The notes under the pieces: model-generated | Database searches by the model: none | What the model saw: only the letters and a program-made list of their open reading frames with translations | Told to the model about the DNA's origin: nothing | Program-made: the position numbers and the translations under genes | From: Pseudoselenomonas ruminantium | Lineage (GTDB): Bacteria > Bacillota > Negativicutes > Selenomonadales > Selenomonadaceae | Assembly (NCBI RefSeq): GCF_900113715.1 | Contig: NZ_FOQK01000032.1 | Span: 1 to 35,818, forward strand | Direction of reading: 5' to 3' | DNA: 35,818 nt | In this document: piece after piece, positions 1 to 35,818 of the stretch | Layout of the letters: every line of letters begins with the position of its first letter | Numbering within the stretch: position 1 is the stretch's first letter

Positions 1-70
1 CGTAACAAGCACATCGATGTAATTCGTTGCCTATCGCCGGAAAGGAACAGGCTTGTTCCAACATATCGGA

Positions 71-270
71 GGGCGAGGGTGGGTACACTTTCTTCGTAGA
101 CGGAGCGACTGCCCGAACGCAGTGAGGGATGGCCCGCGGTAGATAATCACTAGAACGTCTAGATGTATTGGCGCGCCGCCGGCTTGCCCGGCGCATGTCA
201 CTAAGTACGTACAAGGGTATCCGCGCGGGCCATTTAGCGGAGCGGAGAAAAAGAGCACCCACCCTCACCC
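71..270. repeat. MITE-like imperfect inverted repeat in the left non-coding region
   Basis: The two ends pair: bases 71-83 match 258-270 in inverted orientation with one mismatch (core GAGGGTGGGT at 75-84 with ACCCACCCTC at 257-266), and ATGGCCCGC at 129-137 pairs perfectly with GCGGGCCAT at 225-233. Between the arms lie a smaller GC hairpin (GCGCC 173-177 with GGCGC 190-194) and a short CTAGA/TCTAG palindrome near 150. The GC-rich, foldable, non-coding composition looks like the interspersed non-autonomous repeats common in Negativicutes and Clostridia; that family assignment is inference. A structured RNA is the alternative. The rest of 1-445 is AT-rich and shows no convincing gene; open frames here run through the repeat and have no ribosome site. 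Confidence 0.45.
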
Positions 271-445
271 AAGCTGAGCTGCTCCAAGCCTATTTTCAGC
301 TCGCACGAACATACAAACTGCAATTTTGTCGTAGGAGAAAAATTAAAATAACAGGAAAATTTGCAATTCATATGGAATACATATTATCATAGATAGTAAC
401 GATGATAGTTATCCTATCTTGATTAATTGCTGAGGGGGCATTTTG

Positions 446-1954
446 ATGATTATCCCAGAGAAAAACCTGATGAAACTTGCCAATGGCAGCGATGTTCGCG
501 GCGTCGCTATGGAGGGCGTAGCTGATGAACCGGTGACTTTGAGCACGGCGGCCGCTAACGTCATCACGTCGGGCTTTGTAGAATTCCTGCAGGCGCGCAC
601 GGGCAAGGACAAGAAGGAGCTGCGCATTGCCGTTGGCCGTGATTCGCGCCTGACGGGACATGACCTCAAACGCGAGGTCCTGAAGGCACTTACGGCACAT
701 GGTGTGGTGACGGTTGATTGCAGTATGGCTTCAACGCCGGCGATGTTCATGTCCACGGTATTCCCTGAAACCCAGATGGACGGTTCCATCATGATCACGG
801 CAAGCCATCTGCCTTACAACCGCAACGGCATGAAGTTCTTCACGAAGGATGGAGGCGTTGAGCATGAGGATATCATCACGATCCTGCAGAATGCTGCCCG
901 CTATCCGGTCATGGAGGGGGAGCGTTCCCAGGCACAGCGCTATAATCTGATGGAGCGTTATTGCCATCATCTGCGCAAGAAGATCCGCGAGGCTCTGGGG
1001 GGAGAGAACCAGCCACTCAAGGGCATGCACATCGTTGTCGATGCTGGCAACGGTGCTGGCGGCTTCTTTGCAACGCAGGTGCTGGGCCGGCTTGGCGCTG
1101 ATACGACGGGCAGCATCTATCTGGATCCGGATGGGCATTTCCCGAATCATATCCCGAACCCGGAGAACAAGCAGGCTATGGCTGCTATCCGCCAGGCTGT
1201 ACTCGACAATCGTGCCGACCTGGGCTTGATCTTCGATACGGACGTTGACCGCATGAGTGCTGTGCTCAAGAACGGCAAAGAGATCAGCCGCAACGAGCTT
1301 ATCGGCATGATGGCGGCCATCCTTGAGCCGGATTATCCGGGCAGTACGATCATCACCGACTCGGTCACCAGCGATGAGCTCACGGAATTCCTTGAGAAGG
1401 ATCTGGGACTCAAGCATATGCGCTATATGCGCGGCTACAAGAATGTCATCGATGAGTGCATCCGCCAGAACAAGGCTGGTGTCGTCTCGCCGCTGGCTAT
1501 CGAGACGTCGGGCCATGGCGCACTGTCTGAGAACTACTATCTCGACGATGGTGCTTATCTGGCTGTCAAGCTGCTCGTCGCTGCTGCCAAGGCCAAAGCT
1601 GGCGGCCGCCGCCTCTCGGATCTCGTCAAGAATCTCGGCGCACCGGCAGAGAGCCAGGAGTTCCGCCTCAAGATCAAGGGCGAGGAGGATTTCCGCGCCT
1701 ACGGCAATGGCGTGCTCAAGACCTTCGAGGAGCGCGCTGTGCAGGCTGGCATCAAGGTGGCCAAGCCGTCGTATGAAGGTGTGCGTCTCGTCTTCCCGAA
1801 TGGCTGGGCGCTGCTGCGCATGTCGCTGCATGATCCGAACATGCCGCTCAACATCGAGAGCCGCGAAGAAGGCGGCGTGAAGGAGATCGCCGCGCAGGTC
1901 AAGGGCATGCTCGATGGTTTTGTGAGCCTCGATCTCAGCGTCTTCGCCGAATAA
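446..1954 (+). CDS. Phosphoglucomutase/phosphomannomutase (alpha-D-phosphohexomutase family)
   Basis: Interconverts hexose 1- and 6-phosphates through a phosphoserine, supplying sugar-1-phosphates for polysaccharide and nucleotide-sugar synthesis in the cytoplasm. The 502-residue protein has the full four-domain layout: catalytic Ser120 in TASHLPYNRNG (canonical TASHNP), the magnesium loop DTDVDR at 264-269, the sugar-binding ETSGH loop at 353-357, and the phosphate-binding SREEGG at 472-477. The TASHLPYNRNG loop is closer to the ManB/CpsG-like branch than to GlmM. I start at ATG 446, seven bases after GAGGGGG (432-438); a TTG at 443 is in frame but too close. It stands alone: a terminator follows at 1977, and a weak TTGCAA/TATCAT pair around 361-390 may be its promoter. 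Substrate preference (glucose or mannose) cannot be read from sequence. Confidence 0.9.
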   Translation: MIIPEKNLMKLANGSDVRGVAMEGVADEPVTLSTAAANVITSGFVEFLQARTGKDKKELRIAVGRDSRLTGHDLKREVLKALTAHGVVTVDCSMASTPAMFMSTVFPETQMDGSIMITASHLPYNRNGMKFFTKDGGVEHEDIITILQNAARYPVMEGERSQAQRYNLMERYCHHLRKKIREALGGENQPLKGMHIVVDAGNGAGGFFATQVLGRLGADTTGSIYLDPDGHFPNHIPNPENKQAMAAIRQAVLDNRADLGLIFDTDVDRMSAVLKNGKEISRNELIGMMAAILEPDYPGSTIITDSVTSDELTEFLEKDLGLKHMRYMRGYKNVIDECIRQNKAGVVSPLAIETSGHGALSENYYLDDGAYLAVKLLVAAAKAKAGGRRLSDLVKNLGAPAESQEFRLKIKGEEDFRAYGNGVLKTFEERAVQAGIKVAKPSYEGVRLVFPNGWALLRMSLHDPNMPLNIESREEGGVKEIAAQVKGMLDGFVSLDLSVFAE

Positions 1955-1976
1955 GACATAGGGCAAGGATAGATTG

Positions 1977-2020
1977 ACCTGCCGCACCGCCAATCATGGC
2001 GCGCTGCGGCAGGTTTTATT
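1977..2020 (+). terminator. Intrinsic terminator after the hexomutase gene
   Basis: ACCTGCCGCA (1977-1986) pairs perfectly with TGCGGCAGGT (2005-2014), enclosing a second small stem CGCCA/TGGCG, and is followed by TTTATT. It lies 23 bases after the stop codon and separates this gene from the yybS operon. Confidence 0.8.
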
Positions 2021-2033
2021 AGTACCTGCTTTC

Positions 2034-2062
2034 AAGACAGTGATATCCTTTTCTGCTATAAT
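2034..2062 (+). promoter_or_regulatory. Promoter of the yybS-gdpP-rplI-lonC-dnaB operon
   Basis: AAGACA (2034-2039) and TATAAT (2057-2062) are separated by 17 bases, and a TGC directly before the -10 makes it an extended -10 promoter. No other strong promoter is visible until after dnaB, and the following genes are 4 to 19 bases apart or overlapping, which supports one transcript. Confidence 0.65.
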
Positions 2063-2093
2063 GTAGATTGGTTTAGCTAGAAAGGATGACGAC

Positions 2094-3056
2094 ATGAATC
2101 AACATAGAATCACCCCGATGACAGAGAGCGGCCTGCTGGCGGCATTGACTGTGATCTTGGCTATGATAGCCGTTTATTTGCCGGTGCTGGGCATGTTTGC
2201 AGCACTAATCTGGTCGCTGCCCATTGTTGTGCTGGTGGTGCGCCACGGCTTGCGCTGGGGCATCATGGCGGTGCTGATTTCCGGCATCATCATGGCACTG
2301 CTGATCGAGCCGCTGCTGTCGCTGCGGATGGTGATAGCTTTTGCGCCGATGGGGCTGCTTTTAGGGCTGGGGTTCCGCAAGGGCTGGCCTGGCATGAAGA
2401 TTTTTGGCGTGGGCTTGCTGGCCTCGCTTTTGAGTCTGCTGGCGGCCTTTGCGCTGGTATTTGCGGTGACCGCAGTGAATCCGCTGAATCTGCAGGTAGA
2501 TGCTTTGCAGCAGTCCTTTGACGCAGTCTTCAATCTCTATGAAGAGATGGGGCTTGATGCCAAGGCCATCGCGGACGGACGCCAGTTGGTGGCTGAGGGT
2601 ATGGTCATGGTACAGATCCTGATTCCCTTGGTGGTCATCATGATGGGCGTGATCTATACCGCCATCGGCTATCTGGCCGGTGTGAAGGTATTGCGCCGTC
2701 TGGGGCATGCGGTTCCGCAGGTGCTGCCCTTTGCGCAGTGGCGGCTGCCGGTGTTTTTCCTGTATCTGTTCGGCTTTGCGATGGTCGGCATATACTGGGG
2801 CGGCACGCGGCAGATCCAGCCCCTCTATCAGCTGTCGATGAATGCGAATATGCTGGCGATCTTTGCCGGTCTTATACAGGGCCTGGCGCTTACCCACTGC
2901 GTGTTGAGCCATTACCGGGTATCGCGTCTGGTCAGGATCTTGCTCTATGTGATCGTCCTGACGAATGGTTTCCTGGCGCAGCTGGTGGCGCTGACGGGCC
3001 TTTTTGATATGCTTTTTGACTACCGCCGCCGTTTCTCGGCACAAGGGAAGAAATGA
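2094..3056 (+). CDS. yybS: YybS-family (DUF2232) integral membrane protein
   Basis: A 320-residue protein made almost entirely of hydrophobic helices, about eight, with short loops and a basic tail (YRRRFSAQGKK). The family is known by its position: in many Firmicutes it lies directly upstream of gdpP, rplI and dnaB, exactly as here. Its biochemical function is not established; distant resemblance to the membrane components of substrate-binding (S-component/ECF-like) transporters has been noted for DUF2232, so a transport role is possible but unproven. The start at ATG 2094 is preceded by GAAAGGA. The stop is 11 bases before gdpP. Confidence 0.8.
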   Translation: MNQHRITPMTESGLLAALTVILAMIAVYLPVLGMFAALIWSLPIVVLVVRHGLRWGIMAVLISGIIMALLIEPLLSLRMVIAFAPMGLLLGLGFRKGWPGMKIFGVGLLASLLSLLAAFALVFAVTAVNPLNLQVDALQQSFDAVFNLYEEMGLDAKAIADGRQLVAEGMVMVQILIPLVVIMMGVIYTAIGYLAGVKVLRRLGHAVPQVLPFAQWRLPVFFLYLFGFAMVGIYWGGTRQIQPLYQLSMNANMLAIFAGLIQGLALTHCVLSHYRVSRLVRILLYVIVLTNGFLAQLVALTGLFDMLFDYRRRFSAQGKK

Positions 3057-3067
3057 GGTGAGGCGTT

Positions 3068-5077
3068 ATGCCACGGAATCTGTCAGCCTGGATTGATTTG
3101 ACCATCCATTTGATCATCATGCTGGTATTGGTCATGGTTCTTTCCTGTTATAATGAATATATCGCCGCAATTGCCGGTGTTATCTGGCTGGCCTTAGCCT
3201 CCTTTGCACGGGAACGCTGTACCGATCGGGCAAAACGATTTGAGCGTTACTGCCGCAATGTTGTGGAGAATATCAGTGAGATGGTGAATTATGCGGTGGA
3301 AGAGCTGCCGCAGGCCGTCATCATCATCACGGAGGACGGACGCATCCAGTGGACGAATTCCCGTCTGGCCGGCTATGTCGGCAGTGAGCCGGAGCTCGAT
3401 ACGGATATCGCGGATATCTGGCCGGGCATCATCATCGGCCCGGTTTGGGGACAGGAAGGGGAATACGTCTTTGCGCATGAGGATAAATACTATCAAGTGC
3501 GCTACCGGCCGGTAAAGATGGCGCCACATCAGCAGCAGCTCATGGCGCTGTATGTGCAGGATGTCACGCAGCATGAGACGTTGCGGCTGACCTATAAGGA
3601 GAGCCGTACGGTACTGCTTTACATCCAGATCGATAATTATGACGAGGTCATGCAGGGGCAGTCGGAAGCCGAGCGTACCTCACTTTTGCTGGCGGTAAAC
3701 CAGATCCTCGATAAATGGATGAAGAATCTCGGCGGTTTTATGCGCCGTGTATCGGATGACCTCTATGTCGTGGTGCTCACGCGTGAGGCGTTGGAAAAAG
3801 CTATGAGCGAGCGTTTTGATGTGCTCGATAAGGCCCGCCAGCTCCAGAGCACGAACCGCCTGCCGGTAACGCTATCGATGGGCGTGGCAGTAGCGGATAA
3901 CCAGTCGATGGCAGAGATGGGCGCGCAGGCCCAGGCCTGCCTTGACCTGGCTTTGGGCCGTGGCGGTGATCAGGTAGCTGTGCTCATCGATGGTAAGACG
4001 CAGTTCTTTGGCGGCCGTGCCAAGGCTGTCGAGAAGCATACGCGCGTCAAGGCGCGCGTTGTCGCTCATGCGGTCCGGGAAATCATGGAAGGGGCCGATG
4101 AAGTCTATGTCATGGGCCACCACAACGAGGACTTCGACTGCTTCGGCGCGGCCATGGGTGTGGCCAAGATGGCGCGGGTGCTCGAAAAGCCGGTGCATAT
4201 TGTGCTGTCTGACATGAATGAAGGCATCGATAAGTTCACCGACCTGCTGCAGGGCAAGGAGGAGTACGAGGACATCTTCGTACGGGCTGAGGACCTCACG
4301 ACGATGACGGCCCTCAACCCGGTGCTGATTGTCGTCGATACGCATATTCCGCATCTTGTCGCGGATCCGACGCTACTGGAGCGCATCCCGCAGGTGGTGG
4401 TCATCGATCATCATCGCCGCAGTGAGCATTTCATCAAGAACCCGCTGCTTGTCTACATCGAGCCGGCGTCGAGCTCCACGAGTGAGCTGGTGACGGAGCT
4501 GCTCGCGTATTTCAGCGACGATCTGATGCTGTCGCGTCTCGATGCGACGGCGCTCTACTCGGGCATTGTCGTCGATACCAAGAATTTTGCCGTGCAGACC
4601 GGCGTGCGCACGTTTGATGCGGCAGCCTATCTGCGCCGCAGTGGTGCCGACCCGGTCATGGTGCGGCATCTGTTCCGCTCCGATTACGATACGACCGTGG
4701 CGCTGGCCAAGACCAAGGCGCGATCGGAGCTCTACGGCGGCGGTCTCATCGTTTCGTATATCCCCGAGACGATACCGAATGTGCAGGTCATTGCGGCCCA
4801 GGCGGCCGACTCGCTGCTGCGCATCGAGAATGTGCGCATGAGTATCGTCATTTTCCAGCTGCCGAACAAGGTAGTGGGCCTCAGTGCCCGTTCGACCGGC
4901 GATATGAACGTACAGGTCATCATGGAAGCCTTTGGTGGCGGCGGCCATCAGAATGTGGCTGGCGCACAGGTGGAGAATGGCGACCTGCAGGCCATCAAGG
5001 CCAAGGCAATTGAAATCAGTAAAAAATATATAGAGGAGAATGATCAAGATGAAAGTAATACTTCAGCAGGACGTTAA
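3068..5077 (+). CDS. gdpP: Cyclic-di-AMP phosphodiesterase GdpP (YybT family)
   Basis: Hydrolyses c-di-AMP to pApA, lowering a second messenger that controls potassium, osmotic balance and wall homeostasis in Firmicutes. The 669 residues show the complete architecture: two membrane helices (about 10-50), a PAS-like domain (about 75-175), a degenerate GGDEF domain whose signature has become SDDLY (about 235), then DHH with GHHNEDFDCFG near 350 and the DHH motif in IDHHRR near 446, and DHHA1 ending in GGGGHQNVAG near 622. The metal-binding Asp/His residues are intact, so it should be active, while the GGDEF domain cannot be a cyclase. It overlaps rplI by 29 bases. Its link to the trk genes further right is functional inference only. 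Confidence 0.95.
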   Translation: MPRNLSAWIDLTIHLIIMLVLVMVLSCYNEYIAAIAGVIWLALASFARERCTDRAKRFERYCRNVVENISEMVNYAVEELPQAVIIITEDGRIQWTNSRLAGYVGSEPELDTDIADIWPGIIIGPVWGQEGEYVFAHEDKYYQVRYRPVKMAPHQQQLMALYVQDVTQHETLRLTYKESRTVLLYIQIDNYDEVMQGQSEAERTSLLLAVNQILDKWMKNLGGFMRRVSDDLYVVVLTREALEKAMSERFDVLDKARQLQSTNRLPVTLSMGVAVADNQSMAEMGAQAQACLDLALGRGGDQVAVLIDGKTQFFGGRAKAVEKHTRVKARVVAHAVREIMEGADEVYVMGHHNEDFDCFGAAMGVAKMARVLEKPVHIVLSDMNEGIDKFTDLLQGKEEYEDIFVRAEDLTTMTALNPVLIVVDTHIPHLVADPTLLERIPQVVVIDHHRRSEHFIKNPLLVYIEPASSSTSELVTELLAYFSDDLMLSRLDATALYSGIVVDTKNFAVQTGVRTFDAAAYLRRSGADPVMVRHLFRSDYDTTVALAKTKARSELYGGGLIVSYIPETIPNVQVIAAQAADSLLRIENVRMSIVIFQLPNKVVGLSARSTGDMNVQVIMEAFGGGGHQNVAGAQVENGDLQAIKAKAIEISKKYIEENDQDESNTSAGR

Positions 5078-5492
5078 GAAACTGGGCAAGAAGGGCGATA
5101 TCGTCGAGGTATCCGAGGGCTACGGCCGCAACTTCCTGCTGCCGAAGAAAGCCGCTGTCCTGGCTACGGCTGAGAACATGAACGTCGCCAAGGCACAGGC
5201 AGGCTCCAAGGCCCGCAAGGATGCTATGGCTACGGATGAAGCGAAGCTCATGGCGGCTCAGCTGGAGAAGGTGGAAGTGACGATCCCCGTCAAGATCGGC
5301 GAGGGCGGCAAGCTCTTTGGCTCGGTTACGGGCAAGGATGTTGCAGAGGCACTCAAGAAGAGCAATATCGATATCGACAAGCGCAAGATCTCGATTAAGG
5401 GTGAGGTCACGGGCGCAGGCACCTATGAAGCTGTCATCAAGGTGCATCCGTCGATCACGAGCACGATCAAGATCAATGTAGTAGCTGGCTGA
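5049..5492 (+). CDS. rplI: 50S ribosomal protein bL9
   Basis: A 147-residue protein with the conserved N-terminal MKVILQQDV start, the KKGDIVEVSEGYGRNFLLPKKAA RNA-binding segment written here in two parts (GDIVEV and GYGRNFLLP), and the C-terminal domain ending in INVVAG. It binds 23S rRNA at the base of the L1 stalk. The start is ATG 5049 and not the in-frame ATG at 5040, because AGAGGAG at 5032-5038 is ten bases from the former and only one from the latter, and bL9 begins MKVIL. It lies inside the 3' end of gdpP, so its translation is probably coupled. Confidence 0.97.
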   Translation: MKVILQQDVKKLGKKGDIVEVSEGYGRNFLLPKKAAVLATAENMNVAKAQAGSKARKDAMATDEAKLMAAQLEKVEVTIPVKIGEGGKLFGSVTGKDVAEALKKSNIDIDKRKISIKGEVTGAGTYEAVIKVHPSITSTIKINVVAG

Positions 5493-5496
5493 TATC

Positions 5497-7470
5497 ATGA
5501 ATCTCTTTAAAAATATCTTCAGTATATTCCATAAACATGAGGAGCAGGCTATGCCTGCTCCTGCTAGTCAGGAAACGCCTATCGACCGTGAAATCGACGC
5601 GCTCTATGCCGTACTGGTCGACATCATGGGAACGGAAAAGCTCGTCATGAAGGCTGGCAAGATGAAGGCCCTGCAGCTCATGCGCTCGGAGGATCGCTGC
5701 GAGCGCGTGCTGGCCCTGCAGCGCATCCTCGACGAAGATCCTCTGATCTCACCGGCGCCGAAGGAAGAGCAGCTGCCGGAGGTCATGGAGCTCTTGTCGG
5801 AGCGCACGGCAGATCTCGTGGCGCGCCGCAATGTCGAGGACAATATCGAGAAAAAGGTCAACGAGAAGCTCGAAAAGGAGCATCAGGACTATGTCAATGA
5901 CATCCGCCGGCAGGTCATCAAAGAGGAAAAGCCAGGGGCTGAGTCGCCGCAGGATAAGAAAAAGCGTGAAAAGCTCGAGGAGCTTGAGAAGGTGCATCTG
6001 ACCCAGTCCATTATGGAATTGTTGCGGCCGCAGGATTTTTCCGAAATCGTCGGACAGGAACGGGCCGTGAAATCGCTGATGGCCAAGCTGAGCTCGCCGT
6101 ATCCGCAGCATCTGTTGCTTTATGGTCCGCCGGGTGTCGGCAAAACGACAGCGGCCCGCTTGGTGTTGGAGGCGGCCAAGAAGAAGGCGGCTTCGCCATT
6201 TGCGGAGGAAGCACCGTTTGTAGAGACGGACGGCACTACGCTGCGCTGGGACCCGCGCGATATGACGAATCCGCTGCTGGGGTCGGTGCATGATCCGATT
6301 TATCAAGGTGCACAGAAAAGCCTTGCCGATAGCGGTATCCCCGAACCGAAACCGGGACTTGTCACGGATGCACATGGCGGCATCCTGTTCATCGACGAGA
6401 TCGGTGAGATGGATGAGATGCTCCAGAATAAGCTTCTGAAAGTGCTCGAAGACAAGCGGGCATTCTTTGAGTCGGCCTATTACGATCCGACGGATGAGAA
6501 GGTACCGCCGTATATCCGCAAGTTGTTTGAAGAAGGAGCACCGGCAGATTTTGTGCTGATAGGTGCAACGACGCGCGATGCTGGCCATATCAATCCGGCA
6601 CTGCGTTCGCGCTGTGCCGAGATCTACTTTGAGCCGCTGACGCCGAAGCATATCCAGCAGATCGTACAGAATGCGGCAGCCAAGCTCCATGTCACGATGG
6701 ATGAAGGGGTCAGCGAGCTTATCAGCGAGTACACCATTGAGGGCCGCAAGGCCATCAACATCCTTGCCGATGCTTATAGCCTGGCTTTGGAGAAATGCGG
6801 TGCGGCTGATAGCGTGCCCGTCGAGCAGATTGCTAGGGGCGAGGGGCCCGCAGTGACGATTACCAAGGCCGAAATCTACGAAGTGGCGCAGGTTAGCCGC
6901 CTGTATCAGTTTGTCAAGAAAAAGGCGTCAGATAAGGCTGTTCAGGGGCATGTCTTTGGTCTTGGGGTGGCTGGTTTCCTCGGCTCGGTTATCGAAATCG
7001 AGGCTGTGGCCTTTGCGGCCCATGAAAAGGGCAAGGGCACGGTGCGCTTCAACGAGACGGCGGGCTCGATGGCCAAGGATTCGGTATTCAATGCTGCTTC
7101 AGTCATGCGGAAGCTGACCGGCAAGGATATCCATGACTACGATATCCATATCAATGTCATCGGCGGCGGCAACATCGATGGGCCGAGTGCCGGTACGGCT
7201 ATCCTGGCCGTTCTCACAAGTGCTGTGACTGGCAGGAAAATCCGCCAGGACGTTGCCGTGACTGGCGAGATTTCTCTGCAGGGCCGCGTGCGTCCGGTCG
7301 GCGGTGTCTTTGAAAAAGCCTATGGTGCTAAGCAGGCGGGCATCAAGACACTGATTATTCCGAAGGAAAATGACAAGGATATTCCGCAGGAGCATTTGGG
7401 CTTGGACATCCATGCCGTCGAGACGGCAGAAGAGGCATTTGCTATCCTCTTTGCAGAAGCGGAAGAATAA
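5497..7470 (+). CDS. lonC: LonC-type ATP-dependent serine protease
   Basis: A soluble AAA+ protease of up to 657 residues. After a helical, charged N-terminal region (about 25-165) come Walker A GPPGVGKT (about 210), Walker B LFIDEIGEM (about 297), a sensor arginine region (NPALRSRC), and a C-terminal Lon protease domain with the nucleophile in DGPSAGTA (about 565) and the catalytic lysine in the AYGAKQAG segment about 45 residues later. It lacks the long N domain of LonA and the membrane insertion of LonB. The position between rplI and dnaB matches LonC genes of spore-forming Clostridia. The start is uncertain: ATG 5497 follows the rplI stop by four bases without a clear ribosome site, while ATG 5551 has GAGGAG six bases upstream and sits in a hairpin. 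Confidence 0.88.
   Translation: MNLFKNIFSIFHKHEEQAMPAPASQETPIDREIDALYAVLVDIMGTEKLVMKAGKMKALQLMRSEDRCERVLALQRILDEDPLISPAPKEEQLPEVMELLSERTADLVARRNVEDNIEKKVNEKLEKEHQDYVNDIRRQVIKEEKPGAESPQDKKKREKLEELEKVHLTQSIMELLRPQDFSEIVGQERAVKSLMAKLSSPYPQHLLLYGPPGVGKTTAARLVLEAAKKKAASPFAEEAPFVETDGTTLRWDPRDMTNPLLGSVHDPIYQGAQKSLADSGIPEPKPGLVTDAHGGILFIDEIGEMDEMLQNKLLKVLEDKRAFFESAYYDPTDEKVPPYIRKLFEEGAPADFVLIGATTRDAGHINPALRSRCAEIYFEPLTPKHIQQIVQNAAAKLHVTMDEGVSELISEYTIEGRKAINILADAYSLALEKCGAADSVPVEQIARGEGPAVTITKAEIYEVAQVSRLYQFVKKKASDKAVQGHVFGLGVAGFLGSVIEIEAVAFAAHEKGKGTVRFNETAGSMAKDSVFNAASVMRKLTGKDIHDYDIHINVIGGGNIDGPSAGTAILAVLTSAVTGRKIRQDVAVTGEISLQGRVRPVGGVFEKAYGAKQAGIKTLIIPKENDKDIPQEHLGLDIHAVETAEEAFAILFAEAEE
5541..5561 (+). 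promoter_or_regulatory. Perfect hairpin over the alternative lonC start codon
   Basis: GGAGCAGGC (5541-5549) and GCCTGCTCC (5553-5561) are exact inverted repeats with a three-base gap. The first arm overlaps the GAGGAG ribosome site (5539-5544) and the gap holds most of the in-frame ATG at 5551, so folding would hide both. No T-run follows, so it is not a terminator. Confidence 0.4.
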
Positions 7471-7489
7471 ATAGAAAGGAACTTCACCT

Positions 7490-8818
7490 ATGGCATTGCC
7501 AGACCGCGTCCCTCCACAGAATATCGAGGCCGAGCAGGCCGTTCTGGGAGCGATGCTCATAAAGAAAGAAGCCATCATCGCCGTGCAGGAGATCCTGCTG
7601 CCCGATGACTTCTACCGGGAAGCTCATCGCATTGTCTATGAGGCGATGCTGGAGCTTTCGGGAAACGATGAGGCTGTGGACCTCGTCACGCTCACTGAGC
7701 AGCTGCGCAAAAGTGAGAAGCTGGAAAAGATTGGCGGTCTGCCGTTCATCACGCAGCTGGCCAATGCCGTGCCGACGGCGGCCAATGTGACCTATCATGC
7801 CAAAATCGTCAAAGAGAAGGCGGAGCTTCGCAATCTCATCAACGCTGCGACGGAAATCGCTGGTGCAGCTTATGAGGATACGGACAACGTCGAGAATATC
7901 ATGGACGAGGCCGAGAAAAAGATATTGGCGGTGGCGAATCGCCAGAACGGTGGTGCCTTCGAATCGATGAAGAGCATTGTCATGCGTACGTTCGAACGCA
8001 TCAATGTGCTCTATGAGTCCAAGGGTGGCCTTACGGGTATCAGCTCGGGCTTCAAAGACCTCGACACGCTGACCGCAGGTTTGCAGAAATCTGACTTGAT
8101 TCTCGTGGCAGCGCGCCCGTCGATGGGTAAGACGGCATTTACGCTCAATATCGCTTCGTACGTTGGCCTGCACGGTCATAGTGTTGCGTTCTTCTCGCTC
8201 GAAATGAGCAAGGAGCAGCTCATGCAGCGTATGCTCTGCTCCGAAGGCGGCATCGATGCTTCCCGTCTGCGCACGGGCCAGCTCGATGAAGGCGAATGGA
8301 ACCATCTCGTCGAGACGGCGGACAAGCTCAGCCGTGCGCCGATCTATATCGATGATACGGCTGGCATCACGGTCATGGATCTGCGTTCCAAGGCCCGCCG
8401 GCTGAAGGCCGAGCATGGCCTTGACCTCATCATCATCGACTACCTGCAGCTCATGCAGGGCCGTCCAAGCAAGAATAGCGATAACCGCCAGCAGGAGATC
8501 TCAGAAATCTCGCGCTCGCTCAAGGCACTGGCCCGTGAGCTGGACGTGCCGGTCATCGCACTCTCGCAGCTCTCGCGTTCCGTCGAAAGCCGTCAGGTCA
8601 AGAAACCGATGCTCTCGGACTTGCGCGAATCCGGTTCGCTGGAGCAGGATGCCGATATCGTCATGTTCCTCTATCGTGAGGATTACTACGATAAGGATAC
8701 GGAAAACAAAAATATCACGGAAATCATTGTAGCCAAGCATCGTAATGGACCGGTTGACAGCATATCGCTGTTCTTCCAGAAGGAGTTCACCAAGTTCCGC
8801 GATCTGCTGGTGCAGTGA
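7490..8818 (+). CDS. dnaB: Replicative DNA helicase DnaB
   Basis: A hexameric helicase that unwinds DNA at the replication fork (named DnaC in Bacillus). The 442-residue protein starts with the N-terminal primase-interacting domain (PPQNIEAEQAVLGAML), then a linker helix, and the RecA-like motor with Walker A ARPSMGKT (about 208-215), Walker B LIIIDYLQLM (about 313-322), the SQLSR motif, and the DIVMFLYREDYY segment near the C terminus. Length and motifs are normal and no intein is present. AAAGGA at 7475-7480 lies nine bases before ATG 7490. It is the last gene of the operon and is followed by a strong terminator. Confidence 0.97.
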   Translation: MALPDRVPPQNIEAEQAVLGAMLIKKEAIIAVQEILLPDDFYREAHRIVYEAMLELSGNDEAVDLVTLTEQLRKSEKLEKIGGLPFITQLANAVPTAANVTYHAKIVKEKAELRNLINAATEIAGAAYEDTDNVENIMDEAEKKILAVANRQNGGAFESMKSIVMRTFERINVLYESKGGLTGISSGFKDLDTLTAGLQKSDLILVAARPSMGKTAFTLNIASYVGLHGHSVAFFSLEMSKEQLMQRMLCSEGGIDASRLRTGQLDEGEWNHLVETADKLSRAPIYIDDTAGITVMDLRSKARRLKAEHGLDLIIIDYLQLMQGRPSKNSDNRQQEISEISRSLKALARELDVPVIALSQLSRSVESRQVKKPMLSDLRESGSLEQDADIVMFLYREDYYDKDTENKNITEIIVAKHRNGPVDSISLFFQKEFTKFRDLLVQ

Positions 8819-8838
8819 TAGCCGCAGATGCTATATAG

Positions 8839-8880
8839 AAAATACCGCTGACGCTTTTGGCGTCAGCGGTATTTTTTTTT
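8839..8880 (+). terminator. Strong intrinsic terminator after dnaB
   Basis: AAAATACCGCTGACGC (8839-8854) pairs over all 16 bases with 8860-8875, with a five-base loop and a run of T to 8880. It ends the yybS-dnaB operon. From there to 9013 I see only low-complexity AT-rich spacer with no gene. Confidence 0.95.
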
Positions 8881-9013
8881 GCAGCTTGCCTGTTCGTGGG
8901 GGCAAAGCGGAAAAGCATGATGGGGGCCTCGCTGCGTCCTTGGGAAAATGATGACGGATTTTGCGTGATTCTGGTTTTTTTACGGATTTCCACTTGTTTT
9001 ATGAGATTTTTTC

Positions 9014-9064
9014 TTGACAAAATCGGTTCCACAGATTAGACTATAAATATGAAATTGGTTTCAC
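9014..9064 (+). promoter_or_regulatory. Promoter and LacI-family-type operator of the sucrose genes
   Basis: TTGACA (9014-9019) and TAGACT (9037-9042) are 17 bases apart. Two related sites flank and overlap it: AAATCGGTTCCAC (9020-9032), in the spacer, and AAATTGGTTTCAC (9052-9064), just downstream, with starts 32 bases apart or about three helical turns. The second is a palindrome, TGAAA (9050-9054) facing TTTCA (9059-9063), of the kind bound by LacI-family sugar repressors such as ScrR/SacR. No such repressor gene is in the window. That it binds here, and that looping between the sites occurs, is inference. Confidence 0.6.
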
Positions 9065-9114
9065 AAAAAAGATTCACATTCAAGCATTTATAACTCATGT
9101 ACGGGAATTCATAG

Positions 9115-10968
<1,854 letters not shown>

Positions 10969-10982
10969 GGATTTTTAGCAAG

Positions 10983-11010
10983 AAGGCCTTCCTCATACGG
11001 GGAAGGCTTT
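10983..11010 (+). promoter_or_regulatory. Hairpin between scrA and scrB
   Basis: AAGGCCTTCC (10983-10992) pairs with GGAAGGCTTT (11001-11010), including one G-T pair, around an eight-base loop. No T-run follows, so it looks like an RNA stability or partial attenuation element, not a full terminator; the two genes are probably one transcript. Confidence 0.45.
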
Positions 11011-11035
11011 CCGTGCCGGAAAGGGGATGTTTGTT

Positions 11036-12490
11036 ATGGAAAAATTCGATAAAGGCGCTATCGATGCCGAGCTGGCACAGGGATTCCCCCTTAAGCACCG
11101 CTGGCATAACCGCTTCCATCTGGAAATGCCGTTTGGCTTGATCAACGATCCGAATGGCCTCACGTACCATGACGGGGCGTATCACATTTTCTATCAGTGG
11201 AATCCGCTGGGCTGCGAGCATAAGAACAAGTGCTGGGCCCATGTGAAGACGCGCGACTTCGTGCATTATACGCTGCCGGAGCTGGCGCTCTGGCCCGATG
11301 ATGTGCACGACAAGGACGGCTGCTATTCGGGCTGCGGTCTTTCGCAGGACGGCAAGCTGCGCGTGCTCTACACCTGCAACCGCAAGGAAGATGGTGTGCG
11401 CATTCCGGCCCAGCGCTTCGGAACCTTGCAGGACGATGGCAGTGTCCGCAAGGAAGAGATCATCATCCCGGATCATCCGGAGGGCATCACGGGTCATTTC
11501 CGTGATCCGTTCCTCTTTGAGCGTCGTGGGCATCGCTATCTGGTCATCGGTGCGCAGCGGGAGGAAAATGAGACGGGTACGGTGCTTGTCTATGAGGAGC
11601 GCGAGGACGGCTGGCATAATCGCGGCGAGGTGCATACGCGCCTGGGCGATTTCGGCTATATGTGGGAATGCCCGAACTTGCTGCAATTCGGCAGCTATGA
11701 TGTGCTGGTGTTCTGCCCGCAGGGCCTGGCGGCGCGTGAATACGACCGCCAGAACATCTACCAGGCCGGCTATATCGCAGGCCATCTGTCCCTTGACAGC
11801 ATGGACATGATGCAGCACACGAAGTTCCAGGAGCTTGACCGCGGGTTTGATTTCTATGCGCCGCAGGTCTTTGAGCACGAGGGCCGCCATCTGCTGCTTG
11901 GCTGGATGGGGATGCCCGACAAGGACGATGACTATCCGTCGAAGGAGCACGGCTGGATGTACAGCCTGACCCTTCCGCGGGAGCTGCGCTTGCGGCAGGG
12001 CCACATCTACGCGCGGCCGGCGCGTGAGCTGCGTGACCTGCGTATCCAGGAATCAGCGGTGGAGGTTGATAAGACTGAGGCGGCTGGTTTCAACCAGCCG
12101 CTGTTCGAAGGCTCCGAAAGCTTGATGGAACTCGAGCTTGGCGAGGCCAAGCGGGTGGAAGTCGTGCTCCGGTATGGCCTGGAGAAACTGGCCTTCCGCT
12201 ATGACCGGGAGCAGCAGGTCATGACCATCGACCGCGAAGGCATGAAGCGCGGCGGCCGCGGGCAGCGGCAGTTCAAGATGTTCGTCGACCAGTCCCTGTC
12301 GTTGCAGCTGTTTGTCGACAAGACTGCCGTAGAGGCCTTCTTCCAGCATGGCGAGGAAGTAGCGAGCCTGCTGGTCTTCCCTGAGAAGAACATCCAGCCC
12401 GAGCTGGAAATCACGGCCGATGCGCCGCTGGCAGCCATCACTGGCAAGATCTGGGAACTTGATTCGTTCAAGTTCCAGCTGAATTCATAA
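11036..12490 (+). CDS. scrB: Sucrose-6-phosphate hydrolase (GH32)
   Basis: Cleaves the sucrose 6-phosphate made by the PTS into glucose 6-phosphate and fructose in the cytoplasm. The three GH32 catalytic residues are visible: the nucleophile Asp38 in GLINDPNG, the transition-state Asp in GHFRDPF (about 158), and the acid/base Glu in MWECPNL (about 210). The C-terminal beta-sandwich follows (about 340-484), including the SLQLFVDKTAVEAFF strand pair. There is no signal peptide, as expected for the intracellular enzyme. The start at ATG 11036 is nine bases from AGGGG (11022-11026); an ATG at 11027 is too close to be used. The length of 484 residues is normal for the family. Confidence 0.93.
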   Translation: MEKFDKGAIDAELAQGFPLKHRWHNRFHLEMPFGLINDPNGLTYHDGAYHIFYQWNPLGCEHKNKCWAHVKTRDFVHYTLPELALWPDDVHDKDGCYSGCGLSQDGKLRVLYTCNRKEDGVRIPAQRFGTLQDDGSVRKEEIIIPDHPEGITGHFRDPFLFERRGHRYLVIGAQREENETGTVLVYEEREDGWHNRGEVHTRLGDFGYMWECPNLLQFGSYDVLVFCPQGLAAREYDRQNIYQAGYIAGHLSLDSMDMMQHTKFQELDRGFDFYAPQVFEHEGRHLLLGWMGMPDKDDDYPSKEHGWMYSLTLPRELRLRQGHIYARPARELRDLRIQESAVEVDKTEAAGFNQPLFEGSESLMELELGEAKRVEVVLRYGLEKLAFRYDREQQVMTIDREGMKRGGRGQRQFKMFVDQSLSLQLFVDKTAVEAFFQHGEEVASLLVFPEKNIQPELEITADAPLAAITGKIWELDSFKFQLNS

Positions 12491-12494
12491 GCAT

Positions 12495-12536
12495 ATGAAT
12501 AAGCCCCTGAAACCATGGTTTCAGGGGCTTATTCAT
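12495..12536. terminator. Perfect 42-base palindromic bidirectional terminator
   Basis: The sequence from 12495 to 12536 is its own reverse complement, centred on CCATGG, with arms containing AAGCCCCTGAAA and its complement. It begins four bases after the scrB stop and lies before the end of the converging minus-strand gene at 12573, so it can stop transcription from both sides. Confidence 0.85.
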
Positions 12537-12572
12537 GTCAGAAAAACGGCCGAAGCCGAATCTCAATGGGGA

Positions 12573-12806
12573 TCAGTTGTTTACTGCACGATCCTCGTGC
12601 GGGGCCGTCAATGGAATCCGGCGAATCCGTTCAAAGGGGATTGAATCGAACGAATAGCGGATATCAAGATACGCATCGGAACGGTTAAAAATAATCTTTT
12701 TAAGGGGGAACTTAGCGGATTTCTTTATCTGTTCGATATAATACTGCGCATCTTCCGCAGAAAACGGTCCATTGGCGATGATAACGCGGACGTTATCAAT
12801 TAACAT
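12573..12806 (-). CDS. Conserved-looking small protein of unknown function, 77 residues
   Basis: I do not recognise this family. The protein starts MLIDNVRVIIANGPF, has no membrane segment, signal peptide or cysteine, and contains an amphipathic helix (SAEDAQYYIEQIKK) followed by strand-like segments (KKIIFN, YLDIRYSFD, ERIRRIPL), suggesting a small alpha/beta fold. It is likely a real gene: ATG at 12806 is preceded at seven bases by GGAGGTG (12814-12820 on the plus strand), a promoter lies at 12944-12972, and a terminator lies downstream. Longer frames extend upstream through the leader but bypass this strong ribosome site. Its long, foldable 5' leader suggests control at the RNA level. Confidence 0.65.
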   Translation of the reverse strand: MLIDNVRVIIANGPFSAEDAQYYIEQIKKSAKFPLKKIIFNRSDAYLDIRYSFDSIPFERIRRIPLTAPHEDRAVNN

Positions 12807-12819
12807 GGAAGAACACCTC

Positions 12820-12936
12820 CAACAAAATACAAACAAACAGCTGCCTGCCTGGGAAGGGCGTGCGAGTGGGGCTCGCGGCAGCAACAATCTTGTTGTTAGC
12901 GATGCAGAGGGATAGGGGCGTATCCTTCAACAACTT
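12820..12936 (-). promoter_or_regulatory. Structured 5' leader of the 77-residue gene
   Basis: Read on the minus strand, the leader contains GUUGUUG (12934-12928), a GGAUA/UAUCC hairpin (12925-12910), a CAACA-rich stretch (12897-12889), UUGUUG (12887-12882), and a nested stem in which GCUGCC (12882-12877) pairs with GGCAGC (12845-12840) and GCGAG (12876-12872) with CUCGC (12866-12862). The central CAACA stretch can pair with either the upstream or the downstream UUGUUG, which gives mutually exclusive folds. Whether this is a riboswitch-like element is inference; I match it to no known class. Confidence 0.35.
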
Positions 12937-12943
12937 ATTTAGC

Positions 12944-12972
12944 ATTATACTATAATTGGGAAGGGTTGTGAA
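12944..12972 (-). promoter_or_regulatory. Promoter of the 77-residue gene
   Basis: On the minus strand TTCACA (12972-12967) and TATAAT (12949-12944) are separated by 17 bases. This places the transcription start near 12937, giving a leader of about 130 bases before the start codon. Confidence 0.6.
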
Positions 12973-13047
12973 GCAAACGGAATCCGCGCCTTGCCTCAAA
13001 AGTCCTGTATTTTGCGGATTATTCCCCCTTGAAGTGACTTTAGCAAC

Positions 13048-13084
13048 AAAAAAACGCCGATTTCTGCGTTTTTTCGGCGTTTTT
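13048..13084 (-). terminator. Terminator after the Rrf2 regulator gene
   Basis: AAAAACGCCGA (13050-13060) pairs with TCGGCGTTTTT (13074-13084). Read on the minus strand the stem ends in a T-run, about 65 bases past the regulator's stop. It also has T residues on the plus strand and could work in both directions. Confidence 0.75.
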
Positions 13085-13147
13085 CGTGTATACAAAAGAC
13101 AAATATGGGCAAAAAATGGTCAATGTCCATCAAAAAGAAGCACCCAT

Positions 13148-13591
13148 TCAGATGAAATACATCAGGCTATCAGCCTCTTTTTGGGCTTCGATTGCCGTGA
13201 GGATATCGTCGAGACGGACATTGGATAACGTCTCTTTGATGCTGGCATCGAGCGGGTCGAAAACCTTGACACCCAAGGCACGGTCTAGCGCAGGCATCTT
13301 CTCGGAGGCCGGTGCGGCTTTCTCCATCAGCGAGAGTTCGATAGACGCGAGGATATCGTAGGCGCTGATGGTGCGCGGCTCGCGGGCCAGCTGGTAGCCG
13401 CCCTGTGAACCTTTGATGGAATTGACGAGTTGTGCGCGTTTGAGCAGGGAAAAGACCTGTTCGAGATAGATCTTGGAGATGCCGAGCTTGTCGGAGATGC
13501 TGATGATGGTGACCGGGGCTCCGGCGGCGTAGTTGCGAGCCAGATAGGTCATGGCAGCAAGGCCGTAGCGGCCCTTGGCAGAAATTTTCAT
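13148..13591 (-). CDS. cymR: Rrf2-family transcriptional regulator, CymR-like
   Basis: A 147-residue repressor with an N-terminal winged helix (MKISAKGRYGLAAMTYLA, then the recognition helix in LGISKIYLEQVFSLLKRA and the wing SIKGSQGGYQLA), followed by a dimerisation helix. It contains no cysteine, so it cannot hold the iron-sulfur cluster of IscR or NsrR; this favours the CymR type, which controls cysteine and sulfur metabolism and in Bacillus and Staphylococcus works in complex with CysK. It is divergent from cysK with palindromes between, which supports that assignment. ATG 13591 lies seven bases from GGAGGG; an in-frame TTG at 13597 is too close. The gene symbol is by analogy. Confidence 0.78.
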   Translation of the reverse strand: MKISAKGRYGLAAMTYLARNYAAGAPVTIISISDKLGISKIYLEQVFSLLKRAQLVNSIKGSQGGYQLAREPRTISAYDILASIELSLMEKAAPASEKMPALDRALGVKVFDPLDASIKETLSNVRLDDILTAIEAQKEADSLMYFI

Positions 13592-13650
13592 GGACAATCC
13601 CTCCTTGTATATGTATGTTTTGGATAGCTATATAAATGATATGTAATACT

Positions 13651-13673
13651 TGTTTACTATATCATAGTAAACA
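13651..13673. promoter_or_regulatory. Palindrome upstream of the Rrf2 gene
   Basis: TGTTTACTA (13651-13659) is an exact inverted repeat of TAGTAAACA (13665-13673) with a five-base spacer. It is 60 bases upstream of the regulator start and is a candidate autoregulatory site of the Rrf2 protein. Its GTTTAC core is shared with the palindrome at the cysK promoter. Confidence 0.5.
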
Positions 13674-13717
13674 GGGTGGAAAAAGTCAATAAATAACGCG
13701 GGAAATGAAATTTCCCA

Positions 13718-13759
13718 TTGACAAGGCGGGGTGGCTGTGTTAATATGTAAACATATTAA
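13718..13759 (+). promoter_or_regulatory. cysK promoter with operator over the -10 box
   Basis: TTGACA (13718-13723) and TAATAT (13741-13746) are 17 bases apart. TTAATATG (13740-13747) and CATATTAA (13752-13759) form a perfect palindrome with a TAAA centre that covers the -10, so a bound regulator would block polymerase. The divergent CymR-like protein is the obvious candidate. Confidence 0.65.
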
Positions 13760-13815
13760 TCATATATGTTTTAACTTAACTAAAGATAATACAAATATGT
13801 CTGGAGGCGTTTCTT

Positions 13816-14748
13816 ATGGGTAAGATTTATAACAGCGTAACGGAACTGATTGGCGGCACGCCGCTGCTCAAGGCAAATAACTTCATCAAGGCCAATGAGC
13901 TCAAGGCGAACATCTTCGTCAAGCTTGAGTATTTCAATCCGGCCGGATCGGTCAAAGACCGCATTGCCAAGGCGATGATCGAGCAGGCAGAGAAGGAAGG
14001 CAAGCTTGGGCCGGATTCGGTCATTATCGAGCCGACTTCTGGCAATACGGGCATCGGTCTGGCTAGCTTCGCGGCAGCACGCGGCTATAAGGCAATCCTC
14101 ACGATGCCGGAGACGATGAGCGTGGAGCGCCGCAATCTGCTCAAGGCCTATGGCGCGCAGATTGTCCTGACGGATGGCTCGAAGGGCATGAAGGGGGCCA
14201 TCGAGAAAGCCGAAGAGCTGGCTAAGGATACGCCGCATTCCTTCATCCCGTCCCAGTTCACGAATCAGGCCAACCCTGCCGCCCATGAGGCGACGACGGG
14301 CCCCGAGATCTGGGCGGATACGGAGGGCAAGGTAGATGCCTTTATCGCTGGCGTCGGTACGGGTGGTACGCTGACGGGCGTAGCGCGCTATCTCAAGAAA
14401 CAGAAGCAGGATGTGCACATTGTTGCGGTGGAGCCGGCTACGAGTCCGGTGCTCTCCAAGGGACAGGCTGGCCCGCACAAGATCCAGGGCATTGGTGCCG
14501 GTTTCGTGCCAGAGACACTCGATACGTCGGTCTATGATGAGGTCATTGCGATCGCCAATGAGGATTCGTTCAAATTCGGCCGTCAGTTCTCCCATAGCGA
14601 GGGCATACTGATTGGCATTTCCTCAGGTGCGGCCCTGGCAGCAGCTGTTGAGTTGGCGAAGCGCCCAGATTTTGCGGGCAAGAACATCGTCGTACTGCTG
14701 CCGGATACGGGCGATAGATACCTGTCGACGGAGCTGTTTGCAGAATAA
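13816..14748 (+). CDS. cysK: Cysteine synthase A (O-acetylserine sulfhydrylase)
   Basis: A PLP enzyme making cysteine from O-acetylserine and sulfide. In 310 residues it shows the PLP-binding Lys47 in NPAGSVKDR, the substrate loop EPTSGNTGIGLA (about 74-85), the phosphate-binding GVGTGGTLTG (about 179-188) and the conserved GISSGAA near the C terminus. The order and length fit CysK more than CysM or cystathionine beta-synthase. The ribosome site is CTGGAGGCG before ATG 13816. It is a single-gene unit: its own regulated promoter precedes it and a terminator follows at 14843. In the CymR paradigm CysK is also the co-repressor, so this pair could be a self-contained cysteine sensor; that is inference here. 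Confidence 0.95.
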   Translation: MGKIYNSVTELIGGTPLLKANNFIKANELKANIFVKLEYFNPAGSVKDRIAKAMIEQAEKEGKLGPDSVIIEPTSGNTGIGLASFAAARGYKAILTMPETMSVERRNLLKAYGAQIVLTDGSKGMKGAIEKAEELAKDTPHSFIPSQFTNQANPAAHEATTGPEIWADTEGKVDAFIAGVGTGGTLTGVARYLKKQKQDVHIVAVEPATSPVLSKGQAGPHKIQGIGAGFVPETLDTSVYDEVIAIANEDSFKFGRQFSHSEGILIGISSGAALAAAVELAKRPDFAGKNIVVLLPDTGDRYLSTELFAE

Positions 14749-14842
14749 AAAGAAAGATGGCAGGTGGCCTCGGTGGGGGAAGGCTATAAAACGGTTCATG
14801 CGGACTGCCGTACAACCTGCAAGAATTTCATAGCACACCCGG

Positions 14843-14885
14843 AAGGTGCAGATGGGATGCTGGAGCATCCTGTCTGCGCCTTTTT
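14843..14885 (+). terminator. Intrinsic terminator after cysK
   Basis: AAGGTGCAGATGGGATGC (14843-14860) pairs with 14865-14882 with a few non-Watson-Crick positions around a TGGA loop, followed by a run of T. It is about 95 bases past the stop codon; the stretch between holds nothing recognisable. Confidence 0.75.
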
Positions 14886-14929
14886 GGTTATATACATCGG
14901 CGGTGCTGGAGGGGGAATCCGTGGCAGGC

Positions 14930-14958
14930 TTTATTACGCTATTTGTATGTGTTATAAT
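14930..14958 (+). promoter_or_regulatory. Promoter of the trk operon
   Basis: TATAAT (14953-14958) is preceded by TGT, giving an extended -10, with a poor -35 (TTTATT, 14930-14935) 17 bases upstream. A short inverted repeat, CCCT and AGGG around AGTATA, follows near the expected start site. Confidence 0.5.
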
Positions 14959-15015
14959 ACCCCTAGTATAAGGGATGATTCTATACATATATAGTAGAGA
15001 TAGAGGGGATTTTCG

Positions 15016-16368
15016 TTGCGCATCGTAGTAGTGGGCGCTGGCAAGCTGGGGTACAGTATTGCTGAGCTGTTATCAAAAGAACAATTTGATGTAATTGTCG
15101 TCGATCAAGACGAAAATCAGCTGGAGGCGGCGAAGAATACGCTGGATGTATTGACGATTGCGGCCAATGGCGCAAGCCCGATTACCATGAATGACCCCGA
15201 TATCCGTGATTCGGATATCTTGATTGCCGTCACGGCCAGTGATGAGGTGAATATGGTCAGCTGCATCCTGGCCAAGAAGCATGGCATCAAGCATACGATC
15301 GCGCGCATCCGTGATATGCAGTTCATGAGCGAGGCCAAGGATTATCTGAAGCAGAATTTTGATATTGACCTCATGCTCAATCCGGAGCTCATCACGGCCA
15401 ACGAGATCAACCGCATCTTGATGACGCCGGCAGCGCTCGATGTCGAGGATTTTGCCCATGGCAAGATCCGCTTGTTCGAGACCAAGGTGCAGCGCAAATC
15501 ACCGCTGGCGCGCATCCCGCTCAAGGAAATCCAGCTGCCGAAGGGCGTGCTGGCTGGCATGATCTTCCGCGACCACCGCATGATCATCCCCCATGGTGAT
15601 GACTGCCTGCTGCCCCATGACAATGCGTATTTCATCGGCATCCCCGAGGAGATCGAGAAGTTCAGCCAGAGCTTTGTTCAGCGCGATGCACGGAAACTGC
15701 ACCGCGTGCTGATCATCGGTGCTGGCCGCGCGGGACGGGCTTTGGCGGCGATGTTCGATAAGCAGGATGTTCATGTCAAAATCATTGACCAAGATCGTGA
15801 GCGCTGCCAGCAGGTGGCGGCACAGCTGGTCAATGGCATCGCCATCTGCGGCGATGGCACGGATATCGACCTGTTGCTTGAGGAGGGTGTGGCCGAGGCC
15901 GATGTCGTGGTCTGCCTGACGGAGGATGATAAGCTCAATCTGATGCTGGCGCTCTTGGCGCGCCATCTGTCGGGCAATAAGACCAAGACGGTGGTGCGTG
16001 TAGCCCGCAACGAATATGTAGAGCTCATGGAGAAAGTCGGCGTCGATATCGTTCTGTCGGCACGCCTGCTCTCGGCCAGTGAGGTGCTGGCCTTTGCGCG
16101 CCGCGGCGGTGTCGTTTCGGTTTCGCTGCTGGAGGGTGCTAAGGCTGAGGCGGTTGAAGTCATCGTCCAGCAGGGGGCACCGGTGGCTGGCAAGCGGCTC
16201 ATGGATGTCAAGCTGCCGCGCGAGTGCCTGGTCTGCGCCTATGTGCGTGATGGGGAGGCAGTCATCCCGAATGGTAATACGGTACTCCAGCCTGGTGACC
16301 GTACGATATTGTTTATCCAGACGAAGTTTTCGCAAAAGGTCATCCAGTATTTCAAAGGCAAGGAGTAG
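15016..16368 (+). CDS. trkA: Trk potassium uptake regulatory subunit TrkA
   Basis: The cytoplasmic nucleotide-binding gate of the TrkH potassium channel. The 450 residues contain two tandem RCK units: the first Rossmann domain starts VVGAGKLG at residue 5, followed by TrkA_C (about 135-215), and the second starts IIGAGRAG near residue 234, followed by a second TrkA_C (about 370-450). This double-RCK layout is that of TrkA, not of the single-unit KtrA. The start codon is TTG 15016, with GAGGGG (15003-15008) seven bases upstream. Only three bases separate it from the first trkH. In some Firmicutes TrkA_C domains bind c-di-AMP, the substrate of the gdpP product here; whether this one does is not visible. 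Confidence 0.93.
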   Translation: MRIVVVGAGKLGYSIAELLSKEQFDVIVVDQDENQLEAAKNTLDVLTIAANGASPITMNDPDIRDSDILIAVTASDEVNMVSCILAKKHGIKHTIARIRDMQFMSEAKDYLKQNFDIDLMLNPELITANEINRILMTPAALDVEDFAHGKIRLFETKVQRKSPLARIPLKEIQLPKGVLAGMIFRDHRMIIPHGDDCLLPHDNAYFIGIPEEIEKFSQSFVQRDARKLHRVLIIGAGRAGRALAAMFDKQDVHVKIIDQDRERCQQVAAQLVNGIAICGDGTDIDLLLEEGVAEADVVVCLTEDDKLNLMLALLARHLSGNKTKTVVRVARNEYVELMEKVGVDIVLSARLLSASEVLAFARRGGVVSVSLLEGAKAEAVEVIVQQGAPVAGKRLMDVKLPRECLVCAYVRDGEAVIPNGNTVLQPGDRTILFIQTKFSQKVIQYFKGKE

Positions 16369-16371
16369 TCT

Positions 16372-17847
16372 ATGGTTCTGACGGAAAAAGGCAATGGCTG
16401 GGAGCTTTTTTGGCTGCTCATGGGGCGTATTGCGACTGTAATGGGACTGGCGATGTTCGTGCCCTTTGCGTCGGCGCTTGCCTGGCGTGAGCCCGAGGCC
16501 TGGCTATTCTTGCTGCCTGCTGGCTTTTCGCTGGCACTGGGGACAGGGATGGCGCGGCTCGGCGCTGAGCATATGCGCCAGCTGGCGATCCGCGAGGGCG
16601 TCCTGTTCATGGTACTGGTCTGGCCGCTCATGGGCTTTGTCGGCCTTATGCCATACTATATCTCAGGGCTGCTGCCGGATTTTTCGGCAGCTTTTTTTGA
16701 GACTGTCTCGTCGCTGACGACGACGGGGCTGTCGTGCCTGCCCTTCGATCCGCTGGGGCTTCCCCGTTCGCTGCGCCTTTGGCAGGCCATCATGAACTGG
16801 ATCGGCGGGCTGATGTTTGTCGTTGTGCTCGTCACAGTCCTGCCGCAGGTCAGCGGCTGTTTTGGTCTGACGCTGACGGCCCGGCAGACCATCTTCTTCA
16901 GTCCGGTGTGGAACCGCATGAGCCAGTCGGTGCATCAGGGTGTGAGCGTCTATGCACTGCTGACGCTGCTGGCGGCAGTGCTCTTCTATCTGGCGGGGCT
17001 GCCGGCTGAGGAGTCGCTGATGCGCGGCATGATAGCGTTGTCGTCAAGCGGTGGCAGCTCGGTGACGAGCTTCATGGTGTACGACAATGGCTGGCTGGAA
17101 CTGGCGGCGGGTATTGCAATGGTGCTGGCGGGCATGAACCTGCTGCTCTGCTGGAAGGCTTGGAACCGCAGGAGCGTCTGGCTGCTATGGCAGGATGCCG
17201 AATTGCGCGGCTTCTTTGCCATCCTGGTGGCAGCAGGCCTGGCAATCTCCCTGCATCTTTACGCGATGGACTGCTATACGCTGCCCAATAGCCTGCGGTA
17301 TGGTTTTTTCCAGGTGGCCTCGTTCCTGTCGACCAATGGCTTTGCTTCGGCGAGCTTTTGGCTCTGGCCGGATTTTGATCGGTATGTGCTGTTCCTGCTC
17401 GTATTTGTGGGTGGCTGCATCGGCTCGGCGGGCGGCGGCCTCAAGGTCATGCGCATCCTTGTGCTTTTCCGCATGACGCGGGCCGAGATCCATCGGACGC
17501 TGCATCCCCATATGGTAGTAAGCGTCAAGGTGGATGGCTTGCCGGTACCGGCCAAGATCGTGGGGCGCATCCTGGCGTTCTTCTTCCTGTACATGATGAT
17601 CTTCGTGCTGTTTTCGCTGATATTGTCGGGGGCAGGGCTCGACCTCATGCAGTCGATGGGACTGGCTGCGGGCTGCCTGACAAGCACGGGTTCGACGGCG
17701 GCCTTGGTGGGGCTGGGCAATCTGCATTTCCTGCCGGTATGGGCCAAGCTGGCCTGCTGCCTGCTCATGATCCTTGGCCGCATTGAGATTTTCTCGTTTC
17801 TGATTCTGCTGGATCTGGGCGCGCGTGCCGTGCGTCAGAAATGGTGA
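16372..17847 (+). CDS. trkH: TrkH-family potassium channel subunit, divergent filter
   Basis: A 491-residue membrane protein of the TrkH/KtrB superfamily with about ten helices and four pore loops. The filter segments are TTTG (about 115), SSGGSS (about 225), STNGF (about 319) and TSTGS (about 437). Compared with the next gene, the second and fourth loops differ from the usual GTGGF and NVGP forms, though each still has its key glycine. It may therefore have altered ion selectivity, or form a heteromer with the second TrkH; both are inference. It is translationally close to trkA (three-base gap) and to the next gene (three-base gap). Confidence 0.85.
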   Translation: MVLTEKGNGWELFWLLMGRIATVMGLAMFVPFASALAWREPEAWLFLLPAGFSLALGTGMARLGAEHMRQLAIREGVLFMVLVWPLMGFVGLMPYYISGLLPDFSAAFFETVSSLTTTGLSCLPFDPLGLPRSLRLWQAIMNWIGGLMFVVVLVTVLPQVSGCFGLTLTARQTIFFSPVWNRMSQSVHQGVSVYALLTLLAAVLFYLAGLPAEESLMRGMIALSSSGGSSVTSFMVYDNGWLELAAGIAMVLAGMNLLLCWKAWNRRSVWLLWQDAELRGFFAILVAAGLAISLHLYAMDCYTLPNSLRYGFFQVASFLSTNGFASASFWLWPDFDRYVLFLLVFVGGCIGSAGGGLKVMRILVLFRMTRAEIHRTLHPHMVVSVKVDGLPVPAKIVGRILAFFFLYMMIFVLFSLILSGAGLDLMQSMGLAAGCLTSTGSTAALVGLGNLHFLPVWAKLACCLLMILGRIEIFSFLILLDLGARAVRQKW

Positions 17848-17850
17848 CTT

Positions 17851-19302
17851 ATGGATTTACGAATCGTTTATTATATCCTGGGACGGCTGGTGGTCGCGGA
17901 GACCGCTATCATGCTGATTCCGTTCTTCATCTCCCTGTATAATGGCGAGGAATGCACCGCTGGCTTTGCCGCCGCCTTGGCGATCTGCGCGTTGGTGGGG
18001 ATCGAGCTGCGGCTGCATGGCCGTGTGCGCGTCGAGCGGCTGACCATGCGTGAAGGTGTGGCCATCACAGGCATTGGCTGGATCTTGGCGACATCGCTGG
18101 GGATGCTGCCATATCTCTGCGGTGGTTATCTGGGGCTCCTCGATGCGTTGTTTGAGAGCATCTCGGGCTTCACGGGGACGGGGGCTACGGTCATGGAGAA
18201 ACTGTCTTCCCTGCCGTCGGCCATCCTGTTCTGGCGCATGATGACGCATTGGTTTGGCGGTCTGGGCATCATCGTCATTTTCATCGCCCTGCTGCCGCAG
18301 ACGGGCCAGAGCACCATCTATATGTATAATGCGGAGACGACGGGGCCGACGCGTGAGCGCGTACTGCCGCGGCTGCGGGATATGACCAAGACGCTGTTCC
18401 AGATGTATATGATCTTTACCGTAACGGCAACGGTCATCTACATGCTGTGCGGGCTGTCGCTGATGGAGGCCAGCACGCATGCGCTGAGCACCATCGGTAC
18501 GGGCGGTTTCTCGACTTACGATGACAGTGCGATGCATTTTGACAATGTGCCGCTGGAGGCCTGGATGACATTCTTCATGATCCTGGCCGGGGGCAATTTC
18601 GGCCTTTATTATCGCATCTGGCGCAAGGGGCCGGGGGTCATCCGGCACAATACGGAATTCAAGGCCTATATCGGCCTTGAGCTGGTGGCCATGCTGCTCA
18701 TAGCGGTCAATCTTGTCCAGGCTATGGGGGTAAGTCCGGCCGAGGCAATCCGCTATGCGAGCTTCCAGGTCGGGTCGATTTCGACGACGGGGTTTGTCTC
18801 GACTGACTTTGACCAGTGGCCGGGCTTCTCCAAAGGTGTGCTGCTGCTGTTGATGGTCTGTGGCGGCTGTGCCGGCTCGACCGCCAGTGGTGTCAAGGTG
18901 AGCCGTATGGTACTGCTGGTCAAGAATGCCTGGGCTGTTGTGCATCAGAAGCTTTCGCCGCGGCGTGTCGTCGAGGTCCGCATGAATGGCGGCAAGGTGG
19001 ATGAGGATACCTTGCTGCGCGTGGGGCAGTTTTTCTTTCTGTATATATTCTGCATTGTGTTTTTTGCCTTGCTGCTGACGTTGGATGGCGTGTCAATCTT
19101 CGATTCGCTGGGCATCAGCATGACGGTCATGGGCAATGTGGGGCCGGCCTTTGGCGTGGCGGGGGCAACCTGCACCTATGCGGGGGCCTCGGTGTTTGCC
19201 AAGAGCATCCTGTGCGTGGAGATGCTCTTGGGGCGTTTGGAGATGTTTACCCTGCTGGTCATGCTTTCGCCGGATTTCTGGCAGAAGGGCAATCGCTGGT
19301 GA
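17851..19302 (+). CDS. trkH: TrkH-family potassium channel subunit, canonical filter
   Basis: A second TrkH paralogue of 483 residues directly after the first. Its pore loops are canonical: TGTG (about 108), IGTGGF (about 214), STTGF (about 310) and NVGP (about 428). It also has the conserved MTHWFGGLG segment following the first pore region. It should form the main potassium-conducting dimer gated by TrkA. The two paralogues are clearly related along their whole length but far from identical, so the duplication is not recent. The stop codon is followed after 27 bases by an AEC-family gene that may be cotranscribed. Confidence 0.92.
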   Translation: MDLRIVYYILGRLVVAETAIMLIPFFISLYNGEECTAGFAAALAICALVGIELRLHGRVRVERLTMREGVAITGIGWILATSLGMLPYLCGGYLGLLDALFESISGFTGTGATVMEKLSSLPSAILFWRMMTHWFGGLGIIVIFIALLPQTGQSTIYMYNAETTGPTRERVLPRLRDMTKTLFQMYMIFTVTATVIYMLCGLSLMEASTHALSTIGTGGFSTYDDSAMHFDNVPLEAWMTFFMILAGGNFGLYYRIWRKGPGVIRHNTEFKAYIGLELVAMLLIAVNLVQAMGVSPAEAIRYASFQVGSISTTGFVSTDFDQWPGFSKGVLLLLMVCGGCAGSTASGVKVSRMVLLVKNAWAVVHQKLSPRRVVEVRMNGGKVDEDTLLRVGQFFFLYIFCIVFFALLLTLDGVSIFDSLGISMTVMGNVGPAFGVAGATCTYAGASVFAKSILCVEMLLGRLEMFTLLVMLSPDFWQKGNRW

Positions 19303-19329
19303 TAGGGATTTGTGGAAGGGGAGTTTGTT

Positions 19330-20271
19330 TTGCTGAGCAATCTGTTCGTGGCCATTGGTGCGGTTGTACCATTGTTCTGCCTGATGCTTATCGGCGTCTT
19401 TGTCAAACGGGCGCGTCTCATGACGGATGAGGAACTCGTGCATATGAACCGCATGGTTTTCCGCGTGTTCTTTTTCTTTATGATGTTTTTCAACATTTAT
19501 ACGGCGGATTTGGGCTCAACGCTGCGGCCGCGCTTGATGCTTTTTGGTGCGGGCGGTGTTCTGGTGACGCTGCTGATAGCAGCTTTGCTGGTCTGTCATT
19601 TTGAGCCGTCCAATAAGCGCCGGGGGGCGATGATACAGGCGATTTTCCGCAGCAATTTCGTACTGATGGGCATTCCGTTGGTCGGCAATATATTCGGTGC
19701 TGATCAGCTGGCAATACCGACGATGATGATTGCTGTCATCATCCCCATCTACAACATTGCTGCGGTCTTTGTGCTGGAGACCTTCCGGGGCGGCAGCTTC
19801 CATCTGGCCGGGATCCTGCTGGGGGTGCTCAAGAATCCGATGATCCTCGGCGCCTTGGTGGCGGTGGCATTCCTGCTGGTTGGCATCCCTGTGCCCAAGC
19901 CCATATTGACGCCTATCGGACAGGTGGCAGCGGCTACGACGCCCGTGGCACTGATCATCTTGGGCGCATCCTTCAAGGGCGGCAGCTTCCATGACCATGT
20001 GCCGCAGCTCATATCCTGTGTAACGGCGCGTTTGCTTATCGCACCGGGAATCTTGATGGGGCTGGCCGTTTGGCTGGGGTTCCGCGATTTGGAACTCATC
20101 ACGCTGCTGGCAATTTTCGCCTCGCCTTGCGCAGTAGCGAGTTTTGCCATGGCTCAGCAGATGAATAGCGATGCGGATCTTGCAGGCAACTGCGTCGTCT
20201 ACACGAGCGCTTTGTCCTGTCTGACCTTGTTCGGCTGGGTATTTACGCTTAAGATGCTCGGGTTGTTCTGA
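19330..20271 (+). CDS. AEC-family transporter (auxin efflux carrier-like permease)
   Basis: A 313-residue integral membrane protein with about ten helices in two inverted halves, the typical AEC/Mem_trans fold. Family members export or exchange organic acids such as malate, or amino-acid derivatives; the substrate cannot be told here. Signature-like features are the RSNFVLMGIPL segment and the late SPCAVASFAMAQQM loop, which is shared by bacterial AEC permeases. I start at TTG 19330, six bases after GGGGAG (19318-19323); an in-frame GTG at 19312 lies upstream of that site. It lies 27 bases after trkH and has no promoter of its own that I can see. Confidence 0.85.
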   Translation: MLSNLFVAIGAVVPLFCLMLIGVFVKRARLMTDEELVHMNRMVFRVFFFFMMFFNIYTADLGSTLRPRLMLFGAGGVLVTLLIAALLVCHFEPSNKRRGAMIQAIFRSNFVLMGIPLVGNIFGADQLAIPTMMIAVIIPIYNIAAVFVLETFRGGSFHLAGILLGVLKNPMILGALVAVAFLLVGIPVPKPILTPIGQVAAATTPVALIILGASFKGGSFHDHVPQLISCVTARLLIAPGILMGLAVWLGFRDLELITLLAIFASPCAVASFAMAQQMNSDADLAGNCVVYTSALSCLTLFGWVFTLKMLGLF

Positions 20272-20284
20272 CTGTGTTGTTATA

Positions 20285-20313
20285 TTGACGCTTATTGCTA
20301 TGTTCGATATAAT
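20285..20313 (+). promoter_or_regulatory. Near-consensus promoter of the export-protein gene
   Basis: TTGACG (20285-20290) and a perfect TATAAT (20308-20313) are 17 bases apart, which predicts strong, probably constitutive transcription. The leader to the GTG start is about 60 bases. Confidence 0.8.
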
Positions 20314-20381
20314 AAAGGTATATTTTTGAAAAAAAATCCTAGCATGGATACGATAACGTGATGGAATAGGAGTGTCTTAGA

Positions 20382-21176
20382 GTGAGAAAAAAAATTATTT
20401 GTGGCGCAGTCTTAGCGATGGGACTGTTGTTAGGTAATAATGGTTTTGCAGCATCTTATGATGCTGATTCGGCTGCGCAGGAAGCGGCAGGTGTACGAGC
20501 AGTAGAGCAGAAGACGCAAGCCAATGAATATGCAGTTGGTAAGATGGATTATGTTGAGAATAAAAACGTATTTAAAACAGCAACACTTCGTCATGATACT
20601 TTGACAGATTCCTATCGCTTGGCAAAATACGACACAATCAATATCATGATTATTGGCTTTCCAGATGGTATTGGGGTCAATGATATCACGGTTGGTACGG
20701 ATGGCTATGTACAATTGCCATATGCTGGTTCGGTACAATTGGCAGGGTTAACGTTAGATGAAGCAAAAGCTGTGCTGATGGATGCATTAGGGAAATATAT
20801 AAAGATTCCCGATATGTCTGTTTTTATCAAGAGTTATGGACCACGTAAGGTGTATGTTATGGGTGAGGTAAGCAACCCTGGTATCCAGAATATGTCGATA
20901 GACAATCTCAATGTTTATGCGGCTATCAGTTCGGCTGGAGGGTTTACGAGTCATGCTCGTAGTACACAAGTTCAAGTTATTCGGGTGATTGATAATACAA
21001 TGTATTATGAACAGCTGAATATTAAGAACTTTATCAAGAAACATGATTTGACACAGAATGTGGCACTTCAAGATGGTGACATTGTCTATATTCCGCAGAC
21101 TAATGGCATTATTTGGAAGGAAGATGTTCTGCCGTATGTCAGTGCTTGGGCATTGTTTAGAAATTTAACTAAATAA
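20382..21176 (+). CDS. Wza-like polysaccharide export (OPX) protein, orphan
   Basis: A secreted 264-residue protein. A signal peptide (MRKKIICGAVLAMGLLLG, cleavage probably after GFA near 23) is followed by a spacer, a Poly_export domain (about 77-150; YRLAKYDTINI, GYVQLPYAG) and an SLBB domain (about 153-210; KVYVMGEVSNPG, ISSAGGF). In Wza these form the periplasmic ring of the outer-membrane exit channel for capsule or exopolysaccharide. It is shorter than Wza and has no lipobox cysteine at the signal end. No kinase, polymerase or glycosyltransferase gene is adjacent. Its codons are much richer in A and T than its neighbours', suggesting acquisition. The start is GTG 20382 with AGGAG nine bases upstream. 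Confidence 0.85.
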   Translation: MRKKIICGAVLAMGLLLGNNGFAASYDADSAAQEAAGVRAVEQKTQANEYAVGKMDYVENKNVFKTATLRHDTLTDSYRLAKYDTINIMIIGFPDGIGVNDITVGTDGYVQLPYAGSVQLAGLTLDEAKAVLMDALGKYIKIPDMSVFIKSYGPRKVYVMGEVSNPGIQNMSIDNLNVYAAISSAGGFTSHARSTQVQVIRVIDNTMYYEQLNIKNFIKKHDLTQNVALQDGDIVYIPQTNGIIWKEDVLPYVSAWALFRNLTK

Positions 21177-21181
21177 TGTAG

Positions 21182-21220
21182 AATCCGGATATCCTCTATA
21201 AGGATATCCGGATTTTTTAT
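21182..21220 (+). terminator. Terminator after the export-protein gene
   Basis: AATCCGGATATCCT (21182-21195) is an exact inverted repeat of AGGATATCCGGATT (21201-21214), followed by a T-run. With the promoter at 20285 this makes the gene a single-gene cassette. Confidence 0.92.
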
Positions 21221-21240
21221 TTGCCAGGAAAACGCTTCCT

Positions 21241-21319
21241 ATGACATTTGTCATGTTCTTTGGCTGAAAACTCATGACAGAATTCAGCTGACTTTGACCG
21301 TGTTTTCTATTATTATAAT
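21241..21319 (+). promoter_or_regulatory. Control region of the mannose-class PTS operon
   Basis: ATGACA (21241-21246) and TGTCAT (21249-21254) form a palindrome, and CTCATGACAG (21271-21280) repeats the half-site. The latter 10-mer is identical to one at 23791-23800 before the sensor operon. TATAAT (21314-21319) is a likely -10, but the nearest TTGACC (21294-21299) is only 14 bases away, so the promoter probably needs an activator. I did not find a convincing sigma-54 site. The response regulator encoded at 26144 is the obvious candidate ligand; this is inference. Confidence 0.5.
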
Positions 21320-21407
21320 TACTGTCAGAAAAATTACAAGGTTGTTGCTGCTGTGGCAATGGGGATTTTGTTATGGCGGCAGAGGTATTATGAAAGGGGA
21401 ATGACAT

Positions 21408-21899
21408 ATGGAAATCGCATTTTGCCGTATCGACGATCGTCTGATCCACGGCCAGGTGGCTACGGTCTGGACGAAGGTTACGGGGTGCAACCGCATCATG
21501 TGCTGCAGCGATGAGGTCGCCAAAGATGACATGCGCAAGAAACTCTTGCTGCAGGTGGCACCACCGGGAATCAAGGCGTATGTCGTACCGGTTGAGAAGG
21601 CTTGCGAGGCTTACAAAAATCCGAAGTACGATGCGTTCAAGACGCTGTTCCTGTTCACGAAACCGGCTGATGTTGTCCGTGCGGTCAAGGGTGGTATCCC
21701 GTTCAAGTCGGTCAATCTTGGCGGCATGACCTATAAGGATGGCGATACGCTGATCTCGAGTGCTGTTGCGGTCAATCCGGACGATGTCAAGGCACTGCTT
21801 GAGTTGCAGGATATGGGCATTGAAGTTGAAATCCGTAAACTCGCCAATGAGCCAAAAGGCAACCTCATGGATGCTTTGAAGGCTAAAGGCATGGCTTGA
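21408..21899 (+). CDS. PTS mannose/fructose/sorbose-class EIIB component
   Basis: A 163-residue cytoplasmic protein that carries the phosphoryl group from EIIA to the sugar. The phosphorylated histidine is His14 in RIDDRLIHGQV, the hallmark of the mannose-class EIIB fold, and SVNLGGM near residue 105 is also typical. It opens a IIB-IIC-IID set. No EIIA-Man domain is fused to it or encoded nearby, so phosphate must come from an EIIA encoded elsewhere. A six-codon frame (ATG 21373 to TGA 21393) lies in the leader; I do not count it as a gene. The ribosome site is AAAGGGGA before ATG 21408. The sugar cannot be specified. Confidence 0.93.
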   Translation: MEIAFCRIDDRLIHGQVATVWTKVTGCNRIMCCSDEVAKDDMRKKLLLQVAPPGIKAYVVPVEKACEAYKNPKYDAFKTLFLFTKPADVVRAVKGGIPFKSVNLGGMTYKDGDTLISSAVAVNPDDVKALLELQDMGIEVEIRKLANEPKGNLMDALKAKGMA

Positions 21900-21934
21900 T
21901 AACTAAGCAATCATTCATTTTCGCCGTAATTTTA

Positions 21935-21969
21935 CCGGACAGACTGGTTGGGGTTTTCGGTCTGTCCGG
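21935..21969 (+). promoter_or_regulatory. Hairpin between EIIB and EIIC genes
   Basis: CCGGACAGAC (21935-21944) is an exact inverted repeat of GTCTGTCCGG (21960-21969) with a 15-base loop that holds GGGGTTTT. No T-run follows the stem. It lies in a 104-base gap inside the operon and may protect or process the EIIB message so that soluble EIIB is made in excess of the membrane subunits. Confidence 0.55.
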
Positions 21970-22003
21970 GAAACAAGAATAGAGATAGGGGTGTTTATAC
22001 GTT

Positions 22004-22807
22004 ATGACTTCTGTACAGTTTATTTTACTGATTATTGTCGCAGCGATTGCCGGCATGGGAAGCGTACTCGATGAGTGCCAGTTCCATCGTCCGCTCGTTG
22101 CTTGCACACTCGTTGGACTTGTACTTGGTGATATTACGACAGGCATTATTCTTGGTGGTACGCTGGAGATGCTGGCGCTGGGCTGGATGAACGTCGGTGC
22201 GGCTATGGCACCGGATGCGGCTTTGGCTTCGGTCGTTTCGGCTATCCTCGTCATTGTCGGTCATCAGAGCATCGGCGCTGGTATCGCACTGGCTGTCCCA
22301 CTTGCTGCTGCTGGCCAGGTTCTCACGATCTTCGTCCGTACGATCACCGTATTCTTCCAGCATCTGGCTGATAAGTTCGCCCTTGAGGGCAATGCCTTCG
22401 GCATCGAGATGTGCCATGTCGGCGGTCTGCTGCTGCAGGGCATCCGCGTTGCCGTTCCGGCTGCTATCATCGCAGCAGTTGCTGGCACGGACACGGTCAA
22501 TGCTATGCTGGCTTCCATCCCGGAAGTTATCACGCGCGGCTTGCAGGTTTCCGGTGGTTTCATCGTCGTTGTTGGTTATGCAATGGTCATCAACATGATG
22601 AATGCCCAGTCTCTGATGCCGTACTTCTTCCTTGGCTTCCTCATTGCCGTATTCACGAACGTCAACCTCATTGGTTTCGGTGCTATCGGCCTTATCTGCG
22701 CTTACTTCCACATCCGTGGCCTGCAGCGTGAGCTCAATGCGGCTGCAGCTGGCAATGGTGGCTCGGGCAATGCACTGGATGACATTGACGATTCGGATCT
22801 GATGTAA
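22004..22807 (+). CDS. PTS mannose-class EIIC membrane component
   Basis: A 267-residue membrane subunit of the mannose-family PTS; with EIID it forms the sugar translocation path. It shows the conserved N-terminal DECQFHRPLVACTLVGLVLG region followed by GGTLEMLALGWMNVGAAMAPD, the family signature, and several hydrophobic helices to about residue 240. The C-terminal tail is acidic (DDIDDSDLM). The gene ends 14 bases before the EIID gene. Confidence 0.94.
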   Translation: MTSVQFILLIIVAAIAGMGSVLDECQFHRPLVACTLVGLVLGDITTGIILGGTLEMLALGWMNVGAAMAPDAALASVVSAILVIVGHQSIGAGIALAVPLAAAGQVLTIFVRTITVFFQHLADKFALEGNAFGIEMCHVGGLLLQGIRVAVPAAIIAAVAGTDTVNAMLASIPEVITRGLQVSGGFIVVVGYAMVINMMNAQSLMPYFFLGFLIAVFTNVNLIGFGAIGLICAYFHIRGLQRELNAAAAGNGGSGNALDDIDDSDLM

Positions 22808-22821
22808 GGGGAGGTACAGTC

Positions 22822-23646
22822 ATGGAAAAGAAACTTACTAAAGGCGATCTTGTATCGATTTTTATCCGTTCGAACTTCCTGCTCGGCTCCTTCAACTTCG
22901 AGCGTATGCAGGCTATCGGTTTCTGCGTTTCGCTGATTCCGGCACTCAAGAAGCTGTATAAGGATGATCCTGAGGAGTATAAACGCTCCCTCAAACGTCA
23001 TCTTGAATTCTTCAACACGCAGCCGTTCCTGGCAACGCCGATCATGGGCATCATCGCGGCTATGGAGGAGAAGAAAGCCAATGGCGCGGAAATCGGTGAG
23101 GACACCCTCTCCGGCGTCAAGGTTGGTCTTATCGGCCCACTGGCCGGTGTCGGCGACCCGATTTTCTGGGGTACGCTGCGTCCGGTCCTGGCAGCTCTCG
23201 GTGCAGGTATCGCGCTGACGGGCAGCATCGTCGGCCCGTTGATCTTCTTCGTTGCGTTCAATGTCATCCGTCTGCTGACCAACTGGTACGGCGTCATGTA
23301 CGGCTATGACAAGGGCACGGAGCTTGTCAACGAGGTCGGCGGCAACCGCATGCGTTACCTCACGGAAGGTTCTTCGGTACTCGGTTTGCTCGTCATGGGC
23401 GCACTCGTAGCGAAATGGACGTCGGTCAACATGCCGATGGTACTGTCGTCGTATACGAATAGCCAGGGCGATCAAGTCGTGACGACTGTCCAGAGCCTGC
23501 TTGACAGCTTGATGCCTGGCGTAGTGCCACTTCTGATGACGTTTGCCTGCATGTGGCTGCTCAAGAAGGGCGTCAATCCGCTGCTTATTATCCTTGGCCT
23601 GTTTGCGCTTGGCATCGTTGGCTATGCGATTGGCCTCTTTGCGTAA
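22822..23646 (+). CDS. PTS mannose-class EIID membrane component
   Basis: A 274-residue protein completing the permease. It has the typical soluble N-terminal part (SFNFERMQAIGF, then HLEFFNTQPFLATPIMGI) and the conserved GPLAGVGDPIFWGTLRP motif near residue 110, followed by C-terminal helices. Ribosome site GGGGAGG lies before ATG 22822. A terminator follows at 23734, so the transcript is IIB-IIC-IID. No EIIA gene is present. Confidence 0.95.
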   Translation: MEKKLTKGDLVSIFIRSNFLLGSFNFERMQAIGFCVSLIPALKKLYKDDPEEYKRSLKRHLEFFNTQPFLATPIMGIIAAMEEKKANGAEIGEDTLSGVKVGLIGPLAGVGDPIFWGTLRPVLAALGAGIALTGSIVGPLIFFVAFNVIRLLTNWYGVMYGYDKGTELVNEVGGNRMRYLTEGSSVLGLLVMGALVAKWTSVNMPMVLSSYTNSQGDQVVTTVQSLLDSLMPGVVPLLMTFACMWLLKKGVNPLLIILGLFALGIVGYAIGLFA

Positions 23647-23733
23647 GCAAGACGGGCAGGAAAATATCTCCACTTGTTCCATACGGTATTACAATATTTA
23701 TATATATTCCATTATGTAATACATTCCCAACAG

Positions 23734-23765
23734 AAAGAGCTTTGCCGCAAGGCAAGGCTCTTTTT
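23734..23765 (+). terminator. Terminator of the mannose-class PTS operon
   Basis: AAAGAGCTTTGCC (23734-23746) pairs with GGCAAGGCTCTTT (23751-23763) over 13 positions with one G-T pair and a GCAA loop, then T residues. It separates the PTS operon from the sensor operon, so any coordination between them must act in trans. Confidence 0.9.
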
Positions 23766-23780
23766 GTTGAGAAACAATAG

Positions 23781-23818
23781 GTCATATGTCCTCATGACAG
23801 CGGGTTTTGTGCTATAAT
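23781..23818 (+). promoter_or_regulatory. Promoter and candidate operator of the sensor operon
   Basis: TATAAT (23813-23818) is preceded by TGC, an extended -10, with no good -35. In the -35 position lies CTCATGACAG (23791-23800), identical to the box at 21271-21280, and GTCAT (23781-23785) faces ATGAC (23794-23798) across eight bases. The box lies 12 bases before this -10 and 33 before the PTS -10, a difference of 21 or about two helical turns. Binding by the response regulator is inference. Confidence 0.5.
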
Positions 23819-23850
23819 TGGAGCATAATGATTGAGAAAGGCGGAGTTTG

Positions 23851-24819
23851 ATGGACGCACGGGAAAAATATTTCTGGGGGCTCGTGGGCGCGATGTGCTT
23901 AGGGCTCTTGCTGCTGAGCTTGCTGCATGTGTCAAAGGGGGACCTTTCCGCACGGCAGAATGAGCACCGGCGCAAGCTCGGGGCTGTCTATATGACGCTA
24001 AATAATCCCTTCTATGAAGTCGTGGATGAGGAAATCCGGACAGTAGTAGAGAATCATGGGGATGTGCTGATTTCGCGTGACCCTGCCTTATCGGTTGACC
24101 GCCAGCGGGAGGAAATCCGTGAGCTTATTGCTGAGGGTGTAGAAATCATCTTCATCAACCCTGTGGATTGGAAACGCATCGAACCAGCCTTGGAGGATGC
24201 CTATGCGGCTAATGTGCCAGTCATCGCCATCGATACGAGCGTGCAGGATGAGAAATATGTGGCTTGTACCGTCATGTCGGATAACTATGTAGCTGGTGTA
24301 CAGTGCGCCCAGCATTTGCTGGCAGTTTCGCAAGGCGGCCAGATTGGCTTGCTCAAGCACTCGCAGGCGCATTCCTCTGTTGACCGCATACAGGGGTTCA
24401 AGGACACGTTGGCGGGCCATCCGGAGTTTCAGATTGTCGATGAGGAGGAATGCCTCGGACAGCTTGAGCTCGCGATGCCGGCGATGGGACGTATCCTGGA
24501 GCGTCATCCTGATGTATCCATCGTCATGGCGCTAAACGATCCGGCGGCTATGGGGGCCCTGGCAGCGCTGCAGAGTGCGGGACGGCTTGATACGGTGATG
24601 GTCTATGGCGTCGATGGTGTGCCTGAGACGAAGGAAATGATCCGGCAGGGGCATATGACGGCTACGGTGGGGCAGTCTCCGCGCCAGATCGGCCGGCGGG
24701 CAGCGGAGCAGGCTTACCGGCTGCTGGCTGGTGAGGAAACGGAGCGGGTCATCCAGCTGACGACGCAGCTGTTGACGCGCGATAGGCTGCTGACCGAAGA
24801 TAAGGAGGGCTGGAACTGA
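23851..24819 (+). CDS. Membrane-anchored RbsB-like sugar-binding protein
   Basis: A 322-residue periplasmic binding protein of the type I (ribose/galactose-binding, LacI-like) fold. An N-terminal hydrophobic segment (about 9-27) has no lipobox and no clear cleavage site, so it probably stays as a membrane anchor. The fold follows: LGAVYMTLNNPFYEVV (about 43), a region IIFINPVD (about 98), PVIAIDTSV and IVMALNDPAAMGALAAL (about 226). No ABC ATPase or permease is nearby; the kinase gene starts two bases after its stop. This resembles XylFII-LytS and similar three-component systems in which a binding protein presents sugar to a kinase. ATG 23851 follows GGCGGAG by five bases; an in-frame TTG is at 23848. 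Confidence 0.82.
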   Translation: MDAREKYFWGLVGAMCLGLLLLSLLHVSKGDLSARQNEHRRKLGAVYMTLNNPFYEVVDEEIRTVVENHGDVLISRDPALSVDRQREEIRELIAEGVEIIFINPVDWKRIEPALEDAYAANVPVIAIDTSVQDEKYVACTVMSDNYVAGVQCAQHLLAVSQGGQIGLLKHSQAHSSVDRIQGFKDTLAGHPEFQIVDEEECLGQLELAMPAMGRILERHPDVSIVMALNDPAAMGALAALQSAGRLDTVMVYGVDGVPETKEMIRQGHMTATVGQSPRQIGRRAAEQAYRLLAGEETERVIQLTTQLLTRDRLLTEDKEGWN

Positions 24820-24821
24820 GC

Positions 24822-26147
24822 ATGAAGGTAGATTTTGAAATGCTGAAGGAGAGGGACCGGATTGCGGGCCTTTATCGTTTGCTCAGTATCTACAATGGCT
24901 TGGTCGTATTTCTGATGGCTGGCTTTATGAGCATTACGCAGGAGAAAATCATCCAGAGTATGTCGGCGCGCTCTTTCCTGGAGACGCTGCCAATCGTGCC
25001 ACTGCCTGCTGGCAAGGGATTTTCCTTATCGATGGGGTCGTTTTTTGTGCTGGTCCTGCTGGGGCATCTTTATCGGCGGGATACGCTCAGTGATATGATG
25101 CGCTATTTGGTGTTCCTGGCTGAAATCACTGCCTGCATGCTGCTTATGCGCAGCCTGAATCTTGCTTATGATGGTGTTGTCCTGCTGGTCGTTGCCGATC
25201 TTATGCATCGCTATCAGGGCAAGAATCAGAGCTGGCTGCTGGTGGGCGCTATGTTTGGCCTTTATTGTATTGCCAACTATAATCTGGCGATTTTCCAAGG
25301 GCATGTGGCGCCGTTCGATGCCTATACTTCGTATTATAAATCATCGGTGCAGGCTATTCTCATTGCCGTGAAGAATGGTTTTGTCTCGCTCAATATCATC
25401 TTGTTCGTGTCCTACCTTGTGCTGCTCGTGCAGAGCAAGCATCAGGAGAAGGAGCGCATTGCCAGCCTCAATACGCAGCTGGGCGAGGCCAATGAACGCC
25501 TGCGGATTTATGCTATCGAGGCAGAGCGTATGGCCGAGACGCGGGAACGTAATCGTCTGGCGCGGGAAATCCATGATACGCTTGGCCATGCGCTGACTGG
25601 TATCGCTGCGGGGCTTGATGCCTGTCTTGTGCTCGTTGATGCGGCACCAGAGGCGGCCAAGAAGCAGATGGCTAAGATCCGCGAGACCGCGCGTCGTGGC
25701 ATTGTCGATGTGCGCCGTTCGGTCGAGAAGCTGCGCCCCGATGATCTGGAGAAGCTGCCGCTGCGCCATGCGATTGCGCGTATGGTCGCGGAGTTTGCGG
25801 AGTCATCGAATATGAAAATCCGTGTGATTGCCTTAGGCTGGCCAGATAATCTGCGTGAAGATGAGGAGGAAGTCATCTATCGCGTCGTGCAGGAGGGCAT
25901 CACCAATGCCAACCAGCATGGTAAGGCCACTGAGGCGACCGTAACGATTGGCACGGAGCCTGGGCGCAATTACATCATCATTGCCGACAATGGCCATGGC
26001 TGTGAGGATGTTGAGCCAGGATTTGGCCTGCGCCATATGCAGGAACGGCTTGATTTGCTGCATGGGCGGCTGCGATATTGGAGTGACAATGGCTTTACTT
26101 TGGAGGCCACGATACCGGCGGGGACGAGACGGGAGGAGAACGAATGA
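24822..26147 (+). CDS. Sensor histidine kinase, HisKA_3 (NarL/LiaS-type)
   Basis: A 441-residue kinase. About six membrane helices (around 21-39, 71-84, 93-110, 115-128, 137-158, 186-204) leave only short outside loops, so it has no sensor domain of its own. A coiled coil (about 207-243) leads to the phosphorylated His251 in REIHDTLGHAL, the HisKA_3 signature, then the ATPase: N box EGITNANQHG (358-367), G1 box ADNGHG (388-393) and GFGLRHMQERL (400-410). The lack of an extracellular domain fits input from the anchored binding proteins encoded on either side. It overlaps the response regulator gene by four bases (ATGA), so the pair is translationally coupled. Confidence 0.92.
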   Translation: MKVDFEMLKERDRIAGLYRLLSIYNGLVVFLMAGFMSITQEKIIQSMSARSFLETLPIVPLPAGKGFSLSMGSFFVLVLLGHLYRRDTLSDMMRYLVFLAEITACMLLMRSLNLAYDGVVLLVVADLMHRYQGKNQSWLLVGAMFGLYCIANYNLAIFQGHVAPFDAYTSYYKSSVQAILIAVKNGFVSLNIILFVSYLVLLVQSKHQEKERIASLNTQLGEANERLRIYAIEAERMAETRERNRLAREIHDTLGHALTGIAAGLDACLVLVDAAPEAAKKQMAKIRETARRGIVDVRRSVEKLRPDDLEKLPLRHAIARMVAEFAESSNMKIRVIALGWPDNLREDEEEVIYRVVQEGITNANQHGKATEATVTIGTEPGRNYIIIADNGHGCEDVEPGFGLRHMQERLDLLHGRLRYWSDNGFTLEATIPAGTRREENE

Positions 26148-26815
26148 TAAAGGTAGTGATTGCCGATGATCAGGAGCTTATCCGCGAGAGCCTGAAGATC
26201 GTATTGGATCAGAATGTGGACATGGAAGTGACGGCGCTGGCTGAAAACGGCCGGCAACTTATGGATATACTCAAGGTGAGCCAGCCGGATGTCATCCTGA
26301 TGGATGTGCGTATGCCGGAGCTTGATGGTGTACAGGCTACCAAGGCAGTCAAAGAGCTTTATCCTGCGGTCAAGATCATCATCCTTACGACTTTCGATGA
26401 TGATGAATATGTATTCAATGCTTTGAAGTACGGAGCCAGCGGGTATTTGCTCAAGGGCGTATCGGTGCCGGATCTTACGAATGCAATCCGCACGGTCGTA
26501 AGTGGTGGTGCCATGATCAATCCGGGGGTGGTGGCCAAGGTGGTCAAGCTGTTCAACCAGATGGCCAAGAACAACCTGAGCGTCGAGACTGGTACCAGCG
26601 GTGCCGAGGATCTCACGCGGACGGAGCGCAATATCGCGCATCTGGTTGGCCATGGCCTTTCCAACAAGGAAATTGCCGAGCGGCTGAGCCTTTCAGAGGG
26701 GACCGTGCGCAATGGCCTTTCGAATGCGCTTTCCAAACTGGATTTGCGTGACCGCACGCAGCTGGCAATCTGGGCTGTGCAGACGGGGCTTGCAGCTGCG
26801 GAGGTGGAGCTCTGA
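26144..26815 (+). CDS. Response regulator, NarL/FixJ family
   Basis: A 223-residue DNA-binding regulator. The receiver domain has the acidic pair Asp9-Asp10, the phosphorylated Asp54 in LMDVRMPELDG, Thr in LTTFDD and Lys in LLKG. The C-terminal LuxR-type helix-turn-helix (about 158-215) carries LTRTERNIAHLVGHGLSNKE and the recognition helix LSEGTVRNGLS, slightly unlike the usual GTVKNHVS form. It is the partner of the kinase immediately upstream. The shared CTCATGACAG boxes before the PTS and sensor operons are its most likely targets, which is inference. Its stop codon overlaps the next start by one base. Confidence 0.94.
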   Translation: MIKVVIADDQELIRESLKIVLDQNVDMEVTALAENGRQLMDILKVSQPDVILMDVRMPELDGVQATKAVKELYPAVKIIILTTFDDDEYVFNALKYGASGYLLKGVSVPDLTNAIRTVVSGGAMINPGVVAKVVKLFNQMAKNNLSVETGTSGAEDLTRTERNIAHLVGHGLSNKEIAERLSLSEGTVRNGLSNALSKLDLRDRTQLAIWAVQTGLAAAEVEL

Positions 26816-28125
26816 TGCGGGGCGATGTCAAGCGCCAGTTGTTGCTGCTGGCTGTGGCATTGTTGCTGCTTTTAGCTGGGATGCTGGCTTATCAGCAGCA
26901 GAAAACTGTCGAGCTGCGGGTCGGGGTGTTTGCCGGCAGCAATTGGGATGTTCCTGATGGCGATTCCTATGCTGTTGTCGAGGCGGCAATCAAGCGCTTC
27001 GAAGCGAAGCATCCTGGCGTAAAGGTAACGTATGTAAGCGGTATCAAAAAAGAAGATTATTCCGAATGGCTGGCCGAAAAGCTGCTGGCGGGAGAGGAAC
27101 CGGACGTCTTTGTTGTGCCAGGTACGGACTTCAATATGTATGCGGCTATGGGAGCTTTGCAGGATCTGTCAGATTTTGGCAATCAGGACAAGCAGTTTTC
27201 CTGGGATGTCTATTATCCGGCTGCACTGGATTATGGCCGTTATGATGGCCGTGCTTATGGGCTGCCCGTTACGAGCGTGCCGACGCTGATGTTTGTCAAC
27301 AAGACGCTGCTGGCCCGGGAGGGAATTGCGATTCCAGGCAACGACTGGACGTGGCAGGACTTCCTGGAAATCTGCCGCCGCGTCACAAAGGATACCGATG
27401 GCGATGGCGTGCTTGATCAGTTCGGTTTTTATGATTACGATTGGAAACTTGCCGTCGTGACGAATGGCGTAGAGCTGTTTCGTGAGGACGGGCGCGCTTC
27501 GTATTTTGCCAGCAGCCGCATGGAGGAGGCCGTGCAGTTCCTTTTGCAGTTGCATAATGCGCAGCGGGGGCGCGAAGTCACAGCGAAGGATTTCGATATG
27601 GGCCGTGTGGCGTTCCGGCCGTTTACCTTTGCAGAATACAGAACGTATAAGCCTTACCCTTGGCGTATCAAGAAATATAGTTCCTTTGAATGGGATTGCA
27701 TCAAATTGCCGGCCGGGCCATCAGGCGATAATGTATCAAACCTGCAGACGATGCTTATGGGCATGAGTGCTAAGTCTGGGCACAGGGAATTGGCATGGCT
27801 GCTGCTGAAAGAAATCTGCTATGCGCCGGAAAGCCAGCAGCTCATGCTGACAAAGACGCAGGGCCTGCCATCGCGGCGTGACGTGGTAGAGGCAGATACC
27901 TCGCAGGCTTTATTTGCAGCCAATGCACCGGGTTGTGAGGAGATGAATCTCCGGGTGGTCAGCGAGGTTATGGAGCGGGCTGTTATGCAGCCAAGGTTTA
28001 AGGGATATGATGAGGCGATGCTGCGTGCCAATAATGAATTGCAGCAGGTCATCACAGGTATCGTTCCTTTCAATAATTCCCTGAATAAACTGCAAAAAGA
28101 AATCAATGCTTATTTACAGCAATAA
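26815..28125 (+). CDS. Membrane-anchored family-1 extracellular solute-binding protein
   Basis: A 436-residue protein of the maltose-binding-like (SBP_bac_1) fold. The N terminus is a hydrophobic helix (about 8-25) with no lipobox cysteine and no obvious cleavage site, suggesting a permanent anchor. Mature-type motifs include VEAAIKRFEAKHPGVKV (about 52-68), PDVFVVPGTD, a region YGLPVTSVPTLMFVNK (about 145) and DTDGDGVLDQFGF (about 198), typical of sugar-binding members. No permease or ATPase gene is present. It starts within the stop codon of the response regulator, so it is made with the two-component system and probably works in sensing, perhaps as a second input or a decoy ligand store. 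Its exact role is unknown. Confidence 0.82.
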   Translation: MRGDVKRQLLLLAVALLLLLAGMLAYQQQKTVELRVGVFAGSNWDVPDGDSYAVVEAAIKRFEAKHPGVKVTYVSGIKKEDYSEWLAEKLLAGEEPDVFVVPGTDFNMYAAMGALQDLSDFGNQDKQFSWDVYYPAALDYGRYDGRAYGLPVTSVPTLMFVNKTLLAREGIAIPGNDWTWQDFLEICRRVTKDTDGDGVLDQFGFYDYDWKLAVVTNGVELFREDGRASYFASSRMEEAVQFLLQLHNAQRGREVTAKDFDMGRVAFRPFTFAEYRTYKPYPWRIKKYSSFEWDCIKLPAGPSGDNVSNLQTMLMGMSAKSGHRELAWLLLKEICYAPESQQLMLTKTQGLPSRRDVVEADTSQALFAANAPGCEEMNLRVVSEVMERAVMQPRFKGYDEAMLRANNELQQVITGIVPFNNSLNKLQKEINAYLQQ

Positions 28126-28145
28126 TAGCGGATAAGGAGAATGGT

Positions 28146-28697
28146 ATGATGGTTCAACACAAGGCACCAGTAGAAATCGAACGGAAATGGATGGTCAATG
28201 GCTGGCCGGAAGGTTTGCCCGCTAAATTGGCCTTTGAGCAAAAGATGCGCCAGGGCTATGTATCTGTTCGGCCGACGGTGCGGATTCGCGAGGAGGAAAC
28301 CACCTGGACAAACTGTACCAGTAAACCGTTGGAGGCAGAGTATATTCTTTGTTTCAAGTCCAAAGGGAAACTGGCGCGCAAGGAAGTGGAGCTGCCGATT
28401 CCCGCCGGTAAATTCGGCGAGCTGGAGGATCTTATTGACGCGCCTCTGATCGAAAAAGTACGACGTACCTATGAGCTGGCCGATGGCCTGCGGCTGGAAG
28501 TGAATCATGTAGATGGCGGCTCGCCGTCGGAATTCTGGTATGCGGAAGTGGAGTTTGCAAGTGTCGAGGCGGCGCGGGCTTTTGATCCGGCTGCCGTTGG
28601 CCTGGGGGCCTATCTCGTGGATGATGTGACCGATCAGCCGGGACAATCCATGGGCGACTATTGGGAGTCGACCCGGTTGCATTCCTTGGACAAATGA
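28146..28697 (+). CDS. CYTH-domain protein (triphosphate tunnel metalloenzyme family)
   Basis: A 183-residue protein with the CYTH signature ExExK near the N terminus (EIERKW) and the alternating charged strands of the tunnel: VRIREE (about 50), YILCFKSKG (about 70), KEVELPI, KVRRTYEL, LRLEVN and YAEVEF. Relatives hydrolyse inorganic triphosphate or thiamine triphosphate, or form cAMP (class IV adenylate cyclase); bacterial stand-alone forms are most often tripolyphosphatases. The charged motifs look complete, so it should be active. It lies 20 bases after the second binding protein with AAGGAG six bases before ATG 28146, so it may share the transcript. Any link to sensing is unproven. Confidence 0.85.
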   Translation: MMVQHKAPVEIERKWMVNGWPEGLPAKLAFEQKMRQGYVSVRPTVRIREEETTWTNCTSKPLEAEYILCFKSKGKLARKEVELPIPAGKFGELEDLIDAPLIEKVRRTYELADGLRLEVNHVDGGSPSEFWYAEVEFASVEAARAFDPAAVGLGAYLVDDVTDQPGQSMGDYWESTRLHSLDK

Positions 28698-28781
28698 ACA
28701 AGACCCTCCGGGATATATGTGCGCGTCGGGCGGATGGAGAGAGAAAAATAAGTTTCCACCGCCGTTATGATGTAAACAGGA

Positions 28782-28823
28782 TTTATGATATCATCAACGA
28801 ATTATATTCCTGTACTATATATT
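28782..28823 (+). promoter_or_regulatory. Control region of the dicarboxylate carrier gene
   Basis: TTTATGATATCATCAA (28782-28797) contains a perfect ATGATATCAT palindrome and reads TTGATGATATCATAAA on the other strand, close to a CRP/FNR-family site with a six-base centre. It lies upstream of a TATATT (28818-28823) that lacks a good -35, the place for an activator. The regulator is not in the window. Confidence 0.4.
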
Positions 28824-28839
28824 CTAGGAGGGTCCTTTT

Positions 28840-30222
28840 ATGTTAGGATTGCTTATTGCTCTTATCGCTGTCGTCTGGGTGACGCGGCTGGTGCTCAAGA
28901 AGTATCCGGCCCAGCCGGTATTGTTCACGGCCGGCGTCATCATGATGATGCTGACGCTGGTGCTTGGTCTGGGCGAGATTCTGCCGGACAAGAAAAGCAC
29001 GGGCTCAGCCTGGCTGGATATCATCCAGTCCATCAGCCTGGCGTTTTCGAGCCGGGCGGCTGCCCTGGGCATGATCATCATGCTCATCGGCGGCTTTTCG
29101 ATGTATATGGATAAGATCGGTGCCAGCACGGCGCTGGTCCGCCTGGCCATCAAGCCGCTGCAGAAGCTTGGCCATCCGTATCTGGTGCTGGCACTCACGT
29201 CGATCCTGACGAATGTGCTGGCTATGTTCATCAGCTCGGCTTCGGGCTTCGGGCTCTTGCTTATGGTGACGATGTATCCGGTGCTCGTGCGGCTGGGCGT
29301 CAGCCGTATCGCGGCCTGTGCCGTCATCGCTACGGCGTCGGCTCCGGGCTGGGGGCCGGCTGGTGCCGACAGCATCTATGCGGCTGAGCTCATCGGCATG
29401 GAAATCGTGCCGTATTTCATGCAGTATCAGGTGCCCATCGGCATCGCTACGGTGCTGTCGCTGGCTGCGGCGCATTATTTCGTGCAGAAATATCTCGACA
29501 GGAAGCATCCGGATGAGATGGCGGGCAAGGATGTTTCGGCAGCCATCACGAAGGAGCAGGCTGAGGCACAGAAATCGCCGGATGTCCCGGCTTTCTATGC
29601 GCTGCTGCCGACGCTGCCGCTGGTATTGGTGCTGTTCTTCGGCCTGGTCGACATGGGCGTCAAGATGGATATCAGCCTGGCAACGCTGCTGTCCTTGGCT
29701 ATCACGATGGTCATTGAGCTCCTTCGCCATCGCGACGGCCTGATTGCCTGCCAGGGGGTCAAGGCTTACTGGGATGGCATGGGCTTGCAGATGGCGACCG
29801 TCGTCACGCTGGTCGTGGCTGCGGAGACCTTCTCGAAAGGCCTTATCTCGCTGGGGGCCATCAATACCTTGATCACGGGGGCACAGGATGCAGGCTTCAG
29901 CGGTATTGGCATGATGTTCGTCTTCGTGGGCATCATCATTGCTGCGACCCTCGTCACGGGTTCGGGCAATGCGGCGTTCTTCGCGTTTGTGCCGCTGGCA
30001 CCGAAGGTCGCTGCACTTTCGGGACTGGCGCCGGTGCTGTTCGTCCTGCCGATGAACTTTGTCTCGAACCTTGCACGTTCGATGTCACCGATTGCCGCAG
30101 TCATGATTGTTGTTGCCGGTGCGGCCCATCTTTCGCCGATGGATCTTGCGAAGCGCACCTTCGTGCCAGTGGCCATTGCTACGGTCGTAAACATCGGTCT
30201 TACGTTGTTGTTGTTTTTCTGA
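28840..30222 (+). CDS. dcuC: DcuC-type anaerobic C4-dicarboxylate carrier
   Basis: A 460-residue membrane protein with about twelve to fourteen helices, the length of E. coli DcuC. Family features include the SSASGFGLLLMVTMYPVL region near 128-145, TASAPGWGPAGADS near 166-179, VTGSGNAAFFAFVPLAP near 372-388, and NLARSMSPIAA near 410. DcuC carriers export succinate or exchange it for fumarate during fermentation, which suits a succinate- or propionate-forming Negativicute. Other members of the ion-transporter superfamily carry citrate or lactate, so the substrate is inferred. AGGAGGG lies seven bases before ATG 28840. It is a single-gene unit with a bidirectional terminator behind it. Confidence 0.85.
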   Translation: MLGLLIALIAVVWVTRLVLKKYPAQPVLFTAGVIMMMLTLVLGLGEILPDKKSTGSAWLDIIQSISLAFSSRAAALGMIIMLIGGFSMYMDKIGASTALVRLAIKPLQKLGHPYLVLALTSILTNVLAMFISSASGFGLLLMVTMYPVLVRLGVSRIAACAVIATASAPGWGPAGADSIYAAELIGMEIVPYFMQYQVPIGIATVLSLAAAHYFVQKYLDRKHPDEMAGKDVSAAITKEQAEAQKSPDVPAFYALLPTLPLVLVLFFGLVDMGVKMDISLATLLSLAITMVIELLRHRDGLIACQGVKAYWDGMGLQMATVVTLVVAAETFSKGLISLGAINTLITGAQDAGFSGIGMMFVFVGIIIAATLVTGSGNAAFFAFVPLAPKVAALSGLAPVLFVLPMNFVSNLARSMSPIAAVMIVVAGAAHLSPMDLAKRTFVPVAIATVVNIGLTLLLFF

Positions 30223-30247
30223 TTCGTGGTGTCCATATAGCATATAG

Positions 30248-30292
30248 AAAGAGGCTGGGAAAATGTGGTGGCATTTTCCCAGCCTCTTTTTA
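30248..30292. terminator. Bidirectional terminator between dcuC and the EIIA gene
   Basis: AAAGAGGCTGGGAAAATG (30248-30265) is an exact 18-base inverted repeat of 30272-30289 with a TGGTGG loop, T residues on the plus side and A residues on the other. It lies between converging genes. Confidence 0.93.
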
Positions 30293-30296
30293 TGTT

Positions 30297-30767
30297 TTAC
30301 TTTGTATAGCTAAGTACAGTGTCTGTGCCACAGGTTACCAGCTGGTCAGGCGCTATGGCTGTAAGATTCCGCACCGTTTCGTAATTGACGATGAGCAATG
30401 GCGAAATCAGGTTGATTTTGCGTTTCTGCAGTAGCGGCAGGTCGAGTTTCAAGATGGGGTCGCCTGCCTTGACCTGATCGCCGCGCTGATGGAGCGGCGT
30501 AATGCCTTCGCCATTCATAATGACCGTGTCAAGCCCGACGTGGACGAGTATCTGCACGCCATCGTCCGTGGTGATGGCAAAGGCATGCTTGGTGTCGAAG
30601 AAAAGTGAGATCACACCATCGCATGGTGCGATTACGGTATCACTTTCGGCTACGATCGCCAAGCCGTCACCAGTCAGTTTTTCTGAGAAGACCGGGTCGG
30701 GCACGGTAGCAAGATCCATTGTTTTGCCGGACATGGGTGCTATGAGTTGCTGCTTTGGTGTTGTCAT
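30297..30767 (-). CDS. crr: Free-standing PTS EIIA, glucose type
   Basis: A 156-residue cytoplasmic phosphocarrier. The two active-site histidines are His61 in FFDTKHAFAI and the phosphorylated His76 in LVHVGLDTV. It lacks EIIB and EIIC domains. Stand-alone EIIA-Glc can phosphorylate EIIBC permeases of the glucose superfamily and, in some bacteria, regulates other permeases. In this window the only such permease already carries its own EIIA (about 40% similar by eye around the active site), so partners probably lie elsewhere. It cannot supply the mannose-class EIIB at 21408, which uses a different EIIA fold. It is monocistronic, converging with dcuC. The gene symbol is by analogy. Confidence 0.92.
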   Translation of the reverse strand: MTTPKQQLIAPMSGKTMDLATVPDPVFSEKLTGDGLAIVAESDTVIAPCDGVISLFFDTKHAFAITTDDGVQILVHVGLDTVIMNGEGITPLHQRGDQVKAGDPILKLDLPLLQKRKINLISPLLIVNYETVRNLTAIAPDQLVTCGTDTVLSYTK

Positions 30768-30853
30768 TTTTCATCCCTGCCTTTTGCGATTATCTTATCT
30801 ACATTCTACTACGAAATCCTGTCGAATCAAGCCTGAAGAATACGTAGGCTGTA

Positions 30854-31951
30854 TCAGGGGAGATTCGGGATATTCTTGCTGATAGCGGTATGGTGGATGA
30901 TGTCCTGGATGCGCAGGTCGATGGCTAGTTCCTGCTTGTGCAGGGTCTCAGCCGTCGAGAACTCTGCCTGGCTGTTTTCGCGCAGCCCCTTGATGAAGTG
31001 TTGCCAAGCCTTGATGGTGGTTTCTGTTGACTGCTGGCGCTGGCGGGCAAGATACTGGGCCCCGGCCGGCACATCGATCTCATCGAGCCGCTGCTGGCGT
31101 TTCTTGAGGGCTGGAATCACTTCGTTCTCAAGCAGCTTGGCAAGCCGGCTGCGCTGCTGCTCATTCAGGCGGCCGTTGGTGGTGGCACTGAGCTCACGGA
31201 AGCGCTGGCGGTAAGCGATGAAATCATAATTATAGGCCTCGACGATGCTTTCTGTGTTGTCGATGTAGCTGGCGATGTCGCTGTTCTGCAGCGGGGCGAT
31301 CGTATCCAGGTACTGTCGGTAATTCTTGATGTAGACGACTTGCCAGTGGCCGTCCTTGGATTGCTCGAGGACAAGCTGCAGGGTGAAGGGCGTCTGGGTG
31401 TAGTCCTCGCGGACCTTGAGCTCCGCTGTGACCGTAGTGCCATTATGCTCGACATTGCCGAGGCTGACAAAGCTGGTATTGCGCAGCTGGCTGCGTTCGA
31501 GGAACCGCTCGAAGTCGATGCCAAGCTGGCGTCCCTTGAGGATATCCGTGCCTTCCGGCAGGCTCCAGCTGCCACTGTCGATGCGCCCGAGGACGGATTG
31601 CTCGAGCCCCTTTGTCAGCTGTGGTTTGATCAGGATATAAAATTTCTCGAACATGGCCTTGGTATCTGCGGTCAAGGTCGAATCGTAGGCAAAGAGATCG
31701 ACGGTCAGATCGTCGTAGGCACGGGAGGAAAGTACCTCTACGTTCACATATTTCTGGAAGCGTGCGGAATCATGCTGGTCAAGGGCAAGCGAGAGCTGCT
31801 TGAGGGCATATTCTGGCGTCCGCGTATAAAAGAATCCATACCAGATAGCCGTGCCGATGCAGGCCGCCAGCAACAGGATCAGCAGGTACAGCCGCCGCCG
31901 TTGTCTGACACGCCGCTGGCGCAGCATTTTTTGCCAGGTATAATCGTCCAT
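30854..31951 (-). CDS. DUF2939-like membrane-anchored protein, unknown function
   Basis: A 365-residue protein with a strongly basic N terminus (MLRQRRVRQRRR), one membrane helix (about 21-40) and a large outside part. The first outside portion (TPEYALKQLSLALDQHD, then RFQKYVNVE, about 45-75) resembles DUF2939, a beta-rich domain of unknown function. A second, NTF2-like portion follows (about 140-215), and the C-terminal third is helical and charged (LLENEVIPALKKRQQRLDEI), probably coiled coil. No catalytic motif is visible. AGGAGAAT precedes the ATG at 31951. It is alone on its strand, with a terminatorless 86-base gap to the EIIA gene below it, and shares a divergent spacer with the next gene. 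Confidence 0.7.
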   Translation of the reverse strand: MDDYTWQKMLRQRRVRQRRRLYLLILLLAACIGTAIWYGFFYTRTPEYALKQLSLALDQHDSARFQKYVNVEVLSSRAYDDLTVDLFAYDSTLTADTKAMFEKFYILIKPQLTKGLEQSVLGRIDSGSWSLPEGTDILKGRQLGIDFERFLERSQLRNTSFVSLGNVEHNGTTVTAELKVREDYTQTPFTLQLVLEQSKDGHWQVVYIKNYRQYLDTIAPLQNSDIASYIDNTESIVEAYNYDFIAYRQRFRELSATTNGRLNEQQRSRLAKLLENEVIPALKKRQQRLDEIDVPAGAQYLARQRQQSTETTIKAWQHFIKGLRENSQAEFSTAETLHKQELAIDLRIQDIIHHTAISKNIPNLP

Positions 31952-31981
31952 ATTTCTATTCTCCTAACTTTGATTGTATCT

Positions 31982-32057
31982 ATTATACTATAAGGATTGT
32001 GGTGAGGGCAAAAAAAGCAGAAAAATACTATCCTAAAACGAACATATATGCTACAAT
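31982..32057. promoter_or_regulatory. Divergent promoters between the DUF2939-like and YdjM-like genes
   Basis: On the minus strand TATAAT (31987-31982) has a weak TTGCCC (32011-32006) 18 bases upstream. On the plus strand TGCTACAAT (32049-32057) is an extended -10 without a good -35. No palindrome is evident between them. Confidence 0.4.
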
Positions 32058-32096
32058 ATCTGCGAGAATAACTGTTCGATTTTGAGGTAATAGCAA

Positions 32097-32549
32097 ATGA
32101 AATGGGTGAATCATGAGGTGGTAACGGGGGTCATCGTCTATGCGGCCGTGCAGGACCCGTTGCCGGCTTTGTATAGCATGGCGGGAGCCATTATGCCGGA
32201 CAAGCTCGAGGGCAGCCCGCGCGGCAGCAATTACTGGAGCTGGCGCAGCCGCCATCGCGGCTGGTCCCATTGGCCGATGCTCTATCTGCTGTTATTGGGC
32301 TTGCAGCTCAAGGTCATGGGCGGCGGCTGGGACGCATTCATGGACTTGGGCAATATCGGGGTGTATTTCTGCATTGGGGCTCTGCTGCATATTGCTGAGG
32401 ATGCCGTCTGCGGCAAGGTGCCGCTGTTCACGCCGTGGCAGAAAGTCGGTGTGAAACTCTTTGCCGTGGGCTCGGTCACCGAGTATATCTTTTCGATTGT
32501 TGTGGTGCTGCTCTGCTATATCTTTCAGGCAGAACTTATGATAAAATGA
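32097..32549 (+). CDS. YdjM-family (DUF457) membrane-bound metal-dependent hydrolase
   Basis: A 150-residue membrane protein with about four helices. It has the conserved histidine-rich signature of the family: NHEVVTG at the N terminus, GAIMPDKLEG (about 30-39), RHRGWSHWP (about 52-60) and LHIAEDAVCGKVPLFTP (about 100-116). These His, Asp and Glu residues are thought to bind metal; the substrate is not known, although E. coli YdjM is a LexA-regulated inner-membrane protein. No LexA box is visible here. GAGGT lies eight bases before ATG 32097. It is followed after 50 bases by fbp. Confidence 0.82.
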   Translation: MKWVNHEVVTGVIVYAAVQDPLPALYSMAGAIMPDKLEGSPRGSNYWSWRSRHRGWSHWPMLYLLLLGLQLKVMGGGWDAFMDLGNIGVYFCIGALLHIAEDAVCGKVPLFTPWQKVGVKLFAVGSVTEYIFSIVVVLLCYIFQAELMIK

Positions 32550-32599
32550 TTATGAATAGCACAGAACAATAAGGAATATACAAGAACGAGGTGGCTGCC

Positions 32600-34519
32600 A
32601 TGATGAGGAATCCCTATGCCAAAGGTCGTCCCAATAAGGTCCTGCGCTTGCTGGCGGATAAATACCCGACCAAAGAAGCCGTCTATGAAAAGCTGATCTA
32701 TCTGCAGTCACGTCTGTCGCTGCCCAAAGGCATCGAGCATTTCATGAGCGATCTGCATGGGGAGTATGCGTCGTTCTTCCATATACTCAATAACTGCTCG
32801 GGGGTCATCCGCGAAAAGGTGGACTATGTTTTCGGCGAGCGCCTGAGTGCAGAGGAGAAGGCTGAGTTCTGCACGCTCATCTATTATCCCAAGGAAAAGA
32901 TCGAGCAGATCACCCATGACCATGAGAATACGCCGGAATGGTACCGGAAGAATCTTTCGCAGCTGCTGGAATTATCCAAGCTCATGAGCTATAAGTATCC
33001 GGCCTCCAAGGTCTACGGTTTCATTCCCAAGCGCTATGAGGCGGTGATCGTGGAGCTCATGAATACCCGACCGGAGGCGGACAATGCCCAGTTTGTCTAC
33101 CATAAGCGCCTGCTGAATACCATCGTGCAGATCGACAGCGGTGAAGGCTTCATCGAAGCCTTCACCGTGCTCATAAAACGGCTGGCAGTGGACAGGCTCC
33201 ATATCGTGGGCGATTTCTTCGACCGGGGGAACCGGCCGGATGCCATCCTGAATCTGCTGATGAAGCATCCTTCAGTCGACATCCAGTGGGGCAACCATGA
33301 TGTGCTTTGGATGGGAGCGGCGCTGGGCAATGAGACCTGCATTGCGGCCGTGGTGCGCAATTCCCTGCGCTACAACAATACGGATGTCTTGGAACGTGGC
33401 TATGGCATCAGCCTGCGGCCCTTGACCACCTTTGCGCTGCACAGCTATCCAGATGCCAATCCCATCAAGGCGGCGGAAAAGGCCATCACCATGATGATGT
33501 TCAAATTGGAGGGACAGCTTATCCGCCGTCATCCCGAATATCAGATGGAAAGCCGTCTGCTGCTGGATAAGATCGATCTGCGTTCCTCGCATGCGGTACT
33601 GGGGGATGGTATGCGCTATGAATTGGAAAGCGCTTATTTCCCTACGATCGATGAGGGGGCTGACGACCCTTATCAGCTGACGGAGAAAGAAGCAGCCATC
33701 ATGGCTGACCTCAAATCCTACTTTGTGGAAAGCACCGTGCTGCAGCGCCATGTGGACTATCTCTATCAAAAGGGCAGCCTGTATACCCGCTACAATGGCA
33801 ATCTGCTGTTCCATGGCTGTGTGCTGCTCAATGAGGATGGCACGCTGCGATCCGTAGACTATGAGGGGCAGGAATTGCGGGGGCGGGCCTGGTTCGATCA
33901 CTGTGACCGTATGGCACGGGAGGCCTGGCTGCATCATAGCCAAAATGCTGTGGATTTCATGTATTTCCTGTGGTGTGGGCGGCTGTCCCCAGTGTCGGGG
34001 CGGGAGTTCAAGACTTTTGAACGGGCCTATATCCCCGACGAAAGCACTTGGAAGGAGCCATCCGATCCCTATTTCCGATACATCAACAACGAAACGACCT
34101 GCGCGATGGTCTTGAAGGAATTCGGCCTTGACCCGGTCAAGGGACATATCATCAATGGCCATGTGCCGGTAAAGGTCAAGAAAGGCGAAACTCCCGTCAA
34201 GGCTGGCGGCAAGGCAATCATCATCGATGGCGGCTTTTGCAAGGCGTACCATAGCAAGACCGGGATTTCCGGCTACACGCTGATATCCAACTCCCGTGGC
34301 CTGCGTCTGCTGCAGCATCAGAAGATTGCCGATGTTCGGGAGGCTTTGAAGGAAAACCATGATATCGAGTCTGTATCGGAGACGGTGGAACTCCAGGCGC
34401 GCAGGACAACGGTAGGTGATACCGATGAAGGGAAACTCATCCAGGATGAGATCACAGATCTCTACAATCTGTTGCTGGCCTATCAAAACGGCTTGTTGAA
34501 GCCGCAGGAAGACAGATAG
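32600..34519 (+). CDS. fbp: Fructose-1,6-bisphosphatase, class III
   Basis: Converts fructose 1,6-bisphosphate to fructose 6-phosphate in gluconeogenesis; class III is the Firmicute form. The 639 residues match the normal length. Metallophosphatase motifs are seen: SDLHGEYASF (about 49), VGDFFDRGNRPD (about 205), WGNHDVLWMG (about 230), and late INGHVPVK (about 514) and GGFCKAYH (about 541) with histidine ligands. ATG 32600 (or 32603) is preferred because GAGGTGG (32588-32594) is correctly spaced for them; an in-frame GTG at 32591 lies inside that ribosome site. Fbp fits growth on C4 acids or lactate, consistent with the dicarboxylate carrier upstream. Confidence 0.95.
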   Translation: MMRNPYAKGRPNKVLRLLADKYPTKEAVYEKLIYLQSRLSLPKGIEHFMSDLHGEYASFFHILNNCSGVIREKVDYVFGERLSAEEKAEFCTLIYYPKEKIEQITHDHENTPEWYRKNLSQLLELSKLMSYKYPASKVYGFIPKRYEAVIVELMNTRPEADNAQFVYHKRLLNTIVQIDSGEGFIEAFTVLIKRLAVDRLHIVGDFFDRGNRPDAILNLLMKHPSVDIQWGNHDVLWMGAALGNETCIAAVVRNSLRYNNTDVLERGYGISLRPLTTFALHSYPDANPIKAAEKAITMMMFKLEGQLIRRHPEYQMESRLLLDKIDLRSSHAVLGDGMRYELESAYFPTIDEGADDPYQLTEKEAAIMADLKSYFVESTVLQRHVDYLYQKGSLYTRYNGNLLFHGCVLLNEDGTLRSVDYEGQELRGRAWFDHCDRMAREAWLHHSQNAVDFMYFLWCGRLSPVSGREFKTFERAYIPDESTWKEPSDPYFRYINNETTCAMVLKEFGLDPVKGHIINGHVPVKVKKGETPVKAGGKAIIIDGGFCKAYHSKTGISGYTLISNSRGLRLLQHQKIADVREALKENHDIESVSETVELQARRTTVGDTDEGKLIQDEITDLYNLLLAYQNGLLKPQEDR

Positions 34520-34589
34520 TATTTAAATAAGATAGGAAAATATCCGATATATAGGATATAGTGATTATCATAAGGGAGGGACAAGAATT

Positions 34590-35258
34590 ATGAAGGCGAT
34601 ATTGGGGTTAGTTAAGCCGTGGCGGCTGCTGGTATTCTTATGGGCATTGATACTGTTTCCGCTTACAGCCAGTGCGGAGAAGACCAATTGGGTAGATGAG
34701 TCATATGATTTTTCCAAGGTGCAGAAAGCGCTGGTTTATGACATCACGATTACGGATAAAGCGGAAATGGATAATGACCTATTGGAGCAAGTGGTAGCGG
34801 AAGATTATCTGAAGAATGCAGCACGGCCTGGTTACCGGCTTATACGCCCGGACAAGGCTGCCATCTTATCGCCAGGAGATCCGAAAGGCGCGGCGGATAT
34901 CTATATCACGGCAGAACTCCTGAAATGGCATGATGATTCCTATGTCAAGTCACCATATACAAGCTGGGAAACGAGAACGTCAACACGCAAGGTGAAAAGA
35001 AAGAATGGAACTTGGTATGAGGAGACATATCATACGTCGGTTCCTGTCTACCATCCGGCAGAAGTCATCTATACCTCTACAGTACGGATTCGTTTTGAAG
35101 TATTTGATGCCAAGACGGGCAAACGCGTCATGGCCAGGGATGAGCTGAGAGAACGGGACAACTCCCGCCATGGACAGCAGGGAATCTTTGGCCGGATCAG
35201 CAAATCGTTCTTTGATGATCTAGGCAAGAAGATCAAGTCAAAGGGAAGAGATGAGTAA
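34590..35258 (+). CDS. Secreted protein of unknown function
   Basis: A 222-residue protein with a signal peptide (basic start, hydrophobic core LLVFLWALILFPL, cleavage probably after ASA near residue 29) and no lipobox. The mature part begins YDFSKVQKALVYDI, a strand-rich start reminiscent of DUF4136-like envelope proteins, and contains a long strongly charged, Thr- and Tyr-rich central segment (TRTSTRKVKRKNGTWYEE, HTSVPVYHPA). The tail is basic (SKSFFDDLGKKIKSKGRDE). I do not recognise a catalytic motif. It has its own ribosome site (GGGAGGG, 34573 region) and an AT-rich upstream spacer with a TATCC/GGATA inverted repeat. It ends just before the rRNA promoters and has its own terminator. Confidence 0.7.
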   Translation: MKAILGLVKPWRLLVFLWALILFPLTASAEKTNWVDESYDFSKVQKALVYDITITDKAEMDNDLLEQVVAEDYLKNAARPGYRLIRPDKAAILSPGDPKGAADIYITAELLKWHDDSYVKSPYTSWETRTSTRKVKRKNGTWYEETYHTSVPVYHPAEVIYTSTVRIRFEVFDAKTGKRVMARDELRERDNSRHGQQGIFGRISKSFFDDLGKKIKSKGRDE

Positions 35259-35262
35259 GAGT

Positions 35263-35300
35263 AAAAACGGGGAGGCTGCCGTCAGCAACCCCGTTTTTTA
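35263..35300 (+). terminator. Terminator before the rRNA operon
   Basis: AAAAACGGGG (35263-35272) pairs with CCCCGTTTTT (35289-35298) and encloses a small GCTG/CAGC stem, followed by T residues. It insulates the rRNA promoters from upstream transcription. Confidence 0.88.
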
Positions 35301-35318
35301 CTTTTTTTGAAAAAGGTG

Positions 35319-35347
35319 TTGACATATGAGGAAAAGACGTGTATCAT
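35319..35347 (+). promoter_or_regulatory. rRNA promoter P1
   Basis: TTGACA (35319-35324), 17 bases, TATCAT (35342-35347). It is followed by ACAAGTCGCT near the likely start site, the same sequence that follows P2. Confidence 0.8.
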
Positions 35348-35460
35348 AATACAAGTCGCTGAGAGATACGGCGCACGATGTGAACCCGCGAAGCCTTGAC
35401 TGGCAAGGGATTGAAACATGTCGGTTCCGAATTCAGTCAAAAAGAATTTTAAAAAAGTTC

Positions 35461-35489
35461 TTGACAGAGAAAACTCAACGCGATATAAT
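35461..35489 (+). promoter_or_regulatory. rRNA promoter P2
   Basis: Exact consensus TTGACA (35461-35466) and TATAAT (35484-35489) with a 17-base spacer, preceded by an A/T tract (TTTTAAAAAA) that may act as an UP element. Its -35 is 142 bases after that of P1, and ACAAGTCGCT follows both, so the two promoters look like a duplication. Confidence 0.92.
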
Positions 35490-35535
35490 AAACAAGTCGC
35501 TAAGATGAGCGGCACGGTTCGAAAGAATCGAAGAT

Positions 35536-35773
35536 TGTTCTCTGAAAACTAAACAATGCAGAATGAATCATGCAACATGATTCAAGCCAGATGTTAGATG
35601 AGACTTCGGTTTCATCATCAAAACATCGATTGGTATGAACAACATAGCAATCGGCAATTTCTTTTAAGCAGCGAACAGCAATTTTAATTGCTTGTGAGTC
35701 GCTTACATAAATCACTTCAGTGATTTGTGAACCATAGAATAATTGAGAGCTTGATTGAGTTCTTCAATATAAT
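35536..35773 (+). other. rRNA leader with boxA and processing hairpins
   Basis: TGTTCTCTGAAAACT (35536-35550) is a Firmicute-type boxA antitermination signal, where Nus factors load on the transcript. Downstream a stable hairpin with a UUCG loop (arms 35597-35604 and 35609-35616) and another with a TTCA loop (35709-35715 and 35720-35726) are visible. The rest is AT-rich leader, presumably including one strand of the 16S processing stem. No tRNA or protein gene is seen here. Confidence 0.7.
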
Positions 35774-35818
35774 TTATTGGAGAGTTTGATCCTGGCTCAG
35801 GACGAACGCTGGCGGCGT
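35774..35818 (+). rRNA. 16S ribosomal RNA, 5' end only
   Basis: AGAGTTTGATCCTGGCTCAG at 35781-35800 is the universal 16S sequence at E. coli positions 8-27, followed by GACGAACGCTGGCGGCGT. The mature 5' end is put at 35774 by alignment to E. coli numbering. The gene runs off the right edge. Confidence 0.97.

Follow-up and report, generated by a model that had tools for sequence, protein, structure and literature searches.

LevQRST of Streptococcus mutans is a four-component system, the genes of which are arranged as levTSRQ followed by levDEFG, and no ABC transporter is found nearby according to the excerpt of PMC3043104 used here. LevQ and LevT are both membrane-associated in this organism; LevQ is essential for output, fructose and mannose induce less strongly when LevT is lost, and LevT signals negatively when only the membrane anchor of it is left (PMC3043104, same excerpt). 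LevQRST-like operons have been listed there for streptococci, lactobacilli, Clostridium acetobutylicum and Dorea, and LevS and LevR have been typed as HPK7 and NarL, respectively, in an excerpt of PMC3353171.

Two streptococcal two-component systems, gbs1934/5 and Spy1061/2, are located directly 5' of mannose/fructose PTS genes and have been implicated in PTS control; binding proteins are not mentioned with them in the excerpt of PMC2660347 used. In CuaDSR of Ruminiclostridium cellulolyticum, a solute-binding protein (SBP) dedicated to sensing works with a sensor kinase, and XylFII-LytS is mentioned in the same excerpt (PMC10384115).

Composition of the sensor unit and the adjoining PTS operon

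The unit described here occurs in a window of 35,818 nucleotides (the whole stretch of DNA analysed) from Pseudoselenomonas ruminantium, and displays the same layout of a two-component pair beside a PTS as gbs1934/5 and Spy1061/2. Four genes follow one another on the forward strand with gaps of 2, -4 and -1 bases, as the first-pass annotation had described: SBP1, LevT-like, with a predicted N-terminal membrane anchor and an RbsB-type binding protein (23851..24819); a LevS-like sensor kinase (24822..26147); a LevR-like response regulator of NarL/LuxR type (26144..26815); and SBP2, LevQ-like, with a predicted N-terminal membrane anchor and an MBP-type binding protein (26815..28125). SBP1 starts with the ATG at 23851 or alternatively with the TTG at 23848, and the start of 23781 reported earlier for the unit lies about 70 bp upstream of this first gene.

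Directly 5' of the unit are genes for a PTS of the mannose/fructose/sorbose family, also on the forward strand: IIB (21408..21899; PF03830, TIGR00854), IIC (22004..22807; PF03609, TIGR00822) and IID (22822..23646; PF03613, TIGR00828), which end about 200 bp before SBP1 and are the likely target operon. No IIA gene was found adjoining them among the window proteins. The boundary between the PTS and sensor operons is marked by a terminator-like hairpin read from the sequence (23734..23765, + strand), with 13-nt arms containing one mismatch, a GCAA loop and a T run; a hairpin scan at this spot returned only a shorter hairpin on the minus strand (23755-23742). A Pfam scan of the 29 window proteins revealed no ABC permease or ATPase. 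The earlier statement that the unit has no transporter thus holds for ABC genes and fails for the PTS; the picture of lone binding proteins without any transporter was rejected because of this neighbouring operon and the shared palindrome upstream of it.

SBP1 resembles RbsB (Peripla_BP_4), with 2ioy and 7e7m as the best matches among solved structures, and SBP2 resembles MBP (SBP_bac_1/8), with 6rjy as the best match. Each of them starts with a hydrophobic helix, residues 3-29 in the SBP2 model, and lacks a lipobox. Among relatives at loci without an ABC link, an N-terminal hydrophobic stretch was recorded in 93/93 SBP1 and 78/80 SBP2 proteins and a strict lipobox in 1/93 and 2/80, respectively, so that the helix without lipobox noted earlier is confirmed both here and in these relatives. 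The pattern is that expected of membrane-anchored proteins, which would place both binding domains outside the cell.

The kinase combines HisKA_3 (PF07730), which we take to be HPK7, with HATPase_c, and the regulator, of NarL type, combines Response_reg with GerE (PF00196). No named Pfam sensor domain matched the kinase. It does possess a conserved membrane domain of six predicted transmembrane (TM) helices with two short, conserved outer loops at residues 38-62 and 160-172, which contradicts the earlier description of a kinase lacking a sensor domain.

Likeness to LevQRST and conservation of the unit

The unit is very probably a LevQRST-type four-component system, in which SBP1 corresponds to LevT, SBP2 to LevQ, the kinase to LevS and the regulator to LevR. 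The two share the order SBP-kinase-regulator-SBP with two sugar-binding proteins of ABC type that carry N-terminal anchors (predicted ones in the window), the adjacent mannose-family PTS with no ABC transporter nearby, and the pairing of an HPK7-type kinase with a NarL-type regulator. They differ in that the PTS operon of the window lies upstream and has no adjoining IIA, whereas that of LevQRST lies downstream, and in that at most 5 TM helices have been reported for LevS as against six predicted here. LevQRST also controls fruA, encoding a secreted fructanase, whereas the GH32 gene located 9 kb upstream in the window has no exact palindrome. The host is Selenomonas-like, presumably a diderm, and not Streptococcus mutans.

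The comparison relies on relatives and on individual residues cited in the literature rather than on S. mutans sequences. In L194, a relative that the window profile had picked up, the kinase carries 6/6 quoted LevS residues at identical numbering, a result equalled by 0/20000 shuffles, and SBP2 carries 4/4 quoted LevQ residues at an offset of +3 (1/20000 shuffles as good). The LevS letters are matched at 5/6 in L195 and L168, and at 3/6, a score often reached by shuffles, in L200 and L192. The LevT letters are uninformative (2/3 in L194; 2227/20000 shuffles as good). Since LevQRST is known, it is not new for one two-component pair to be flanked by two SBPs that differ in fold; the first-pass annotation had called such a unit unusual, and the idea of an unprecedented two-SBP unit was rejected.

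The arrangement SBP1-kinase-regulator-SBP2 on one strand occurs in 93/112 kinase loci, which supports the earlier view that the kinase and the two binding proteins are parts of a single signalling unit. In 7/112 loci the order is kinase-regulator-SBP2-SBP1 followed by a CUT2 ABC transporter. All four genes are present in 100 of the 112 loci, which makes the unit more than a chance association. With the complete unit present in 71/83 loci of the window's own bacterial order and 29/29 of other groups, the LevQRST-type system is widespread. Cognate ABC permease genes, named earlier as a finding that would speak against the proposed sensing role, are thus present at the seven loci, all of them distant relatives, and none was seen in the lineage of the window.

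Of the 93 standard-order units, 67 have PTS genes within the stretch that was retrieved (71/112 loci overall). Among the 26 remaining units, 15 have a PTS orthologue with an exact palindrome elsewhere in the genome, and no PTS sequence was retrieved for the other 11. A PTS orthologue of at least 75% identity occurs without this kinase in six genomes (G001, G048, G049, G068, G092, G120). A kinase match in G048 (L090) was set aside, as it consists of the kinase domain only and is absent from the sensor-domain matches, and stays counted among the 112 loci. In one search, 13 of 19 matched genomes were examined, with G938, G946, G978, G986, G993 and G1016 outside. The kinase tree covers 58/112 loci, the window's own kinase being excluded.

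By analogy with S. mutans, the anchored, periplasm-facing SBP1 and SBP2 would sit in a complex with the six-helix kinase. The binding proteins would bind a monosaccharide outside the cell, with fructose and mannose as the likeliest candidates, and would then change their contacts with the kinase, made via its TM helices and short outer loops, and the sensor unit would most likely switch on the adjoining sugar-uptake genes, with SBP2 being essential and SBP1 acting as a modulator. The earlier proposal of one activator and one antagonist is a loose fit to an essential LevQ and a LevT whose loss lowers induction and whose anchor alone is negative (excerpt of PMC3043104). The PTS genes as the likely target, also implied earlier, are supported by the 67/93 linkage, by the shared upstream palindrome and by LevQRST working in the same way (same excerpt).

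A candidate operator upstream of the transporter genes

The palindrome TGACATTTGTCA is located at 21242..21253 (+ strand), 166 bp 5' of the IIB start, with an additional half-site, TGACAG, at 21275-21280. In the window alone it is not significant, 0.95 matches with at most one mismatch being expected by chance. The count across relatives covered the 58 loci in which IIB matched at >60% identity and the match began at residue 1 or 2; a fifth genome without the kinase (L224) was among those left out. The pattern TGACANNTGTCA, with 0-1 mismatch and within 900 bp 5' of IIB, was found in 53/54 kinase-bearing genomes, and the reversed pattern in 0/58; the exception, L048, has the unit and the PTS. 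A span of 300 bp gave 36/58 exact sites and missed genus g11 and others, where a 900-bp span finds the site, and the 900-bp count was used. In the four kinase-free genomes the palindrome was exact in 0/4 and present with at most one mismatch in 1/4.

Outside the window's bacterial order, the palindrome lies 5' of the PTS genes in 20/20 PTS-linked loci. In 36 loci, 65 sites with 0-1 mismatch were recorded as compared to 8 for the reversed pattern. It is kept 5' of transporter genes across families: it accompanies the unit at PTS operons of distant subfamilies (L072, L162, L187-L206) and at ABC operons (L157, L160, L167), and is also found at the glucose-family PTS of genus g3. The palindrome is likely the LevR operator, as judged from this distribution, and was not found described in the literature searched; with such a candidate, target genes become predictable from sequence.

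It is unlikely that the palindrome belongs to another regulator and that the four-gene unit controls something else. Four of the five exact sites in the window's own genome lie outside the window and most g11 loci carry only a one-mismatch variant, which would agree with another regulator, but the way in which the palindrome tracks the unit across distant PTS subfamilies, ABC operons and the g3 glucose-family PTS, its excess over the reversed pattern and its scarcity in kinase-free genomes argue for LevR. Three of the four outside sites are in open frames and one is just 5' of a DUF134 gene, so that no wider regulon is seen.

Division of labour between the binding proteins and the relatives of the unit

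A possible, though less favoured, reading is that one SBP only is a working sugar sensor and the other a structural or inhibitory cofactor that has lost sugar binding. The greater importance of LevQ over LevT in S. mutans agrees with it (excerpt of PMC3043104), as does one genus in which LevT is absent beside the kinase and LevQ is cut down. Alignments A1-A4 comprised 28-29 chosen sequences. In A2, SBP1 residues N51, N52, Y55, D128, R179, N229, D230, D255 and Q275 are invariant, which we take to include most of the sugar-contacting positions of RbsB and which argues against a binding protein without ligand. The nearly invariant T129 presumably occupies the position of R90 in RbsB numbering, a replacement that favours a single sensor. 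SBP2 likewise has many invariant residues, including Y278 and P280-W283, and the retention of both SBPs in the 100 complete loci also speaks against this reading.

In XylFII-LytSR, a single XylF-like SBP signals to the LytS kinase and the regulator is of YesN type, whereas the window has two SBPs, a HisKA_3 kinase and a GerE regulator. An SBP beside a two-component pair is found in CuaDSR as well, but there it is one lipoprotein that serves an ABC transporter, as against two SBPs without lipobox; CuaS is a class-I kinase whose two TM helices are separated by a long extracytosolic section, as against six predicted helices and short loops, and CuaR is of AraC type rather than GerE/NarL type (excerpt of PMC10384115). 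Membership in either system was rejected on kinase topology, regulator class and SBP number; with both SBPs co-occurring across loci, canonical three-component sensing, with the second SBP as a bystander or transport part, is highly improbable. FspSR was looked at as a lead and proved a dead end. Only slightly less improbable is that SBP1, SBP2 or both work in addition for an ABC transporter whose genes lie elsewhere in the genome, coupling transport to sensing. The seven distant relatives, in which SBP1 is followed by genes for a CUT2-type ATPase and permease, and a CUT2-type transporter in the window's own genome (contig C46) speak for such coupling; the own-genome search covered BPD_transp_2 permeases, whereas MBP-like proteins usually pair with permeases of CUT1 type. 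Yet the C46 transporter comes with a binding protein of its own, the remaining BPD_transp_2 permeases adjoin Peripla_BP_6 and ABC_sub_bind proteins, and SBP1 has no lipobox.

Within the LevQRST-type reading, the relatives suggest a further step. In the ABC-linked relatives, the LevT homologue is a lipoprotein in 6/7 and otherwise secreted-looking; these are likely a link between a transport protein and a pure sensor. Genus g3 retains the operator as well as LevS-LevR, in most cases next to a PTS of the glucose family, while LevT is absent and LevQ is cut to 157-179 residues. Neither the ABC-linked relatives nor a genus with LevS-LevR, the operator and a remnant LevQ was found described in the literature searched. 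On balance, we lean towards a LevS-LevR-LevQ core that, with the TGACANNTGTCA operator, forms a portable sensing module whose transporters have been switched. In one clade, a lipoprotein or secreted LevT encoded with a CUT2 ABC transporter would double as transport and sensor protein; in other clades, including the window, an anchored LevT would serve sensing only and the mannose-family PTS would perform uptake; in one genus, the module would have moved to a glucose-family (sucrose-type) PTS, with loss of LevT and a LevQ remnant. If this is true, a binding protein has given up its transport role and yet remained part of a signalling complex. The ABC-linked relatives are the natural comparison for studying the change from a binding protein of transport to a sensor. 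The sugar read by each SBP, and the integration of two SBPs by a kinase with little outside surface, can be tested with natural variants, including the LevQ-remnant form.

A tblastn search of plasmids with the kinase as query returned 28 records, every one below 60% identity, and a second kinase fragment was observed in one genome (G069, C150).

Composition of the unit and its likeness to LevQRST

The four-gene unit of the window is very probably a LevQRST-type system and belongs to a kind already known. It comprises SBP1 (ATG 23851, with TTG 23848 possible, to 24819; Peripla_BP_4), the kinase (24822-26147; HisKA_3 and HATPase_c), the regulator (26144-26815; Response_reg and GerE) and SBP2 (26815-28125; SBP_bac_1/8), with domains assigned by Pfam; all lie on the plus strand, and the gaps of 2, −4 and −1 bases claimed in the first-pass annotation were recovered. 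Profile search against solved structures matched SBP1 with ribose-binding proteins (2ioy, 7e7m) and SBP2 with an arabino-oligosaccharide-binding protein (6rjy). The SBP2 model (pLDDT 90) displays an anchor helix at residues 3-29, followed by a sugar-binding-protein fold. Most SBP1 positions equivalent to the sugar contacts of RbsB are invariant, with T in place of R90, so SBP1 probably still binds a sugar.

The kinase had been described as lacking a sensor domain, a view that must be revised: mean hydropathy across 29 homologues, like the predicted model, puts six membrane helices ahead of the catalytic part, with the overall arrangement uncertain because of the model scores (pLDDT 76.8, pTM 0.48). 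Two outer loops are conserved, at residues 38-62 (consensus TQxKIxxSMxARSFLxxxPxxPxP) and ∼160-172 (consensus FQxxVxPFxAYxxYY), and Pfam search of the membrane region returned no family above its cut-off.

Two binding proteins in one unit had also been considered unusual; however, LevQRST of Streptococcus mutans, as described in PMC3043104, is already of that kind, its operon being levTSRQ followed by levDEFG, a mannose-family PTS. The comparison used residue letters quoted in that paper, in place of S. mutans sequences, and was scored against 20000 shuffles. The kinase of the fetched locus L194 carries 6/6 LevS residues at identical numbering (0/20000 shuffles as good), and its SBP2 carries 4/4 LevQ residues at an offset of +3 (1/20000), while the LevQ letters fit SBP1 of L194 at only 1/4. 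LevS letters agree at 5/6 in L195 and L168 and at 3/6 in L200 and L192, the latter a score that many shuffles attain; the quoted LevT letters are uninformative on SBP1. On these quoted-residue tests SBP2 is classed as LevQ-like, and SBP1, by position, as LevT-like. The kinase and regulator types of the window unit are also those of LevS (HPK7) and LevR (NarL) in a survey of mutans streptococci (PMC3353171). A two-component system just upstream of a mannose/fructose PTS is described for group B and A streptococci in PMC2660347.

Occurrence and gene order among relatives

At E 1e-30 the order yields the kinase in 83/189 genomes, counting the window's own and G048, which has the kinase domain only. 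The profile of its membrane domain alone matches 91/380 genomes of the class, 10/398 of the phylum, and 5/147, 1/17 and 19/148 in three other orders. The fetched loci number 112: the order contributes 83, drawn from 82 genomes, other families contribute 12, and two of the other orders 17. The arrangement SBP1-kinase-regulator-SBP2 lies on one strand in 93 of the 112; in seven others the order is kinase-regulator-SBP2-SBP1 followed by CUT2 ABC genes. All four genes are present in 71/83 loci of the order and in 29/29 of the others. The remaining 12 loci comprise four units truncated by a contig end (L038, L059, L082, L091), a deletion (L074), a kinase without neighbours (L078), a kinase outside the family (L090) and five kinase-regulator pairs (L083, L085, L086, L088, L089), the kinase of L089 standing at a contig start. 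Damage was seen as a broken SBP1 (L067), a broken SBP2 (L097, L197), and a missing SBP1 with a short regulator (L074).

PTS genes occur within the fetched stretch in 71/112 loci and in 67/93 standard-order units; for 15 of the remaining 26, the PTS orthologue was retrieved from another part of the genome. The kinase is missing from one of 22 genomes of the genus, G157, whose PTS is only a 61% paralogue, and the PTS orthologue without the kinase is seen in six genomes from the rest of the family. Two units of genus g7 in the window's family (L084, L087) have kinases that group in the kinase tree with L192 of another order, and PTS genes downstream, which suggests horizontal transfer.

A candidate operator and the proposed mechanism

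When the regions upstream of the PTS were aligned within the genus, the palindrome ATGACAWWTGTCAT emerged, also in cases where the PTS sits apart from the sensor genes. Of 54 kinase-bearing genomes, 53 have the pattern TGACANNTGTCA in the 900 bp ahead of IIB, 39 of them exactly and 14 with one mismatch, the exception being L048; the reversed pattern at 0-1 mismatch scores 0/58. Four genomes have the PTS orthologue and no kinase: none carries an exact copy, and one carries a copy with up to one mismatch. Genus g11 mostly has the site as a one-mismatch variant, 570-690 bp 5' of IIB; in five such g11 loci inspected, the space between holds an open frame of 144-149 residues resembling a mannose-type IIA.

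Outside the order, the site at 0-1 mismatch precedes the PTS genes in all 20 PTS-linked loci, usually immediately ahead of a IIA gene or in a shared divergent promoter, and ∼500-1100 bp before the first detected PTS gene in L162, L163, L165 and L166. In loci linked to ABC genes, it precedes the kinase in 5/7, or in 6/7 assuming a later start codon in L158, and in 3/7 it occupies the SBP2-SBP1 interval ahead of the ABC genes. Together, 36 loci hold 65 sites at 0-1 mismatch versus 8 for the reversed pattern. The window's own genome has five exact palindromes, namely that of the window, one just 5' of a DUF134 gene and three that fall within open frames. The single copy in the window is not significant by itself, and it is the comparison across genomes that makes the palindrome a candidate operator.

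Beyond gene content, anchors and palindrome conservation, we infer that the system most likely operates as follows. Extracellular fructose or mannose would bind SBP2 and/or SBP1, the anchored proteins would act on the kinase via its short outer loops and membrane helices, and the phosphorylated regulator would bind the palindrome and raise PTS expression. The TM4-TM5 region of S. mutans LevS is reported in PMC3043104 to be insertion-sensitive and to have required LevQ. Among the best-ranked papers of an open-access library, no report was found of LevQRST in Selenomonas, of an ABC-linked LevQRST form, or of the palindrome as operator.

Variant forms and neighbouring genes

The seven ABC-linked loci (L157-L161, L164, L167) form one clade of the 58-row kinase tree (support 100/100), rooted for drawing only. 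Next after SBP1 come genes for a CUT2-type ATPase and a BPD_transp_2 permease, as Pfam showed for L159, L164 and L167; the permease match holds in 7/7. Six of their SBP1 proteins carry a canonical lipobox, and that of L167 a signal that looks cleavable; their SBP2 has an N-terminal hydrophobic stretch with no lipobox in 7/7. SBP1 of the other loci has such a stretch in 93/93 and a strict lipobox match in 1/93. On this tree, the pattern fits a transport binding protein turned pure sensor, or the reverse.

Four loci of genus g3 (L083, L085, L086, L088; e.g. L086:1703-6028 and L085:4278-4805) retain LevS-LevR, with the palindrome in exact form shortly 3' of the regulator gene and no LevT alongside, and may be a pared-down version of the system. 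In L083, L086 and L088 the palindrome is followed by a match to glucose-family IIA, which in L086 was shown to be a sucrose-type PTS IIABC with an adjoining GH32. LevQ is an open frame of 157-179 residues in L085, L086 and L088 that retains the anchor, the first-lobe segment and a short tail; the fourth g3 genome has a similar fragment. In these four genomes the LevT profile finds at best weak matches (E 1e-21 to 1e-24).

As first annotated, no ABC transporter gene lies near the unit, none being present among 29 window proteins scanned with Pfam. The genome has five BPD_transp_2 matches at three loci, none adjoining the sensor unit: a CUT2-type transporter that has a Peripla_BP_4 protein of its own (C46), and sets with a Peripla_BP_6 protein (C41) and ABC_sub_bind (C25). 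The PTS IIB-IIC-IID operon of the mannose/fructose/sorbose family (21408-23646) ends ∼200 bp 5' of SBP1, and the hairpin with a T run read at 23734-23765 suggests separate transcripts for the PTS and sensor operons. No IIA gene adjoins this PTS operon; several g11 loci have a IIA-like frame ahead of IIB.

The minus strand carries a stand-alone glucose-type IIA gene at 30297-30767; its counterpart in relatives such as L093-L095 and L100-L108 is nearer SBP2, downstream of and convergent with the unit. The stretch 9124-12490 encodes a glucose-family (sucrose-type) PTS IIABC and then a GH32 glycosidase, an arrangement like the L086 pair, with no exact palindrome in this case. Directly 3' of SBP2, 28146-28697 encodes a 183-aa protein with no Pfam match at 1e-3, present in only 4/83 loci of the order (L092-L095). 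At 15016-19302, one TrkA-type gene precedes a tandem of two TrkH-type potassium transporter genes that differ from each other.
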